64,000 nucleotides of DNA from Gemmatimonadota bacterium (GTDB lineage Bacteria > ARS69). The notes under the pieces were generated by a model that was given only the letters and a program-made list of their open reading frames with translations, searched no databases and was not told the origin of the DNA. Shown piece after piece: positions 1-64,000 of the stretch (positions within the stretch are counted from its first letter, which is position 1; each line of letters begins with the position of its first letter). Position numbers and translations under genes: made by a program. The stretch covers positions 1 to 64,000 of the forward strand of contig JASLLL010000004.1 of assembly GCA_030747075.1 (NCBI GenBank). The letters run 5' to 3'.

Positions 1-414
1 AAGGAAGACTTCGAGATTGAGCATGTCCAGACGCACTCGAAGGACTACCGCGGTCCGAAGAACTACCTCTTTTCGGTCAATGTGACGGATCTCCTGATCC
101 GTCACACGGGCTCGAACCACAAGCGGGAGACGATCGCCTTTTCGAAGCGTCGGCGGAGCGTGGTCTTGCGGATGGGGGTGTTCCAGGTGTGGAGGAACTG
201 GCTGAAGTCGCGGTCCGAGAAGCTGCAGGACGAGACCCCGGCGCAGTTTCTGCGTCTGTGTGCGGACAAGCTGACGGTGGACGATGTCTTGCGGAAGCGG
301 CTCTTCCCCGGGCGAGTGAGGCTTCCCGATCAGTGGATGACCTACTACGAGGGGAAACTGCGGACGCCTTCGGTACCGAATGCGCCTCCGCACGCCTTGA
401 AGTACGCGTTCTAG
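1..414 (+). CDS. Partial protein, C-terminal 137 residues, family not recognised (possibly transposase-like)
   Basis: The reading frame is open from the first base of the window and stops at 412-414, so the start lies outside. The visible part is basic and rich in Arg/Lys/Trp, for example RHTGSNHKRETIAFSKRRR near residue 34 and a VWRNWLKSRSEK stretch. No catalytic motif can be assigned. The style recalls the tails of transposase-like proteins scattered in uncultured bacterial genomes, but this is an impression only. It lies upstream of guaB in the same orientation, separated by about 230 nt that contain a repeated cis element (498-557), so it is probably a separate transcription unit. Confidence 0.5.
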   Translation, partial: KEDFEIEHVQTHSKDYRGPKNYLFSVNVTDLLIRHTGSNHKRETIAFSKRRRSVVLRMGVFQVWRNWLKSRSEKLQDETPAQFLRLCADKLTVDDVLRKRLFPGRVRLPDQWMTYYEGKLRTPSVPNAPPHALKYAF

Positions 415-497
415 GGTGGGGACGGGCGGGTTGGAGGGGTGAATCGGAAGTGCCGGCTCCAGGCCGCCCCAATGAGGGGCGACCCGAAGCCGGGAGC

Positions 498-557
498 TAG
501 CTCACCGAAAGGGCAACGGGGAAACCCGCTCGGGAAAAACAACAATCTCCGCAACAC
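498..557 (+). promoter_or_regulatory. Bipartite cis element, copy A (upstream of guaB)
   Basis: TAGCTCA at 498-504, a 30-nt gap, AAAAACAACAATCT at 535-548, four bases, then AACAC at 553-557. The same layout occurs at 49802-49860 (+) and 49543-49484 (-). It lies 87 nt upstream of the guaB start. Whether it acts as DNA (operator or promoter) or RNA (leader) cannot be told from the sequence. Confidence 0.55.
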
Positions 558-644
558 AACGGTTCCGTTTTCGTCGGGATTTTCCCGGAGAGAATGGCTA
601 AACTGTGGCTCCGCCACGCACCCCGATCTTCCCGGAGGAATCCA

Positions 645-2117
645 GTGTCGTCGTCATCTCGCTTTGCAGGCGAAGGTCTCACCTTCGACGATGTGCTCCT
701 TGTACCCGGACCGTCCTCGGTCCATCCGCAGGAAGTGAAGCTCTCCACGAATCTCACTCCCGAGATCCGCCTGGAAACCCCCCTTCTCTCCGCCGCCATG
801 GACACGGTCACGGAAGCGAAGCTTGCGAAGTCGCTGGCGCAAGAGGGAGGCATGGGAGTCATCCACCGCAATCTCTCGCCCGAAAGACAGGCGGAAGAGG
901 TGGACCTGGTGAAACGCTCCGAGAGCGGGATGATTCTGGACCCCGTCACGATTCGCCCGGACCGCCAGGTGCGCGAGGCCGAGGGAATCATGAGCCGGTT
1001 CCGGATCTCCGGTGTTCCCGTCACGAACGAAGACGGCGCCCTTGTGGGCATTCTCACCAACCGGGACCTGCGGTTCATTCAGCGAACGGATGTCCCGGTC
1101 GCGGATGTGATGACGAAGGAGAATCTCGTCACGGTGCCGGTGGGAACCAGCCTGGAAGAGGCGCGCGGCATCCTGCACAAGAACCGAATCGAGAAGTTGC
1201 CGGTGGTGGATGAAAAGGGAATCCTCCGGGGGTTGATCACCATCAAGGATATCCTGAAGCGGCAGCGGCATCCGAATGCGTGCAAGGACTCACATGGAAG
1301 GCTGCGCGTCGGCGCGGCGCTCGGGACGGGCGCGGACCTGGAGGAACGGGTTGAGCGGCTGACCGAAGTGGAGGTGGATGCCGTATTCATCGACACCGCG
1401 CACGGGCATGCGGATGCCGTGGCGGACGCCGTCCTGCGCGCCAAGCGGACGAATCCAGACATGGTGGTCGTGGCGGGGAATGTCGCGACCGCGGAAGGCA
1501 CGGAGGCGCTGATCCGGGCCGGAGCTCAGGCGGTGAAGGTGGGTGTTGGGCCGGGATCCACCTGCACGACGCGTATCGTCGCGGGCGTGGGCGTTCCCCA
1601 GTTGACCGCAGTGATGGAGGCTGCGGAAGTGGCCGGACAGCACGGCGTGTCCATCATTGCCGACGGGGGCATCAAGTACTCGGGAGACATCGTCAAGGCG
1701 CTGGCTGCCGGGGCCGCAGCCGTGATGGTAGGGAGCCTCTTTGCCGGGACGGAGGAAAGTCCGGGCGAGATCGTTCTCTATCAGGGCCGAAGCTACAAGG
1801 TCGTGCGCGGGATGGGGTCGGTGGCCGCCATGAGCGAAGGGAGCGGAGACCGCTACTTCCAGGAAGGCGTGGAAGAGGCGCGCAAGCTGGTGCCGGAAGG
1901 CATCGAAGGGCGCATTCCCTTCCGTGGATCGCTCGCCGAGACGGTCTACCAGTTGATGGGCGGCCTGCGCTCAGGCATGGGCTATTGCGGCGCTGCGGAC
2001 CTTACGGAACTGGTTGAAAAGGCGCGGTTCATCCGCATCACCGGCGCCGGCCTGAAGGAGAGCCACCCGCACGATGTGGAAATCACGCGGGAAGCCCCGA
2101 ACTATGTCAGGGGCTAG
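645..2117 (+). CDS. guaB: Inosine-5'-monophosphate dehydrogenase
   Basis: Oxidises IMP to XMP with NAD+, the committed step of GTP synthesis, in the cytosol. The 490-residue product has the normal family length. After the N-terminal [11 protein letters not shown] motif come two CBS modules (about residues 95-205), then the catalytic loop GPGSTCTTR with the nucleophile Cys near 307, the [11 protein letters not shown] phosphate-binding segment and the flap motif with GMGSVAAM. The GTG at 645 is chosen over the ATG at 594 because GGAGGAA at 634-640 sits at ideal distance, and because the protein then starts just before the conserved core. It appears monocistronic; guaA is not adjacent. Confidence 0.95.
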
Positions 2118-2238
2118 TCGGCGGCCGGGGCTGTTCGGGAAACGGTGAGTGCGAAGCGACCGTCCGCTCTTCGGGACACAGGAAAGGGGGCGCCACGCGG
2201 CACCCCCTGTTCTTCAGGAACCTGTCCGGCGAATCGTC

Positions 2239-2967
2239 CTACCGGTACAACCCCTTGATCTTCCCCCAGCTGGCGGGGTCGATGGCCGTGGGCGTGCACT
2301 CCATCACGAAATCCCACATGAGTTCAGAGTCGCAGACACCGTCGAAGAAGGTGCTGCCCGGACAGATCACCGAGGAAGCGGTTCCGTAGTAGAACGAACG
2401 CACGGCGCGGGTGGTCGGGTAGCACGATCCGCAGGCCGGGGGCCCGGTGGGTCCGGCGGCGGGGTGGTCGGAGACGACGCTGACCGGATCCCCCGCGGTT
2501 GGCGAGAGCGTGTATGTCACGGCAAACGGAGAGGTGACCGCCGCAGCGATGTTCAACCAGTCCCAGTCCTGCACCGGAAGATACGGCTGCGTCCAGACGG
2601 GGGCGCCGGTGGGGCAGAGGTCCGCGTCCGCCGCGAACACATCCACCGAACCGGTAAACCCATAGCCGGACGGAGAGCCGGTCCAGCAGAAGAGCCAGCC
2701 GCCGGTGAGGACGGAGGAAGTCCCGCCCGGGCAGCAGGAGTCCAGGGCGATCCCCAACTGGTCACCCGGTGACCATCCGCTCCAGATCCACAGCCAGCCC
2801 GTGCATGTGTTGTAGTACATGACCGTGCAGCTGGTGGCGACATTCCAGTTTTCCGAGCGCTCGCTGTCCCGAAGCGGAACCTCCGTCTTCTCCAGCGCGA
2901 GCGAAGTCGTGGCCGCAACGAGCAGCAGAACGACGGCCAATCCTGCAGCGATTCGAACCCGTGTCAT
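2239..2967 (-). CDS. Exported protein of unknown function, Cys/Trp-rich
   Basis: A 242-residue product starting at ATG 2967 behind GGAGGTGG. Residues 1-26 form a clear Sec signal peptide (MTRVRIAAGLAVVLLLVAAT, then SLALE). The mature part has many Cys, Trp and Gly residues (NTCTGWLWIWSGW, DSCCPGGTSS, CGSCYPTTRAV), so disulfide-bonded beta structure outside the cytoplasm is likely. No family is recognised. A perfect 11-bp inverted repeat lies 37-77 nt upstream of the start (3004-3044). The gene converges on guaB and has no obvious operon partner. Confidence 0.75.
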   Translation of the reverse strand: MTRVRIAAGLAVVLLLVAATTSLALEKTEVPLRDSERSENWNVATSCTVMYYNTCTGWLWIWSGWSPGDQLGIALDSCCPGGTSSVLTGGWLFCWTGSPSGYGFTGSVDVFAADADLCPTGAPVWTQPYLPVQDWDWLNIAAAVTSPFAVTYTLSPTAGDPVSVVSDHPAAGPTGPPACGSCYPTTRAVRSFYYGTASSVICPGSTFFDGVCDSELMWDFVMECTPTAIDPASWGKIKGLYR

Positions 2968-3003
2968 ACACACCACCTCCGTATCCACCCGTTCTCCCCG
3001 GGG

Positions 3004-3044
3004 GCATGAGATGCTCCCCGAGACTCTGTGTCGGCATCTCATGC
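3004..3044. repeat. Perfect 11-bp inverted repeat upstream of the exported-protein gene
   Basis: GCATGAGATGC at 3004-3014 and its exact complement GCATCTCATGC at 3034-3044, 19 nt apart. It lies in the leader of the minus-strand gene that starts at 2967 and could be a 5'-UTR stem-loop or a spaced operator. No similar palindrome was noticed elsewhere in the window. Confidence 0.5.
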
Positions 3045-3418
3045 GCCTGCAGGACATCCGACCACGCTCCGGTCCCGCACGAATCTACGACCAGTGCGCG
3101 TGGTTTGCCTAGAGAAAGGTGGAGTTCGCCCCGCGGGCAAAGGGGGGTCGCCTTGACGCTGGCCAAGGCGAACGATTACCATAGAGACAGTTCGGACGAG
3201 GCAGTTCAGTCTGCCGTCCGGCACTGATTTCGGTCCCTGCATTGCATGATCGCGGGCTGTGCTTCATCGGAACCTGTTGATTCCGAATCGGGAGCCTAAC
3301 ATTCGGCTGGGATGTCGGACCCCCTCCGGGGGGAGGACGGAACGGGTCGTGCGGGCACCCACCTGGTGATTCGGTTCTATGAACTCGGTCCCGGCCGGCA
3401 TTGTGGGGTCCGGCCTTC

Positions 3419-3448
3419 GGGGCGTGCCACACGGCGCGCCCCTTCTTT
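3419..3448 (+). terminator. Terminator-like hairpin with no plus-strand gene upstream
   Basis: GGGGCGTGCC (3419-3428), loop ACAC, GGCGCGCCCC (3433-3442): ten pairs with one G-U. It is followed by TTCTTTCG, which gives a T-rich tail only on the plus strand. The nearest plus-strand coding gene upstream is guaB, 1.3 kb away and beyond a minus-strand gene. Confidence 0.45.
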
Positions 3449-3490
3449 CGTTCGTCCTGTTGGGCATTGGCTTGGCGTCACGCCGACCGA

Positions 3491-4267
3491 TCACCCGCCC
3501 GGGAACTGGAAGAGGAAGCTCGGGTCCGCGGCACGCAGTCTCTTCACCGCCTCGATCAGAACATTCCGGTTCACCGGGTCGGGGTTCTTGTGCCAGAGCC
3601 AGTAGGCATCCAGGAAGTCGTCTCGAAGCGAAGAGACTTCAGTGCAGGGAGAGTCTTCGGGGTGGCCTCCAAGGGGGTCCTGTCGCAGAGCCATGATGTC
3701 GTCCTCCTTCATCCGCTCATACAGGTTGAAGTACTCGCTTTTCATGTGGAACAGCACATCGACATAACGCTCGAAATCCGTCGCCAGCTTTCCGCATACC
3801 TGGGAGACCGCCCCGTCTGCAGGCGTGCCCCGGATGCGTTCGTGGTACCTGGAGGCGAATCGGTAGTAGGTCTTTCCGCGGCCGATACGCATCCTCGCCG
3901 ACGGGGCGTAACTGCGCCGCGCTCCCTCTCCGACATAGGGATGAGTCGCGAAGAGCCCGGTGCGCAAGAGAAGTTCATCGGCGTGCTGCCGATAGACCTC
4001 GCATTTCCACCGGGGGTCGGTGGATGTGCGGACCTTTTCGAAGACATCGGAATCCACGCAGGACGCCGGTCCCGTCGCCGAAGAGGTTCCCATGAGCGAG
4101 GAAAGCAGATGCACCAGATAGATGTTCACATCTTCATCTGAGGTTCCGGAGTTCGATTCGAAGCCGCACTCACCACGCGACCGGAGAAGTGCCTCCAGTA
4201 CGAAGTAGGCGGTCTGCCCCGGACCGTCATCCGGTTCACCGAGATTGAAGAAGGGGGACGAGTGCAT
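3491..4267 (-). CDS. Hypothetical cytosolic protein, 258 residues
   Basis: Starts at ATG 4267 with GGAGGTGA five to six bases upstream; an in-frame start at 4285 lacks this site. There is no signal peptide or membrane segment. The sequence is charged and mixed helical, with features such as SMRIGRGKTYYRF-like basic stretches and an aromatic/acidic middle (DVLFHMKSEYFNLYERM, then KEDDIMA). No family was recognised. The codon pattern matches its neighbours. The gene is divergent from the nitrilase-family gene at 4455, with a 187-nt gap that would hold both promoters. Confidence 0.65.
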   Translation of the reverse strand: MHSSPFFNLGEPDDGPGQTAYFVLEALLRSRGECGFESNSGTSDEDVNIYLVHLLSSLMGTSSATGPASCVDSDVFEKVRTSTDPRWKCEVYRQHADELLLRTGLFATHPYVGEGARRSYAPSARMRIGRGKTYYRFASRYHERIRGTPADGAVSQVCGKLATDFERYVDVLFHMKSEYFNLYERMKEDDIMALRQDPLGGHPEDSPCTEVSSLRDDFLDAYWLWHKNPDPVNRNVLIEAVKRLRAADPSFLFQFPGG

Positions 4268-4454
4268 CAGTTCACCTCCACGCACGGGTCACGCAAGGGA
4301 AGTGCCAGATGTTGCGGCGAAGGGTCGCCACGATCGCCTTGTTTCGCCTACTCTTGCCCATGACGCTGCGGCCCCGGTGCGTGGGTCCACGCACAGAGTG
4401 CGGACAATCGCGCATCTTGCACGGGTGGGCACCTCACGGAGGCGGAGGCAGGCC

Positions 4455-5321
4455 ATGCATCCAGAAGGAAGCGCTCGGACGATCCGCGTCGGGTTTGTGC
4501 AGATGCGCCCCTCCTTCGGTCAGGTGGAGGACAACCTGGACCGGGCCGCACAGGTCATCCGGGCCGCGCCCCCGTTCGATATCCTCGTCCTGCCCGAGCT
4601 TTTCTCCACGGGCTACCTGTTCCGGGATCGTGCGGAACTGGCGTCCCTCGCGGAGCCTCCCGAGGGGCGGACGACGGCATTCCTCTCCGATCTCGCCAGG
4701 GAGTGCGGCGCGTGGCTCTGCGGCGGATTCCCCGAACTCGACGGAAGCCGGATCTACAACGCGGCCATACTCGTCGGGCCGGACGAGACGACCTTCGTCT
4801 ACCGGAAAATCCACCTCTTCGATCGGGAGACCATGCTCTTCGATCCCGGGAATCGGCCGCCGAAGGCGTGGACATTGTCGTGCGAGCACGGAACGGTCCG
4901 TGTGGGCGTCATGATTTGCTTCGACTGGCTGTTCCCCGAGGTGGCCCGCTGCCTCATGCTGGATGGAGCCGAAGTACTGCTTCACCCGGCGAATCTCGTG
5001 CTGCCGCATTGCCAGGAGGCCATGCGAACCCGGTCACTGGAGAATCGCGTAGGATCCGTCACCGCGAACCGAACCGGTGCGGACTGCCTGGACGGCGAGG
5101 AACTCGTTTTCACCGGACAGAGTCAGATCACCGACAATCTCGGCGAAGTCCTGTATCGTGCGGACGAATCCGGCCAGACCGTCCATGTGGCGAGCCTGGA
5201 TCTAATGGCGGCGCGAGAAGGCCGCGTCACGCTTCGGAACCGTCTGCGCGATGATCGCCGACCCCACCTCTACGAACGACTGACCGCCCCCTCTGCCCGG
5301 AGAAGCGACGCCCGAAATTGA
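4455..5321 (+). CDS. Carbon-nitrogen hydrolase (nitrilase superfamily)
   Basis: A 288-residue amidase of the nitrilase fold, which hydrolyses a C-N bond in a small amide or a carbamoyl compound. The catalytic triad is visible: Glu in LVLPELFSTGY (about residue 47), Lys in YRKIHLFDRE (about 117) and Cys in VMICFDWLFPE (about 155). The length fits single-domain branches of the family such as omega-amidase or N-carbamoyl-putrescine amidase; the substrate cannot be fixed. ATG 4455 is preferred because GGAGG lies at 4444-4448 and the conserved core starts 11 residues later; the frame is open further upstream without a site. Confidence 0.88.
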   Translation: MHPEGSARTIRVGFVQMRPSFGQVEDNLDRAAQVIRAAPPFDILVLPELFSTGYLFRDRAELASLAEPPEGRTTAFLSDLARECGAWLCGGFPELDGSRIYNAAILVGPDETTFVYRKIHLFDRETMLFDPGNRPPKAWTLSCEHGTVRVGVMICFDWLFPEVARCLMLDGAEVLLHPANLVLPHCQEAMRTRSLENRVGSVTANRTGADCLDGEELVFTGQSQITDNLGEVLYRADESGQTVHVASLDLMAAREGRVTLRNRLRDDRRPHLYERLTAPSARRSDARN

Positions 5322-5512
5322 CGGGCGCGTGAACTTCAGGCACCAGCCACCCAATCCACGCACTGACAGGCACTTGCCGGACTTCGCCCGGCACGGCGTC
5401 ACCCGGAGTTGCCGGGGATGCCTCGCGGGGACTCCCGGTCGACTTTGGGGGGAGAGAGTGCAACGCGCTGTGGCACAAGTGATTGCGCAAGTTCCGGAGG
5501 CCGGCCTGAAAG

Positions 5513-5528
5513 TGGCCCGGCCCTTGCG
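5513..5528 (+). promoter_or_regulatory. Candidate sigma-54 promoter
   Basis: TGGCCCGGCCCTTGCG keeps the -24 GG and -12 GC at the exact family spacing (TGGCNC-N5-TTGC). A start of transcription near 5539 would produce an RNA covering both hairpins downstream. A nearby look-alike at 5471 (TGGCAC...TTGC) has one base too many between the two boxes. Confidence 0.45.
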
Positions 5529-5538
5529 AAAGGACAGG

Positions 5539-5795
5539 GCGACGCCAGAACGAAACGGGGGGTGTCCGGAGGGAACCCTCACCGACGCGGAGCGAAGCCG
5601 GGGAGATTCGCCGAGCGAAGGGGACACCCCCTACTCATCGAATGGCGGAACCCCCCGGTGCCGCGCCCGTGGGAAGGGCGGCCGGGAGTTGCTACCCGAC
5701 GGGGGGTTCCGACGGTGTGCGGGCGTGTGCGGGAGGAGGCTGCTTGTCACATCAGGAGGTTCGGAGAGGGCGCTGGCCAGGCCTTTTTCGCCCCC
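5539..5795 (+). ncRNA. Candidate structured non-coding RNA
   Basis: Two consecutive closed domains: GGGGGTGTCC (5558-5567) pairs with GGACACCCCC (5622-5631), and CGGAACCCCCCG (5646-5657) pairs perfectly with CGGGGGGTTCCG (5700-5711). Further small stems lie inside each arm. A T-run near 5789 could end the transcript. No match to RNase P, tmRNA, SRP RNA or 6S signatures was seen. An AGGAGG at about 5752 is not followed by a start codon of any convincing frame. Confidence 0.4.
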
Positions 5796-5886
5796 GCATT
5801 CCCCCGGGGAGCCACCCGGGGCCACCCACACCCACGACGACCCACGGGCCGCGAGGTCACAGCGGTGTGTCGTGAGATACCCCCGG

Positions 5887-6669
5887 TCAGGCCGGGGTGA
5901 GCGTCCGCCCGGACAGCGCCTCCCCGAGCAACTTCCTCAGCGCCTCCAGCGTCAGCCTGCGCATCAACTGGCCGCCTTTCGCGCAGGAGACATCGCCCGT
6001 CTGCTCCGACACGACGATCACCAGACAGTCGGACTCCTCGGTGATCCCGATCGCCGCGCGGTGACGAGTGCCCAGTGCCCGGGAGAGTTGGGGGTTTTGC
6101 GTCAGGGGAAGGATGCATCCGGCGGCGGACACCTGATCGCCCTGAACTACGGTCGCGCCGTCGTGCAGGGGGCTGTCGGCGTTGAAGATCGACAGGAGGA
6201 GTTCTTCGCTGACGCGGGCCTCCAGGGGAATGCCCGTGTCGATCACGCCCTTCATGCCCGCGTTTCTCATCAGCACAATGAGCGCGCCGGTTCGATCGTG
6301 GGACATCTTGAATGCGGCCGACACGGCAATGTCGATCACCTCATCGTCGGTCCGATTCTGATAGATGAAGGGACGGATGAGCGGATTCTGGCCCAGCGTG
6401 GAAAGGACCCGCCGAAGTTCGGGCTGGAACACAATCACGAAACCGATCAGCCAGATGGTCTTCAGGCTGCCGATGATCCAGTTCAAGCCGTGCAGACCCA
6501 GAAACTGCGAGAGGAGGCCGCTGACGATAATCAGGAGCAGACCCAGAAACATGGACACAGCCCGGGTCGAGCGAATGAAGAGGTACAGTTTGTAAAAGAC
6601 GACCGCGACGATCCCGATGTCGAGAAGATCCAGCGCCCAGTGGTTGCCGAAGAAACTCAACACGGGCAA
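5887..6669 (-). CDS. cdaA: Diadenylate cyclase (CdaA/DisA_N family)
   Basis: Condenses two ATP into cyclic di-AMP, a second messenger for potassium and cell-wall homeostasis. The 260-residue protein has three N-terminal membrane segments (about residues 12-30, 38-57, 62-80). The cytosolic DisA_N domain follows, with the signature DGA in SPLHDGATVV (about 168) and RHRAA in LGTRHRAAIG (about 202). The start is TTG 6669 behind GGGAGAGGG, overlapping the end of folP by 13 nt; a GTG two codons later is possible. It ends the tilS-hpt/ftsH/folP operon. The usual partners cdaR and glmM are not seen nearby. Confidence 0.92.
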   Translation of the reverse strand: MPVLSFFGNHWALDLLDIGIVAVVFYKLYLFIRSTRAVSMFLGLLLIIVSGLLSQFLGLHGLNWIIGSLKTIWLIGFVIVFQPELRRVLSTLGQNPLIRPFIYQNRTDDEVIDIAVSAAFKMSHDRTGALIVLMRNAGMKGVIDTGIPLEARVSEELLLSIFNADSPLHDGATVVQGDQVSAAGCILPLTQNPQLSRALGTRHRAAIGITEESDCLVIVVSEQTGDVSCAKGGQLMRRLTLEALRKLLGEALSGRTLTPA

Positions 6670-7559
6670 CCCTCTCCCGGAAGGCGTCCGGAGTGTACGG
6701 CCTCGGCGGTGAGTGCGGCCCGGACATTGCGACCGACCTCATGCACCCGAAGTACCGAAGCGCCGCCCGCGACGGCCAGTGCGGATACCGCCAGTGTTGC
6801 GTCTTCCCGACTCTCCTGCGTGTCGCCCGTGATGCGCCCCAGAAACGACTTTCGCGAAGCTCCCACCACCAGCGGCCGACCCAGGGTCGTGTATTCCCGG
6901 AGGCGTTGCAGGATGCTCAGGTTGTGGCCGGCGGTCTTTGCAAACCCCAACCCGGGATCGATGAGGATGTTCTCCTCGCGCACGCCCGAAGAGAGGGCGC
7001 GACTCATGGCGGTATCCAGTTCCCGAAGAGACTCGGCCACGACATCCCCGTAAACGGCGCGTTCCTGCATGTCGGCGGGAGTCCCGCGCATATGCATGAG
7101 CACCACCGGACACGCCGCGTCGGCCACGACTCCCGCCATCTCCGGGTCTCTCGTCATGGCGGAGATGTCGTTGATCATGGTCGCGCCTGCGTCGAGCGCC
7201 CGCTTCGCCACGCTGGCCTTCACCGTGTCGACCGACACCGGGATGCCCAGCGCCCGCGCACCCGCCAGCACGGGGAGAAGCCGGTCCCACTCCTCCGCGG
7301 CCGAGACCTCTGCGGCACCGGGTCGCGAAGACTCCGCGCCGAGATCCAGCGCGTCGGCGCCTTCGTCCACCATCTTCCGGGCGCGTCGCAGGGAGTCTTC
7401 CGGGGATCGGTCCACGCCGCCGTCCGAGAAGGAGTCGGGCGTCAGATTCAGGATGCCGAGGATGCGGGTGGCACGGGAGGGATCCCGCGGGGGGAGTGTC
7501 GCGGGGAGAGTGGCCGGTTGTCCGGCCCTCAGGAAACCCGCCCCCGCTCCACCGGCCAT
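6657..7559 (-). CDS. folP: Dihydropteroate synthase
   Basis: Joins p-aminobenzoate to dihydropterin pyrophosphate in folate synthesis. The product has 300 residues in a TIM-barrel. Pterin-binding signatures are visible: GILNLTPDSFSDGG, GAESSRPGA, ATMINDISA, VVLMHMRGTP, DPGLGFAK and GASRKSFLG. ATG 7559 has GAGGAGG at good distance and follows the ftsH stop by 10 nt, so it is preferred to the longer open frame. Its place after ftsH matches the classical tilS-hpt-ftsH-folP order of several bacteria. Confidence 0.95.
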   Translation of the reverse strand: MAGGAGAGFLRAGQPATLPATLPPRDPSRATRILGILNLTPDSFSDGGVDRSPEDSLRRARKMVDEGADALDLGAESSRPGAAEVSAAEEWDRLLPVLAGARALGIPVSVDTVKASVAKRALDAGATMINDISAMTRDPEMAGVVADAACPVVLMHMRGTPADMQERAVYGDVVAESLRELDTAMSRALSSGVREENILIDPGLGFAKTAGHNLSILQRLREYTTLGRPLVVGASRKSFLGRITGDTQESREDATLAVSALAVAGGASVLRVHEVGRNVRAALTAEAVHSGRLPGEGCPC

Positions 7560-7569
7560 GAATGCCTCC

Positions 7570-9630
7570 TCAGCCGGCAGGCGCTTCGCCGACAGGCGGC
7601 GTCGGTGAGGCTCCGTCCGGGGCCGCCCTTGGACTCCGGTCCTCGGTCGCGGTGGGTTCCGCATCATCCGGCGGCGGGTCCGCAGGCTGCTTCTCCACAA
7701 TCGGTGGGAGATCCCGTCCCTCCAGGATCAGGCGGATCTCCGCTTCATCCAGCGTTTCCCGTTCCAGGAGCGCCACGGTCAACGCATCGAGGGAGGCGCG
7801 GTGCTCGGTCAGGATCTCGTGCGCCCGGGCGCGACCTTCGTCCACCATGCGGTGAACCTCCTTGTCGATCAGTTCGGAGGTCTCTTCGCTGGTGTGTCGG
7901 TTCTGGACGATCTCCCGTCCGAGGAAGACCTGCTCCTCCGGGCGACCGAATGCAATCGGCCCGAGTGCGTCACTCATTCCCCATTCGCAGACCATGCGGC
8001 GCACGAGATTCGTGGCCTGATCGATATCGCCCTTGGCGCCGTTGGTGATCTCGTTGTGAACGATCTCCTCCGCGACGCGTCCCCCCATGATGACGGCGAG
8101 CTTGTTGAGGCAGTACTTGCGGGACAGGTTGTGCTTCTCGTCGATCGGGAGCTGGAAGGTGGTGCCGAGCGATTGGCCGCGGGGGATGATGGTCACTTTC
8201 GATACCGGGTCGGCGTCTTCGAGCTTCATCGCCACGAGCGTGTGCCCGGCTTCATGGCAGGCGACGACCGCCTTTTCCTCTTCGCTGATGATCAGGCTCT
8301 TTCGCTCCGAACCCATGGCCACCTTGTCCTTGGCGTCGACGAGGTCCTGCATGGTGACCGTATCCTGGTTGCGTCGCGCAGCGAGAAGCGCCGCCTCGTT
8401 CATCACATTGGCGAGATCCGCGCCGCTGAACCCCGGCGTGCCGCGCGCGACCCGCATGAGATCTACTTCGTCATCCAGCGGAATGGGCTTCGCGTGGACT
8501 CGCAGGATGCCCTCGCGGCCGTTCAGATCCGGCAGGTCCACCACGATCTGCCGATCGAAGCGCCCCGGCCGGAGCAGCGCCGGGTCGAGCACATCCGGGC
8601 GGTTCGTCGCGGCGATCAGGATGACCCCGTCAGAACTGTCGAAACCATCCATCTCCACGAGCAACTGGTTGAGCGTCTGCTCCCGCTCGTCATGCCCGCC
8701 GCCGAGGCCGGCACCGCGCTGTCTCCCGACCGCATCCATCTCATCGATAAAGATGATGCACGGGGCGTGTTTCCGCCCCTGCTCGAACAGATCCCGTACG
8801 CGGGACGCTCCGACACCCACGAACATCTCCACAAAGTCGGAGCCGCTCATGGAGAAGAAGGGAACATCCGCTTCGCCCGCCACCGCCTTCGCGAGGAGCG
8901 TCTTTCCGGTTCCCGGAGAGCCGACGAGCAGCGCGCCCTTGGGGATCTTTCCGCCGAGCTTCTGGAAGCGGGCCGGGTTGCGCAGGAAGCCGATGATCTC
9001 TTCCAGCTCTTCCTTGGCCTCGTCCGCTCCCGCGACATCCTTGAAGGACACATCCGGGCGGTCGCCCCCGGCGAGCATCTTTGCCTTGCTCTTTCCGAAG
9101 GTGAATGCCCGGTTTCCGCCCGACTGCATCTGCCGCATGATGAAGATCCAGATGCCCAGGATCAGGAGGATCGGGAACCACCCGAAGAGCACCTGCGTCC
9201 AGTTCATCCCGCGGACGCCGACCTTGATCCGAACGCCCGGGTTGTTCTCGCGGATGCGCGTCATCAGCCCCTCTGCCTGGAGGGGGATGTCCGTGCGGAA
9301 GTTCGTGTAACTTCGCTGGACGCCTTGCGCGACAACCAGCGCGTCGGAGTGAAGTTCTCCGTGTACTTCCTGCTCGACGATCTCCAGCGACTTGATGTTG
9401 CCTGCTTCCACCTGCTGAAGGAAGTCCGTGTAGATTACGGTCTCCTCCCGCGTATGCCCGCCGCGGACAGTCTGAAAGATCACCACAAGCAGAAGCGCCA
9501 GCATTGCCCAGAAGGCCATCGTCTTGGTGGTTCTTCCATAGCGGGGCGGTTCCCCTCCGGGATCCGGCTTTCCGCTTCCTCCCTCACGGTCCTTCGTGGG
9601 GCGCGCCTTCCTGTCCGCAGGTTCGTGCAT
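7570..9630 (-). CDS. ftsH: ATP-dependent zinc metalloprotease FtsH
   Basis: A membrane-anchored AAA+ protease that degrades misfolded membrane proteins and selected regulators. The 686-residue product has two N-terminal membrane segments (about residues 35-54 and 124-146) around a periplasmic loop. Walker A is GSPGTGKT (about 238), Walker B is [10 protein letters not shown], followed by the second region of homology, and the zinc site is HEAGH (about 455). The start ATG 9630 shares its A with the stop of the upstream gene (TGATG), so translation is coupled. The C-terminal tail is Pro/Ala/Asp-rich and longer than usual. Confidence 0.96.
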
Positions 9631-11657
9631 CAATCGCCGTCCTCTCCGCGCCGGGGGAACTCCCCGGAATCCAAGTCTTCTTCGCTCAGAATCGTGATAT
9701 AGGGCAGATTCCGGAATCTCTGGGCGTAATCCAAGCCATATCCCACCACGAACTCGTCCGGGACTCGGAACCCTACGAGATCAATCGGCACATGGACCTC
9801 TCTCTTTTCGTGTTTGTCGAGAAGAGACACAATCTTCAGAGAAGACGGGTTTCTGGCCAGCAGGAGCTCCCGAATGTAGTCCAGCGTGAGCCCGGTATCC
9901 ACGATGTCCTCCACAATCAACACATCCCGATCCTCAATGTTCAGCACAAGATCCGACAGGATTCGGACCACTCCGGAGGACTCCGTCTTGTCTTCGTAGC
10001 TGGAGACCACCATAAAGTCTGTCTCACAGTGAACTTCCATCTCGCGGACCAGATCCGCCAGGAAGATAAACCCGCCCTTGAGAATGTTGATCAGAATCGG
10101 GGTGCGCCCCTCGTACTCCTCCGAAAGCTCGCGGCCCATTTCGCGGACGCGGTTGCGGATCTGCTCTTTCGTGAACAACACGGTTCCGATGGTGGCGGGG
10201 CATTCGCAGCGAGTGGGCATGGTCGTGCGGGTCTCCTCTTCTTCAACGGGGCAAAAGGGTGAACTCTCCAGACGAAGGCCCCTTACCGTTCCGGGGCCGA
10301 TACCAACCCGCTCCGCAATCCGGAAGCCGGGTACCCAGACGATTCCTTCCCCGTCGCAAACGACCGGGAGAAAGTCCCGGGCCTTTCGGGGAACCTTGCG
10401 GTCCACCAGAAGATCCTGGACCTTGGTACTTCCTTCGAGGCCGACAGGCCGGTAGCGGTCGCCGTCCCTTCTCTGCCGGACCTCCAGCGGCGTGGCAATG
10501 CGGTCCGCATCCACCCACGCCACGGTCGGGCCGGATTCATCCCGCGGATCCAGCGGAGGCGCGGGGTACAGCCGCGCTTCCAGCATGGTCCCCGGTTCCC
10601 CAGGCGGCCCGGGCCAGCATACGCGTCCGGGCACCCGCAGCTCCCGCTCGCCGGGCGGGGTCGGCGGAGTTTCTCCCGTCCGGGCGATTCCAACCTCCTC
10701 CTGACCGACGACCACCCGAACCCTCCCCGGCAGATCGACGGACCGGTCATCCGCCCCGAGCCAGGCTCTCGCCAGTTCATCCAGAGGCTCAAAGGCCAGT
10801 CTCTGCAGGGGATCCCCGACCTCACGGGCGGCTTCGCGAAGCACCGTCCTCAGAATCAGCGGATGATAGGCCCGCCCTTGAGGAGCATCAAGAACGATCT
10901 CTCTCCCGGAGCGCCGCCGCGTCAGGAGCGACAGCACATCCCGTGCGCTCGTCTCGAGAAAGGCGTCCACTTCCGCCAGAAGCGTGGAGGTCCGCCCGAC
11001 GGCGCGGGTGAGGCGCGGGTTTTCGCGCAGGAGGAGCGGCACAAGGTCGTGGCGGATCCGGGAGCGGAGGTTTTCGCGGGCGGCATTCGTGGGATCGGAG
11101 ATCCACGGGAGGTCCTTCTCGCGCAGGAACTCCTCGACCTCCGCACGATCCCGATCGAGCAGCGGGCGGATGACGCCATCGTCGCGCCGGTATCGGGGCT
11201 GCGCGAGCGCCCCGGGTCCGGCTCCCTGGAGGAGACGCTCCAGGAAGGTCTCCAGCCGGTCGTTTGCTGTATGCCCCACCGCGACGATTCCACCCGCCTC
11301 CTCCGCGCACCGGTTGAGGAACGAGTAACGCGCGTCCCGGGCCGCGGCCTCCGTGTTTCCCGCAGGCGTCCCGCCCGGCCCTCCCCACTGCGCGCGCTCC
11401 ATTCGGAAGGGGACATTCCACCGGTGGGCCAGCTCCCGGGCGAACCGCGCGTCCTCCCCCGAATCGGGGCGGAGGGCGTGGTCGAAGTGGGCAGCGGACA
11501 GATCCAGAGCGAGTTCCGCGCGAAGCTCCACCAGTACGGCCAGCAGCGCGGTCGAATCCGCCCCGCCCGAGATGCCGGCCACGACGACACTGCCCGGCGG
11601 AAGGAGACCTTCCCGGGAGACGGTCAGCAACACCTTGCGGGGAAAGTCGGGGGTCAT
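9630..11657 (-). CDS. tilS-hpt: Fused tRNA(Ile)-lysidine synthetase / hypoxanthine phosphoribosyltransferase
   Basis: One continuous frame of 675 residues. Residues 1 to about 470 are TilS: the PP-loop SGGADSTALLA (about 30-40), the FDHALRPDS segment and C-terminal TilS domains. TilS converts the CAU wobble C of tRNA-Ile2 to lysidine. Residues from about 485 on are Hpt: the TKEQIRNRV start region, the ILINILKGGFIF segment and the PRPP motif LIVEDIVDTGLTL, for salvage of hypoxanthine/guanine. An internal ATG (MPTRCECPAT) has a weak GAGGAG 12 nt upstream, so some separate Hpt may also be made. tilS and hpt are neighbours in many bacteria, but true fusions are less common. Confidence 0.9.
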   Translation of the reverse strand: MTPDFPRKVLLTVSREGLLPPGSVVVAGISGGADSTALLAVLVELRAELALDLSAAHFDHALRPDSGEDARFARELAHRWNVPFRMERAQWGGPGGTPAGNTEAAARDARYSFLNRCAEEAGGIVAVGHTANDRLETFLERLLQGAGPGALAQPRYRRDDGVIRPLLDRDRAEVEEFLREKDLPWISDPTNAARENLRSRIRHDLVPLLLRENPRLTRAVGRTSTLLAEVDAFLETSARDVLSLLTRRRSGREIVLDAPQGRAYHPLILRTVLREAAREVGDPLQRLAFEPLDELARAWLGADDRSVDLPGRVRVVVGQEEVGIARTGETPPTPPGERELRVPGRVCWPGPPGEPGTMLEARLYPAPPLDPRDESGPTVAWVDADRIATPLEVRQRRDGDRYRPVGLEGSTKVQDLLVDRKVPRKARDFLPVVCDGEGIVWVPGFRIAERVGIGPGTVRGLRLESSPFCPVEEEETRTTMPTRCECPATIGTVLFTKEQIRNRVREMGRELSEEYEGRTPILINILKGGFIFLADLVREMEVHCETDFMVVSSYEDKTESSGVVRILSDLVLNIEDRDVLIVEDIVDTGLTLDYIRELLLARNPSSLKIVSLLDKHEKREVHVPIDLVGFRVPDEFVVGYGLDYAQRFRNLPYITILSEEDLDSGEFPRRGEDGD

Positions 11658-11677
11658 GGTGGAATCCCCCTGGAGGG

Positions 11678-11754
11678 TGGTAGCGGTGCAGGGACTCGAA
11701 CCCCGGACACGCGGATTATGATTCCGCTGCTCTAACCAGCTGAGCTACACCGCC
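11678..11754 (-). tRNA. tRNA with anticodon CAT, most likely elongator tRNA-Met
   Basis: A full cloverleaf folds on the minus strand: acceptor GGCGGTG/CACCGCT, D arm GCTC...GAGC, anticodon stem GCGGA/TCCGC around loop ATCATAA, T arm with TTCGAGT and discriminator A. CCA is encoded (11680-11678). The body resembles elongator tRNA-Met of other bacteria; the lysidine-modified tRNA-Ile2 also has a CAT anticodon and cannot be fully excluded. It lies 20 nt upstream of tilS, possibly in the same transcript. Confidence 0.93.
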
Positions 11755-11880
11755 ATGAAACGCCCGGGGAGGTTACGAGGACCGGGCGCTGGTGTCAAGC
11801 TGCCGCCCTTTCGCGGTGGCGCCGTTCGCGGTTTCCGGGATAGACTCCGCGGACCTTTGCCCAAAGGAGAGAGACTCACC

Positions 11881-13104
11881 ATGACCCGGGATTCCCACCA
11901 GCGAATCACGCGGCTTCTTCTGTCCGCTGTTGTGCTCATCAGTCTTCTGGCGGCGTGCGGAAGGCGGCAGGACAACACGGTCGGTTCCACGCTGATCGAG
12001 GACCAGGCGGGAGGCAAGGGCGTGAGGATGGCCGGGGTCGACTTCCCGGACACGAGCGCGGACTTCCACCTGGATCTGGCTCTTGGGACCGCGGGAAGCC
12101 TGGAGTCCCTTCTCGCCGGGGAGCGGCACGGGGTGCGCGCGACCCCCGTTCTTCGCTTCAGCGTCTTCCCGGATTCCGGCACCACGCTGGACAGCGCGGT
12201 GCTGTTCTTCTCGGTGACTTCCGCATCCGGAGACGCGGATCCGGTTGCGTTTTCAGTTCACCGCATCGACACGGAGTCGTGGACGGAGTCGATGGCGCTG
12301 AACGCGCACACCGACACGACCGACACGACCGACACGGTGTTCTCATGGATGGCGGACACGGCCGCGGTCATCGAGCTTCCCGCGGCCACCGGGGGCAACG
12401 CGCTTGTGCCGATGACGGAACTGGCTCAGTTCTGGACCGACAACCCGGACTCCAACCACGGCATGGTCCTTTCCCCGATGCCGGGGGCGAACGCTCTTCT
12501 GGAGATCGCCTCCTCTGAATCCGAAGTCGACACCCTCTCCGTGCAACTGCATCTCTACTGGACCGGAGCGGATTCCGCAGAGGTGTTGACCGTCCCGCCG
12601 ACGGACGACACCTACCTGATGGAGAAGACACCCGACTGGGACTCGCTCACAGGATTCCCCGGGCGCATCACGGTGGCGCGCGGGGTTCCGGCGCGCGGGA
12701 TCCTCCGGTTCGAGATGCCGGAACTGGGAGATCGGGCCACGATCAACCGGGCGGAACTCACGCTCCATGCCGACCCGTCGGAGTCGGATCTGGACGCGTT
12801 TACCCTGGGTGCATTTCGCGTCTCCGACACCACCTGGGTGAGCGACGGAATTCACCCGGACTCGCTGCTGGTGGAGGGCCTTGTGTACGACCCCCAGGAG
12901 GTGACGGCCGAGACCGACTCTCTGGTGCTGGCCGTCACAGGGCTTGTGAGCCGGCTCTACTCCATGGGGAACGAGGGTATCCTTCTTCGCGCCACGGATG
13001 AACGCCGGGACGCGGACTATCTTCGCATTTACGGTTACGACACAGTGGACCCCGCGAAGACACCGCGCCTTCAGATCTGGTACACGCCGGGAGACAGCCC
13101 ATGA
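11881..13104 (+). CDS. Outer-membrane-type lipoprotein with DNRLRE-like repeats
   Basis: A 407-residue protein with a lipoprotein signal peptide ending in the lipobox LLAAC (Cys about 23), so it should be anchored in a membrane from outside the cytoplasm. The mature part has two similar beta-rich halves, each with a line such as LDSAVLFFSV or INRAELTLHAD. That pattern is seen in DNRLRE/TGF-propeptide-like carbohydrate or surface modules. It is acidic and rich in Asp/Thr (a short DTTDTTDT run). ATG 11881 follows AAAGGAGAG. It overlaps the next gene by four bases (ATGA), so the two are coupled. Function unknown. Confidence 0.75.
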   Translation: MTRDSHQRITRLLLSAVVLISLLAACGRRQDNTVGSTLIEDQAGGKGVRMAGVDFPDTSADFHLDLALGTAGSLESLLAGERHGVRATPVLRFSVFPDSGTTLDSAVLFFSVTSASGDADPVAFSVHRIDTESWTESMALNAHTDTTDTTDTVFSWMADTAAVIELPAATGGNALVPMTELAQFWTDNPDSNHGMVLSPMPGANALLEIASSESEVDTLSVQLHLYWTGADSAEVLTVPPTDDTYLMEKTPDWDSLTGFPGRITVARGVPARGILRFEMPELGDRATINRAELTLHADPSESDLDAFTLGAFRVSDTTWVSDGIHPDSLLVEGLVYDPQEVTAETDSLVLAVTGLVSRLYSMGNEGILLRATDERRDADYLRIYGYDTVDPAKTPRLQIWYTPGDSP

Positions 13105-14333
13105 TGCGCGTCGGGATTGCCGTGGTGATCGCGGGTCTTCTCCTGCCGCCTGTCGCGCGGGCGGATTCGCGCTATTCCCTCCGGGGCGCCGGGGAGTCGC
13201 TTTCGTCGATGAAAGCGGAGTCACGCGCGCTCGGCGGTGCGCAGACCGCGACGGACACTCCCGGCCTTGCGGGGAACCCGGCCTGTGCGGCGTTCGCGGA
13301 GAAGGGCGTCTTCTACGGAACCTACGAGACAGAGTGGATCCGCGTGGACGAACCAAAGCCCTCCGGCGGACGGAAGGTGCTGAAGGAATACTCCGGCGTG
13401 GTTCCCAACCTTGGCGTTTTGTACCCCTTGCCGGGTGGCGTCGTCTTCGGCACCGGTCTCCATGTGGAGCGGCGCCGTGGCGGGACCATCGAGATGGCTG
13501 CCACGGACTCCATGGTCGCGGCGATCGGCGGGCAGGAATACCAGTTCATCTACGAAGCCAGCGGGAACGCTCTCCGCATTCCGGCGGTGGCCGCGCTTCG
13601 CGTGGGGCCGGTGCAGGCGGGCGTGGGTGCCGATGTCGTTCTGGTGAACTCCCGGGAGCGGTGGCAGAACGATTTCCCGACCGGGTCCGGTTTCGAGGAC
13701 AGCAACGACCTGACCTTCTCCAGCCTCTGGGCGGTGGGGCTTCGTGCGGGACTTCGCGTTCCCGTGGGAGATCGCCTGTCGCTGGGTGCGTGGGCGTCGC
13801 TCCCCGGAGATCTCTCCGGGAGCCGTCGATTTGAAAACGACGACCCCCTCGACAACAGCGACGACCTGGAAGTGGACGCTTCCGGCGAACTCCCCCGCGT
13901 CTGGTCGGCGGGTTTTGAAGCGCGTCCGTGGCCCCGCGTTCGGGTGCTCGGCGACTGGGTGCGCGAGGGCTGGAGCGAGGTCACGCCGTCCGCGCCGGAA
14001 GTCGTCCACCGGGATGTGGACCGGTTCGGCTTCGGCGTGGAAGTCACCCCGCCGGAGCGGGGAGGTCTCCGCTGGCCCGTGCGGTTCGGCTTCCGTACGG
14101 AACCCCTCCACGCGCTGGATTCGGAAGGGCGCGAGATCCGCGAGACCTTCCTCACCGCCGGGTCCGGCCTCCGCTTTTCCGGCGGCAGGGGTCTCTTCGA
14201 CTGGTTCGTGGAATACGGATGGCGCGGGGAGAAGGACGAATCGGAGTTCCGGGAGGATGTCTTCCGCTTTGGGATCACGCTGACTGGATTCGAAGCCTGG
14301 ACGCGCCGCCCGCCGCCCGAAGAGGACTGGTAA
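13101..14333 (+). CDS. Outer-membrane beta-barrel protein (FadL/PorV-like)
   Basis: A 410-residue product with a signal peptide (residues 1-22). It contains the sequence ALGGAQTATDTPGLAGNPA, the 'early barrel' pattern of FadL/PorV/UPF0164-type proteins: small residues near an N-terminal hatch followed by alternating hydrophobic strands. It ends in strands such as VFRFGITLTGFEAW, though the last residue is Trp rather than Phe of a classical insertion signal, after a PPPEEDW tail. ATG 13101 overlaps the upstream lipoprotein stop, so the two likely act together at the outer membrane. Substrate unknown. Confidence 0.75.
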   Translation: MMRVGIAVVIAGLLLPPVARADSRYSLRGAGESLSSMKAESRALGGAQTATDTPGLAGNPACAAFAEKGVFYGTYETEWIRVDEPKPSGGRKVLKEYSGVVPNLGVLYPLPGGVVFGTGLHVERRRGGTIEMAATDSMVAAIGGQEYQFIYEASGNALRIPAVAALRVGPVQAGVGADVVLVNSRERWQNDFPTGSGFEDSNDLTFSSLWAVGLRAGLRVPVGDRLSLGAWASLPGDLSGSRRFENDDPLDNSDDLEVDASGELPRVWSAGFEARPWPRVRVLGDWVREGWSEVTPSAPEVVHRDVDRFGFGVEVTPPERGGLRWPVRFGFRTEPLHALDSEGREIRETFLTAGSGLRFSGGRGLFDWFVEYGWRGEKDESEFREDVFRFGITLTGFEAWTRRPPPEEDW

Positions 14334-14354
14334 GCCGCGCCCCCCCCCGACCGC

Positions 14355-14383
14355 CAATAAAGAGGGGCCCTTGCGAGCCCCTC
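14355..14383 (-). terminator. Rho-independent terminator of the lipoprotein gene at 14438-15304
   Basis: On the minus strand, GAGGGGC, eight-base loop, GCCCCTC, then TTTATT. It lies 55 nt past the minus-strand stop. It may also slow plus-strand transcription from the convergent barrel gene. Confidence 0.7.
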
Positions 14384-14437
14384 CACCTCCGCGCGGCACC
14401 GTGCTGCCGACGCGGAGCCCCCAATCGTGTGCCCGAG

Positions 14438-15304
14438 CTAGTCCGAGATCACATACGGGTAGCCCCAGGCGATGTTGTCGTAGGCGGCCGTGTCGTCGTT
14501 GAGCGTGTCGCTGGAGAGAACATCCACCACGGCGTGTCGCGGACCCGGCATCATCCCGGTGTGGTACATCCCCGTGAAGGTGCCGTCGCCGTTGCTGATG
14601 AACTGGGACCGCTGGTGGTTCCGCCGGACATGAAGGAAGACCTCGTCCGTCGAGTCGCCCGTATCCACCGTGAGCGTGACATCCGTATCGGGCGCAATCC
14701 GCATCACATCTTCGAGCGGGATCAGTTCGCCGACAGAGGTGATGGTCTCGTCAAGGTCGCCCGCCTGGACACGGACCGAGAGGATCTGTCGCGTGGAACC
14801 TTCGGACGCGATCTCCACACCGGACATCGACAGGAGCCTCCAACCGCGGTGACGGTCGCCGGTCAGCGTGCGATCACGCTCGAAGTACAGAAGACGCGTT
14901 CCGGCATCGTCGAAGTCCTTCGAATAGAGGACCGGTGTCGTCCCGCAGGCCCACAGGTTCAGCAATCCCGTCACTTTCCTCGTGATGGCGACACTGGCCG
15001 TCGGGGCCGATCCGGGATTCGCCTCGATCTGAATGTCCCAGTACTTGTAGACATCGATCAACTCGCGCCGCCACCAGCAGGTGTTGATCGGAGCGAGACC
15101 GGGACTGTCCTCTTCGTTGTCGTAACGAACATCCATATCGGAGTAATCCGACATGTCCCCGAACATCAACGATTCGATGGCTTCTTCATCCTCGGAATAG
15201 TCGCCGCTGTTGTTCGCGGGATTGCTGTCGGTGTTCAGGCACCCCGTCAGGAAGAGCATCCCCGCCAGAAGTGTCAGTCCCAGGAAAAGGCGTGTACGCT
15301 GCAT
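14438..15304 (-). CDS. Lipoprotein of unknown function under a sigma-54-like promoter
   Basis: A 288-residue lipoprotein. The signal peptide ends in FLTGC (Cys about 22), followed by a disordered acidic stretch (TDSNPANNSGDYSEDEEA). The folded part is beta-rich with Trp-Trp-Arg and DVLSSDTLNDD segments; no family is recognised. ATG 15304 follows a GGGGGA site. About 115 nt upstream, TTGGCACGCGGCCTGCA (15436-15420) matches sigma-54 promoters and is almost identical to the one at 45671. This suggests control by an NtrC-type activator, perhaps the one encoded at 44170. A terminator follows the gene, so it is monocistronic. Confidence 0.75.
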   Translation of the reverse strand: MQRTRLFLGLTLLAGMLFLTGCLNTDSNPANNSGDYSEDEEAIESLMFGDMSDYSDMDVRYDNEEDSPGLAPINTCWWRRELIDVYKYWDIQIEANPGSAPTASVAITRKVTGLLNLWACGTTPVLYSKDFDDAGTRLLYFERDRTLTGDRHRGWRLLSMSGVEIASEGSTRQILSVRVQAGDLDETITSVGELIPLEDVMRIAPDTDVTLTVDTGDSTDEVFLHVRRNHQRSQFISNGDGTFTGMYHTGMMPGPRHAVVDVLSSDTLNDDTAAYDNIAWGYPYVISD

Positions 15305-15419
15305 GGTAGTTTCCCCCGTGTGTGATGTTGAAGCGATTCATGGGAAGGTCGCGGGACGGTCGCGGCAAGGCCGGCAGGGATTCTCCGCTAGGCCCCGCGC
15401 CTTCTCGGGGGGTGTCCTT

Positions 15420-15436
15420 TGCAGGCCGCGTGCCAA
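15420..15436 (-). promoter_or_regulatory. Sigma-54 promoter upstream of lipoprotein gene
   Basis: TTGGCACGCGGCCTGCA on the minus strand: -24 TGGCAC, five bases, -12 CTGC (consensus TTGC) at exact spacing. Ten consecutive bases (TTGGCACGCG) are identical to the promoter at 45671-45687, and the flanks AAA agree too. It predicts a leader of roughly 105 nt. Confidence 0.65.
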
Positions 15437-15571
15437 ACTCCGTGCGAGGGAGTCAACGGACGCGATTGCAACGGCTTGGGAAGTTGGCTGCTTGAGATCG
15501 CGACACGCAGACGCCGAAAAACTGTACGCGTGCGTGCACATACCTGTCCGGCGAGGGGCAGCCTGCGTGCG

Positions 15572-16990
15572 TCAGCGCAGCGTGCGGAAGGGGGCGGGCG
15601 GCTCGTGGGGGTCCGCTTCGTTCGGCGGCGCGTCTCCCTCGGGCGCCTCCGGCAATCCCTCCGGTTGTCCGGACACATCCAGCTTGCGGAGTGCTTCCAC
15701 CGCCCCTGCCCACTCGGCCTCCAGCGCACCCATCGTAAGGCGCGTCCGTGCGAAGAGCGCGTCCCGGAATGGCGTCCCCGCGGCGACATCGGCCGCAATG
15801 TCCGCGGGAGACTCCGCGCCGAACCGGTATGCGAGATGTCGCGTGATCGACCGCGCAACGAGTGGACCCATGGCCGTCTGGTAGAGCGACGCATCCGTGA
15901 GCGTCTCCCACTCGATCCTCCCGCGCTCCTGAACGAATACCCGGAAGCGTCGCTCCAGATCCCGATCCCACGGGCGAACCCCCGCGTGCGCCAGTCCCTC
16001 CACGAACCAGCGTGGCGCCCCCGCGAGCGGCCCTGCCATCTGCATGAGAGCGACATAGCGCATGGCCTCCCGTCGGCTCGTTTCCGGCGTGACCAGCGCG
16101 CTTTGCCCGGGGATTTCGAGGTAGAGCAGGCTCTCGCCCCGGATCGACCCCGTGACGGACGCATGAAGGACATCTCCCGTGGCGCGTTCCAGCGCCTTGT
16201 GATCGGGGAGGAAATGGAGGCGGAACGGGCGCGGTTCGAAGCCGTATCGCTCTCCGAGGCCGACGGCGAAGGCGTCCAGTTCATCCACCAGCCGAATGAG
16301 TGCTGGCCCCGCTTCCGGTGGGTGGCTGACGAGCAGTGTCGGTCGCTCCGTCGTCTGCCAGCCCTCCCGCGAGAGCATGGTGTGCGCAGGGATGCCGCCC
16401 ATGGCCCCCCCGGCCCGCGCCGCGATCACCACCACCGCGACCCAGGGGGCGCCCCCCGCAATGACGGCGCGGGCCCGGCGCGCGCCCGCCCGGCGGAAGC
16501 TCCGGACGCTCCAGATGATCGCCCAGACGGAAAAGGGGTTTGTGAAGGCGATGAATACTCTTTCGGCGGGATTGCGCGGGCGAATCAAGAACCCCAGATT
16601 CACGGGCGGCTCCGGCGCATTGGTGATGAGCACAAGGCCCGCCTTCACGAGAAGCCCCGCCCCGACGATGGCACCACCCCACGCGAAGATCGACGCGACC
16701 CGACCGAATGACACGCGTACGCCGGACCCCGCCAGCAGAAGGCGGCTCGTGCAGGCGGTGGCGAATACCACCAGCGGCGGCACGATCACCGCCAGCGCCA
16801 GCAGCGCGATTCGAAAGGAGCGCACCAGTTCCGATTCGGTCGCCAGCGACTGCTCCAGAAGTCGTGGAATGACCCGGGGGAGCGCGGGGTCGACGGCCAC
16901 GCTGATGTAGGCGGCGGAACACGCCGCGAACGCCAGAAGGGGAAGGAGAATGCGCGGGCGAGCGACGGGCGGGTCCGGCTCTGTCGTCAC
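15572..16990 (-). CDS. Membrane protein with degenerate peptidase-MA-like domain
   Basis: A 472-residue protein. The first half has about five hydrophobic segments (roughly residues 12-32, 60-85, 98-122, 150-166, 178-197). The second half, probably outside the cytoplasm, resembles peptidase-MA/gluzincin domains with the segment [14 protein letters not shown]. The expected HExxH is not present: the equivalent [14 protein letters not shown] has no His pair, so it is unlikely to bind zinc. GTG 16990 overlaps the upstream peptidase stop (GTGA). The tail is Pro/Glu/Asp-rich. Role unknown; co-translation with an M24 peptidase is noted. Confidence 0.75.
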
Positions 16991-18081
16991 GCCCCGGTCT
17001 CCACCAGATCTTTCGTGACCGGCGTCAGGATGTCCGGTCCGCCTTCCGTGACCACCACGGTGTCCTCGATGCGAACCCCCCCGACTCCCGGAACATACAC
17101 TCCAGGCTCCACGGTCATGACCATGCCCGGTTCCAGTACGATCTCCGACGCGTCGTTGAGGCCGCCCCCGTCGTGAACATCCAGTCCGATCGAGTGGCCC
17201 GTGCCGTGGATGAACTTCCCGGCGAACTCGGTCGCGTCGATCTCTTCACGCACGCGGCGATGGACCTCGCGGGCTTCGACGCCGGAGGTCGTCAGCTCCA
17301 GTCCGGTCTTCTGCGCGCTCCGCACGACATCGAACATGGCCCGCTGCTCCGGGGAGGCCGTGCCAAACACGAACATACGCGTGATGTCCGAGCAGTATCC
17401 CGCAAGTTCCGCGCCGAAGTCCGTCAGGATCATGTCTCCCGGGCGAAGCGGCACATCGCCGGGCGAATAGTGCGGTTCCGAGCCGTTCGCGCCGAAGCAG
17501 GCGATCGTGTCGAACGCGTTCTTCCCGCCTCCCTCGCGGATGGCGGCTGCGATTGCGGAGGACAGGTCCACCTCCGTCATGCCCTCGCGAAGCATCGACG
17601 GAATGCGTGCGGCGACATCGCTCGTCAGCGCGCAGGCCGCACGGATGAGCGCGATCTCTTCGGCATCCTTCACCAGCCGGGCGGCATTGACGGCGGCGGT
17701 CACATCCACGATCTCCGCCTCCGGGAAGGTCTCCGCCAGTTCATCCGCGCGCGCCTTCACGATCCCCTGCCCGTGGACGCCGATGCGCCTTGCGTCCCCC
17801 AGGAGGGTGGTGAGGATTCCCCGCTGTGCGGCCTGCGACGCGTAGGCGTGAATCTCCGAGTCCGGCGCGGTGAGCGCGCTCTCGCGCTCCAGATCGGAGA
17901 CGACCAGCGCAGGCTTCTCGCCCGGGAGCAGTACGGCGGCGCAGTTCTCGTAGCCGCCACGCGTCACGCCGGAGACATAGCGGAATGTGCTGTCGGAGAA
18001 CGGCATGCGTCCGTTCATGAGAACCACCGCGTCGAGCGGGACGGACGCGGCATCAAGGATGCGTTGGGCGCGATGGCGCAC
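16987..18081 (-). CDS. M24 family metallopeptidase (Xaa-Pro aminopeptidase type)
   Basis: Removes N-terminal residues before proline, or a related dipeptide reaction, using two metal ions in a pita-bread fold. The five ligands are visible: Asp in ILTDFGAEL, Asp in CSDITRMF, His in [12 protein letters not shown], Glu in TVEPGVYV and Glu in RIEDTVVV. An N-terminal creatinase-like domain precedes. GTG 18081 is chosen because GGAGGT lies just before it and gives 364 residues, the usual length; the open frame upstream overlaps aroC without a site. It lies 82 nt after aroC and overlaps the next gene by four bases. Confidence 0.9.
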
Positions 18082-18163
18082 GGTGACCTCCACGGTGACG
18101 GGAAAGAACGGACGGCAGCGTATCAGCGGAGGTACGCACCCGCAAGCAGTGCGGATCGGCGGG

Positions 18164-19294
18164 CTATGCGGGCGGAGTGAGTGCCGCGAAGCGTGCCGTG
18201 GTCTCGGCCATCGTGTCGCCCCCGAACTTCGCGAGGAATGCGCGAGCAAGCTCGAAGCAGACCACCGCTTCGGCAATCACCGAGAGCGCAGGCACGGCGC
18301 AGATGTCGCTTCGCTCAAATGCGGACTCCACGGCCTCCATTGTCACGAGGTCCACGGATCGAAGCCTGCGTGCGAGAGTGGAGATGGGCTTCATCGCCGC
18401 GCGCACGATCACCGGCTCCCCGTTGGTCATGCCGCCCTCCAGGCCGCCCGCTCGATTGGTGGGTCGCAGGATTCCGCCCGGGCTTGAGCTGTCCGGCAGG
18501 ATTTCGTCGTGAACCTCCGACCCGCGTCGCTCCGCCACGCCGAACCCCGCGCCGACCTCCACACCCTTCACCGCCTGAATGCCCATGACCGCGCCCGCCA
18601 GCCGTGCGTCGAGACGGTCCTCCCAGCGGGCGCAGCTTCCCAGGCCCCGCGGCAATCCCGTGACGCGTACTTCGATGATGCCGCCCACGGTGTCCCCGTC
18701 CTCCCGTGCCGCGTCGATCTCCGCTTTCATGGGCTCCTCCGCGCCGGAGGCCGGGCAGTAGACTTCGCTGGCGTCGCGGAGCTTCGTGATTTCCTCCGGC
18801 GACAGGTCCCCGGGAATGTCCGCCCGCGCCGCGCCGATTCCCGTCACGAACCCGACCGCTTCCACGCCGAACTCCGCCAGCAGCCCCCGGGCGATCGCGC
18901 CAGCGGCGGTCCGCGCGGCGGTCTCCCGTGCGGAAGCGCGCTCCAGAACGGGACGGCAGTCGGTCGTGCCCCACTTCCATGCGCCCGCAAGGTCCGCATG
19001 CCCGGGGCGTGGTCGGTGGACGGGCGGGGCCTCGTCGATGCGATGATCGCGGTTGTTGATCCGCAACGCGACCGGGGAACCGATCGTCTTCCCCCGCAGC
19101 ACGCCGGAAAGCAACTCCGCACGATCCGTCTCGATCGACTGGCGACCGCCGCGACCGTACCCGCCCTGGCGCATGGCGAGCATCGAGTCGACCCTCTCCA
19201 GCGGAATCCGAAATCCGGCGGGAAGTCCCTCCACCAGCGTGATGAGGCAGGCGCCGTGGCTCTCCCCGGCCGTCGCGCAGGACAGTTCCCTCAT
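18164..19294 (-). CDS. aroC: Chorismate synthase
   Basis: Converts 5-enolpyruvylshikimate-3-phosphate to chorismate, with reduced FMN as cofactor. The 376-residue product has the family signatures GESHGACL near the N terminus, MRQGGYGRGGRQ and ERASARETAARTAAG. The start ATG 19294 overlaps the trpF stop by four bases (ATGA), and the core begins within ten residues. Together with trpF it links chorismate to tryptophan synthesis; other trp genes are not in the window. Confidence 0.96.
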   Translation of the reverse strand: MRELSCATAGESHGACLITLVEGLPAGFRIPLERVDSMLAMRQGGYGRGGRQSIETDRAELLSGVLRGKTIGSPVALRINNRDHRIDEAPPVHRPRPGHADLAGAWKWGTTDCRPVLERASARETAARTAAGAIARGLLAEFGVEAVGFVTGIGAARADIPGDLSPEEITKLRDASEVYCPASGAEEPMKAEIDAAREDGDTVGGIIEVRVTGLPRGLGSCARWEDRLDARLAGAVMGIQAVKGVEVGAGFGVAERRGSEVHDEILPDSSSPGGILRPTNRAGGLEGGMTNGEPVIVRAAMKPISTLARRLRSVDLVTMEAVESAFERSDICAVPALSVIAEAVVCFELARAFLAKFGGDTMAETTARFAALTPPA

Positions 19295-19926
19295 CGGTCG
19301 GTCTCCTTGTCCGCGGCCCTCACCGCCTCGACGAATGCCCGCATCCGATCCGCATCCTTGATCCCGGGAGCGGACTCGATCCCGCCGGAAACATCCACCC
19401 CGAACGGTCGCACCTGGCGGATGGCGTCGCCCACATTCTCCGGCGTGAGGCCCCCGGCCAGGATCAGTCGTCCCAGTCCGCGTGCCGCCTGCGCAATCGA
19501 CCAGTCGAAGGTCCGCCCGGTTCCTCCTGCCACCCCCTCCACCCACGAATCGAGAAGGAAGAGATCGGGAGCCCATTCGCGGATCTCCTCCAGAACCGTA
19601 TCGTCCCGTGCGCGGAACGCCTTCACGATTCGATGGCCCGATTCTTCACTCAGTGGGGGCATTCCGTCTCCGTGCCACTGGATTCGGTCGATACCGGAGC
19701 GCTTGACCGTTTCTTCAATGGCCTCAGCCCGTGCATCGGTGAAGACCCCGTAGCGCAGGACATCCGGGGAGATTTCCCCGGCCATCTTGCCCACAGTCTC
19801 CGCCGGGACCCTCCGGGGGCTTTCCGCAAAGACGAATCCCACGGCATTCGCCCCGGCCCGCGCCGCGTTTTCGACATCCCGTGCGTTGGTCATGCCGCAC
19901 ATCTTGATCCATGTGGAGCGTTTCAC
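19291..19926 (-). CDS. trpF: Phosphoribosylanthranilate isomerase
   Basis: Isomerises N-(5'-phosphoribosyl)anthranilate in tryptophan synthesis. The 211-residue TIM barrel has the general base Cys in IKMCGMTNARD (about residue 11), the catalytic Asp in FLLDSWVEG and the phosphate loops GGLTPENV and DVSGGIES. GTG 19926, with GGGGGGAAC upstream, gives the normal length. It is the first gene of the trpF-aroC-M24-membrane protein run and is divergent from the sensor gene at 20094. Confidence 0.95.
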   Translation of the reverse strand: MKRSTWIKMCGMTNARDVENAARAGANAVGFVFAESPRRVPAETVGKMAGEISPDVLRYGVFTDARAEAIEETVKRSGIDRIQWHGDGMPPLSEESGHRIVKAFRARDDTVLEEIREWAPDLFLLDSWVEGVAGGTGRTFDWSIAQAARGLGRLILAGGLTPENVGDAIRQVRPFGVDVSGGIESAPGIKDADRMRAFVEAVRAADKETDR

Positions 19927-20093
19927 GACCGTTCCCCCCGTGCCGGTCGGCGGAGCGTAGGAGGTGAAAAACGCGCTGTCAAACCCCACCCGCGCCTCAT
20001 GATACGGCCCGAATCGGCCGATTCTCCTCTGAGGGGTTCGCAAGTGCCGTTTGCGCCCGCCCGGTCCGTTCGGGCAACGGGAGGAATCCACCG

Positions 20094-21956
20094 ATGACGC
20101 GTGGCGGAAGGATACTTCTGGTGGAGACGGAGGGAGACCTGCGTCTTCAGATCGATGCCCTTCTGGATCGCGCGGGGCATGAGGTCTCCGCGGTGGACTC
20201 ATGCGAGGGGGCGCTCCGGCTCATCCGAGAGGGATTTCGGCCGGATGTGGTGGTCTCCGGGCCCGGACCGGGGAAAGCGGTTCGCCTTTCGGGGGTCGCG
20301 CAGAAGGCGCCGCTTCTCGTTGCGGACGGCGGGCTTGCCGAAGGGCTTCCCACTGCCCCCGACGCGGCGGTGACCCACTGCCTTCCGGACCCCTCCGTCG
20401 TGGTCGCGTCCGTGGAGGAGTTGCTGGTTTCCGGGTTTGCCGAGCCGTCCGGAGACGACACTTCCCGGTGCCTGGAGTTGGGGCGTCGGCTTTCCCTGTC
20501 GCTGCCGCGGATTCCGGACACGAAGGGTCGGATTGATGTCGTGTCCGAGGGTCTCGAGCAGTTCTTCGGCCTTCAGGGAAGCCTGGTTCTCCGGCGTGCG
20601 GGAGGGGACTCGTCGTGGGTGGAGGCGCGCCGGGGTCTCTCCGACGATGTGGTCTCCGCCGTTTCCGCCGAGATCTTCCGCCGCACCGACGGACGCGGAC
20701 TGCGGCCATTCTTCACCGAGGTTCTGGCGGACGGAGCCAGCCATGTCGTGGCCGGGCTTGGGATTCCGTTCCCCGGCGGCGATGTGGACCTTGGGTTCGT
20801 TCTGGAGCGCCCCCCCGGCCTGGAAGCACGGGCGGCTCTGGCGGGCCTTCTGGGTGCCGCCGTTCGCGCCGCGCACTCGGCCGACCGCCTCCGCGAGGCG
20901 GAGGACCTGCTGGAGAAGCGCGGGTCGTCCGTCGATCGGGTGGTCGCGGCGGCGCGGTCCTTCTCCCGCGCGTCAGGAATGGAGTTCCTTGCCGACGAAG
21001 TTCTTTCCGTTCTCGGCCATGAACTGAAGGTGGACCGGAGCGTACTCTTCTTTCCCGACTACCGGGGGCACCTCACGCTGGTGTCCGCGTCCGGCTTTGC
21101 GCCGAAGCGCCTGGACCGGATCGGGCTCTCCATCAATCACGGCGTAGGGGAACAGGTGATCTCCGCGAGCGAGCCGGTGGCTCTTTCGTCCATCGCCCCG
21201 CAGGGAGCCGGAAGCCGGGAAGTTCATTTGCTCTTTGAGGCGGGACTGGAGTGGGGCGCGTCGCTGCCGGGGTTTGCGGACAGTGCGGCGGTCGTCTTTC
21301 TGGGCGGAGGTGCCTCCGTGCCCGCCGCACCCGGAGCAGGCGAGGGCGTGCGAGACGGTCTATTGGCGGCGGCGGGAGTTGCCGTGGAGTACAGGATGCG
21401 GCTGGATCGGCACCAGCGAACCACATCCGGCCTTGCGTCCGGACTGGTCGAGGCGCTGGAGAACCTCCACCCGGACGATCGGGGGCATAGTGAGCGCGTT
21501 GCCGCATGGGCGGTACTCCTCGGGCGGGCGCTGAATCTCTCCGACGCCGACCTGCGCGCGCTATCGCTCTCCGCGCGACTCCACGACATCGGGAAGATCC
21601 TCGCGTGTGGCGGAACGGGTGCCCCGCCGGATGCCGGGCGAATGAAAGCGCACGCCATGCTGGGTTCGCGGCTCCTTACGCACGGAGACCTGCCCGCGGG
21701 TGTCATCGAAGGCGTGGAGCAGCATCACGAGCACTTCGACGGGACGGGTCGCCCGCTCGGCCTTGCCGGGGAGTCGATCCACCTGTTCGGCCGGATCATC
21801 TCGGTGTCGAACGCGCTCGATCATCGGGAGCGCCCTTCGCAGGACGACCGCGTACCCCTGCATGACGCGCTCGATCGCCTGCGCGAAGGGGCCGAAACAC
21901 TCTTCGACCCCGAACTCGTTCCATTGCTCGCGCGAGAGGCTCTCCGCCGGTCTTAG
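20094..21956 (+). CDS. HD-GYP-like sensor with pseudo-receiver and GAF domains
   Basis: A 620-residue cytosolic protein. Residues 1-115 look like a receiver domain (GGRILLVETEGD), but the phosphoacceptor position reads PDVVVSGPG, with no Asp. The middle contains one or two GAF-like regions. The C-terminal part (from about 440) is an HD-GYP domain with HSERVAAWA, LHDIGKI and QHHEHFDGTGRP. The family cleaves cyclic di-GMP, but GYP is GRP here and the later metal-site Asp of the VAD motif is Asn (ISVSNALD), so activity is uncertain. ATG 20094 follows GGGAGG. Its stop overlaps the convergent gene by four bases. Confidence 0.82.
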   Translation: MTRGGRILLVETEGDLRLQIDALLDRAGHEVSAVDSCEGALRLIREGFRPDVVVSGPGPGKAVRLSGVAQKAPLLVADGGLAEGLPTAPDAAVTHCLPDPSVVVASVEELLVSGFAEPSGDDTSRCLELGRRLSLSLPRIPDTKGRIDVVSEGLEQFFGLQGSLVLRRAGGDSSWVEARRGLSDDVVSAVSAEIFRRTDGRGLRPFFTEVLADGASHVVAGLGIPFPGGDVDLGFVLERPPGLEARAALAGLLGAAVRAAHSADRLREAEDLLEKRGSSVDRVVAAARSFSRASGMEFLADEVLSVLGHELKVDRSVLFFPDYRGHLTLVSASGFAPKRLDRIGLSINHGVGEQVISASEPVALSSIAPQGAGSREVHLLFEAGLEWGASLPGFADSAAVVFLGGGASVPAAPGAGEGVRDGLLAAAGVAVEYRMRLDRHQRTTSGLASGLVEALENLHPDDRGHSERVAAWAVLLGRALNLSDADLRALSLSARLHDIGKILACGGTGAPPDAGRMKAHAMLGSRLLTHGDLPAGVIEGVEQHHEHFDGTGRPLGLAGESIHLFGRIISVSNALDHRERPSQDDRVPLHDALDRLREGAETLFDPELVPLLAREALRRS

Positions 21957-23989
21957 CGGCGGATTCGGATCTGCTGGATCGTGTCCTCCGCTCGGATTTC
22001 GTCCACGGTGCTCATGCCCTTCCTCACCCGGCCGAAGATCGTGTACCGGCCGTCCAGGTGCCTTTGAGGGGAATGCGTCACGAAGAACTGGCTCCCGCCC
22101 GTGTCCTTCCCGGCGTGGGCCATGCCGACCATTCCGCGCTCAAAGGGAAGGCGGCTCGTCTCACACCGGATGTCGTACCCGGGGTGGCCCCACCCCGTAC
22201 CGGTCGGGCACCCCGTCTGGATGACGAAGTTCGGCACGACGCGGTGGAAGATCAGCCCGTCGTAGAATCCGTCTTCCGCGAGCTTCACGAAGTTCGCGAC
22301 GGTTCGGGGCGCAACTTCCGGCAGGAGTTCGATCGAGAGGATCCCGCGCGTGGTGATGATCATGGCCTCCATCGATTCCTTTCCACCCGCGAAGTAGTCG
22401 CTGTCGACGGGAGAGGCCTGGCCGGGAAGCGGTCCCGGGGGCGGGATGGACGGTCTCGGTTCGCCGAGTTTCTGCAGCGACTCCGCGGCCTGTACGCGGA
22501 CGCGCCGCTCGGGGTCCGACGCCGCCAGCTTCTCCAGCGTGGAGAGGGCCGTTTCATGCGGGAAGGAACCCAGCGCCTCGGCGATGGCCAGCCGAACATC
22601 CACTTCTCCGGCAACCGGGCCGTCGAGTGCCGCAACCAGCGCGGCGGGAGTCTCTTCCCGATGCTTTGCGCGAAGCGTCTCGTCCTGCGGGTCCAGCTTC
22701 CCGAGTGACAACGCGGCCCCGGTGGCCAGCAACCACTCGCGCCCGGCGAGTGCCTGAAGAAGCTCCCCTCTCGGGAAGTTCGCCTGAAACCCGCCCAGGT
22801 GGATCGCGCAGGAGAAGCGCTCGCGGAGGGAGACTTCCGGGTCGCGGAGCCGCCACTTCATGTAATGACTGCACGAAGACCGCCACCGGTACGCACGGTC
22901 TCTCGACACCTTCTCTCCCGCCGACTCGAAGCTGGCGTAGGCGTGTTCCTTCACATAGTCGCTTTCGTCGTCGGCCGCCGTGAAGTGGTCGTCCGCCATG
23001 TGGTCCAACTTCTCCAGACCGGCGGCGAGCGGCATCATTGTGGCGGCGCGGACTTGCGGTTCCAGGTCTTTCAACAGGCCGAAGAGAAGATCATCGCGCG
23101 TGTAGTGCCACGGAATGAACTCAGCGGCGGAAGCGACGGCGGTTCGAACATGAACGACGGGATCTTCGGCCTGTCCGATCAGAAGAGGGAGTGCATCGGG
23201 AGACCGGGTTTCGCCCAGCGCGCGCAGGGTGTTCACACGGATTCGCCAGTCCTCGTCGCCGAGAAGAGGCTTCAGATCCGGGAGCGCGTCCGGGTCTTTC
23301 AGATCCCCCACCGCCCGGGATGCCGCAAGGCGAACGGAATCGTCCGCATCGTTCAGCAAAGCGCGCAGGTCGGCGGCGAGTGCCGTCGCGCCCAACCGAC
23401 CCGCCGCCCATGCCGCGGCGGCACGAACCTTCGCCGACGGGTCGTTCAGCAACGGGCGCAGCGATTCGGCGGCGGAACTGTCCGCCGTTCGTGCCAGCGC
23501 CACGGCGGCTTCGGCGCGGACCGCTTCGGAAGCGTCGCCGAAATGGCCGAGGACGGCGGCCCCCGCATCCGGCAACTTCCCGAGTGCAAGGATGGCTTCG
23601 GTGCGTTCCGACTCCGGGCGGCCCCGGGCAGCGGCGTCTTGCAGGGCGTCTGCCGCGGACGCGTCCCCAATCTGCCCCAGTGCGAAGAGAATCTCCAACC
23701 GCGCTTCGGCGTCGCTTTCCGTACCGAGTGCGGCGGTCAGGGTCGGCGCATCCGTGGCGTATCCGTTGCGGCCCATGGCGCGTGCGGCGGCCGAGCGAAC
23801 CGCGGGGCCGCCCCGGGCGAGGAGTTCCGCGAGCCTTCCCTCGCCGGACGAACGACGGTCTTCCAGCGCGGAGATCTCACTCAGTTCGCCGGTGGGCGCC
23901 GCGCGCGCGGCCGCTGGAACAAAGGCAAGCAGTATCAGCACGGCGAAAAGGAGCCACCCGATTCGGGCAGGACGGTCAGATTGTGTCAT
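21953..23989 (-). CDS. Exported HEAT-repeat protein with C-terminal cyclophilin domain
   Basis: A 678-residue protein with a signal peptide (residues 1-31). It carries some twelve HEAT/PBS-type helical repeats up to about residue 470 (patterns such as VRAAAAWAAGRLG, VRLAASRAVGDL), then a cyclophilin-type peptidyl-prolyl isomerase from about 510 to the end (ELLPEVAPRTVANFVKL, GLIFHRVVPNFVIQTG, GMAHAGKDTGGSQFFVTH). It probably acts in the periplasm, the HEAT array binding a partner and the isomerase helping it fold. ATG 23989 overlaps the thioredoxin-like gene by 14 nt. Confidence 0.88.
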   Translation of the reverse strand: MTQSDRPARIGWLLFAVLILLAFVPAAARAAPTGELSEISALEDRRSSGEGRLAELLARGGPAVRSAAARAMGRNGYATDAPTLTAALGTESDAEARLEILFALGQIGDASAADALQDAAARGRPESERTEAILALGKLPDAGAAVLGHFGDASEAVRAEAAVALARTADSSAAESLRPLLNDPSAKVRAAAAWAAGRLGATALAADLRALLNDADDSVRLAASRAVGDLKDPDALPDLKPLLGDEDWRIRVNTLRALGETRSPDALPLLIGQAEDPVVHVRTAVASAAEFIPWHYTRDDLLFGLLKDLEPQVRAATMMPLAAGLEKLDHMADDHFTAADDESDYVKEHAYASFESAGEKVSRDRAYRWRSSCSHYMKWRLRDPEVSLRERFSCAIHLGGFQANFPRGELLQALAGREWLLATGAALSLGKLDPQDETLRAKHREETPAALVAALDGPVAGEVDVRLAIAEALGSFPHETALSTLEKLAASDPERRVRVQAAESLQKLGEPRPSIPPPGPLPGQASPVDSDYFAGGKESMEAMIITTRGILSIELLPEVAPRTVANFVKLAEDGFYDGLIFHRVVPNFVIQTGCPTGTGWGHPGYDIRCETSRLPFERGMVGMAHAGKDTGGSQFFVTHSPQRHLDGRYTIFGRVRKGMSTVDEIRAEDTIQQIRIRR

Positions 23990-24611
23990 CGTCGCCTTGC
24001 TCCGTCTTTTCCTCAAGAAGTGCCAGAATGTCCTTCTCGTAGACCGATCCCGGCCGGAAACCGACATACTGCTGCCGGACGCGTCCCTCCCGGTCGACGA
24101 GGAAGGCGGTGGGAATGCTCCGGACGCCTCCGTAACTCGCGGCGACCTCCCGGTTCGCGATCGCGAGCGTGTAGACCATCTTCTGCTTCTGGAGGAAGGC
24201 GTTCACATCCTTTGCGCCCCCCCGGTCCAGCGACAGTCCGACGATCTCCAGCCCGCGTTCGTGGAACTTTCCGTGGAGTTCGTTCAGGTGGGGGATGGCC
24301 TTTCGGCACGGGCCACACCAGGTCGCCCAGAAGTCGAGAAGCACCACCTTCCCCCGGAGCGAGGAGAGCTTCACCGTCTTGCCGTCCACGGTGGGAAGCT
24401 CGAAGTCCGGCGCCATGGGATGGGCGTCCGTCGGTTCGGTGGCCGCGCCTTCGGCAGGGGGAGGTGGGGCCTCCGTCGTGGCCGGCGTCTCTTTGGCGAC
24501 CTCGGCGGCATCGTCGCCGGAGCCCTGGTCGGCGGAACAACCCGCGAAGCCCGCAAACAGCGTGAGGCAGAGAACAAGGCGGATGACTCGGCGCAAGGGA
24601 ATCGGATTCAT
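23976..24611 (-). CDS. TlpA/ResA-like thioredoxin lipoprotein
   Basis: A 211-residue lipoprotein: signal peptide with lipobox FAGC (Cys about 25), a Pro/Ala/Glu linker, then an AhpC/TSA-TlpA thioredoxin fold with active site WATWCGPCRKAIPHL and the cis-Pro region RSIPTAFLVD. Such proteins reduce disulfides in the periplasm, often for cytochrome c or metal centres. ATG 24611 follows GGAG. It lies 30 nt after nifS and overlaps the HEAT-cyclophilin gene, so the three probably form one operon joining sulfur and thiol handling to protein folding. Confidence 0.9.
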   Translation of the reverse strand: MNPIPLRRVIRLVLCLTLFAGFAGCSADQGSGDDAAEVAKETPATTEAPPPPAEGAATEPTDAHPMAPDFELPTVDGKTVKLSSLRGKVVLLDFWATWCGPCRKAIPHLNELHGKFHERGLEIVGLSLDRGGAKDVNAFLQKQKMVYTLAIANREVAASYGGVRSIPTAFLVDREGRVRQQYVGFRPGSVYEKDILALLEEKTEQGDDDTI

Positions 24612-24641
24612 GCGTGTCTCCAGGAGGGATGAACCCCCGGT

Positions 24642-25787
24642 TCAGGATGAGTGTCCGGTGCCGTCCGCAGTTTTCACGACGCCGGGCAGGATTTTCAGAA
24701 CCCTATCGATTTCGTTCGCGTTTGTCTCCCTCCCCAGCGAAAAGCGCAGCGTGCCGGACGCGATGCTTCGATCCAGCCCCATGGCGGTCAGCACGCCCGA
24801 GGGCGCCGCAGCCCCCGCTGCACACGCCGCACCCGTGGAGACCGCGATGCCGGCAAGGTCGAGGCCGATCATCAGTGTTTCGCCATTCAGTCCCGGGAAG
24901 GCGATGTTGCTCGTGTTGGGCAGCCTGGGTGCCTCCGCTCCGTTCACCAGCGACTCGGGGAACACGGCCCGGATTTCCCGCTCCAGCCGGTCGCGCAATG
25001 GCCCGGTGCGGGAGCCGAACTCATTCACCTCACGCGCCGCGAGTTCCGCCGCTCTTCCGAACCCCGCGATTCCCGAAAGGTTCTCAGTTCCCGGACGGAT
25101 TCCCCGCTCCTGTCCGCCGCCGGTGACGAGGCCGCTCGGGACAATGCCCTTGCGAAGAAGCAACGCACCCGACCCCGCCGACCCACCGATCTTGTGGCTG
25201 GAGAGAGAGGCGGCGTCCACGGGGAGATCCGAAAACCGAAACGGGACCTTCCCGAAGCACTGCACCGCGTCCGTGTGAAAGAGAACCCCGTGCTCCCGGC
25301 AGATCTCGCCGAGCTCCTTCAGCGGGGCGAGAACGCCCGTCTCGTTGTTGGCGGCCATGATGGAGACCAGAGCAGTGTCGGGTCGAAGCGCGTCCCGCAG
25401 GGAGGCCGGATCGATGCGTCCGGACCCGTCGACGGGGAGGATGCTCACCCGGGTGTCCGTGGAGCGCAGCGCGGAGGCGGTGGTGAGGACGGCTTCGTGC
25501 TCCGTCGCACCAACGATGAGGTGGTTTCCCCGCTCTCCTCCCGTCAACCCCCGAAGCGCGAGGTGGTCGGCCTCGGTACCGCCGGAGGTGAACACAACCT
25601 CGCGGGGGGCGCATCCGGCCGCCGCCGCGACGCGTTCCCGTGCGGCTTCCCGCACCTCGCGGGCGACCCGGCCGAACTGATGCGCGCTGGAGGGATTCCC
25701 CGGTTCGGCAAGTACCGCGGCGATCTCCTCGCGGACTTCCGGGCGAACCCGGGTGGTCGCGTTGTGATCGAGGTATACGGTTTTCAA
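24642..25787 (-). CDS. Cysteine desulfurase (NifS/IscS family)
   Basis: A PLP enzyme that releases sulfur from cysteine for Fe-S clusters, thiolated tRNA or selenium metabolism. The 381-residue product shows VYLDHNATT at the N terminus, TEHEAVL, FHTDAVQ, the PLP lysine in SSHKIGGSAG and the catalytic Cys in STGAACAAGAAA. The TTG at 25787 with GGAG six bases upstream gives the right length; no ATG or GTG lies nearby and the longer open frame has no family sequence. Since the window also encodes selenoproteins, a role in selenium delivery is possible but not shown. Confidence 0.92.
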   Translation of the reverse strand: MKTVYLDHNATTRVRPEVREEIAAVLAEPGNPSSAHQFGRVAREVREAARERVAAAAGCAPREVVFTSGGTEADHLALRGLTGGERGNHLIVGATEHEAVLTTASALRSTDTRVSILPVDGSGRIDPASLRDALRPDTALVSIMAANNETGVLAPLKELGEICREHGVLFHTDAVQCFGKVPFRFSDLPVDAASLSSHKIGGSAGSGALLLRKGIVPSGLVTGGGQERGIRPGTENLSGIAGFGRAAELAAREVNEFGSRTGPLRDRLEREIRAVFPESLVNGAEAPRLPNTSNIAFPGLNGETLMIGLDLAGIAVSTGAACAAGAAAPSGVLTAMGLDRSIASGTLRFSLGRETNANEIDRVLKILPGVVKTADGTGHSS

Positions 25788-25863
25788 CGCGGTCTCCGGC
25801 GGACGACGGAAGCGGGGGCTGTCAGAAGAAGTCGGCCCCCACGATGCCCCACGAGCCTCCCGC

Positions 25864-25890
25864 GCGCAAGGGGGGGGAAATGCCTTGCGC
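25864..25890. repeat. Hairpin between nifS-like gene and divergent gene
   Basis: GCGCAAGG (25864-25871) and CCTTGCGC (25883-25890), a perfect 8-bp stem with an 11-nt purine-rich loop. It lies about 80 nt upstream of the nifS start, so it may be in that leader. Confidence 0.35.
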
Positions 25891-25970
25891 ATCCTTGGTG
25901 AAGATCGGGGAAGCGTGGGGTCCCCTGACCCGCGCCCGCGACGAACCAGGACCTCCTTCATTCGTTTGAG

Positions 25971-25990
25971 TTGCGAAGTATGGTACAATG
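25971..25990 (+). promoter_or_regulatory. Possible sigma-70-type promoter for gene at 26033
   Basis: TACAAT at about 25984-25989 with TTCGTT about 17 bases upstream. It is one of the few AT-rich -10-like hexamers in the window, about 45 nt before the start codon. Confidence 0.3.
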
Positions 25991-26032
25991 CCTTCAGGCA
26001 GCTGCTGCCCGAATCAGATGGGACATCCCTGA

Positions 26033-27154
26033 ATGAACACCACCGCTTTGGGTTCCGCCATCCAGTATCTGGCCGCGAAAGGCTGCTCCGCCGTGCGCCT
26101 TCATGGTGCCCGCACGCTTGGATCTCCGCGGAAGTTCGGACCGATTCGGGACATTTGTGACGATTGCGAAAAGGACATGCTGGCGCGTGATGTGCGGGAG
26201 CTCTTTCTGCTTCCGTTTGTGCGCGCCACGGAGACCGACCGTCTCCGGGGGAGGGCCTCGGGTGTCCTCGGAACCGTGCTTTCCGCAAACGCCTCGGTGG
26301 CACTCGATGCACTTCTCGCACGCGGGCATTGCCGGCCGTCGGATGCGCTGGCGACTCTCCTGGAAGGGATGCTGGAGCGCACGCACCCCGACGGGCGCTT
26401 TCTGGAACCGTACGAAGTGGACACGCATGGAAGCAGTGTGCGCGTGGACTCCGTGCGCGTGACCGCCGAGTACCTGCGCATACTGATGGCGTTCGGCAAG
26501 AGTCGCGACCGGAGAATCCGGGCGGCGCTGGACTGGCTTTCGGAGCAACAGGAAGACGATGGAGCGTTCCGCCCGTCGAGGGCGGAGCTGGTCGAAAACG
26601 ACCTCCTGAGCTACACGCTCACCCGATCGGTCGCGGCTGCCTTTGCGGAGATGCCCGCCACGCTGGTGCGCCGGTACGCGACGGTCCGCAGACGGCTCGC
26701 GGCGGCGTTCGCGGATCGGGTTCTGGACCGCATGGACGACCCGGACGCGGTCGTGACGGAGGTCTATGTTGCGAAGGATCCGTGCGGCCCCCATCGAGGC
26801 AAAGGGGCTCCCCCCATGCCGCCGGGGCTGGCGGACCGCGTGTTGTACTTCACGCTGGAGGATCTTCGCCTGGCACTGGCCATTGGGGCTTCCCCCGAAC
26901 ATCCCCACCTCGCTCCGTGGATTGAATGGATCCGGGACTCGCAGTTTGCGGACGGGCACTGGAAACTGGCGGACCCTTCTCTTCGCGAGAGGCTGCTTCT
27001 CTCCGATCCGAATGGGCGTCTTCGTGCGGAAGCGCTCTACCTCACAGACGACTGGATCACGCTTCGCGCCGCTCAGGTGCTCCGCCTCGTGGAGACGCGC
27101 GGAACCGGGAGTTCCGCCGCGACATCCCGGAAGAAGGCTGGCGCGCGCGTCTGA
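26033..27154 (+). CDS. Alpha/alpha-toroid-like protein of unknown function
   Basis: A 373-residue soluble protein. Segments such as ALDWLSEQQEDDGAF (about residue 165) and WIRDSQFADGHWKL (about 302) resemble the QW/toroid repeats of terpenoid cyclases and prenyltransferase beta subunits (helix, then Q-x-x-D-G-x-W). The DxDD motif of squalene cyclases is not seen, so this may be a binding or non-canonical member. There is no signal peptide. An early CSAVRLHGARTLG region and a Cys pair (CDDCEKDM) occur near residue 43. The ribosome site before ATG 26033 is weak. Confidence 0.65.
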   Translation: MNTTALGSAIQYLAAKGCSAVRLHGARTLGSPRKFGPIRDICDDCEKDMLARDVRELFLLPFVRATETDRLRGRASGVLGTVLSANASVALDALLARGHCRPSDALATLLEGMLERTHPDGRFLEPYEVDTHGSSVRVDSVRVTAEYLRILMAFGKSRDRRIRAALDWLSEQQEDDGAFRPSRAELVENDLLSYTLTRSVAAAFAEMPATLVRRYATVRRRLAAAFADRVLDRMDDPDAVVTEVYVAKDPCGPHRGKGAPPMPPGLADRVLYFTLEDLRLALAIGASPEHPHLAPWIEWIRDSQFADGHWKLADPSLRERLLLSDPNGRLRAEALYLTDDWITLRAAQVLRLVETRGTGSSAATSRKKAGARV

Positions 27155-27240
27155 CGCGATGGATTCCCTTGCCATCCTCGCTTTGTGCCCATGAGAATGC
27201 GCCGATCGTATGAATCCACCATCGTGTGAAAGGAGCAGGC

Positions 27241-27657
27241 ATGGGCGTCACCACGGGGGTGTACGGGCTCGGAGTGGAGCTTCACATTCCATATGAAGAG
27301 GCGAAGGCGAAGGTCGTGGCCGCGTTGACCGACGAGGGTTTCGGAGTGCTGACCGAGATTGATGTACAGGCCACGATGCGCGAAAAGCTGGATGTGGACT
27401 TTCGACGATATGTGATTCTGGGCGCGTGCAGTCCGCAACTGGCCCACCGGGCGCTGACGGCGGAGACGGAGATCGGCCTTCTGCTTCCATGCAATGTCAT
27501 CGTGTACGAGAACGAGCGCGGGGGGACGAGCGTCTCAGCCATGAACCCTGTGGCGATGGTCTCGGTGACGGGCAATCCGGATCTGGAATCGGTGGGTGCG
27601 GAAGCCCGCGAGAAGCTCGAGCGCGTTCTGGAGTCCATGGAGGAGGACGCAGGCTGA
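27241..27657 (+). CDS. DUF302 family protein
   Basis: A 138-residue protein of the DUF302 fold (YGLGVELHIPYEEAKAKV at the start, then EIDVQATMREKL, VILGACSPQLAHRAL and GLLLPCNVIVYE). Family members are small cytosolic or periplasmic proteins, sometimes next to thioredoxins or metal genes; the biochemical role is unknown. ATG 27241 has AAAGGAG nine bases upstream and is better than the in-frame start at 27226. The stop overlaps the probable CTG start of the next gene. Confidence 0.85.
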   Translation: MGVTTGVYGLGVELHIPYEEAKAKVVAALTDEGFGVLTEIDVQATMREKLDVDFRRYVILGACSPQLAHRALTAETEIGLLLPCNVIVYENERGGTSVSAMNPVAMVSVTGNPDLESVGAEAREKLERVLESMEEDAG

Positions 27658-28994
27658 GACTTCACGGGGTTTTCATTGCTGCGGCACTTGCCGTCATCGC
27701 CCTGCTGGGCGACCCCGTGGCGTCGTATCCGACCTTCCTGCCGCTTGCACTGGTCGCCGGAGGGGGTTGGGCGCTGGCGGTGGTGCGGGACCGCGGAGGG
27801 TTGGGGGGAGGCGTTCGTCGCGAGGTCGCGCTTCTGCTGATTGCGGGGGGAGCCGTCCGGGCGCTTCTTCTTCTGCCGGAGACCCCGCTGTCCGACGATC
27901 TCTATCGCTACCTCTGGGACGGACATGTTGCGAACCACGGCGTGAATCCCTACGCGCACGCACCGCAGTCACCCGAACTGGACGCGCTGGACACCGGTGT
28001 CCGCGCGCTGGTGAATCACCCGTCCATTCCGACCATCTATCCTCCCGTGGCGCAGTGGCTGTTTCGGGGACTGGATGCGGTCGGAGCGGGGCCGGGTGGC
28101 GTGCGGGCACTTTTCGCCGCGCTGGATCTGGCGGCCGCGGCCTTTCTTGCGCTCCTGCTGGGCATGCGCGGCCGGAATCCCCGGGTCGCCGTCGTGTACG
28201 CGCTCTGCCCGCTGGCCGCCCTTGAGTCCGCGGCCGGGGGGCATGTGGACCCGGCCGGGATTGCGCTCATGACCGCAGGGTTGACGGCATGGGCGGCCTC
28301 CCGCATTCCTGCGGCGGGTCTTCTTCTGGGGGCGGCGGTTCTGGTGAAACCGATGCCGCTCTTTCTCTTCCCGGCGCTTCTCATTCGGCTGTGTCCCCGG
28401 GATCGCGCGCGGTTTGCGTTCTTCGCGGCCCTCCCGCTTCTTCTCTATCTGCCGCATCTGGACGCGGGGTTCGGGGTGTTCGGCGGGCTGGAGGCCTATG
28501 CCGCGCGATGGAGTTCCCATGGCGCTCTCTTCCCGCTGGGCGAATGGGCGGGGATTCCAGCCGCTCCGCTCCGCGTGATTCTGGCGACCGCCGCCGTCGC
28601 GCTTTCGGGCATCTTCGCATGGCGCATCCGCGACCCCCTGGCGGCCGGTGCCTGCGCCGTGGGGGCGGCGCTCGTTCTCACGCCCACCGCACACCCGTGG
28701 TACCTGGTCTGGCTCGTTCCGCTGCTTCCCTTCCTGCCGCGTGCGGTCCTGCCCGCGGGCATTGCATTGATTGCGCTGGCCCCGGTGTCGTATGCGGCGG
28801 GGTGGTTGTTTGCGTGCACCGGGGTGTGGGCGGAACCGGTGGCCACCCGATGGATTCTGTGGGGATCGGTGGTTCTCGCGCTGGCCCTGGGATTCCTGCG
28901 CGTCAGGAAGGACGCCTTCGAAGCACCGCCTCCCGAAAGATCACCCAGAGAATCTTCCGGGAGGCGCGGAGCGTTCCCGATATCGTTCCGGTGA
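27654..28994 (+). CDS. Polytopic membrane glycosyltransferase (GT-C, DUF2029/GT87-like)
   Basis: About 446 residues with ten or so membrane segments. An Asp-rich first loop (PETPLSDDLYRYLWDGHVANHG without further DxD) is the usual catalytic site of GT-C enzymes that use polyprenyl-phosphate sugars, facing the periplasm. There is no ATG, GTG or TTG near the point where the protein must begin. The best start is CTG 27654, overlapping the upstream TGA (CTGA) with GGAGGA about seven bases before. Its last 92 nt overlap the convergent GT2 gene. Coupling with the GT2 genes downstream suggests work on a lipid-linked sugar. Confidence 0.75.
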   Translation: MRLHGVFIAAALAVIALLGDPVASYPTFLPLALVAGGGWALAVVRDRGGLGGGVRREVALLLIAGGAVRALLLLPETPLSDDLYRYLWDGHVANHGVNPYAHAPQSPELDALDTGVRALVNHPSIPTIYPPVAQWLFRGLDAVGAGPGGVRALFAALDLAAAAFLALLLGMRGRNPRVAVVYALCPLAALESAAGGHVDPAGIALMTAGLTAWAASRIPAAGLLLGAAVLVKPMPLFLFPALLIRLCPRDRARFAFFAALPLLLYLPHLDAGFGVFGGLEAYAARWSSHGALFPLGEWAGIPAAPLRVILATAAVALSGIFAWRIRDPLAAGACAVGAALVLTPTAHPWYLVWLVPLLPFLPRAVLPAGIALIALAPVSYAAGWLFACTGVWAEPVATRWILWGSVVLALALGFLRVRKDAFEAPPPERSPRESSGRRGAFPISFR

Positions 28995-29607
28995 TCTTCG
29001 ACTGTCCGATGCGCTTTCGATAACGCACCGGAACCTCCGCGCACCGGAGTCCGTTTCGCGCGGCCTTCACCTGCATCTCAACGGTCCATCCGAAGTCCCT
29101 GTCCGCCATTTGGAGTGAGGCGAGCGCCTCCGCGCTCACAGCGCGAAACGGGCCGAGGTCGGTGAATCGCACGCCCCAGATCAGGGATATGAGGCGCGTC
29201 GCGAACCGGTTGCCGAGGAGGGCCTGCGGGAGAAGCGCGCCCGGTTCTCTCCGACCGGTCATGCGGCTTCCGATGACCAGGTCCGCCTCCCCGCGAAGCA
29301 CCGGACCGGCGACCCACGGGAGCTCCTCCGCATGGTCCGAGTGGTCAGCATCGAGGAAGACGACGACATCCGGCGATTCCAGCGCGGCGATCCCGGCGAG
29401 GCACGCGCTCCCGTACCCGCCGCGCGGTTCCCGGATGACGCGCGCTCCACCCTCCAGCGCCACGGCCGCAGTCCGGTCGGTCGATCCGTTGTCCACGACA
29501 AGGATCTCGCGGACATACGCTCCGGGGATGTCCGCAAGCACGCTCGGAAGGGACGCTTCTTCGTTGAGCGCGGGGATGATGACCGACACGCGCGCCGCGT
29601 CGCTCAC
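28903..29607 (-). CDS. GT2 glycosyltransferase, dolichyl-phosphate-mannose-synthase-like
   Basis: A 234-residue GT-A enzyme that likely moves a sugar from a nucleotide donor to polyprenyl phosphate. The sequence has VSVIIPALNEE, VVDNGSTDRT, the metal motif FLDADHSDH and GSRMTGRREPGALLP. It lacks C-terminal membrane segments. GTG 29607 overlaps the stop of the upstream GT2 gene (GTGA). It could supply the lipid-linked sugar for the GT-C enzyme encoded on the other strand. Confidence 0.9.
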   Translation of the reverse strand: MSDAARVSVIIPALNEEASLPSVLADIPGAYVREILVVDNGSTDRTAAVALEGGARVIREPRGGYGSACLAGIAALESPDVVVFLDADHSDHAEELPWVAGPVLRGEADLVIGSRMTGRREPGALLPQALLGNRFATRLISLIWGVRFTDLGPFRAVSAEALASLQMADRDFGWTVEMQVKAARNGLRCAEVPVRYRKRIGQSKITGTISGTLRASRKILWVIFREAVLRRRPS

Positions 29608-31076
29608 GAAGGCTGCCGACGCAGCGATTTCAGCCCGACAAAGAGATAGCCGAACAGGAAGACCGCGACAAAGGGGACGGACGCGAAAAGCGCGTGGCGC
29701 ACCACGAACACGGAGATGGCGATGAAGTAGATGGCGAAGAGGAGTTCGATGGCGACCGTCCCGCTGGGCTGGCCCCGATAGGACTCGTGGGCGATTCCGT
29801 CGGCAGGGGCGCGGGGGTCGAGCTTTGGCGTTCGGTGGAAGGGCGTTTCCCTTCCGATGATCCCCTCCACGATGGCGCGGGAGTTGTTGGCCGACAGCCC
29901 GATCCCGACGCCCATCATCAGCGGGAGATCGCACAGCTTGCCCGCCCAGCCTCCCGGGGCGCGGGCCAGCGGAAGGCGGTAGAAGACGAACACCGAACCC
30001 GTCGCCAGAAGGAAGAGTGGAAGTTCCACCACCAGCGCGAAGGCCAGCCCCGTCTGGTACCGGATCAACACGGCCGGAAAGAGAACGACCGACAGGATCA
30101 GAACGAGCAGGTAGGCGAAGTTCTGCGTGAGGTGGATGGACGCTTCCAGCTTGCGAGCGAGGGAAAGACGGGAGTTCCAGACACGCGGGAGGAGCTTCTT
30201 CGCAACCTGTACCGACCCCTTGACCCATCGGAACTGCTGGCCCTTGAACGCTTTCATGTCCACGGGAAGGTCCGCGGGGCAGGTCACATCCCGCAGAAAG
30301 ACGAACCGCCACCCGGCGAGTTGTGCGCGCCAGGACAGGTCGAGGTCCTCCGTCAGCGTGTCGTGGTGCCAGCCGCCAGCGTCTTCGATGCAGGATTTTC
30401 GCCAGATGCCCGCCGTTCCGTTGAAGTTGAAGAAGAGGCCGTTCCTTGCGCGGGCTTCGTGATCCACGAGGAAGTGCCCGTCGAGAGAGATCGCCTGAAT
30501 CCGAGAGAGCAGCGAGTGGTTGCGATTCAAGTGGTCCCACCGAACCTGGACCATGCCGACGCCGGAGTCCGCGAGGAAGGGGAGGGTCTCCCGGAGGAGG
30601 TTGGGCCGCGGGACGAAGTCCGCGTCGAGAATCAGCAGGAACTCTCCACGCGCGAGTTTCGTTCCGTAGGCCAGAGCGCCCGCCTTGTAGCCTTCGCGGG
30701 TTTCCCGGCGCAAGTGATGGATGTCGACGCCGCGCTCCCGGAGGCGGCGCACCTCTCCGGCGGCGATGTCGGTGGTGTCGTCGTCCGAGTCGTCGAGAAG
30801 CTGGATCTCCAGGCGATCGGACGGGTAGTCCAGTTCACCGACGGCCTGAAGAAGCCGCCGGACGACGAATCGCTCATTGTACACCGGCAACTGGACGGTC
30901 ACGCGCGGGAGCCTCTCAAACTCCCCCCGGGGAAACGGCCGCTCCCCCCCCTGCCGGGAGAGCCGGACAAGCCAGAGCCTGCGCGCCCCGAGGCACGCCA
31001 GGAGCCCCCAAAGCACGAAGTAAACCCCGACGAAGGCCCGGTGTGCGCTTTCTGAAGCCAGCCACTCCAAGACCAA
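29604..31076 (-). CDS. Processive-type GT2 membrane glycosyltransferase
   Basis: A 490-residue membrane enzyme related to cellulose/ceramide-glucosyl synthases. It has one N-terminal membrane segment (about 15-32), then the GT-A domain with VQLPVYNERFV, LLDDSDDDT, LDADFVPR, the acceptor Asp in LTEDLDLSW and the QQFRW motif (QxxRW), then three or four C-terminal segments. The start is TTG 31076 or TTG 31070; neither has an ideal site. It is coupled to the DPM-like GT2 downstream. The product may be a glycolipid or polysaccharide; no exporter lies in this cluster. Confidence 0.88.
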   Translation of the reverse strand: MVLEWLASESAHRAFVGVYFVLWGLLACLGARRLWLVRLSRQGGERPFPRGEFERLPRVTVQLPVYNERFVVRRLLQAVGELDYPSDRLEIQLLDDSDDDTTDIAAGEVRRLRERGVDIHHLRRETREGYKAGALAYGTKLARGEFLLILDADFVPRPNLLRETLPFLADSGVGMVQVRWDHLNRNHSLLSRIQAISLDGHFLVDHEARARNGLFFNFNGTAGIWRKSCIEDAGGWHHDTLTEDLDLSWRAQLAGWRFVFLRDVTCPADLPVDMKAFKGQQFRWVKGSVQVAKKLLPRVWNSRLSLARKLEASIHLTQNFAYLLVLILSVVLFPAVLIRYQTGLAFALVVELPLFLLATGSVFVFYRLPLARAPGGWAGKLCDLPLMMGVGIGLSANNSRAIVEGIIGRETPFHRTPKLDPRAPADGIAHESYRGQPSGTVAIELLFAIYFIAISVFVVRHALFASVPFVAVFLFGYLFVGLKSLRRQPS

Positions 31077-31317
31077 TCCCCGCTTCCGGCTTCCCGTTTC
31101 TGATCAAAGTGACCGGAACCATAGGAGCGGCACCCCCGACCGTCAAGACGACCCCGTTCCCGTCGGATTCGAAGGCGACAGGACAGACCTCGCCAAATAT
31201 GATAGGAGCAGTACCCTACCTACCTCGCGAAGCTCCCGGCGAAGCACCGCCGGGGCCTGGCGAGACACGCAGGGTGTGGATTCTGTCAGAACCTGATCAA
31301 CTGTGGAGGAGATGCTG

Positions 31318-31644
31318 ATGAGCAAGATGACCGCCGTGACCGACGCCAACTTCGAGGCCGAGGTGGTGTCCTCGGATGTTCCCGTGATTGTGGACTTCTG
31401 GGCACAGTGGTGCGGACCCTGCAAGATGCTGACGCCGGTCCTGGAAGAGGTCGCTGCGGAGTACGAGGGCCGCGTGAAGATCGTGAAGCTGAATGTGGAC
31501 GACAACCCGAACTCCGCAACGAAGTATTCCATTCGCTCTATCCCGACGCTCCTGTACTTCAAGGGCGGTGAGCTGGTGGACCAGACCGTCGGAGCTCCCG
31601 CAAAGGGAGACCTCACGAAGAAGATCGACTCCTTTGTGGCGTAG
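31318..31644 (+). CDS. trxA: Thioredoxin
   Basis: A 108-residue classical thioredoxin with WAQWCGPCKMLTPVL, the buried Asp in VIVDFWAQ and cis-Pro in RSIPTLLYF. It reduces protein disulfides in the cytosol. ATG 31318 has GGAGGA at good distance. It is followed after 16 nt by the exported M1-like protein, but that gene has no strong site, so coupling is uncertain. Confidence 0.96.
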   Translation: MSKMTAVTDANFEAEVVSSDVPVIVDFWAQWCGPCKMLTPVLEEVAAEYEGRVKIVKLNVDDNPNSATKYSIRSIPTLLYFKGGELVDQTVGAPAKGDLTKKIDSFVA

Positions 31645-31660
31645 TTCCAGGTCGCACCGG

Positions 31661-33802
31661 GTGCCGAACGGGCGGGTGCGGCTGAGCGTCCTTTGTGCGC
31701 TGGCTTCGGTGGCGGTCACGGCGGCCTCCGGGGCGTTCGCGGCTTCGCTTTCCGGCGGGCAGGTCACGCTGGATGCTCGCGCGGAAGAAGGGCTCCGTGT
31801 TGCGTATGAGTTCACCGTGGACGGCGCCGGGGACGGACCGCTGGTGCTGTACCTCGCGAGTGTCGTTCAGCTGGAGTCCGCGTCCGTGGACGGACGCAGC
31901 GCAGACCCGTCCAGTCGCCGCGTGGAGGGTACCGACCTTCGCGCCTGGTCGCTTCCCTCCGGGGGTGAGTCCGCCAGGATCGCGCTGAGCGGGACCATTC
32001 CCCCGGGGGAACGCCCGGGAATCCGCATCGGCGATGGCGAAGGCGCGCTCCTGCCGGGGTCGGGGTGGTTTCCGTCGCTGGAGGCCGAAGGCGCCGCGAG
32101 CCTCGCGCATTCCACCCGCTTCCGCCTTGCGGACGGCGCGACGGGGATCGCCTGCGGCAGTCGCGTCGGGTCGGCCAGTCTCTGGCAGTCCGCCTCGTCC
32201 GGTCGCCCGTACGCGGTATGGGGGTCGTACGAATCCCGGCGCGAGGAACTCGGCGCACAGGAGGCCATTCTCCACGAGCGCGGCGGCTCCGGGGACCTTC
32301 TTTCGGAGGGGCTTCGCCGGGAACTTCCCGCGCTGACGAATGCGTTGGAGACCGCGCTGGGACCTCCGTGCGGAGAAGGGCCGTGGAAGATCGTCGGCGT
32401 GGCGGAGCCGGGTACGCACGGTGGGCTTCGCACGCTGTTTGTCGGGCCGTCCCCCGGGGGGGATGTCGACGCCGTGCTTGCGGTCCGGCGACTCTCCGAA
32501 GCGGTGGCCGCGTCCTACTGGACGGAATGCGTCGCGCCGACCGGCCCGCTTGCGGCGTGGCTGGGACGGGGCGTCCAGGCGTACCTGGGCGATGTCACCG
32601 CGGTGGCCGTGCTGGGGGAGGATCGGCCGGACCGGATGGATGCGCGGGTTGCGGCTTCACGGCATGAAGCGCTGGCCCGGGAAGGGAACGCTCCGCGCTC
32701 TCTGACGGGATTTGTCCCTGTTTCGCCGGGTGCCGCGGATGTGCTGGAGGGTCGTGCGGCACTGGTGGCGCACGCGGCCGCGGAAGCGGTTCCCCCGCGC
32801 ACGCGCTGGATGCATGTTCTTCAACGCTTTCGGTCGGAAACCAAGGCCGGCGCCACCGCCGGGGACTTCCTGACCTCCGTCGCGAAGATGCTTCCGAACC
32901 AGCACGAGTTCCTCGCGCCCCTTCTCTCGACCACGGATCTCCCTGCGTTCGAGATTCTCTCGACCGGCCCCGGCAAGGGGAAACGCTCGGGGCATCTTCG
33001 CGTGGAAGTGAAGAACTCCGGAACCGCCACCGCGCCGGTGGAGGTCACCGTGTTCGCGAAGAACGGGATCCCCATCCGGAGCACGCTGCTCCTGTTGGAG
33101 CCGGGGCAGGTTCGGAGCGTGTTGATGAAGGACCGTTCGCGGATTGCGCGCGTGGCGGTCGATCCGCGCCTCACCATGATTCGCAGCGGAACAGGCCGGG
33201 AGAGCGTGGATCTGTCCGAAGGCCTGGCCGACGACAATGAAGAGTGGGTTCCCTCCTTCGCCTTCAGCGGCACGAGGGACGACATGCGCGTGATTCGCAC
33301 GGTCCTCTCCGCAGTGCTCGGCCCCGTCACGCTGGAGGGGTTCACCGGCCATGTGCTTCCGTACTCGACGCATCACGGACCCAGCGGTATGTCCATCCTC
33401 GGCGAAGGGAAGGTCACGATCACCCCGCGTTCGCCCTTTGCGGAGAGCTGGAAGAAGGACATGGGCCGCGAATCGCTTCAGTACTCAGCCCGCGAAGTCT
33501 GGGTGCGCTTTCCCGTGGAGGACTGGTCGCGCATCGACCCGGCTCTCGGAGAGATGCCGGACTTGAAGACGCGGTCGAGACTGTTGGGCCTCAACCGCCA
33601 GATCTATCAGTTCTCCTTCCCGAGCTACTTTTATGATGACAGCCGGGCCCGCGTTCCTCCCACCGGAAGCGTCCTGGTGATCTTCACGACCGAAGGCGGG
33701 GAGCGGCTGGGCTTCCTGCGAGAGGAACTTCCGGACGGTCGCGTATACGAGAGATTCTGGAACCACCTGGAGGGACGGACATTCTGGGAAGAGACGCGCT
33801 AG
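31661..33802 (+). CDS. Exported M1-aminopeptidase-like protein lacking zinc ligands
   Basis: A 713-residue protein with a signal peptide (residues 1-28, ending in SGAFAA). The N-terminal beta domain with LLPGSGWFPSLEAE resembles the M1 family. Where M1 has HExxH...WLNEGFA, this has LSEAVAASYW...WLGRGVQAYLGD: both His and the third ligand Glu are replaced, so it should be enzymatically inactive. A beta-sandwich (VTVFAKNGIPIRS, LEPGQVRSVLM) follows, and the C-terminal part is of unknown fold. GTG 31661 is favoured; GTG 31676 is an alternative. Likely a periplasmic scaffold or binding protein. Confidence 0.7.
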   Translation: MPNGRVRLSVLCALASVAVTAASGAFAASLSGGQVTLDARAEEGLRVAYEFTVDGAGDGPLVLYLASVVQLESASVDGRSADPSSRRVEGTDLRAWSLPSGGESARIALSGTIPPGERPGIRIGDGEGALLPGSGWFPSLEAEGAASLAHSTRFRLADGATGIACGSRVGSASLWQSASSGRPYAVWGSYESRREELGAQEAILHERGGSGDLLSEGLRRELPALTNALETALGPPCGEGPWKIVGVAEPGTHGGLRTLFVGPSPGGDVDAVLAVRRLSEAVAASYWTECVAPTGPLAAWLGRGVQAYLGDVTAVAVLGEDRPDRMDARVAASRHEALAREGNAPRSLTGFVPVSPGAADVLEGRAALVAHAAAEAVPPRTRWMHVLQRFRSETKAGATAGDFLTSVAKMLPNQHEFLAPLLSTTDLPAFEILSTGPGKGKRSGHLRVEVKNSGTATAPVEVTVFAKNGIPIRSTLLLLEPGQVRSVLMKDRSRIARVAVDPRLTMIRSGTGRESVDLSEGLADDNEEWVPSFAFSGTRDDMRVIRTVLSAVLGPVTLEGFTGHVLPYSTHHGPSGMSILGEGKVTITPRSPFAESWKKDMGRESLQYSAREVWVRFPVEDWSRIDPALGEMPDLKTRSRLLGLNRQIYQFSFPSYFYDDSRARVPPTGSVLVIFTTEGGERLGFLREELPDGRVYERFWNHLEGRTFWEETR

Positions 33803-33909
33803 CTGTGGCCCGCCGGGACTCCCCGGTGAGCCAGGGCTTGCTTTTGGAGTCACACAACGAAGGTTCACCGCACACAGACCACATAGGGCAGGTTTCGGAG
33901 GGCGGGAAG

Positions 33910-35220
33910 ATGCAGAAGAAACGGATCGTCATTCTCGGCGCGGCCGGAAGGGACTTTCACAACTTCAACACCGTGTATCGGGGGGATGACTCCTGCGAGG
34001 TCGTTGCTTTTACGGCCACACAGATTCCCGACATTGACGGCCGCATGTATCCGCAGGAACTGTGCGGGCCCGGGTATCCCGACGGCATTCCCATCGTGCC
34101 GGAGTCGGAACTGGAGCAGGTGATGGCGGAGAAGGCCGTGGACCTGGCCGTGTTCGCCTACTCCGATGTTCCCTACGGGTATGTCATGAGCCTCGCTTCC
34201 CGCGTGAATGCGGCAGGTGCGGACTTCGCGCTTCTTTCCGCGACAGACACTCAGTTGAAGTCGAACCGGCCCGTTGTGTCGGTCTGCGCCGTTCGCACCG
34301 GTTGCGGGAAGAGCCAGACCACACGGGCCGTGGCCCGGGTGCTGCAGGACATGGGGAAAAAGGTCGTGGCGATTCGCCATCCCATGCCCTACGGAGATCT
34401 CGTCAAGCAGCGCGTGCAGCGGTTTGCGTGCCTGGAAGACCTTGCGAAGCACGAGTGCACCATCGAGGAGATGGAGGAGTACGAACCGCATATCAACACC
34501 GGTGTGGTTGTGTATGCGGGCGTGGACTACGCCGACATTCTCGCAGAGGCGGAGAAGGAGGCGGATGTCATCCTCTGGGACGGCGGGAACAACGACACCT
34601 CGTTCTACAAGCCGGATGTTCTGATTACGCTGGTGGATCCACATCGGCCCGGGCACGAAGCGTCGTACTATCCCGGGGAGACGAACCTGCGCATGGCGGA
34701 CTGCATACTGGTGAACAAGGTGGACTCGGCCGAGGCTGCGGGAGTGGACGCGGTCCGCGCGTCCGCACGACGCTTGAATCCCGGCGCGGTTCTGCTGGAG
34801 GCGGCGTCGCCCATTTCGGTGGACGATCCTTCGCTCATTCAGGGGAAGCGCGTACTGGTTGTGGAAGACGGCCCGACACTGACTCACGGCGAAATGAAGT
34901 ACGGCGCGGGCATTGTCGCCGCGCGGAAATACGGGGCGGCGGAGGTTGTCGACCCGCGTCCATGGGTCGTGGACAGCATCGCCGAGACTTTTCAGAAGTA
35001 CCCCGGCATCGGGACGCTGCTGCCCGCGATGGGGTACGGCGAAGCGCAGGTTCGGGATCTGGAGAAGAGCATCCGCTCCGTCGACTGCGACACGGTGGTG
35101 ATCGCCACGCCCATCGATCTGGGACGCATCCTGAAGATCGACAAGCCGTCCGTCCGCGTTCGATATGACCTTCAGGTCATCGGCAAGCCGGATCTTTCGG
35201 ATGTGCTGTCCGGGATCTGA
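33910..35220 (+). CDS. Cyclic 2,3-diphosphoglycerate synthetase homologue (P-loop NTPase)
   Basis: A 436-residue cytosolic protein. A Rossmann-like N-terminal part (RIVILGAAGRDFHNFN) precedes a P-loop CAVRTGCGKSQTTRAV (about residue 135), then LWDGGNNDTSF and LVDPHRPGHE. This is the pattern of the cDPG synthetase family, first known from hyperthermophilic methanogens where the product is a solute; bacterial members have no established product. ATG 33910 follows GGAGGGCGGG. It stands alone, with a terminator-like hairpin at 35235. An alternative view is a GTPase for metal or cofactor handling. Confidence 0.78.
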   Translation: MQKKRIVILGAAGRDFHNFNTVYRGDDSCEVVAFTATQIPDIDGRMYPQELCGPGYPDGIPIVPESELEQVMAEKAVDLAVFAYSDVPYGYVMSLASRVNAAGADFALLSATDTQLKSNRPVVSVCAVRTGCGKSQTTRAVARVLQDMGKKVVAIRHPMPYGDLVKQRVQRFACLEDLAKHECTIEEMEEYEPHINTGVVVYAGVDYADILAEAEKEADVILWDGGNNDTSFYKPDVLITLVDPHRPGHEASYYPGETNLRMADCILVNKVDSAEAAGVDAVRASARRLNPGAVLLEAASPISVDDPSLIQGKRVLVVEDGPTLTHGEMKYGAGIVAARKYGAAEVVDPRPWVVDSIAETFQKYPGIGTLLPAMGYGEAQVRDLEKSIRSVDCDTVVIATPIDLGRILKIDKPSVRVRYDLQVIGKPDLSDVLSGI

Positions 35221-35234
35221 GGGAGAGAGAGGGG

Positions 35235-35253
35235 GGGGGAGTTCGCCTCCCCC
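35235..35253 (+). terminator. Hairpin after cDPG-synthetase homologue
   Basis: GGGGGAG, loop TTCGC, CTCCCCC, 14 nt past the stop. There is no T-run, so intrinsic termination is only likely. It also lies just before the end of the convergent barrel gene. Confidence 0.5.
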
Positions 35254-35264
35254 GCCACCTCCCG

Positions 35265-37289
35265 TTAGAACGGAATCACCGCCGAGGCCGTCGCCGCTTC
35301 CGTTTCTTCGCCCAACTGGTTTTCGTGCAGCGTGGCCTCTACCGACATTCGCACGGGAGCGCCGCGCGGCCTTGCAAAGGACGCCGTGAGCCGCGCCGTG
35401 GACTCGCTGGCGTCGTAGGATGCATTGCGCTCATCGCCCGTGAGTCCGCGCGTGTGCCGGACCATCCAGGTGACGGGGCCGGAAGTTCCCTCCAGCGTGG
35501 CACCCGCCGTCCATCCATGCAGGTTGTTCGTGTTGTAGGGCGCGGTGTCGAAGTCGTATTCGTCCGATCGATAGCCGGTGTGGATCACGAGGGCCCCGTC
35601 GCCGGGCCGCCACTGCGTTTCGGCCCGCAGGAAGCGACGCGTGTTGTGTTCGCGCGGGCCTTCCACCAGATCCGACCCCACCACCACCGTGCGCGGCGTG
35701 AGCCCGTACCGCGCGGCGAGGAGTTCCCCCTCCAGCCGAAGTGTGGGGTCCAGGCGAATCCACCCGCCGAGAGTCATGGCGTCCATGTTCACGATGTCGA
35801 GATCCGCCTCCGAGAGGAATCGCGCGGGGAAGGGATCGTGGCGCAGGGCCAGCGCGAGGCGGCCGCTGTCGAATGCGTGCGCGACGGTGAACCTTGCGCG
35901 CGGGACCGCGACGCCGCTGTCGTACCGGTCGCCGCCGATCGACCCGGAAAGTGTGACACGACGAAGACGCCGGTCCGCGGACAGCGCGATGCGATGCCGA
36001 TCAAAGATGCGGAAGTCGAAGCCCCCCGCGAATCCACGGTGGATCACCGGCGCGAAGTCCCACTCCGCCCGGAGCGTTCCCGTGCGGCCGGTCCGTGTCA
36101 TTCCCGCCCCCGCCTGAGCGTGGTCCTCGTTGGCGACGGAAGTGGCGGTTCGGGAGTCATAACGCACCCCGCCGGCGCGCACGAACCAGCGAACGGTGTC
36201 GCTTCGCCGGCCTTCAAACCGGGCCGCCCCGCGCCACACGGCGAAGTCATACACAGCCGCCCCGTAGTCCAGATTCGTGACCGCTTCGCGTGACCAGGAC
36301 GCGCTTGCCGACATCACGCCGTCGGAGGCGGCGGCGTGGCGAACCCGCGTGGACCCGCTCTGCGTGAGGTACTCCACCCGCACCGGGGAGAGGGGAGTCC
36401 CGTTCAGGAAGAGACCTTCGTCTTCAAGGCCTTCGATCACCTGAGCCCGGGAACTCCGCGCCGTGACCTCCACCGCATGATCGGGGAGCAGCGCGTCCAG
36501 CCCCTCGCGTGCCCCGGCATCTCCCGGGCGAAGCGCGAGCAGCCGGTCATAGGCCGCGCGTGCCTCTTCGGTCCGGCCGATCCGGGCGGACAGCACTCCT
36601 GTCCAGTAGAGGCTGCCACCGTCGGCCGGATCCGCCTCCACCGCGTTCCGGTAAGCGGCGATGGCGCGAGTGGTCTGCCCGGCACGGCGCCATGTGTCCC
36701 CGAGGCGACGATGCAGTTCCGCGCCCTCGAACACCTGCCGGAGAATGCCGGCGGCGCGTCGGCCCTCTCCGCGCGCGGCGATCCCATCCGCCAGGAGCCC
36801 CATCGCGTCCGGGTTGCCCGGGACGACCGCCAGCGCGGCCCGCAGGTCGGTCTCCGCAAGACGCTCGTTCCCCAGTGTTCGGTGCACGCGCGCGCGACCC
36901 GTTCGCGCTTCCGGGGAATCCGGAGACAGTTCCACCGCGCGATCGTATGCGCGAAGGGCTTCGTCCGGTCGTCCCGCCCACCGCTCCAGCGTCCCGATCC
37001 AGAACCAGGCATCCGCGTCGTGCGCGTCGAGACGGACCACTTCGCGATAGGCGGCCAGCGCATCGTCGAAGCGCCCTTCGGCCCGCCGCTCCCGGGCGCG
37101 AATGCGGTGATGGTTCGCATTGTCCGATGGCGCGACGATCCGCGGCGACCCGACGCGGGGAGATTCCGTCTCCGGCGCGAGGGTGGTCGCATGCGCGTTG
37201 CCGGAAAGGAAGAGCGCGGCCACGAGCAGGCCTTGCGCCAGTCGCCGCGACGCACTCGTTCCGCGTGGAATCTGTGAAGAGCGTCTCAT
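35265..37289 (-). CDS. TPR protein with C-terminal outer-membrane beta-barrel (PgaA/YaiO-like exporter)
   Basis: A 674-residue protein: signal peptide (1-35), then about six TPR units (residues 60-285; ALAAYREVVRLDAHDADAWFW-type repeats, each A-Y-x-x-A-L-x-L-x-P), then a beta-barrel to the end with final strand SAVIPF. The family plan (periplasmic TPR plus barrel) is that of PgaA, AlgK/AlgE and YaiO, which pass polysaccharide through the outer membrane. It is the last gene of the run and overlaps the GT39-like gene (ATGA). The likely job is export of the polymer made by the GT2 at 39363. Confidence 0.85.
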   Translation of the reverse strand: MRRSSQIPRGTSASRRLAQGLLVAALFLSGNAHATTLAPETESPRVGSPRIVAPSDNANHHRIRARERRAEGRFDDALAAYREVVRLDAHDADAWFWIGTLERWAGRPDEALRAYDRAVELSPDSPEARTGRARVHRTLGNERLAETDLRAALAVVPGNPDAMGLLADGIAARGEGRRAAGILRQVFEGAELHRRLGDTWRRAGQTTRAIAAYRNAVEADPADGGSLYWTGVLSARIGRTEEARAAYDRLLALRPGDAGAREGLDALLPDHAVEVTARSSRAQVIEGLEDEGLFLNGTPLSPVRVEYLTQSGSTRVRHAAASDGVMSASASWSREAVTNLDYGAAVYDFAVWRGAARFEGRRSDTVRWFVRAGGVRYDSRTATSVANEDHAQAGAGMTRTGRTGTLRAEWDFAPVIHRGFAGGFDFRIFDRHRIALSADRRLRRVTLSGSIGGDRYDSGVAVPRARFTVAHAFDSGRLALALRHDPFPARFLSEADLDIVNMDAMTLGGWIRLDPTLRLEGELLAARYGLTPRTVVVGSDLVEGPREHNTRRFLRAETQWRPGDGALVIHTGYRSDEYDFDTAPYNTNNLHGWTAGATLEGTSGPVTWMVRHTRGLTGDERNASYDASESTARLTASFARPRGAPVRMSVEATLHENQLGEETEAATASAVIPF

Positions 37290-39226
37290 CCTCGGTCCTC
37301 CGGAAAGTGGACTCCGCCGGGAGGGGTTGTTCGATAAACGCGCGCTCGTCCTTCAAAGTCGCGCACCAGTTCAAAGCGTTCGGGGTGGTTCGCCACCCAT
37401 GTTTCCGCCACGGGAGAGCCCGTTTCCTCCCACCACGGAACCCAGACCACGACCCAGCGCACGCTGTTCTCGTCGAGGCTCTCCTGCCACGCGCGGTAGT
37501 CGTCGATGCGCGGGGCGGGTCCGACCGGAGGGTCGTCCATTGTCGGCGAATAGACCACTCCGTTGCGTCCATGCCACCCGAACAGCGGCGCAATGAAGCT
37601 GGCATTCGTGAAGGTGACCGTATCCCCCGGAGGTGTGTTCTCCGCGATCCAGTTGAACGCGCGTCCCGCGGCACCGTATTGCATTTCGTAGTAGCGACCG
37701 GGCGACCACTCTCCCGCGCGCGCCCGCTCCAGGACGCGCCCGAGTTCCGGCACCGCGGATGCCATCCCCCCGATTCCCGCGAAGAGGATCGCGAAGGTGA
37801 CCGCGCCCGTCGCGAGACGGCGGGGTGCCGCTCGCCGGGCGGTTTCGCAATAGACGGCGGCGACGGCAAGTACCGAAAACCCGCAGGCGGCGATGGCATA
37901 GCGCGGCTCGCGCCAGGGAGTCGCCAACAGCCACGCGGCCAGCGTGAGCGGCAGGGCAAGGTGCGCGCGCGCGGCGACCCACTGCCGGCGGCGACAGGCC
38001 AGTGCGAAGGCGGGAAGCGCCAGTACAAACCCCGCGGCGAAGAGAGGCCCGAACCCGTTCTCCAGTGTCCATGCGGGCCGCCCGTGGAAGGTCTCGTGGA
38101 ACGGGTATGTCGCCCAGCCAGCGGGAGATTCGACGAACCACGACTCCTGACGGGTCGACCCTTCGATCGGCAGTGGCCCCTTCAAGAGCGTGATGGCGCC
38201 GACGGTCACCGGAGTCGGGTGAACGGGGTTTCCCGTGTTCGCCGCGTTCCGGGCGAGCCACGGAGCGCTTCCCGCGAGGAAGAGCAGCGCCAGGAGTGCG
38301 AACCGCGGTGCGGCGCGCCGGTATCCGCCGCCGAGCGTTCCGCGCCAAGGTGCGCGTCCCGCAAGGACCACCAGTACGGGAAGCCCGAGAACCACGAAGG
38401 AGAGCTTCGTTCCGAGAGCCAGTCCTCCCGCCAGTGCGGCCATGGCGACATGGGCGGTGCGTCCCGACTGCGCGGCGAGAAGCGCGAACGCGAAGGATGC
38501 CAGCAGAAACGCGGCGAACATCGTGTCCACATAGCCCGAGAGCGGCTGGATCATCACGATCGGCGTCAGCATGACAGCGGGTACCACCCACGAGCGCGCC
38601 TCGCGAAGTCCGAGCGCGTCGGCAGCCACGCGCACCGCGACCCCGGCGGTGAGTCCGAACGGAATGAGCGCGACGCCGGTCGTGCGCCAGGATTCCGCCC
38701 CCGCGCCAGAGAGAAGGTGCGCCCAGAGCGAGTGGAGTTCGCCGACCATCGGGAAGAAGAACATGCGTCCGGGAAACGGGAAGGGGTCGAGGGATTGCGT
38801 GCGGGTTGCGTGGAATACATCGGTGAGGTGATAGACGAGCGTATCCCATCCGTATGGCGGAACAAGCGTGCCGACTCCGAGAAGCACGGCATAGGCAAGG
38901 GCCGCGAATCCGCCGAGAAGCGCTCCCGCGCGGGTCACGGGACGGCGGCCTGAGAAACCGGGTGACGGCCTCCCGCGGCGGCTGCGGAAGGCCGCGCCAC
39001 CACCCAGGAGGATTGCGGTCGCCGTCGCGGCCGCCCGAAGCCAGCCCGGCGAGAGCCGGCCCGTCGCGCCGAGTGTTACCTCCAGAGCGACGATCATGGC
39101 CGACACGCCAACCATCGTGGCAAGGAGACGCACCGGGCGTTCGGAACCGATGCTCGCAGACCAGGGCCAGACCGCCGCGCCGAGCGCGGCCGTCAGAATC
39201 ACCGGGGGGAGAAGAAGCGCGATCAT
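37286..39226 (-). CDS. Polytopic GT39/ArnT-like membrane glycosyltransferase
   Basis: A 646-residue protein with some 12 membrane segments. The first large loop has PPYGWDTLVYHLTDVFHA, where the Asp and following residues match the GT-C catalytic loop of PMT/ArnT enzymes. A C-terminal periplasmic domain (from about 540) carries TVTFTNASFIAPLF. It probably moves a sugar from a lipid carrier to a polymer, lipid or protein. Start ATG 39226 and stop 37286 both overlap neighbours by four bases, so it is built into the operon and may decorate the exported polysaccharide. Confidence 0.82.
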   Translation of the reverse strand: MIALLLPPVILTAALGAAVWPWSASIGSERPVRLLATMVGVSAMIVALEVTLGATGRLSPGWLRAAATATAILLGGGAAFRSRRGRPSPGFSGRRPVTRAGALLGGFAALAYAVLLGVGTLVPPYGWDTLVYHLTDVFHATRTQSLDPFPFPGRMFFFPMVGELHSLWAHLLSGAGAESWRTTGVALIPFGLTAGVAVRVAADALGLREARSWVVPAVMLTPIVMIQPLSGYVDTMFAAFLLASFAFALLAAQSGRTAHVAMAALAGGLALGTKLSFVVLGLPVLVVLAGRAPWRGTLGGGYRRAAPRFALLALLFLAGSAPWLARNAANTGNPVHPTPVTVGAITLLKGPLPIEGSTRQESWFVESPAGWATYPFHETFHGRPAWTLENGFGPLFAAGFVLALPAFALACRRRQWVAARAHLALPLTLAAWLLATPWREPRYAIAACGFSVLAVAAVYCETARRAAPRRLATGAVTFAILFAGIGGMASAVPELGRVLERARAGEWSPGRYYEMQYGAAGRAFNWIAENTPPGDTVTFTNASFIAPLFGWHGRNGVVYSPTMDDPPVGPAPRIDDYRAWQESLDENSVRWVVVWVPWWEETGSPVAETWVANHPERFELVRDFEGRARVYRTTPPGGVHFPEDRG

Positions 39227-39366
39227 GACCGCATGCCCCGGGCGATTTCGATCAGGGGGTTGGAGACTGCGTCGAGATTGGACACCGCATATGTCACGAT
39301 GGCAGCAACCAGCAGCAAGGCGAAGATCCAGGGCAGTGTTGTCGTCTCGTCAAACCGCATTCTCAT
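39223..39366 (-). CDS. 47-residue single-span membrane protein
   Basis: MRMRFDETTTLPWIFALLLV, then AAIVTYAVSNLDAV and a short cytosolic or periplasmic end. One clear membrane helix covers residues 11-30. ATG 39366 has GGAGGAG upstream and overlaps the GT2 stop (ATGA); its own TGA overlaps the next ATG, so it is embedded in the overlap chain and almost surely translated. By position (between synthase and other membrane parts) it could play the role of small synthase partners such as PgaD, without recognisable similarity. Confidence 0.75.
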   Translation of the reverse strand: MRMRFDETTTLPWIFALLLVAAIVTYAVSNLDAVSNPLIEIARGMRS

Positions 39367-40853
39367 GACGACTCCTCCGCACTTTCGACTGGCTCTGTCG
39401 TGTCCGCGTCTTCCGGATCGGCTTCCGGGTCTTCGTCCGCGCCCCGGAAACCCGTGCGATCCATTCGACCCCATTCCCGTCGCCCGAAGAGGAAATCGAC
39501 GAATGCGCTGACCTTGAAGAGCGTGAGCATCTGCCGGTAACCCAGGTGCTCCATGACGCCCGCCGTCAGGAGCTTCACGAGGTTCATCCAGCCCGGGTAT
39601 CTGCGGAACGAAAGCTCCTCCAGCAGTACTGCGGCCATCGAGAGGATGATCCCGTACACGATGGCCACCGCCACGAAAAGGAGAAGTGCGGTCGTGTTGA
39701 GCAGGCCCAGCGCCCACGAAATCGGAATCACGAGATAACCGAGCGTCTCGACCAGCGGACCGAACATCTCGAACAGCACGAAATACGGCAGCGCGAAGAG
39801 GCCGACGCTTCCGTACCTCGGGTTCCCGATCATTCGCCTCTGGCTCCAGAGCGATTGAATCAACCCGCGGTGCCAGCGGCTTCTCTGGCGCATGAGGGTG
39901 CGGATGTTTGTGGGGGCCTCCGTCCAGCAGACGGGATCAGGAACGAACACGATCCGGTACTTCCGGCCCTGATCGCGTGCGTGTCGATGAAGCCGGAGCA
40001 CCAGGTCCAGGTCTTCCGTGTCCGTTCTCGACGAGTAGCCACCCACCTCGATGACCGCGTCCTTTCGGTAGATGCCGAACGCCCCCGAAATGATGAGTAC
40101 GGATCGGAGTTCGCTCCAACTGACGCGTCCCACCAGGAACTCGCGCAGGTACTCCACAACCTGGAGAACCGGAAGCGGCCGGTCCGGCAGGCCGATTTGT
40201 GCGATAAGGCCCTTCACGACGCGACAGCCGTTGGCGATCCGCACAATCCCGCCCACGGCCAGCATTTCGTCGGGGTGTTCCATGAATGGCTTCACTACGC
40301 GGAGGAGCGCGTTCTCGTCGATTACGGAATCCGCATCGAACGAGCAGACCAGCGGGTACCGGCTCATGTTGATGGCTGCGTTCAGGGCGTCGGGCTTTCC
40401 GCCGCGTTCCTTGTCCACCACGACGAGTCCGGGCGTGTCCATCGATGCGTAGATGCCCCGCATGGCACGCGTCTTCAGCGACCTGCGCATGACGCCGTCC
40501 ACGCGCACCAGATCAAAAGCATCCACCAGTCGCGAAAGCGTCTCGTCGTCCGACCCGTCGTTGACGACGATCACTTCGAACTCTCCGTATCGAACGCGCA
40601 GAAGAGACCGTACCGTCTCCACGATCGTCCTCTCTTCGTTCCATGCGGGAACCAGAACGGAGATGGGCCAGGTCATGTCCGATCGGAGTATCTGCTGATA
40701 GTCGGAGAAGAAAGTGCGTCGGACAAAACGCAGGATTTCCGTGAGCGAGATGAGGAAGAGCACGAAGTAAGTCGTGTTGAGCACGAGAAAGTACGACAGC
40801 ACGAAGTAGTTGAACCCTTCGATGAAGGGGGTGGCCGCTTCCGCCCAGTTCAC
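39363..40853 (-). CDS. Processive GT2 polysaccharide synthase (PgaC/IcaA/BcsA-like)
   Basis: A 496-residue membrane synthase. Membrane segments near 17-40, the GT-A domain with VLVPAWNEERT, VVNDGSDDET, CSFDADSV (DxD), TDTEDLDLV and RQRSRWHRG (QxxRW), then three or four C-terminal segments. Such enzymes polymerise and push the chain through the inner membrane. GTG 40853 overlaps the HEAT stop (GTGA) with GGGGA before it; a GTG at 40871 is a weaker choice. The acidic tail (from about 470, DEDPEADPEDADTTEPVE) is disordered. No PilZ domain is seen, so any cyclic di-GMP control would be indirect. Confidence 0.92.
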   Translation of the reverse strand: MNWAEAATPFIEGFNYFVLSYFLVLNTTYFVLFLISLTEILRFVRRTFFSDYQQILRSDMTWPISVLVPAWNEERTIVETVRSLLRVRYGEFEVIVVNDGSDDETLSRLVDAFDLVRVDGVMRRSLKTRAMRGIYASMDTPGLVVVDKERGGKPDALNAAINMSRYPLVCSFDADSVIDENALLRVVKPFMEHPDEMLAVGGIVRIANGCRVVKGLIAQIGLPDRPLPVLQVVEYLREFLVGRVSWSELRSVLIISGAFGIYRKDAVIEVGGYSSRTDTEDLDLVLRLHRHARDQGRKYRIVFVPDPVCWTEAPTNIRTLMRQRSRWHRGLIQSLWSQRRMIGNPRYGSVGLFALPYFVLFEMFGPLVETLGYLVIPISWALGLLNTTALLLFVAVAIVYGIILSMAAVLLEELSFRRYPGWMNLVKLLTAGVMEHLGYRQMLTLFKVSAFVDFLFGRREWGRMDRTGFRGADEDPEADPEDADTTEPVESAEESS

Positions 40854-42073
40854 GACTCGTCCCCTGCGCACAGAAGACTCTCCAACGCGGTCCGCACCTG
40901 CGCGGAGCGGTGGACGCGCGCGAGTTCGTGGAGGCGATCGGTTCGGTCGGCATCCACGAGGGCGTGAACGAGCTTCTCGGCGGAGGATCGTTCAATCCCC
41001 TCCGGGAGCGAGAGGTTGTCCACCTGACGGTCGACTTCGCCCGACTCCTCCAGCATGAGTGCGGCGCGCTGGCAGGCGAAGCGGTCTCCGTCGGCAAGTG
41101 TGCGGATGAGTGCGGCCGTGCCCTTTCGGCCAAAGGCGCACAGCGCCGTCCCCGCATTCGTGCGGACCCACCAGGCTCGATCTCCCAGCGCCGTGCGGAG
41201 CGCGTCGACGGTTCCTTCGTGGCCGATTCGCCCGAGCGCTTTGGCCGCCATGGCACGGACCGGCCAGGAAGGATCGCGGAGCGCTTCTGTCAACGCGCCC
41301 GCGAACTCGGGATCACCGATGGCCCCCAGTGCGTGGCAGGTGCGCGCGCGGACATCTTCCTCGGGTGCGGAGAGGTTTCCGAGAAGCCACTCGCCGAGAT
41401 GGGTCGGCTGGATGCTTGCGAGAATGTCCATGGTGGCGATGCGCGCAGTGAGATTCATGGTCGGCCACGCATCGACGAGTTCGTTTACGACATCGCCCCC
41501 CATGGCGGCGAGGATATCGGCAATCCGCAGCGTGGACCAACGGCTCGGTTCAGAGAGTGCGCCCACGAGCGTTTGAATCGACGACTGTCCGCCCAGCCTC
41601 CCCAGCGCGGTGGCGGCGCGTATGCGAACCTCCGGCACGGGATCGTCCATGGTTTCGGCAAGTCGAAGCGCGGCGCGCCGCACATTCGCTCTACCCAGCT
41701 TGTCCGCCGCGTCCGCACGCTTCCACCAGCTGCGTCGCCCGAGGTCCGCAAGGTACCGGTCTACGCAACCCATCTCCACGAGCGCTTCGCTCATCCGCGT
41801 TCTCTCCTGCCCGTCGACGCGGGTGAGGTGGTCCAGAAAGACCTGCTCCGCGACTCTGGCAGCGCGACCTTTCGGAACCGCACCCAACCGGTCGGAGAGC
41901 ATTCCGTCCGGGGCGTGCGCGTAGGAGAGAAGATCCGGCTCCATGATGTCCCGTTGCTTTGCGCGGCGACGCTCTGCGCCATCCGCGACGGCCTTGCGCA
42001 CCAGGATGAGGCCCATCAGGGCGAAGAGAATCGATACGAGCGTGAAGATCGCCGAGATCAGGTTGGAGTGCAT
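40850..42073 (-). CDS. Membrane-anchored HEAT-repeat protein
   Basis: A 407-residue protein with one N-terminal membrane helix (about residues 5-27) and a cytosolic array of about nine HEAT repeats (EVRIRAATALGRLGG, VRARTCHALGAIGD, WPVRAMAAKALGRIGH, WWVRTNAGTALCAFG). HEAT arrays of this kind serve as docking platforms. ATG 42073 lies inside the 3' end of the receiver gene (16-nt overlap), and the stop overlaps the GT2 start. A scaffold linking the pseudo-receiver to the synthase is the simplest model (inference). Confidence 0.85.
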   Translation of the reverse strand: MHSNLISAIFTLVSILFALMGLILVRKAVADGAERRRAKQRDIMEPDLLSYAHAPDGMLSDRLGAVPKGRAARVAEQVFLDHLTRVDGQERTRMSEALVEMGCVDRYLADLGRRSWWKRADAADKLGRANVRRAALRLAETMDDPVPEVRIRAATALGRLGGQSSIQTLVGALSEPSRWSTLRIADILAAMGGDVVNELVDAWPTMNLTARIATMDILASIQPTHLGEWLLGNLSAPEEDVRARTCHALGAIGDPEFAGALTEALRDPSWPVRAMAAKALGRIGHEGTVDALRTALGDRAWWVRTNAGTALCAFGRKGTAALIRTLADGDRFACQRAALMLEESGEVDRQVDNLSLPEGIERSSAEKLVHALVDADRTDRLHELARVHRSAQVRTALESLLCAGDES

Positions 42074-42471
42074 CCGCCATTGCCCTCCGCTCGCTCGAGA
42101 AGCCTCCGGATTCGCGCGACCAGTTCCCGTGCGCGAAACGGTCGTGTCAGGTAGTCGTCGGTCCCTTCTTCGAAGCAGCGCACCGCGTCTTCTTCCCGCG
42201 TCCCGTTTGACAGCGTGATGAACGGGACATTCGCGAGGCGCATGTTCCGGCGCACGGCCTGCAGCAGTCCGTGGTGTTCCCGGGGCGAGATCCCCGGGTT
42301 TCCGACGATCAGACTCACCCTGCTTTCGACCGACATTCGGAGTGCTTCACGCGGACACGACGAGTGCAAGACGCGATACCCCCGCTTTTCCAGCAGGGAA
42401 CGGACGAAGCGTACCGTCAAAGCATCGTTCTCCGCGAGAAGGATCACGGGACACGGGTCTGGATGTCTCAC
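42058..42471 (-). CDS. Single-domain pseudo-receiver protein
   Basis: A 137-residue CheY-like domain. The fold pattern is clear (ILLAENDALTVRFVRSLLEK, VPFITLSNG, DDYLTRPFRARELV), but the phosphoacceptor Asp is replaced (LIVGNPGIS) and the conserved Lys is Arg (TRPF). It should therefore not be phosphorylated in the usual way and may bind a partner constitutively. GTG 42471 has GGGAGG nine bases upstream. It is the first gene of the six-gene polysaccharide run and lies divergent from a histidine kinase gene. Confidence 0.85.
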   Translation of the reverse strand: MRHPDPCPVILLAENDALTVRFVRSLLEKRGYRVLHSSCPREALRMSVESRVSLIVGNPGISPREHHGLLQAVRRNMRLANVPFITLSNGTREEDAVRCFEEGTDDYLTRPFRARELVARIRRLLERAEGNGGCTPT

Positions 42472-42826
42472 CCGTTAGAACCTCCCTGCGGACGGCCGCG
42501 TCCGTGGCGTGTCGTGGCGGTCGAGGCATCAACCGAGAACAGAAAACGCCCCCACGGGATTTCTCCCGTTGTGCAAGATGTCCCCTTTTTTTCGGCGGTC
42601 TGAGTCTCTCGCTTGAGGACCGAAGCCTTCGGCAGGAAGTGGGAACTCCCGCCGTTTCAAAGGCTTGGGGGGATTCGTGCCCCCCGGGGGGGGAAGTGGT
42701 GGGCGCACCGCTCTCTCTGGCGGGGTGCGCGGGTCGGAGTGTGTCCACGGTGTCCGATCATTCCCCGTCGTGTCCCCCGGTCTCGATTCTCGACGGCGTC
42801 ACGCCTCCCCGGTAGTCTTCGTCGCC
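42472..42826. other. Divergent intergenic region, 355 nt
   Basis: Separates the polysaccharide operon (-) from the kinase/regulator pair (+), so it should hold both promoters. It contains a hairpin ACGGGA-TTTC-TCCCGT (42554-42569), whose minus-strand form has a GAAA tetraloop, a T7 run (42586-42592) and a G-rich tract (CCCCCCGGGGGGGG around 42680-42694). No sigma-54 site with correct spacing and no clear sigma-70 site was found. No coding frame is convincing. Confidence 0.5.
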
Positions 42827-44170
42827 ATGAAAGCGAACTCTCCCGGCGTGGCGTTCTCAGGAGGGCGAAGGCGGGTCGGCCTTCTCCTGGGTACGCTCGC
42901 ACTCATCATCGTGGTCGTGAACCTGTCGAACTGGTTCATCCTCCGAAGCGTGTCCACTTCCGTGGAAGAGGAACTGGGCCGTCGCCTGGTCACGGTGGCG
43001 AGTTCCGCCATCGACGCCGCGACGCCGGATCTCCTTCTCAGCCCGGAGGTGGACGAAGACACCTTCGTTCGTCGTGCCATGAGCGAACTGGTGGACGGCC
43101 ACGGACTGGACGGGCTGTTTCTGGTCGATACGGCGGGCGTCGTCCTGTACGACTTCCACCACCTGAGCGTGGGAGCCACCAGCCCTGTGCTCGGCGGAGA
43201 GTTCAGCGCGTTCACCCGTGCGGTGGCCGGTGTTCCTGCGGCATCGCCCTCGCAGGAAGTGAACGGCCTGTTTCTCAAGGCGGCCTATGCTCCCGTGACC
43301 GACTGGGACGGGGCGGTTGGTGCGGTGCTTTGCGTGACGGTGGGTTCGGACTTCTTCGACACGATGTCCGGACTCCGGCGAACGCTGGTCGTGGCGTCTG
43401 CGGTGAGTGCGGTCCTGGTGGCGCTCCTCGGCATCGTGTTTGTCTCAATGGCGCGAAACATGATGCGCACAGAGACCGCCCTCGCGCGGTCGGAAACGCT
43501 GAGTGCCATGGGGATGATGGCGGCCGGGATCGCGCACGAGGTTCGGAATCCCCTGGCGATCATCTCCGGAACGGCGAGCCTCCTGAAACGCCGCTACCCC
43601 GACTCCGCCGGGGCGGACCCGCGCATCGATTTCATTCCGGAGGAGGTGGAGCGGCTCAACGGGATCCTGGAGGGCTATCTTCGATTTGCCCGGGATGAGC
43701 CGATGGAGACCGAACAGTGCGACCTCTCCCGGCTTGTGGCGCGCAGCGTGGAGATGGTGGAGCAGGGGATCGACGACGACGTGACCATTGAATGTGTCGG
43801 AACGAATGCGGCGCTTCCCGTGGACGCGGATCCCCGGCGCATCCAGCAGGTGTTGCTCAACCTTCTGCTGAACGCGGTGCAGGCCATGCCGGGCGGCGGG
43901 CGGATCTGCGCCCGGGTCGACGCGTCGGGGGATGCGGCCCGCGCCGTGATCACGGACAGCGGACCGGGGTTTTCCGGGAAGGAACTGCAGGGCGCGTTCC
44001 AGCCCTTCTACACGACCAAGGAATCCGGAAGCGGACTGGGGCTCACCATGGCAAAGAGGATTGTCGAAGCTCACGGAGGGCGGCTGACTCTGGGCAACGC
44101 GGATTCCGGCGGAGCAAGAGTAACGATGGAGATCCCGCAGGCGCGCGCGACGCGTCCGGAGGAGGAGTGA
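42827..44170 (+). CDS. Membrane sensor histidine kinase (NtrB/ZraS-like)
   Basis: A 447-residue kinase. Two membrane helices (about 17-38 and 188-210) flank a periplasmic sensor domain of some 150 residues of Cache/PAS-like type. It then has the DHp motif GIAHEVRNPLAII (His about 237) and the ATPase boxes NLLLNAVQAMP, DSGPGFSG, FYTTKESGSGLGL. It phosphorylates the NtrC-type regulator whose ATG overlaps its stop (TGATG). The signal is unknown; the sensor shows no haem or metal motif. The ribosome site before ATG 42827 is weak. Confidence 0.93.
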   Translation: MKANSPGVAFSGGRRRVGLLLGTLALIIVVVNLSNWFILRSVSTSVEEELGRRLVTVASSAIDAATPDLLLSPEVDEDTFVRRAMSELVDGHGLDGLFLVDTAGVVLYDFHHLSVGATSPVLGGEFSAFTRAVAGVPAASPSQEVNGLFLKAAYAPVTDWDGAVGAVLCVTVGSDFFDTMSGLRRTLVVASAVSAVLVALLGIVFVSMARNMMRTETALARSETLSAMGMMAAGIAHEVRNPLAIISGTASLLKRRYPDSAGADPRIDFIPEEVERLNGILEGYLRFARDEPMETEQCDLSRLVARSVEMVEQGIDDDVTIECVGTNAALPVDADPRRIQQVLLNLLLNAVQAMPGGGRICARVDASGDAARAVITDSGPGFSGKELQGAFQPFYTTKESGSGLGLTMAKRIVEAHGGRLTLGNADSGGARVTMEIPQARATRPEEE

Positions 44171-45540
44171 TGTCGACGATTCTCGTAGTGGACGACGAAC
44201 CCCGGATTGCGTCTCTCCTGGAAGCGGAACTGGCGGCCGCCGGGCACGAAGTGTCCACGGCGAACGACGGGGACGATGCGGTACGGCTCGTGGGGTCGAA
44301 GCGGTTTGATGTGGTGATCACGGACCTTCGCCTGGGTCGAACGGACGGGCTGGAGGTTCTTCGCGCGGCGCGGGCGTCCGACCCGTCGGTTGTGGTGCTG
44401 TTGATGACGGCGTACGCGACGGTTCGCACCGCCGTGGCGGCGATGAAGGAAGGGGCGGCGGATTACCTGGAGAAGCCGGTGGACTTCGAGAAGGTTCACC
44501 TGGTGATGGAACGCGCGCTGGAGACGCGAAGGCTTGCGGAAGAGAATCGGCTTCTCAAGCGAAAGGCGCTTCCTGGTGAAGTCGGGGCCTCCGCCATGGT
44601 GCGCGGAGAGAGCGCGGCCATGGCGCGGGTCATGGCGCTGGTGGAGAAGGTGGCCCCCACCGACGCGACGGTTCTGCTGACGGGAGAAAGCGGCACCGGC
44701 AAGGAGGTGGTCGCGAGAGCGATCCACGACCTCAGTGCGCGCGCCGACCAGTCGCTGGTGGCGGTGAACTGCGCGGCGCTTTCGGAGACGCTTCTCGAAT
44801 CGGAACTGTTCGGGCACGAGAAGGGTGCGTTCACGGATGCATCCCAGCGGAAACCGGGCTGGTTTGAAGTCGCAAAGGGTGGAACGATCTTCCTCGACGA
44901 GATCGGTGAGATGGCGGCCTCCACGCAGGCGAAGATCCTGCGCGTGCTGGAGGAGCGCCGGTTCCATCGACTCGGGGGATCGCAGACCATCGAGGCGGAT
45001 GTTCGCGTCGTTGCGGCGACGCACCGGGATCTTCCCCGTGCCATCGAAGAGGGTGCGTTTCGCGAGGACCTCTTCTACCGGCTGAATGTGTTCCCGGTGG
45101 AGCTGCCAGCGCTGCGCGGTCGGATGGAGGATCTGCCTTCGTACTGTGCGCACTTTCTGGAGCGCGCGCACTACGAAGGTCCGGGAGTCGCCACCGCCGC
45201 CATGGACGCGCTGACCGGCTACGACTGGCCCGGGAATCTGCGGGAGTTGCGGAATGTCCTGGAGCGCGCGGTCATTCTTGCCGGAGAGGGTCCGATTACG
45301 CTGGCGGAGATCTACATTCCTCACGCGCGTCCGGCGAAAAGCGGGGGCGTCGGGTCCGCCTCCGGCGATCGTCTGGACTTGCAAGGGCAGGAAGAGGCGA
45401 TGGTGCGCGAAGCACTGGACCGCGCAGGCGGTAACAAGTCGAAGGCCGCACGCCTGTTGGGCATCACGCGGCGCGCGCTCTACGGGCGACTGGAGAAGTA
45501 CGGCATCGAACCGGGATCGGACGGAGACGAAGAGGTCTGA
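44170..45540 (+). CDS. NtrC-family sigma-54-dependent response regulator
   Basis: A 456-residue activator. The receiver has the acid pair VVDDEP, acceptor Asp in VVITDLRLG and Lys in LEKPVDF. The AAA+ domain has GESGTGKE (about 171), the sigma-54 contact loop GAFTDA (about 219) and DEIGEM. The Fis-type HTH at the end reads GGNKSKAARLLGITRRALYG. It is paired with the kinase upstream. A textbook sigma-54 promoter begins 130 nt after its stop, in front of a three-gene secreted/outer-membrane operon, which is its most likely target; the lipoprotein promoter at 15420 is a second candidate. Confidence 0.96.
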   Translation: MSTILVVDDEPRIASLLEAELAAAGHEVSTANDGDDAVRLVGSKRFDVVITDLRLGRTDGLEVLRAARASDPSVVVLLMTAYATVRTAVAAMKEGAADYLEKPVDFEKVHLVMERALETRRLAEENRLLKRKALPGEVGASAMVRGESAAMARVMALVEKVAPTDATVLLTGESGTGKEVVARAIHDLSARADQSLVAVNCAALSETLLESELFGHEKGAFTDASQRKPGWFEVAKGGTIFLDEIGEMAASTQAKILRVLEERRFHRLGGSQTIEADVRVVAATHRDLPRAIEEGAFREDLFYRLNVFPVELPALRGRMEDLPSYCAHFLERAHYEGPGVATAAMDALTGYDWPGNLRELRNVLERAVILAGEGPITLAEIYIPHARPAKSGGVGSASGDRLDLQGQEEAMVREALDRAGGNKSKAARLLGITRRALYGRLEKYGIEPGSDGDEEV

Positions 45541-45670
45541 CGGATGCCCCTCGCGGGCCAGACCTGTACGCAATGGGACAGTCCCGGCACTACGATCGGG
45601 GCAGGGGGTGCGGGAGCACGAGTAACTGCCGTGGAGGCAGGCGTTTGCGGTCGCGTGGTTTTGGCCGTGA

Positions 45671-45687
45671 TTGGCACGCGAGTTGCA
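45671..45687 (+). promoter_or_regulatory. Sigma-54 promoter of the operon at 45734
   Basis: TTGGCACGCGAGTTGCA: -24 TGGCAC, five bases, -12 TTGCA, an almost perfect consensus at exact spacing. Transcription would start near 45698, about 36 nt before the first start codon. It lies directly downstream of the NtrC-type regulator gene. Confidence 0.85.
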
Positions 45688-45733
45688 AACTTCTCGGCGC
45701 GGAACCGGAAAGTGTCCTTGGAGGGAGAGCACC

Positions 45734-46789
45734 ATGATCGGGAAGACCACGCACAGAAAGCGGATCCTGGCGGTTCTCGGGGTATTGAGTGCGGTGGCGC
45801 TGGCGACCCTGCTCGCGGATCCAGTGTGGGCCGCCCCCCGTGATCGCGTGCTGGAGGAACTGGAGAGAACGGACGCCGGGCTGGATCGCGCCCGGGAGAT
45901 CGTCGGAGAGTGTGATTCGGAGCGGGCAAGGCGGCTCTTGGTGGCGGCGGAACACGCACAGGAAGCAGCGTGGGCGCAGTTCCATCTGGAGACGCCGACG
46001 GGTCTGCTTCGGGCGGGCGTGTTGACGCGCGAGGCCCGGGTGCTGGCGCGAAAGGCCGTCAATCTGGCCAGAGAGGACCAGTCGCTTCGTCGCCGTGCGC
46101 ACCGGGAGATCGAGCGGACGCGAGTCGCTCTCCAGCGGGTACGGGACGAACTGGGCGATGACCCGCCCGCCGCGGTGGTTCACCTTGTACGAGAGGCTCG
46201 TTCGCAACTGGAGCGGGCCGAACGACAGTTCGGAGAGCAGCACTACGAGGCCGCGCTCCGGCTGGCCGTCTCCGCGCAGAGGCTTCTGCGGCAGGCGTCG
46301 GGTGCTTCGGATGGTTCCGGCGCGCTGCAACGGCTCCGGCGCGAGATCGAACGCACGGATCGGCTCATCGACCGTGCGGGGGATCCGATTCGAGAGAGTG
46401 GCGTGGAAGGGGCCATCCGAATGCTGGAGCGCGGAATCGACCTCCAGGACCGTGCGAAGGACGATCTGGCCTCCGGGCATCCGCGCGCCGCGCTGGCGGC
46501 CACGCGGGAGTCGCGGGATCTCGTGAACCGGGCTGCGCGCCTGGCGGGCGGCCCTCTGGATGCGGAGCGTGTTCTTGCGCGGATCGAGGCGCTGGAGGCG
46601 CGGCTTGCCGACGCGGCCGATATCGTCGCGGAGTCGGGGAGTGAGCTGGCGCAGGGGTTGCTCGATCGCGGGCGGGATCACCTCACGCGGGCGCGGGACC
46701 TTCTGGCGGAAGAGAACTTCCGCGCGGCCATGGCGGAAGCCCGAGTCGCGGAACGCCTGATCCGGCGGGCCGTTCAGGTATCGGGATGA
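45734..46789 (+). CDS. Exported all-helical coiled-coil protein
   Basis: A 351-residue protein with a signal peptide (residues 1-33, ending VWAAP). The rest is predicted to be almost wholly helical with heptad-like Arg/Glu/Leu/Ala patterns. It has three related blocks, each starting with a phrase such as VLEELERTDAGLDRAREI, LRREIERTDRLIDRAG or VLARIEALEARLADAADI. This internal repetition suggests a long bundle or rod in the periplasm. No family is recognised. ATG 45734 follows GGAGGGAG. It is first in a sigma-54-driven operon and overlaps the next gene (ATGA). Confidence 0.8.
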   Translation: MIGKTTHRKRILAVLGVLSAVALATLLADPVWAAPRDRVLEELERTDAGLDRAREIVGECDSERARRLLVAAEHAQEAAWAQFHLETPTGLLRAGVLTREARVLARKAVNLAREDQSLRRRAHREIERTRVALQRVRDELGDDPPAAVVHLVREARSQLERAERQFGEQHYEAALRLAVSAQRLLRQASGASDGSGALQRLRREIERTDRLIDRAGDPIRESGVEGAIRMLERGIDLQDRAKDDLASGHPRAALAATRESRDLVNRAARLAGGPLDAERVLARIEALEARLADAADIVAESGSELAQGLLDRGRDHLTRARDLLAEENFRAAMAEARVAERLIRRAVQVSG

Positions 46790-47067
46790 ACCGCAAGGCA
46801 GCGGTGGCCGCGTGCCTCCTGGCGTGCGGCTTCGTTCATGCGGCGGCCTCTCCGGGCATGACTCCCGGGGAGGCCGTCTACGAGGAACTGGCTGAGAAGT
46901 TCGTTGAGGAGTCGCTGACAATCCGCGAGAATCCCGACTTCGACCCGCTGGTGCTGGCAGAGGCGGAGGAAATGGCCGCCATCGCCGACGAGATCCTGAC
47001 GGAGGCCGATGTCGAAACCGCCACGATCCTGCTCACGGAGGCTCTGGAGCTTCTTCGCACGCACTGA
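46786..47067 (+). CDS. Small exported acidic protein, 93 residues
   Basis: Signal peptide (1-21, LACGFVHAAA), then a short acidic helical chain ending in TILLTEALELLRTH. The start ATG overlaps the preceding stop by four bases, so it is co-translated with the coiled-coil protein. The rich Glu/Ala/Leu content suggests a helical hairpin that may pair with that protein. No family known. Confidence 0.72.
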   Translation: MNRKAAVAACLLACGFVHAAASPGMTPGEAVYEELAEKFVEESLTIRENPDFDPLVLAEAEEMAAIADEILTEADVETATILLTEALELLRTH

Positions 47068-47086
47068 CCCCCCCCGCCTCTCCCGC

Positions 47087-48346
47087 GTGCGGAGGCTTCT
47101 TCCTGTCCTGGGCCTTCTCGCAGTCGCCCCGGGCGCCGCTCACTCGATGGAAGTGGCTCCGTACGCGGGAGTCGGGCTAGAGTATTTCGGCGAGACCTAT
47201 CAGACCACCGAAGACAGCGACACGGTCCTCACCGTCAGCGATCGGGGTGCCTTTCTGGGGGTTCGGCTTCGCACGCCGTCCTCCGGGCGCGATCGTTTTC
47301 AGCTCGACGCGGAAGCCCGCTTCGGAAGATCCACCAACCGATTCGCGATGGACTTCGACGGGCAGATTCGCAGGGGTCGCCACCGCCTGAGAGTGAACCA
47401 TCGCGGAACGGTGCGTGTGTTTCGGGAAGGCGGAGACTATGAGATCTCCAGCGACTCCGTTCAGGATGACCTCTCGCTTTCGTGGCGGTGCGATCTCGGG
47501 GGAGGACTGGAGGCAAGGGTGAAGGAGAGCGTGGATGTCACCTGGTACGAAGACCCGGACGAGTACAATCTCAACTCCTCGCGCCTGCGCACCGGTGCGG
47601 AACTGCGGTGGGACTTCGGTGATCTGAACACAGCCGGCGTGGGCTACCGATACGGGAGGCGCTCCGTTCCGGACTCCACCTCGCTGGGTTACGGGCGCAG
47701 CACCTTTGACACGGATCTCTCACTGTTGTTCGGCGCGTCGTCGTCCGCGGACATTGCGAACCGTCTGGAGCGGCGCATCTACAACGCGAACAGCGTCCGT
47801 GGGGACTCGTGGGAGAATCGTCTGGACGGGGAAGTGATCGTCGGGCTTCCGGCGGGGTACGAGGTCGGCGTGGTCCACGAGAGCGAAGTGGTCCGGTTTG
47901 ATGTGCCGGACGATCTGGACTTCGACCACGAGTTCTTCCGGCACGGTCTTCGTCTGGGCGTTCCCCTGGACAAGGGGCTGGACCTTTCGTTCATGCCGGT
48001 TCTCTCGACCCTGAGAAGCGACACCGCTTCGGGAGAGGAGTACACCGAAGTCAGTGCGGAAATCGGGGCGACCTGGTGGATCGGCGACCAAGCATGGATC
48101 ACGGTCACGGATGAGGTCGGACTCCGGAACTACACGGTGGAAGGATCCGGTGTTGAGACGGATTACTCCACGGAGGTGTTTTACACGGACTACACCTTCA
48201 ACCGCGCGACGATTCTCCTGTCGTGGGACCCGCACCCCGGGATCTCGGTCCATGTGTTTGGCCACTGGTTCCCGGAAGACCACAAGGACCCGCTGGACAA
48301 CTCGGAGACGACGCTGCTCTCCGGCGAAGTGGAATACGCCTTCTAA
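47087..48346 (+). CDS. Outer-membrane beta-barrel protein, third gene of the sigma-54 operon
   Basis: About 419 residues: signal peptide (VRRLLPVLGLLAVAPGAAHS), then amphipathic strands with aromatic girdles throughout (YAGVGLEYFGETYQ, WVDVTWYEDPDEYN-like turns, ILLSWDPHPGISVHVFGHWF). The last strand is LLSGEVEYAF with a terminal Phe, the BAM recognition signal. GTG 47087 is favoured since it starts the signal peptide; it has no clear ribosome site and may rely on coupling. An ATG at 47009 would add 26 residues and overlap the upstream gene. Likely a porin or exporter induced with its periplasmic partners. Confidence 0.78.
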   Translation: MRRLLPVLGLLAVAPGAAHSMEVAPYAGVGLEYFGETYQTTEDSDTVLTVSDRGAFLGVRLRTPSSGRDRFQLDAEARFGRSTNRFAMDFDGQIRRGRHRLRVNHRGTVRVFREGGDYEISSDSVQDDLSLSWRCDLGGGLEARVKESVDVTWYEDPDEYNLNSSRLRTGAELRWDFGDLNTAGVGYRYGRRSVPDSTSLGYGRSTFDTDLSLLFGASSSADIANRLERRIYNANSVRGDSWENRLDGEVIVGLPAGYEVGVVHESEVVRFDVPDDLDFDHEFFRHGLRLGVPLDKGLDLSFMPVLSTLRSDTASGEEYTEVSAEIGATWWIGDQAWITVTDEVGLRNYTVEGSGVETDYSTEVFYTDYTFNRATILLSWDPHPGISVHVFGHWFPEDHKDPLDNSETTLLSGEVEYAF

Positions 48347-48357
48347 GACTGAGGCCC

Positions 48358-48389
48358 GCCGCCGGGTGTCGTGGATGAACCCGGGCGGC
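48358..48389. terminator. Possible two-way hairpin between convergent genes
   Basis: GCCGCCGGGT (48358-48367) pairs with ACCCGGGCGGC (48379-48389) with one bulged base. It lies in the 66-nt gap between convergent stops. No T-run is present. Confidence 0.35.
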
Positions 48390-48412
48390 AGGCCGACATA
48401 CGCAGAGCAAGG

Positions 48413-49411
48413 CTACTCCTTGGAGCGCTTCTCCCACTTCTCGACCAGTTCGGCGACGAGCTTTTCCAACTCCTCGACGCGTCCGGCAATGTCCCCGGAG
48501 AGTTCCTCCCCGAGAAGTTCCAGCTCCTCCAGGTTGATATCGAGATCCAGCTCCTCTCCGAGTTCCTGAATCTTCGCGAAGACCCGGACCTTGCCCGGGC
48601 CACGGCTGTCGCACTTCGCGCTGGCTCCGCCGTGCTTGCCGGATTCGCATCCGGGATGCCCGCCGCCGGGTCCGCCGTGCTTGCCGGATTCGCATCCGGG
48701 GTGCCCGCCGCCGGGTCCGCCGCGCTTGCCGGGTCCGCATCCGGGGTGCCCGCCGCCGGGTCCGCCGCGCTTGCCGGATTCGCACCCGGGGTGCCCGCCG
48801 CCGGGTCCGCCGCGCTTGCCGGGCCCGCATCCGGGGTACCCGCCACCGGGTCCGCCGCGCTTGCCGGGCCCGCACTCAGCCTTGCGGGTGGCGAGCTCCA
48901 CCTTGTCGTCCCGGGACTTTCCCTTGCGGAGCCAGGCGATACTCACTTCATCTCCCGCCTCGCGGGATCCCACGAGCTGTCGAAGCGTCTGCGGGTTGAG
49001 GATGGTCTTGCCGTCCACGCTTCGGAGGACATCGCCGACCCTCAAGCCGAGTTTCTCGGCCGGAGTGTCCGGGAGGACCCGAGTGACGAGCGCCCCCTCA
49101 CCGTTGTCCGCGCCGAAGAACGAGCCGAGGTCTCCCTTCAGGCAGTCGATTTCAACGCCCAGGTACCCCCGGTTTGCGCCCGCGTGATGGTCCCGGCGTT
49201 CAGGGTGGCCTTCGCCGGAATAGGATTTACAGACGATCGTCCGAACCCCGCCGGCACCGTCCGCGTCCTCGCCGATTACGACCTCGACGGTCTTTTGGGT
49301 GGAAGTGGCTTCGGAGGTTGGGGAATCGGCGGCGCTCGCGGCCGAAATCGTCCAGAAAGCGGCGCAGACCACCATCAGGAGGATTGTGGATACTCGAAAC
49401 GGAGACTTCAT
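48413..49411 (-). CDS. Exported PDZ-domain protein with Cys/Gly/His tandem repeats
   Basis: A 332-residue protein: signal peptide (1-28), a basic/acidic linker, a PDZ domain (about 76-160: GYLGVEIDCLKGD, LPDTPAEKLGLRVGDVL), then five full and one partial 15-residue repeats of type C-G-P-G-K-R-G-G-P-G-G-G-H-P-G (about 180-258), then an acidic coiled-coil tail (LEELELLGEELSGDI and LEKLVAELVEKWEKR). Cys and His in each unit suggest metal binding or disulfide cross-linking. ATG 49411 is the start of the signal peptide. A copy of the AACAACAATCT element lies 73 nt upstream (49484-49543). Confidence 0.8.
   Translation of the reverse strand: MKSPFRVSTILLMVVCAAFWTISAASAADSPTSEATSTQKTVEVVIGEDADGAGGVRTIVCKSYSGEGHPERRDHHAGANRGYLGVEIDCLKGDLGSFFGADNGEGALVTRVLPDTPAEKLGLRVGDVLRSVDGKTILNPQTLRQLVGSREAGDEVSIAWLRKGKSRDDKVELATRKAECGPGKRGGPGGGYPGCGPGKRGGPGGGHPGCESGKRGGPGGGHPGCGPGKRGGPGGGHPGCESGKHGGPGGGHPGCESGKHGGASAKCDSRGPGKVRVFAKIQELGEELDLDINLEELELLGEELSGDIAGRVEELEKLVAELVEKWEKRSKE
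48620..48874 (-). repeat. 45-bp tandem repeat inside the PDZ-protein gene
   Basis: Five complete 45-bp units (from 48874 down to 48650) and a partial sixth, in phase with codons. Units differ at a few positions, notably GGGCCC versus GATTCG coding GP or ES after the Cys, and CGC versus CAC for Arg or His. The pattern shows that units were duplicated in pairs. The array could vary in copy number between strains. Confidence 0.9.
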
Positions 49412-49483
49412 GGCTTCTGCCTTTCGTCCTGGGTTTGTGTGACTGCCTCCCCCTATACCCCCTCTGGGCGCAGAAGTTCGACT

Positions 49484-49543
49484 GTGTTCTGAAGATTGTT
49501 GTTGGGCAATGGGGCCACGGCGTGCCGGACCCGCGCTGATCAT
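49484..49543 (-). promoter_or_regulatory. Bipartite cis element, copy C (upstream of PDZ gene)
   Basis: On the minus strand: ATGATCA (49543-49537), 30 nt, CCCAACAACAATCT (49506-49493), four bases, AACAC (49488-49484). Its order, orientation relative to the gene and spacing are the same as in copies A and B; the upstream box shares GxTCA. Confidence 0.5.
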
Positions 49544-49801
49544 CGGCCCTGCCGCTTGCCTCCTCGGCGGCGCATCTCACCAGGACCCAATGGGTTGAGC
49601 TCTCAGGGGCCCCGGTCACGGCCCTCTGTGCGCCAGACGGCCCCCGGTCGGCCCCCCCGGGGGGAAGAGGCCCGGCCTCAGGATGAAGGCGGAATCGGTC
49701 CCCGGACTGTCCGAACCCCCCCCATCCCGGCTTCCTTCGGTCGGATTCCAGGCGGGGCCAGCCGCGGTCGTGCCTGCATAACCTCCAACCCAGACGGAAG
49801 T

Positions 49802-49860
49802 TAGCTCAATGAAGAGAAGCCGGTCGGGGCGCGGGACAAAAACAACAATCTTAGGAACAC
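49802..49860 (+). promoter_or_regulatory. Bipartite cis element, copy B (upstream of secreted-protein gene)
   Basis: TAGCTCA (49802-49808), 29 nt, AAAAACAACAATCT (49838-49851), four bases, AACAC (49856-49860). The 14-base and 7-base boxes are identical to copy A at 498-557, while the sequence between them is not. It ends 127 nt before the start at 49988. Confidence 0.55.
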
Positions 49861-49987
49861 CCCCGTTTTTCTCCCACGGCGTGAAAAACCGCTCCCGTGC
49901 CGTGTCCCATGGTGGGAATCCAGGCCAGCCGCCCCTTGGATTCGTCGATAGTCCGGCCCGACGGTCGGGAAAGCAGGAGGAACCATC

Positions 49988-51505
49988 ATGCGGAACATCA
50001 CTCTTCTGGCACTTTTGCTGGCACTGACGCTCTTCTCCTCATCCGCGTGGGCGCTTCGGGCTCCCGTGTACTTCACCGTGGAGAGCGACGGACAGGGATT
50101 CCTGTCCCCGATCAACAATGAAGTCATGGCCTTCTCTCCCGACGGGGCCGAGATTTTCCATTCCTCCCAGTACACGCCCACCGGGTGGCCGGACCGAAAC
50201 AACAGGCTGGTTCAGTTCTCCTTCTGGATGGGCCTGAGCCATGAAGACGAACTGGACGCCATGTCCTGGGGCTTCGATCCGATCGAGCCCGTGGATCAGG
50301 GGAGTGGAGATCAGCCGCTGAATCGGGATGTGTTCTTCTCGGTGGACCGGAAGGCTGTCGGTACCCCGGGTTCCTGGCCGCCGGATGTCTTCACCGAGGC
50401 GGGCATGGGGCAGGCCCCGGGAGACATCTACTTTACACTGCGAAACGACAACGGGTTTGCCATCGGGAACCACCTGGGAGTTCCCGAGATCATGCTCGGA
50501 CTCGGCACGGGCACACAGACCGAGACTCCGGACGAACTGGACGGCTTCGACTTTGGCAAGCAGCACGATGAACCAAGGCCGCAGGAAGGCCCGTTCCTGT
50601 ACTTCTCGCTGAATCGCGTGTCCTGCGGGCTTCCGGGAAATGCCGCATGGACGGAGTGCGCGTCCTCCGGCCCGCCGGAGCAGGCCGCCGACATCTTCAT
50701 CACCAACTTCAGCGGATCGCACGGCCTCTTCGCGGATGAGAAGTCGATGGGCCTCGACGGCAACGACGACAACATCGACGCCTTCGCGCTCTACGACTGG
50801 GGTCCGGAAGGTCAGCCCAACGGGATCCTGGATCGGGGGATGGACCAGATCTGGTTCTCGGTCGACGGTGTCGGGACCTGGGGACTTCCCGGGACGGCCG
50901 TGAACACCGAGTGCACAGCCGGGAACTGCGCCGGAGACATCTTCTGGTCGGACTTCACCGGCTACAACCTGAAGGTGCTGGACGGCTTCCAGCTTGGGCT
51001 GGTGGAGCCGATCCCCGCGATTCCCCTCCAGGAGGACGAAGACGATCTCGATGGGCTGGATGTGGCGTTGATTCTGGATACGGACAACGACCACATCCCC
51101 GACCTGGTCGACAACTGCCCGTACACCTTCAACCCGATGCAGGGAGATGCGGACCTCAACGGGGTGGGAGATGTGTGCGACACGACCTCCACGACCGGCG
51201 TGGACGAACTGATGGGTGGAGCGGACATGGAACATGGCCTTCATGAGGCTTCGCCCAATCCGTTCGCGCGGTCAACGGAACTGTCCTTCGCGCTCGCCGC
51301 GGAGGGTCACGCGACGCTCGACATCTACAATGTGAGCGGTCGCCACATGACGCGACTCGTAGACGAGAACCTCGCCGCCGGTGGACACACAGTCAACTGG
51401 AACGGCATGGACGAATCGGGGAGTGCGGCTCCGGCCGGAGTGTACTTCGCACGGTTCGTCACCGATGGAACCACGGAAACCAGGAAGCTGATCCTGATCA
51501 AATAG
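49988..51505 (+). CDS. Secreted protein with thrombospondin type-3 repeat and FlgD-like C-terminal domain
   Basis: A 505-residue protein: signal peptide (1-22), two long repeats of a beta-rich module with phrases like DVFFSVDRKAVGTPGSW, YFSLNRVSCGLPGNAAW and IWFSVDGVGTWGLPG, then a Ca-binding DTDNDHIPDLVDNCP repeat. A C-terminal FlgD/T9SS-type beta domain follows (SPNPFARSTELSF, LDIYNVSGRHM, GVYFARFVTDG, KLILIK). Such tails mark cell-surface or secreted proteins in FCB-type bacteria. ATG 49988 follows AGGAGGAACC. Function unknown; a role at the surface is likely. A strong hairpin follows. Confidence 0.85.
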   Translation: MRNITLLALLLALTLFSSSAWALRAPVYFTVESDGQGFLSPINNEVMAFSPDGAEIFHSSQYTPTGWPDRNNRLVQFSFWMGLSHEDELDAMSWGFDPIEPVDQGSGDQPLNRDVFFSVDRKAVGTPGSWPPDVFTEAGMGQAPGDIYFTLRNDNGFAIGNHLGVPEIMLGLGTGTQTETPDELDGFDFGKQHDEPRPQEGPFLYFSLNRVSCGLPGNAAWTECASSGPPEQAADIFITNFSGSHGLFADEKSMGLDGNDDNIDAFALYDWGPEGQPNGILDRGMDQIWFSVDGVGTWGLPGTAVNTECTAGNCAGDIFWSDFTGYNLKVLDGFQLGLVEPIPAIPLQEDEDDLDGLDVALILDTDNDHIPDLVDNCPYTFNPMQGDADLNGVGDVCDTTSTTGVDELMGGADMEHGLHEASPNPFARSTELSFALAAEGHATLDIYNVSGRHMTRLVDENLAAGGHTVNWNGMDESGSAAPAGVYFARFVTDGTTETRKLILIK

Positions 51506-51530
51506 GGGGGAGGGAGACGCTTCCTGTAAG

Positions 51531-51558
51531 CGGCGCCGGGGGGAGACTCCCGGCGCCG
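51531..51558 (+). terminator. Strong hairpin after secreted-protein gene
   Basis: CGGCGCCGGG (51531-51540) pairs perfectly with CCCGGCGCCG (51549-51558) across an 8-nt loop. No T-run follows, so it may act with Rho or protect the 3' end. Confidence 0.55.
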
Positions 51559-51605
51559 TAGTGCGTTAGGGTGCATTCCTCATCAGGTCGGTTCCGGAGG
51601 GTCCC

Positions 51606-52916
51606 GTGCTTCTGTCCCCGCTTCTCGTGATCGTCTCCACGCTCCTGCCCGCACCGGAGTCGCCCGCGTCGGCGAGTGGCCCCGCACTGGCGTGGGGTGC
51701 GCGGGGCGAGATGATCGTTGCGTGGGAGTCCGGGCGCGGCGCCGCGCGCGACATTCTCTTCCGTCGGTTGGATGCGGACGGCGGCCCGCTCGCCCCCGTG
51801 CGCCTGGACGAAGACGGGGACGCGCGTTCGCTGGAAGTGCGCCTTGCGGCCGGGTCGCGAGGTGTGGTTCACGCCACCTGGCAGGACTCGCGGGCGGGAC
51901 TCGACGACATCTTCCACCGCCGGTCTCCGGATGGCGGGCGAAGCTGGCCGGATCCGGCCACGCGCGTCGATACCACGCCGCGGGGATCGTCGGTCTCTTC
52001 GCTTCCCGCCATTGCGACCGACGACCGCGGGACCGTGTGGGTGGCGTGGGAGGATCTGCGGAACGGGCGGCGCGACCTGTACCTCAACCGGTCGACCGAT
52101 GGCGGGGTCTCCTGGCGCGCAGAGGATGTACGGATCGACTCCGACCTCCCGGGCGCGGCCGACTCGTACCACCCGCACCCGGTGGCCCTTCAGGAGGGGC
52201 GCGTGCTGCTTGTGTGGTGGGACGAACGAGGCGCGAAGGTGAGCGTCCTTGCGCGAACGGGTGGCGGCGTTCCCTTCGCATGGGACGAACCGGAGGTGCG
52301 CATCGACCCGGAATCCGCGGCCGGGCGGGAAGTGGCGGTGTCCGTCAGCGATGTCGGGGCGGTGGCGCTGGCGTGGGAGGAGGGGCTCGCCGAGGCGACT
52401 GTTGTGGCGGTCCGCGTCTCGAAAGACGGCGGGTCCACCTGGAGAGAGGTGGCGCATCCGTCGCAAGGTGATGGCGCCGTCTCCCGACCCTTTCCCGCGT
52501 GGTCAAGCGACGGCGCACTCCATGTCGCCTGGCGGGAACAGCGTGCCGGGGGGGCGCAGATCCTCCACAGTCTCTCCGGGGACGGCGGAGAGTCGTGGAC
52601 CCCGCCCGCGCCTCTCTCCGGGGTTCCGCCCGGGGGCAACGCCATGCGCCCCCTTCTTGCGGAAGGGGGAGGGCGGCTGTGGGCGGTCTGGACGGAACGC
52701 GAGGCGGGCCGGTCGCGGATTGTCTTCCGCTCCGGAACTGGCGACGGCCGTCGCTGGGCACCGCAGGAAGTCGTGGCGGGAGAGGCCGGAGCGAGCGCCG
52801 ATTCCCCGCGGATACTCGTGGCGGCGGATGGGGCGCTGCGGATGGTCTGGCGGTCCGTGGGAGCGCCCGGGAGCGGGAGCCTGCGCCTTGCCCGGATACC
52901 CGCCCCCGTGGAGTGA
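51606..52916 (+). CDS. Exported sialidase-like (BNR/Asp-box) beta-propeller protein
   Basis: A 436-residue protein with an N-terminal hydrophobic signal (1-21). Four Asp-box turns are visible: SPDGGRSW, STDGGVSW, SKDGGSTW and SGDGGESW, each after a strand of a six-bladed propeller. The conserved Arg triad and Tyr/Glu of true sialidases are not evident, so a binding or unknown glycosidase role is likely. GTG 51606 has GGAGGGT upstream. It may be read from the secreted-protein gene upstream if the hairpin is leaky. Confidence 0.8.
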   Translation: MLLSPLLVIVSTLLPAPESPASASGPALAWGARGEMIVAWESGRGAARDILFRRLDADGGPLAPVRLDEDGDARSLEVRLAAGSRGVVHATWQDSRAGLDDIFHRRSPDGGRSWPDPATRVDTTPRGSSVSSLPAIATDDRGTVWVAWEDLRNGRRDLYLNRSTDGGVSWRAEDVRIDSDLPGAADSYHPHPVALQEGRVLLVWWDERGAKVSVLARTGGGVPFAWDEPEVRIDPESAAGREVAVSVSDVGAVALAWEEGLAEATVVAVRVSKDGGSTWREVAHPSQGDGAVSRPFPAWSSDGALHVAWREQRAGGAQILHSLSGDGGESWTPPAPLSGVPPGGNAMRPLLAEGGGRLWAVWTEREAGRSRIVFRSGTGDGRRWAPQEVVAGEAGASADSPRILVAADGALRMVWRSVGAPGSGSLRLARIPAPVE

Positions 52917-53002
52917 CGGCCGGGCGCACCGCCCCCTTCCCGGTCGTGGATTGCGGTCTGCCGCGCGTTCGTGCAATCCTGCGGGCACGCGAAAGGAGCG
53001 AC

Positions 53003-53809
53003 ATGTCGGAAGCCGAACGAGCGGACAGCGCCGTCTCTCTGGAAGTTCACGACGGAGTGGCGATTCTGGTGATGGATCGCCCCGACGCCATGAACGCGGT
53101 CGACATCCGTATGGCCTCCCAGCTGGCTTCCGCGCTGGAGGAGGCCGTCTCGGACCCGTGTGTTCGCGCCGTGCTACTCACCGGAACAGGTCGTGCCTTT
53201 TGCTCCGGCGGAGACATCCGGGCGATGGCCTCCGCGCTGGATGCCGACCCGCGCGCGTTCTTCGCGGAACTGACGGACAGCCTCCACGCCATCACCCGGT
53301 CGCTTCAGTATGCACGCGTTCCGACGATCGCCGCAGTGAACGGACCGGCTGCGGGCTTCGGGTTCGGGCTGGTGCTCTCATGCGATCTTGTCGTTGCCTC
53401 CGAGCGCGCGACCTTTTCGATGCTGCACGGACAGGTCGCTCAGATACCCGATGGGGGAGGCTGGTACCTCCTGCCGCGGGTCGTTGGGCGCAAGCGGGCG
53501 CTGGATCTGTACCTGACCCGGAGGGTGCTGGACGCGACAGATGCGGAACGCTGGGGGATCGTCTGCCGCGTGCTCCCCGCGACGACCTTCCGCGAGGTCG
53601 CCATCGGTTTTGCGCGGGAGATCGCGTGCGGTCCGACGGTGGCCTACCGCGAAGCAAAGCGGCGCATGGCGGAAGGATGGGATCAGCACCTCGACGATTA
53701 TCTGGACGCGCAGCGAGAGGCCATTGTGGCACTCGGCGGCGGCCGCGACTTTGAAGAAGGCGTCCGCGCGTTCTTGGAGCGGCGCCCACCCGGGTTCCGG
53801 GGAGACTAG
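53003..53809 (+). CDS. Crotonase-fold protein (enoyl-CoA hydratase/isomerase family)
   Basis: A 268-residue enzyme of the crotonase fold, acting on acyl-CoA. The oxyanion-hole segments are clear (AFCSGGDIRAMAS and NGPAAGFGFGLVLSCD). Both Glu residues of classical hydratases appear to be missing: the first position reads GFGFGLV and the second region reads HGQVAQIPDGGGWYLLP. The reaction is therefore probably isomerase, dehalogenase or hydrolase-like rather than hydration. ATG 53003 follows AAAGGAG. The next small gene starts six bases after its stop. Confidence 0.85.
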   Translation: MSEAERADSAVSLEVHDGVAILVMDRPDAMNAVDIRMASQLASALEEAVSDPCVRAVLLTGTGRAFCSGGDIRAMASALDADPRAFFAELTDSLHAITRSLQYARVPTIAAVNGPAAGFGFGLVLSCDLVVASERATFSMLHGQVAQIPDGGGWYLLPRVVGRKRALDLYLTRRVLDATDAERWGIVCRVLPATTFREVAIGFAREIACGPTVAYREAKRRMAEGWDQHLDDYLDAQREAIVALGGGRDFEEGVRAFLERRPPGFRGD

Positions 53810-53814
53810 CCGCC

Positions 53815-54279
53815 ATGCAGCCCAAGGACCGAACGGTGCGCGCGCTGGCGGCGGATGCCGGAGTCCCCGCGCGCGAAGCGGTGCGCATTCTCCGCAAGGG
53901 CGGGTTCAAGGTGAGCCACCCCAGCGCCCGCGTCTCGGGCGTGGATCTGAAGCGAGCGCGTGAGGCTCTGGGCCTGCGTGGGCGGGCGCGTCAGGCAGGT
54001 GCCGACGCGCGTGTTCTGACGCGCGAGGAACTCACCGACCGGATTCTGAAGGGGCTCTGGGTAAAGAAGAAGGTGGCGAAGAATCGCACGACGGCCATTG
54101 AGAACAGCTGGGGGCGGAGTGTTCCCTCTCACCAGAAGGGGCAGGCGCAACAGCTGGTCGAGGAGTTCCTGACGGCGGGCCTCATGGGCGAGAAGATGAG
54201 TCAGGGTCGGCGCCATGTCTGGATCACCGGGGAGGGGGTCGCGTTTCTGAATCCGGATGACGGGAGTGACGCAGCCTAA
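53815..54279 (+). CDS. Small basic protein with IF2_N-like start and winged-helix-like end
   Basis: A 154-residue protein. Residues 5-50 (TVRALAADAGVPAREAVRIL) resemble the IF2_N helix bundle that binds RNA or ribosome parts. A basic middle (GLWVKKKVAKNRTTAIENSW) and a C-terminal part that may form a winged helix (GRRHVWITGEGVAFLN) follow. It may bind nucleic acid. It follows the crotonase gene closely and overlaps the convergent aminotransferase stop by four bases. No family name can be given. Confidence 0.65.
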   Translation: MQPKDRTVRALAADAGVPAREAVRILRKGGFKVSHPSARVSGVDLKRAREALGLRGRARQAGADARVLTREELTDRILKGLWVKKKVAKNRTTAIENSWGRSVPSHQKGQAQQLVEEFLTAGLMGEKMSQGRRHVWITGEGVAFLNPDDGSDAA

Positions 54280-55352
54280 CCGCGCCTCTCGTCCAGCGCT
54301 TCGCCCAACCGGTGAAGTGCGCCCCGGACGGTCTCTTCCTGTCCGCCGACGCTGACGCGAACCCACCCGGGCTGGCCGAAGTGCTCTCCGCCGGCGACCA
54401 CCACGCCGCGTTCCGCGCTCAACCGTTCCGCGAAACTTGCCGTGTCCGGCACATGGCGAAGACGCAGGAATGCGTTGATCCCCGCCGCCGGACGAACCCA
54501 GCTGACATCGTCACGGGATTCGATCCACTCCGACAGGGCCGCCGTCCCGCGCATCGCGGCTTCGCGTGCCTTCCTTCGGAACGACTCGCGATCTGCAAGC
54601 ACTCTCACCCCGGTGGCCTGCGACCCATGAGAACCGTCCACCGCCAGATAGAACGAGAACTCCTTCACCGGCGCGAGGGCTTCCGGATTCCCCAGCACCC
54701 ACCCGACACGCAGCCCGCCGAAACCGTATACCTTGGTGAGCGAAGCGGTTGAGAAGAAGTTCGGTGAATAGGCGAAGCCGGGCCGTGCGCTCTCGGCGAA
54801 GTCGAGAAAAACCTCGTCGAGCAGGACACGGAAGTCCCGTTCGGCTGCGAGTTCCGCAAGGCCCGTGAGGAATGTGTCCGTGAGATCCGCACCGGTCGGG
54901 TTGTGGAGGCGCGTCAGGACGACGGCCGCGACGGGGGTGCGCGTGGCACGCTCCACCTCCGCGAGCGAAGGTTGCCACCCGTTCTCCGGGCGTCGCGGAA
55001 TGCGTTCCACGGCGGCTCCGTGAAAGCGCGGGATCTCGTGCAGCGGCGGATAGGTGGGAGTCTCCACGAGAACGCGATCGCCCGGGCCGGCGAGGGTCGC
55101 GAGGACGGCATAGTTCGCGAGGCTGGTGCCTTCCGTGACGAGCACTCCATCAAGGTCCGCGCCGTACGCTCCTGCAACGGCAGTGCGCAGTTCCTCCAGA
55201 CCGTGGAAGTTCGGGCCGCCGTACCGGGCGGGTGAGGGCGGATACTCCTCCGGGGACGGCGCGGCCATCCCGCTTGCTCCGAGGCACCACTTGTGGGCGC
55301 GAACATGTCTCTTGGCCCAGTGCATGAACCGGAATGTCTCTACTCGTCTCAC
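54276..55352 (-). CDS. PLP-dependent aminotransferase, class I/II
   Basis: A 358-residue fold-type I aminotransferase. Visible are VLVTEGTSLANYAVL, LTRLHNPTGADL, LLDEVFLDF and the PLP lysine in ASLTKVYGFGGLRVGW. The final Arg that binds the substrate carboxylate is in GWVRVSVGG. The substrate is unknown; the N-terminal lid is short. GTG 55352 has GGGAGG directly upstream and is better than ATG 55364. It is divergent from the selenoprotein gene with a 117-nt gap. Confidence 0.9.
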   Translation of the reverse strand: MRRVETFRFMHWAKRHVRAHKWCLGASGMAAPSPEEYPPSPARYGGPNFHGLEELRTAVAGAYGADLDGVLVTEGTSLANYAVLATLAGPGDRVLVETPTYPPLHEIPRFHGAAVERIPRRPENGWQPSLAEVERATRTPVAAVVLTRLHNPTGADLTDTFLTGLAELAAERDFRVLLDEVFLDFAESARPGFAYSPNFFSTASLTKVYGFGGLRVGWVLGNPEALAPVKEFSFYLAVDGSHGSQATGVRVLADRESFRRKAREAAMRGTAALSEWIESRDDVSWVRPAAGINAFLRLRHVPDTASFAERLSAERGVVVAGGEHFGQPGWVRVSVGGQEETVRGALHRLGEALDERRG

Positions 55353-55469
55353 GGAGCCTCCCATCGCGCGGACATCTTGCCACGGGAACGGCCGGTGCGT
55401 AACCTGCCCTGATCTGAAATCTCACCCGAACCGATCCCCGGTTCGTTCATCCCCCCAGGAGGTCTTGCC

Positions 55470-55703
55470 ATGAAGGTGTCCATTCTCTTTTGCCAGATGT
55501 GAAACTACGAACCCATCGCCGCCAGTCTGGCGGCCGCGATCAAGGCGGCGTTCCCCGCCAGTGTGGAGCAGATCCCCGGATCCGGTGGTGTCTTCGATGT
55601 CACGGTCGACGGCAGGCTCATCTACTCGAAAGACGAGACGGGGCGTCACATCCGGGACAATGACGAAATCCTGGACATCTTGCGCGCCGGGAAGGGTGGC
55701 TGA
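55470..55703 (+). CDS. SelW/Rdx-family selenoprotein with in-frame UGA (CQMU)
   Basis: A 77-residue protein when the TGA at 55500-55502 is read as selenocysteine. It begins MKVSILFCQMUNYEPIA, the CxxU redox motif of SelW/Rdx proteins at residues 8-11, and continues with AAIKAAFPASVEQIP, GGVFDVTVDGRLIYSK and ETGRHIRDNDEIL, all family hallmarks. AGGAGG lies seven bases before ATG. Sixteen nt after the UGA a perfect hairpin GCCGCCA-GTC-TGGCGGC (55518-55534) fits a bacterial SECIS. A normal finder would miss it. It likely acts as a thiol/selenol redox protein. selD lies 7 kb away. Confidence 0.92.
55518..55534 (+). promoter_or_regulatory. Bacterial SECIS-like stem-loop of the SelW-type gene
   Basis: GCCGCCA pairs with TGGCGGC across a GTC loop, within the coding sequence 16 nt past the UGA. 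SelB-binding hairpins of bacteria sit at this distance and usually show a G and U in the apical loop, as here. Confidence 0.75.
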
Positions 55704-55711
55704 TCAGCGAC

Positions 55712-57274
55712 ATGACCGGATCCTCCCCGGAAGGGTGCCTGACGATCGTCTTCACCGGAGACCTGCACGGACGGGTCAGCGGGACGGACCCGTACACTCT
55801 CCAGCCCTTTCCGGGCGGGGCGGCCCGCGCCGCGACCCACATTGCCGGAGTTCGCGAGAGAGATCCTGAAGCGGTCTTTCTGGACCTCGGGGATCTGGTG
55901 CAGGGAACGCCGATGTCGACCGATCACGCTCTGGGGCGAGGGCTTGGCGGCCCGCACCCGATGCTTCGTATTCTGCACGAACTGGGGTGCGACGGCTTTG
56001 TCATCGGCAACCACGAGTTCAACTTCGGGATGCGCTGGGTCGAGGAGTTCCGGCGGACGGCGCGCTTTCCTGTACTCGCGGCGAATGTGCTTGGCCCGGA
56101 CGGTCGGCCGGTCTTCCAGCCCACGCTCATGCTGGAGCGCGGGGGCCTCCGCGTGGCGGTGCTGGCCGTCACGACGCCGCAGGTTCCGCGCTGGGAAGAG
56201 CCGTCCAATATCGAAGGCCTGATCTTCCGCGACGCCACCGAAACCGCACGCGAGTGGGTGCCGAAGTTGCGGCGCGACGCGGATGCGGTGGTGGTGGCCG
56301 CGCACATGTCGTGGGAAGGCGTGACGGACGGCGGGCTGGAGACCCCCGAACCGCCGGAGAATGATGTCGCCCGAATGGTCCGTGAAGTTCCGGGGATCGA
56401 CTGCATTCTGATGGCGCACACGCATCGAGTGGAGGAAGGAGCGCGTCGCGGAGGGACACTGGCGGTGCAGGCCGGGTGGGGGGGGCGCGCCGTCGGTGAG
56501 GTGCGGCTCGAACGCGATTCGCACGGTGTGATCCGGGCGTCATCGATCGTCCATCAATCCAGACTGGATACGCCGACAAGCGCGGCGATTCTCAATCTGG
56601 CCGCATCCGAAGAGGAAACAGCGCGTCTTCGTCTGGACCAAGTGATCGGTGAGGCGTCCGGGGAGTTTCACGCAAGGGGAGTTCGTCACGGAGAGACTCC
56701 GCTTCGAAGTCTCCTGCACCGCGCGCAACTGGAAGCGTCCGGGGCGGATCTGTCATCGGCCGCGCTCTTCCGTGAGGAGCAGGTCATTCCGCCGGGGCCG
56801 GTCACCGTGCGGGATCTCTACCGGATGATCCCGTTTGAGAATCGGATGGTCGTGGTGGAAATGGATGCGGGCGGGGTTCGCGAATACCTGGAGGAAACGG
56901 CGCGCGCCTGGGCCGGGCCCGGACAGAACGGGGAGCCCGCGCCCCTGAACCCGCGCTTTCACCTCTACAATCACGACACCATTGCCGGTGTGGAGTACCA
57001 GGTGGATCCCGCACAGCCGGTCGGGAGCAGAATCCGGGATCTGACTTTTGGCGGGGAGAAGGTGCCCGCGCGTCAGAAGTTCACACTGGCTACCACAAAC
57101 TACCGGGTGTCAGGCGGCGGGGGATATCGTGTGCTCAAGACCGCGAAAGTGTTGCGCCGAACGGGCGATGAGATTCGCGATCTCGTGATCTCGTATGTTC
57201 GCAGGCACGGCACCATTGACCCGGTGATGCCGGGTGCGTGGCGGCTTGTCGGATCTCAGTCCGGATCAGCCTGA
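55712..57274 (+). CDS. 5'-nucleotidase / 2',3'-cyclic phosphodiesterase family protein
   Basis: A 520-residue two-domain protein: calcineurin-like metallophosphoesterase (TIVFTGDLHGR, LDLGDLVQG, GNHEFNFG, MAHTHRVEEG) and C-terminal 5'-nucleotidase substrate domain (LRSLLHRAQLEASGADLSSA, TTNYRVSGGGGY). It should remove phosphate from nucleotides or related esters using two metal ions. Unlike most members it has no signal peptide, so it may be cytosolic. ATG 55712 is nine bases after the selenoprotein stop, so both could share a transcript. The stop overlaps the convergent LOG gene by nine bases. Confidence 0.88.
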   Translation: MTGSSPEGCLTIVFTGDLHGRVSGTDPYTLQPFPGGAARAATHIAGVRERDPEAVFLDLGDLVQGTPMSTDHALGRGLGGPHPMLRILHELGCDGFVIGNHEFNFGMRWVEEFRRTARFPVLAANVLGPDGRPVFQPTLMLERGGLRVAVLAVTTPQVPRWEEPSNIEGLIFRDATETAREWVPKLRRDADAVVVAAHMSWEGVTDGGLETPEPPENDVARMVREVPGIDCILMAHTHRVEEGARRGGTLAVQAGWGGRAVGEVRLERDSHGVIRASSIVHQSRLDTPTSAAILNLAASEEETARLRLDQVIGEASGEFHARGVRHGETPLRSLLHRAQLEASGADLSSAALFREEQVIPPGPVTVRDLYRMIPFENRMVVVEMDAGGVREYLEETARAWAGPGQNGEPAPLNPRFHLYNHDTIAGVEYQVDPAQPVGSRIRDLTFGGEKVPARQKFTLATTNYRVSGGGGYRVLKTAKVLRRTGDEIRDLVISYVRRHGTIDPVMPGAWRLVGSQSGSA

Positions 57275-57847
57275 CGAATCCGATTCCCACTTGTCCGGAA
57301 CATCCACAGGGACATAGCGGTCCACGAACTCCAGCGCCTTCTCCGGAGAACCCGCCAAGTGAAGAAGCGCGCGGTGCTCCGGCTTCGCAAAGTCTCCCGC
57401 CACCATCTGGTCCAGGAACGAGAGGAACGGATTCCAGTAGCCGTCCACATCCACCAGCGAAATGGGTTTCTTGTGCAGTTCCAGCTGGCGCATGGTCAGG
57501 AGTTCCGCCACTTCCTCCAGCGTGCCGAATCCGCCCGGCAGTGCGAGGAACACATCGGAACCCTTGATCATGGTGATGCGGCGCTCCTGCATATCCTTTG
57601 TGACGACGGTTTCATCCGACCGTTCGAAGGTGAGGCCGCGGTCATGGAACATCTGCGGGATCACGGAGATCACGCGTCCTCCGGCGTCTTTCACTCCCAT
57701 GGCAAGGCGGGCCATGGGGCCGGTGTTGCCTCCGCCATAGACAAGCGTGTTCTTGCGATCGCCGAGGAGACGGCCGAGTTGTTCAGCGGCTTCGAAGTAG
57801 ACCGGCTTTACGCGGTCGCTGGATGAGCAGTAGACGCAGACATTCAT
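57266..57847 (-). CDS. LOG family protein (cytokinin riboside 5'-monophosphate phosphoribohydrolase type)
   Basis: A 193-residue Rossmann-fold protein with VCVYCSSSDRVKPVYF, YGGGNTGPMARLA, the ERRITMIKGSDVFLALP stretch and the signature PGGFGTLEE. Family members cleave the N-glycosidic bond of AMP-like nucleotides, or act as PpnN-like nucleosidases. ATG 57847 follows GGAGAGAAC. It lies 84 nt downstream of hypF on the same strand. Confidence 0.92.
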   Translation of the reverse strand: MNVCVYCSSSDRVKPVYFEAAEQLGRLLGDRKNTLVYGGGNTGPMARLAMGVKDAGGRVISVIPQMFHDRGLTFERSDETVVTKDMQERRITMIKGSDVFLALPGGFGTLEEVAELLTMRQLELHKKPISLVDVDGYWNPFLSFLDQMVAGDFAKPEHRALLHLAGSPEKALEFVDRYVPVDVPDKWESDSSG

Positions 57848-57931
57848 GTTCTCTCCACGGTGGGGTCAGGGGCGCTCCGCAGGATAGCCGATTGAACGGA
57901 TTCGGCAAGGGGCGATCCGGCGAATCCGCCT

Positions 57932-60262
57932 TCAGTCGCCCGGCGCGGAACGGGTTGCGGCGGTGCGTGCTGCGGCGACGCGGAGTTGCCCGACGGCAAT
58001 CCCGCCGTCATTGGGGGGAATCCCGTGATGGGAGAAGACCCGGAACCCCCCGGCAGACAAGCGGGAACGGACTTCCCGCTCCAGACGGAGATTCTGGAAG
58101 CACCCGCCGCTGAGAACGACCCGCTCGATCCCCGCAATGCGCGCGGCTGCCAGTGCCGCGTTGGCGAGTGCATCGTGGAACCGCGCCGAAATCTCGCCGA
58201 TGCTCGCCCCTTGGCACGCGTCTTCGACGATGGCACGAACGGTCGGTCCCCAGTCGATCATGGCGATTCCTCCCGGGCCGCGATCCTTCTCCACCGGCAT
58301 CGGGTAGGCGGCGGCCTTTCCGGGAGCATCGTCCGCCGCGTGCTCCAGTGCCATCGCGGCTTCGGCCTCGAAGGAACTCACCTTGCGAAGTGCGGTCAGT
58401 GCCGCGACCGCGTCGAAAAGTCGACCCATGCTGGTGGTCACCGGCGCGTGGATCCCGCGTTCCAGCATGGCGAGGAGCGCGTGGGTTTCCTCCGACTCGA
58501 AGAGGCCGACCGGCGGTTCTGCGCTGGGACCGTCCAGTTCGTGAAGGAGGCCGAGCGCGCTTCGGCGAGGTTCGCGAACCGCGGCGTCACCACCCGGGAG
58601 ACGAAAAGGCCGGAGCGTGGCAACTCTGCGGAAGCCTTCGACCGTGCACGCAAGGCACTCGCCGCCCCAGATGGTTCCGTCGGTGCCGAAACCCGTGCCG
58701 TCCCACACCAGCGCGAGCACCTCGCCCTCCAGTTCATGCTCGGTCATGCATGCGATCGCATGGGCATGGTGGTGCTGTACGGAGATTCGCGGGATGGCGA
58801 ATCGTCCCGCGAGAAGCTCCGCATGGCGCGTGGAGGGATAGTCCGGGTGGAGATCGCACGCGATGATCTCCGGGGTGACCTGATAGAACCGGAGCAGATC
58901 GTCCACGGTTCTTGCGAACAGATCCCGCCCGCCGGGGCTCTCCAGATCTCCGATGTGCGAACTGACGACGACCCTTCCTCCGACGGCCAGGGCGATCGTC
59001 GACTTCAGGTGCCCGCCGAGTGCGAGGACGGTGCAATCCGGGCCGCGAACCGGGAGCGGGCGCGGTGCGAACCCGCGCGCCCGCCGGAGGAGCGCGACTC
59101 CGCCGTCCTTCCACCGCGCGACGGAGTCGTCCACGGCACGAACGATGGGACGGTCGTGGGTCAGGAACCGGTCCGCGATGCCGTTCAGACGCTGGACCGC
59201 CTCTCCCGTCTCCGTACACATGGGTTCTTCCGAGAGGTTCCCGCTTGTGCAGACGACCGGGCGGCTCACGACGCGCAGCAGCAGGTGGTGGAGCGGCGTG
59301 TACGGAAGCATGAGGCCGAGTTCGGGATTCCCCGGGGCCACCGCGTCCGCGATCCGCCCGGCGGCGTCACCCTTGCGGCGAAGCAGAAGGATCGGCGCTT
59401 CCGGCGATTCCAGCACGCGCGTCTCGTCGTCGGAGACGGTGCAGAGCTCTCGCGCCGCCTCAAGATCGACGGTCATCACGGCAAACGGCTTGGCCTCCCG
59501 TCGCTTGCGTTCCCGAAGCCTGAGGACGGCGTTTTCGCCAGTCGCGTCGGCCAGCAACTGAAACCCGCCGATTCCACGGAGGGCGAGAATGCCGCCTTCA
59601 AGGAGTACGCCTCCTGCCGCATCCAGCGCGGGTTCGTCGGTGGCGAGCGGCGCCCCCGAGGCATCCAGAAGCTCCAGGCGAGGCCCGCACGCCGGGCAGG
59701 CGATCGGTTGCGCATGGAAGCGACGGTCGAGCGGATTCTCGTACTCCGCCCGGCACTCCGGGCACATGACAAACGCGGCCATGGAGGTGGCGTCTCGATC
59801 GTACGGGAGGTTTTCGACAATCGTGAGGCGCGGGCCGCAGTCGGTGCAGTTCGTGAAGGGGTATCGGTGGCGGCGCTCCCCGGGAGTGGTGATCTCCGCA
59901 AGACACGCGGGGCAGGTGGCGATATCCGGAGGGATGGCGGGCCGGGCTGCGCCGCTGTTCTCGCTTTCGACAATGAGGAAGGACGGTGGCCGGGTCGCGT
60001 CGTCCCGCTCCCGCACGGGCGTGATCTCCACCGATTCCACGCACTCAACGGCGGCCTGGGGCGGAGCGGAGTCGGCCAGTTCCGCAAGGAACGACCCCAC
60101 GGCGGCGCCGTCTCCTTCCACCTCCAGCTTCACGCCGTCCGGGCCGTTCAGCACCCACCCTTCCAAACCCCGGGCGACCGCGATCCGATAGACAAACGGC
60201 CGAAAGCCCACGCCCTGCACCACGCCGCGCACGCGGACGGCGCATCTCCTTCGTAGCGTCAC
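57932..60262 (-). CDS. hypF: Carbamoyltransferase HypF, [NiFe]-hydrogenase maturation
   Basis: Makes carbamoyl-adenylate from carbamoyl phosphate and passes the carbamoyl group to HypE, the source of the CN ligands of [NiFe] hydrogenase. The 776-residue protein has all four parts: acylphosphatase (VQGVGFRPFVYR), two zinc fingers (CPACLAE, CTDCGPR, CPECRAE, CPACGPR), a YrdC domain (KRREAKPFAVMT) and a Kae1-like domain with HHHAHAIACM and VLSGGCFQN. GTG 60262 starts just before the acylphosphatase. No other hyp gene or hydrogenase is in the window. Confidence 0.95.
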   Translation of the reverse strand: MTLRRRCAVRVRGVVQGVGFRPFVYRIAVARGLEGWVLNGPDGVKLEVEGDGAAVGSFLAELADSAPPQAAVECVESVEITPVRERDDATRPPSFLIVESENSGAARPAIPPDIATCPACLAEITTPGERRHRYPFTNCTDCGPRLTIVENLPYDRDATSMAAFVMCPECRAEYENPLDRRFHAQPIACPACGPRLELLDASGAPLATDEPALDAAGGVLLEGGILALRGIGGFQLLADATGENAVLRLRERKRREAKPFAVMTVDLEAARELCTVSDDETRVLESPEAPILLLRRKGDAAGRIADAVAPGNPELGLMLPYTPLHHLLLRVVSRPVVCTSGNLSEEPMCTETGEAVQRLNGIADRFLTHDRPIVRAVDDSVARWKDGGVALLRRARGFAPRPLPVRGPDCTVLALGGHLKSTIALAVGGRVVVSSHIGDLESPGGRDLFARTVDDLLRFYQVTPEIIACDLHPDYPSTRHAELLAGRFAIPRISVQHHHAHAIACMTEHELEGEVLALVWDGTGFGTDGTIWGGECLACTVEGFRRVATLRPFRLPGGDAAVREPRRSALGLLHELDGPSAEPPVGLFESEETHALLAMLERGIHAPVTTSMGRLFDAVAALTALRKVSSFEAEAAMALEHAADDAPGKAAAYPMPVEKDRGPGGIAMIDWGPTVRAIVEDACQGASIGEISARFHDALANAALAAARIAGIERVVLSGGCFQNLRLEREVRSRLSAGGFRVFSHHGIPPNDGGIAVGQLRVAAARTAATRSAPGD

Positions 60263-60290
60263 CCGGGAACCACCTCTCTCCGGGGCGTGT

Positions 60291-60761
60291 TCAGGACGCG
60301 TCCCGCGCCAGATTCCGCATACGGGTCCGCGACCAGTGGAGTCTTTTCTGAAGGACATGGAGGAATCGCTTCAGGAGTTCGTACCCGAGTTCGGGGTCAT
60401 TCTCGCAGTGTGCGCGCAGGTAGTCGCCGTCGAGCGTGAGCGTCTTCGTGACCGTGACGGCGCGTGCGTCGAAGTGCCAGTTGTAAGGCGCCACGAGCCA
60501 GCCCCAGCCGATGACTTCACCCTCTCCCAGAGCCGCCACCTGAATCGGCCCGCGTTCCTCGATGTGTGTCTCCAGCGACACATGGCCATGCCGGACGAGA
60601 TACCAACTGTGGGCCTCTTCTCCTTCCCGGCCGAGGAAATCTCCGGGCTGGAAAGTCACCGTTCTGGCGCACCCGGAGAGGAACGACAAGTGCCGGTCCG
60701 CGAGACCATGCAGGAACGGATGATCTCTCAAGAGCCGTTCCACATTCTCGTTCGCATTCAT
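60291..60761 (-). CDS. Cyclic-nucleotide-binding (CRP-like) single-domain protein
   Basis: A 156-residue protein with a cupin-like cNMP-binding fold (FQPGDFLGREGEEAHSWYLV, VAALGEGEVIGW). There is no C-terminal HTH, so it is not a normal transcription factor; the end is a helix (KRFLHVLQKRLHW). The cNMP phosphate-cassette Arg is not obvious (GWGWLVAPYNWHF), so ligand binding is uncertain. ATG 60761 follows AAAGGAG. It lies 28 nt upstream of hypF, probably in one operon with it, and may tune hydrogenase function. Confidence 0.85.
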   Translation of the reverse strand: MNANENVERLLRDHPFLHGLADRHLSFLSGCARTVTFQPGDFLGREGEEAHSWYLVRHGHVSLETHIEERGPIQVAALGEGEVIGWGWLVAPYNWHFDARAVTVTKTLTLDGDYLRAHCENDPELGYELLKRFLHVLQKRLHWSRTRMRNLARDAS

Positions 60762-60983
60762 GGAGACTCCTTTCCTGCGGGGGGTGCGCCCGACCCGGGC
60801 ATTACTCCCCGCCTGTATCGGAGATTACCCCTTCGGGCCGCAGCGGCAAGGGCGAAGCGTCGTTGCCCTGTGGAAGGCGCGGAGAGGGGTTGCGCGATCC
60901 TCCTTGTATTCATGCTCCTCCGTGCCGATTGTGGCAGGGTCGTGCCGTCCCCCGGAACGATCTCAAGAGAAACGAGGTGTCCC

Positions 60984-61362
60984 GTGGATTCAGGCAAGTC
61001 TGCTCTCATCCTGATTGGCTACCAGAACGACTATTTCGCTCCGAACGGAATCCTCCACCATGTGATCGAAGAGGCGTCCCGTGTGTCGGGAGTTCTTCAG
61101 AACACGCTGGACCTGGTGGAGCGCGTCAGTTCGACCGACATGCTCATCGTCTCCACCCCGATTCTCTTTACCGAGAACTACGAAGAACTGGTGGACCCGG
61201 TGGGGATTCTCAAGACCATCAAGGAAGTGGGCGCGTTCCGTGAGGACACGCAGGGTGGAAAGACGATCGATGAGATCGCCCGGTTCGGCGATCGCATTGT
61301 GGAGGTTCCTGGAAAGCGGGGACTGAACGCCTTTTCCAATACCGAACTGGAGGCACTCTATG
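60984..61362 (+). pseudogene. Isochorismatase-like gene, truncated
   Basis: GTG 60984 with GAGGT upstream begins a good isochorismatase-family N-terminal half: ALILIGYQNDYFAPNGIL, VERVSSTDMLIVSTPI, VEVPGKRGLNAFSNTELEAL. The family then needs a segment with catalytic Cys (like AGAVTSxCID), but near 61356-61365 the sequence turns into a different gene. The frame runs on without family sequence to 61580, into the convergent isomerase gene. The catalytic Cys is absent, so the product should be inactive. Confidence 0.75.
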
Positions 61363-61503
61363 TCCGGGTACACGGAGGAGAGGCTGGGGAGGTCTGGCGC
61401 GGGCGGTCAGGGGACGGCGTTTCTGCGAAAGCCGTTCACTCCGGCGGAACTGACGCTGACCGTGCGTCGGGTTCTGGATGCGGCCGCCCCGGGAGCGCCC
61501 TGA
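61360..61503 (+). pseudogene. Tail of a response-regulator receiver domain
   Basis: In a frame different from the isochorismatase piece, the sequence reads MSGYTEERLGRSG, then AFLRKPFTPAELTLTVRRVL and DAAAPGAP, stop. This is the beta4-to-alpha5 end of a receiver from a hybrid kinase or regulator (MSGYTE, FLxKPFTPxEL). The front 70 or so residues are missing. It marks a deletion or recombination joint with the isochorismatase-like gene. Confidence 0.75.
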
Positions 61504-61524
61504 CTCCCGGGGCAGGGCCCGCGA

Positions 61525-62652
61525 CTACTGGACGGCCAGCAGTTCCACCACGAAGATCAGCGTGGCGTTCGGCGGGATGACGCCTCCGGCTCCGCGGGGT
61601 CCGTAGCCCAGGTCCGGCGGGATGAAGAGAACGCGCTTCTCGCCGGGCTTCATCTCCAGGAACGCTTCGTCCCAACCGGGGATTACGCGCCTCACTCCGA
61701 TCTGCGTGTCGAACGGCTGACCCCGATCGACACTGGAGTCGAACTTCGTTCCATCGAGAAGATAGCCGGTGTAGTGGGCGGAGATGGTCTGTCCGCTCTC
61801 CGGGGAAGCCCCCTCCCCTTCTTCGAGAACGACGAACTCCAATCCCGTCGGCGTGGTCTGGCGCTCGTCGAGATTCACGCCCAACTCCGCGCCGAGCTTG
61901 TCAGTGAACTGCTTCTCCATGGCGGCTTTCCTTTCCGTCGCGGCGGCGCGAATCTCGTCTTGCCTTGCGAACGCGGCCGCGGCGTCAAATGCTTTCGCGC
62001 TTTCCCCGGTCCGGACGATCCGAACCGAGTTCGCGACGATGTCCGTCACCGGCGTCGAGTTCTGGCTTCCCTTCATGGGCACTTGTCCCATGCCGAGGAC
62101 GATATCCAGCCCCATCACGCACTCCCCGAAGACCGAGTGCTTGTCGTCGAGCCAGGGTGTGGGGACATGGGTGACGAAGAACTGGCTGCCGTTCGTTCCC
62201 GGGCCGGAGTTTGCCATGGAGAGGATGCCCGGCCGGGCGTGACGGAGGGCCGGATCGAACTCGTCGATGAATCGATATCCGGGATCGCCGCGTCCGTTGC
62301 CGAGCGGGCAGCCGCCCTGCGACATGAAGTCCTTGATGATCCGATGGAAGCCGAGGCCGTCGTAGAACGGCCGTGTTGTCATCTCGTGGGTCTTCGCGTC
62401 CTTGAACTCCTTGGTGCCTTCCGCCAGTCCGACGAAGTTCCCGACCGTGACGGGCACCTTGTCGTAATGGAGGCGGCAGACAAAGTCGCCGACCGTGGTT
62501 TCGAAAACGGCGTAGATTCCGTCGGGTGCGGTGGCCTCTTCCACCGTGGTCGGTTCGGCTGCTGCGTCAGAGGGAGGAAGGGCCGACGCGGCGCACAGGA
62601 CCGCAAGGCCGGGAAGCAGGGTGCGGGTTCGGACAAGTCGCGGTGCGGACAT
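61525..62652 (-). CDS. Exported cyclophilin-FKBP fusion peptidyl-prolyl isomerase
   Basis: A 375-residue protein with a signal peptide (1-30, ending SDAAAEP). First comes a cyclophilin domain (about 45-215: FETTVGDFVCRLHYDKVPVT, GLGFHRIIKDFMSQGG, ANSGPGTNGSQFFVTH), then a helical linker (about 220-262), then an FKBP domain (ISAHYTGYLLDGTKFDSS, VIPGWDEAFLEMKPGEKR, GYGPRGAGGVIPPNATL). Both isomerase types on one chain suggest a periplasmic folding factor. ATG 62652 follows AAGGAG. It lies 112 nt after selD. Confidence 0.93.
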   Translation of the reverse strand: MSAPRLVRTRTLLPGLAVLCAASALPPSDAAAEPTTVEEATAPDGIYAVFETTVGDFVCRLHYDKVPVTVGNFVGLAEGTKEFKDAKTHEMTTRPFYDGLGFHRIIKDFMSQGGCPLGNGRGDPGYRFIDEFDPALRHARPGILSMANSGPGTNGSQFFVTHVPTPWLDDKHSVFGECVMGLDIVLGMGQVPMKGSQNSTPVTDIVANSVRIVRTGESAKAFDAAAAFARQDEIRAAATERKAAMEKQFTDKLGAELGVNLDERQTTPTGLEFVVLEEGEGASPESGQTISAHYTGYLLDGTKFDSSVDRGQPFDTQIGVRRVIPGWDEAFLEMKPGEKRVLFIPPDLGYGPRGAGGVIPPNATLIFVVELLAVQ

Positions 62653-62764
62653 GAGCACTCCTTGTGAAGGTCTCTTCGAAAGGGCGGGACAGCACACGAG
62701 ACCGGGTGGTCTGTCGCAATAGTGCGAATCGGGCGGACATTCTACCCGCGGACGGGCGGGGACG

Positions 62765-63820
62765 CTACTCCTCGACGAGGATTCCGTCGCCCTCCGTGAT
62801 CTCGCCGATGACGGCCGCCGCCGGCGTCGAGGCAGCCTCCAGGCGAGCGAGGAGGTCGTCGGTGGTGCCGGGAGGTGCCACGAGCAGGAGACCGCCGGAG
62901 GTCTGTGCGTCCGCAAGAACAAGCTGGTCGGCCTCTTCCACGCTGTCGGAGAAAGCGACACAGCCCGAGAGTGTGCGAAGCGTTTTCCGGGTCCCCCCGG
63001 GCGCGACTCCATCGGCGGCCAGATCCCGGGCTCCATCGAGAACCGGCACACTCCCGACAGAGACCCTTGCGCCACATCCGGAGGCTTCCAGCACCTCCGT
63101 CAAGTGCCCGAGAAGTCCGTATCCGGTGACATCGGTGGCGCAGACGATCCCGGTCTCCGTCAGCGCGCGCCCCGCCTCGCGGTTGAGTGCCGCCATGACG
63201 CGAATGGCCTCTCCGGCGCCGGCCTCGTCGATGCGCTCCTGCTTGAGCGCCGTCGTGATGATCCCGGTGCCGAGCGGCTTCGTGAGAATGAGCCGGTCCC
63301 CGGGCCGCGCTCCCTCCTTCCGCGCGATCTTCTCCGGATGCACCCGGCCGACGACCGCCAGCCCGTACTTGGGCTCCGGGTCATCCACCGTGTGCCCTCC
63401 GATGACCACCGTGCCCGCTTCGGCAGCTTTTGCCGACCCGCCTTCCAGGATGTCGCCAAGGACCGACAGCGGAAGCTCTTCCGACGCGGCGGGGAACGCA
63501 ACGATGTTCATCGCAGCGAAGGGTTCTCCCCCCATGGCGTACACATCGGAGAGCGCGTTGGCGGCGGCGATCTCGCCGAAAGTGTGCGGGTCGTCGACGA
63601 CGGGGGTGAAGAAGTCGAGCGTCAGCACAAGTGCCAGATCGTCGGAGATCCGGTAGACACCGGCGTCGTCCGGCGCCGCGGTTCCCACCAGAACGGCGGG
63701 GTCCGTGTGGGGCGTGAGACGGCGCAGAACCTGCGCGCGAAGATCGGCCTGACCGATCTTCGATGCTCAACCCGCGCAGTGGGAGTATGCGGTGAGGCGA
63801 ATCTTCCGGGAAGGAGTCAC
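62765..63820 (-). CDS. selD: Selenophosphate synthetase, selenocysteine-containing (in-frame UGA)
   Basis: Makes selenophosphate from selenide and ATP, the selenium donor for Sec-tRNA. Starting at GTG 63820 (GGAGG upstream) and reading the TGA at 63769-63767 as Sec gives 351 residues, the family length. The N terminus reads VTPSRKIRLTAYSHCAGUAS and then KIGQADL, matching the SelD active site G-[C/U]-x-x-K with Sec18 and Lys21. Further on come VGTAAPDDAGVYRI, LVLTLDFFTPVVDDP, ANALSDVYAMGG and GGHTVDDPEPKYG. A perfect 10-bp hairpin starts four bases after the UGA. An annotation starting at GTG 63688 would lose the catalytic residue. Confidence 0.95.
63738..63762 (-). promoter_or_regulatory. Bacterial SECIS-like stem-loop of selD
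   Basis: On the minus strand CGAAGATCGG, loop TCAGG, CCGATCTTCG: ten perfect pairs starting four bases after the UGA (63769-63767). It is inside the coding frame and would be the SelB target. It is closer to the UGA than in the SelW-type gene. Confidence 0.75.
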
Positions 63821-64000
63821 GGGCGATCTCCCTCCGGAAAGAGGTCGGTGGTGGTCTCGCACTCCACGGGAGCTTCGCTGCGCGGGATCTCACCGACGGG
63901 TGTGTCGAGGGCCGGCAGTGCGGGAATGGCGATGGAGCCTTCGCTCCCGCCGCGCACTTCGGCGAGCCTTCGCGAGAGGATGGCGTCGCCGCGCACGGGG
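63817..64000 (-). CDS. Partial gene upstream of selD, C-terminal 60 residues
   Basis: The minus-strand frame is open from the window edge to a TGA that overlaps the selD GTG (GTGA). The visible tail reads VRGDAILSRRLAEVRGGSEG, then an Ala/Pro-rich stretch and TTTDLFPEGDRP. No family can be named from this. The overlap means selD is translationally coupled to it, so it could be a selenium or cofactor gene, but that is inference from position. Confidence 0.6.
   Translation of the reverse strand, partial: PVRGDAILSRRLAEVRGGSEGSIAIPALPALDTPVGEIPRSEAPVECETTTDLFPEGDRP

Follow-up and report, generated by a model that had tools for sequence, protein, structure and literature searches.

SelW-like proteins outnumbered every other selenoprotein family in the Sargasso Sea set of 2005, where a glutathione interaction was also reported and where the CxxU sequence of the family is taken as a redox motif (PMC1088965). 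Cys forms of these proteins are rare in Sec-decoding organisms, as found in the same study and in a bacterial survey of 2006 (PMC1088965, PMC1794560). Here we describe a gene of this kind in the window, i.e. the whole 64,000-nucleotide stretch of DNA that was analysed. The locus is almost certainly a real gene for a SelW-like selenoprotein of the Rdx family that is translated through an in-frame UGA codon. The features of the window are collected in Table 1.

Table 1. Coordinates of the selW-like gene, its signals and other features of the window
Feature	Position	Strand	Remarks
6S RNA	3231-3413	+	RF00013, 52.8 bits, above gathering score
PLP-dependent aminotransferase (Aminotran_1_2)	54276-55364	-	divergent neighbour; Pfam 150.8 bits
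75-aa ORF overlapping selW	55422-55649	antisense	
Shine-Dalgarno sequence AGGAGG	55457-55462	+	7 nt separate it from the ATG
selW-like gene	55470-55703	+	ATG at 55470; 77 residues, then stop TGA at 55701-55703
UGA predicted to be read as Sec	55500-55502	+	residue 11 in the CxxU motif (CQMU, residues 8-11)
Candidate bacterial SECIS hairpin GCCGCCA-GUC-UGGCGGC	55518-55534	+	perfect 7-bp stem, G first in loop
5'-nucleotidase / metallophosphoesterase family gene	55712-57274	+	downstream gene; Pfam Metallophos and 5_nucleotid_C
hypF	57935-60358	-	767.5 bits; hydrogenase maturation gene between selW and selD
tRNA-Arg (CCG)	59030-59119	-	ARAGORN call inside hypF
Region with isochorismatase-like N-terminal part	60985-61503	+	by reading
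selD (selenophosphate synthetase)	62765-63820	-	TIGR00476; motif CAGUASKIG; start GTG inferred
In-frame UGA of selD	63767-63769	-	TCA on + strand

The first-pass annotation of this DNA had proposed a frame that has a ribosome-binding site, passes a UGA within CQMU and continues for 66 further residues, and our analysis recovered each of these elements at the positions listed in Table 1. The read-through protein is MKVSILFCQMUNYEPIAASLAAAIKAAFPASVEQIPGSGGVFDVTVDGRLIYSKDETGRHIRDNDEILDILRAGKGG, and Shine-Dalgarno-like sites also precede selW in most of its relatives. Among the table-11 open reading frames of at least 60 aa in the window, none reads the selW frame, in agreement with the earlier expectation that standard gene calling would leave it blank; overlap with selW is seen for the antisense ORF of Table 1 and for an ORF of 102 aa that lies in a different frame. 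The gene offers a clean example of how standard table-11 gene calling would cut a frame at UGA.

The 77-residue translation was compared with SelW and Rdx profiles, a check that the annotation had itself proposed, and two of them matched across the UGA: Pfam Rdx (PF10262) with 61.6 bits against a cut-off of 22.6, and TIGR02174 with 51.6 bits against a curated cut-off of 34.2. The closest named model, the equivalog NF041051 (SelTWH_Campy), aligns with residues 3-70 at E = 1.6e-22; since its score of 79.5 bits lies below the cut-off of 88, the protein was not assigned to this narrower group.

The AlphaFold2 model of the protein (16 sequences) has a mean pLDDT of 93.3 and a predicted secondary-structure order of beta-alpha-beta-beta-beta-alpha-alpha. 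Within this predicted thioredoxin-like fold, CQMU comes after strand 2-8, which is the placement of the motif in SelW-like/Rdx proteins. The solved structures nearest to the model are all SelW-related, with TM up to 0.87, and a sequence search of solved structures returned MIEN1, SelW-related bacterial proteins and mouse SelW. This set, comprising 2fa8 from Agrobacterium, 2obk, 2p0g, 3dex, MIEN1/C17orf37 (2ljk) and mouse SelW (2npb), shares its fold with the window protein and is homologous to it in sequence at 21-31% identity. On the strength of the model, the product can confidently be predicted to adopt a SelW-like domain of the thioredoxin type.

We further examined the conservation of the UGA codon. 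The phylum sample consists of five genomes, and the searches at family, order and phylum level all return the same five; selW is present in four of them, each with one TGA. A wider scan covered 84,980 species, each represented by one genome, with an alignment of three members as query. It yielded 21 loci across several phyla, from Desulfuromonadales, Desulfobulbaceae, Armatimonadetes, Planctomycetota, Anaerolineae, Bacillales (Fictibacillus, Salibacterium and Alteribacillus) and two further MAGs. Codon 11 is TGA at all 21 loci and also in a contig-end fragment of genome G002, i.e. in 22/22 close relatives, which are the kind of sequence that such a scan by its nature picks; one of its two patterns ended before codon 11, so that this pattern is unbiased for Sec vs Cys. 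The aligned relatives are 43-68% identical to the window protein. In comparisons with two of them, the differences after the UGA are distributed over the three codon positions as 12/10/23 and 16/9/21, and this dominance of third positions is as expected of a sequence that would be protein-coding. At the Sec position of the window protein, the two solved chains that were aligned with it (2ljk and 2fa8) carry Cys. The homologues with Sec or Cys at this position that the annotation had called for are therefore at hand, and the in-frame UGA is both conserved and aligned with such residues, as is required of a bacterial selenoprotein gene.

A second and divergent Rdx-like frame is present in genome G002 (L026, 1501-1659 and beyond), with a TGA in a CPTU motif. 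It reads MKIEIVYCPTUAGNQQKAASLAARIEKKLG... and shares 44% identity with the window protein across 52 residues, possibly representing a second SelW-type selenoprotein in the phylum.

The perfect hairpin reported past the UGA was found with its 7-bp stem, and 15 nt lie between the two elements. Taken as stand-alone evidence, the hairpin of the window was rejected as insufficient: its folding z-score of -1.24 is not significant, stems of 7 or more accompany 7.6% of the window's TGA trinucleotides when the same rule is applied, and an equally good stem arises in 22% of synonymous recodings of the window protein anywhere in the allowed range (4% at the exact place).

The comparison across relatives gave a different kind of evidence. 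A hairpin of 6-7 bp keeps a fixed place, and its loop is GUC, with G first, in most rows, in line with the small apical loop containing a guanosine that has been published for bacterial SECIS elements (PMC1088965). Among 17 distinct relatives, 90.8% of the pair cells are standard vs 73% in shuffles, and pairing falls to 26-50% when the hairpin partner is shifted by 1-3 columns. Compensatory changes occur in five of the seven pairs, in 18 cells, a cell number that none of 500 shuffles reached; the rows share ancestry, so these changes are not a count of independent events. A set of 16 loci from several phyla retains 95 of its 96 core pairs, vs 67.5 +/- 3.5 (SD) in recodings that preserve the protein, with 0/20,000 trials reaching 95. 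The SECIS element therefore rises above chance, because it is conserved across phyla beyond what the protein sequence forces, and compensatory changes between phyla would be hard to explain otherwise. Thus, the small-G-loop hairpin just after the UGA that characterizes bacterial selenoprotein genes is documented by the covariation and recoding tests across relatives.

The annotation had also named selA, selB and selC as genes to look for, and all of them were identified, together with selD, in the genome, whose size is 2.67 Mb and whose completeness is estimated at 100%; it therefore contains the set expected for a bacterial selenoprotein. The genes comprise a tRNA-Sec with anticodon UCA (73 bits), selA (535.5 bits), selB (main part 329.5 bits, rising to 357.3 when a C-terminal piece in the same frame is included) and selD (TIGR00476, 363.9 bits, with one TGA inside), the three protein genes scoring above their curated cut-offs. 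The selenouridine synthase gene (ybbB/mnmH) was looked for in the genome and not found. The selD gene, located about 7 kb from selW in the same window, carries an 11-bp hairpin directly after its UGA, and three more genomes from the phylum likewise have selD genes with UGA; standard annotation probably truncates this gene as well. A loose screen of the window for UGA read-through frames gave 42 candidates, among which only the SelW and SelD frames belong to families recognisable by reading alone.

Several other features of the window were recorded. The presence of hypF suggests that the genome may encode a NiFe hydrogenase at another place. The tRNA-Arg called inside it by ARAGORN is probably a false positive, since an Rfam search has no tRNA at this place. 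In the isochorismatase-like region the N-terminal part (MDSGKSALILIGYQNDYFAPNG...) appears to continue into a tail which, read in another frame, resembles the C-terminus of a response-regulator receiver domain (LRKPFTPAELTLTVRRVLD), and the region is perhaps a truncated or fused remnant.

How the UGA is read can be judged from these results taken together. If it were a genuine stop codon, or had arisen by a sequencing error, the locus would be a decayed Rdx pseudogene or a misread Cys gene, a reading with which a single in-frame stop near the start and a hairpin within chance in the window itself would agree. The recurrence of this TGA in 22 further genomes, the coding constraint past it, the covarying hairpin and the complete Sec machinery speak against it; an assembly error is unlikely given the conservation of the TGA in other genomes, and for the same reason we consider the pseudogene reading refuted and give it next to no credence. 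Genome-wide reassignment of UGA, or its read-through by a near-cognate tRNA (tRNA-Trp, for example), is possible in principle for any in-frame UGA. However, long neighbouring genes are open under table 11, the stop codon of selW is itself TGA, the in-frame UGA occupies the place of the catalytic Cys, and both a SECIS element and tRNA-Sec are present, which leaves decoding of this kind exceedingly improbable.

Under the favoured reading, selenocysteine insertion, ribosomes would start at the ATG and reach the UGA of the CQMU motif, where SelB bound to the downstream hairpin would bring selenocysteyl-tRNA-Sec, so that Sec would be inserted as residue 11 and translation would continue to the terminal UGA, serving as stop. 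The product would be small and thioredoxin-like, and its Cys8/Sec11 pair probably alternates between a reduced form and a selenenylsulfide, with Sec11, by analogy, as the presumed attacking and Cys8 as the presumed resolving residue. Such a protein may be a reductase that depends on thiols or glutathione and works in oxidant defence or in the repair of oxidised thiols. A redox role is reasonably probable. In-cell insertion of Sec is putative, as are the substrate and the redox partner. Another possibility is that the protein is a real selenoprotein serving a specific partner, perhaps tied to the aminotransferase or the 5'-nucleotidase, rather than general peroxide or thiol defence. Aminotransferase orthologues adjoin selW in three relatives (50-58% identity), with an enoyl-CoA hydratase-like frame located beyond, and the 5'-nucleotidase gene starts 8 nt past the selW stop; at locus L029 a relative of the nucleotidase sits further downstream of selW. 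However, the aminotransferase gene is divergently oriented, related genomes retain gene order by descent, and neither neighbour adjoins selW at the loci from other phyla, some of which are short. We therefore regard a dedicated partner as rather unlikely, and a general redox function as the preferred explanation.

The short FCxxU form of SelW recurs in several phyla that are distant from each other, its SECIS has a GUC loop that is nearly constant, and no Cys version was seen among the relatives found. Instead of recent Cys-to-Sec conversions, it could represent an old lineage that has been Sec-only since its origin, or one that is passed from phylum to phylum as a Sec gene; we put this forward as a tentative scenario that is somewhat doubtful.

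One of the selW-bearing genomes of the phylum, MAG M3-44_Bin_119, was placed in Orphanbacterota by the 2022 paper on new FCB phyla (PMC9727166). The genome of the window falls into the same family-level group and is therefore most probably a member of Orphanbacterota as well. Among the papers searched, none mentions both Orphanbacterota and selenoproteins. The present results indicate that this small, uncultivated marine-sediment phylum uses selenocysteine and has at least two selenoproteins. The window gene shares with the known bacterial SelW-like selenoproteins the CxxU motif, the short Rdx domain, the Sec machinery and a SECIS immediately past the UGA with a G in a small loop, and it differs from them only in its sequence and in its host lineage, a small candidate phylum. 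As bacterial SelW-like selenoproteins have been known for two decades, it joins an already known kind and leaves existing knowledge of SelW unchanged; what is new here is only that a SelW-like gene occurs in a little-studied marine-sediment phylum.
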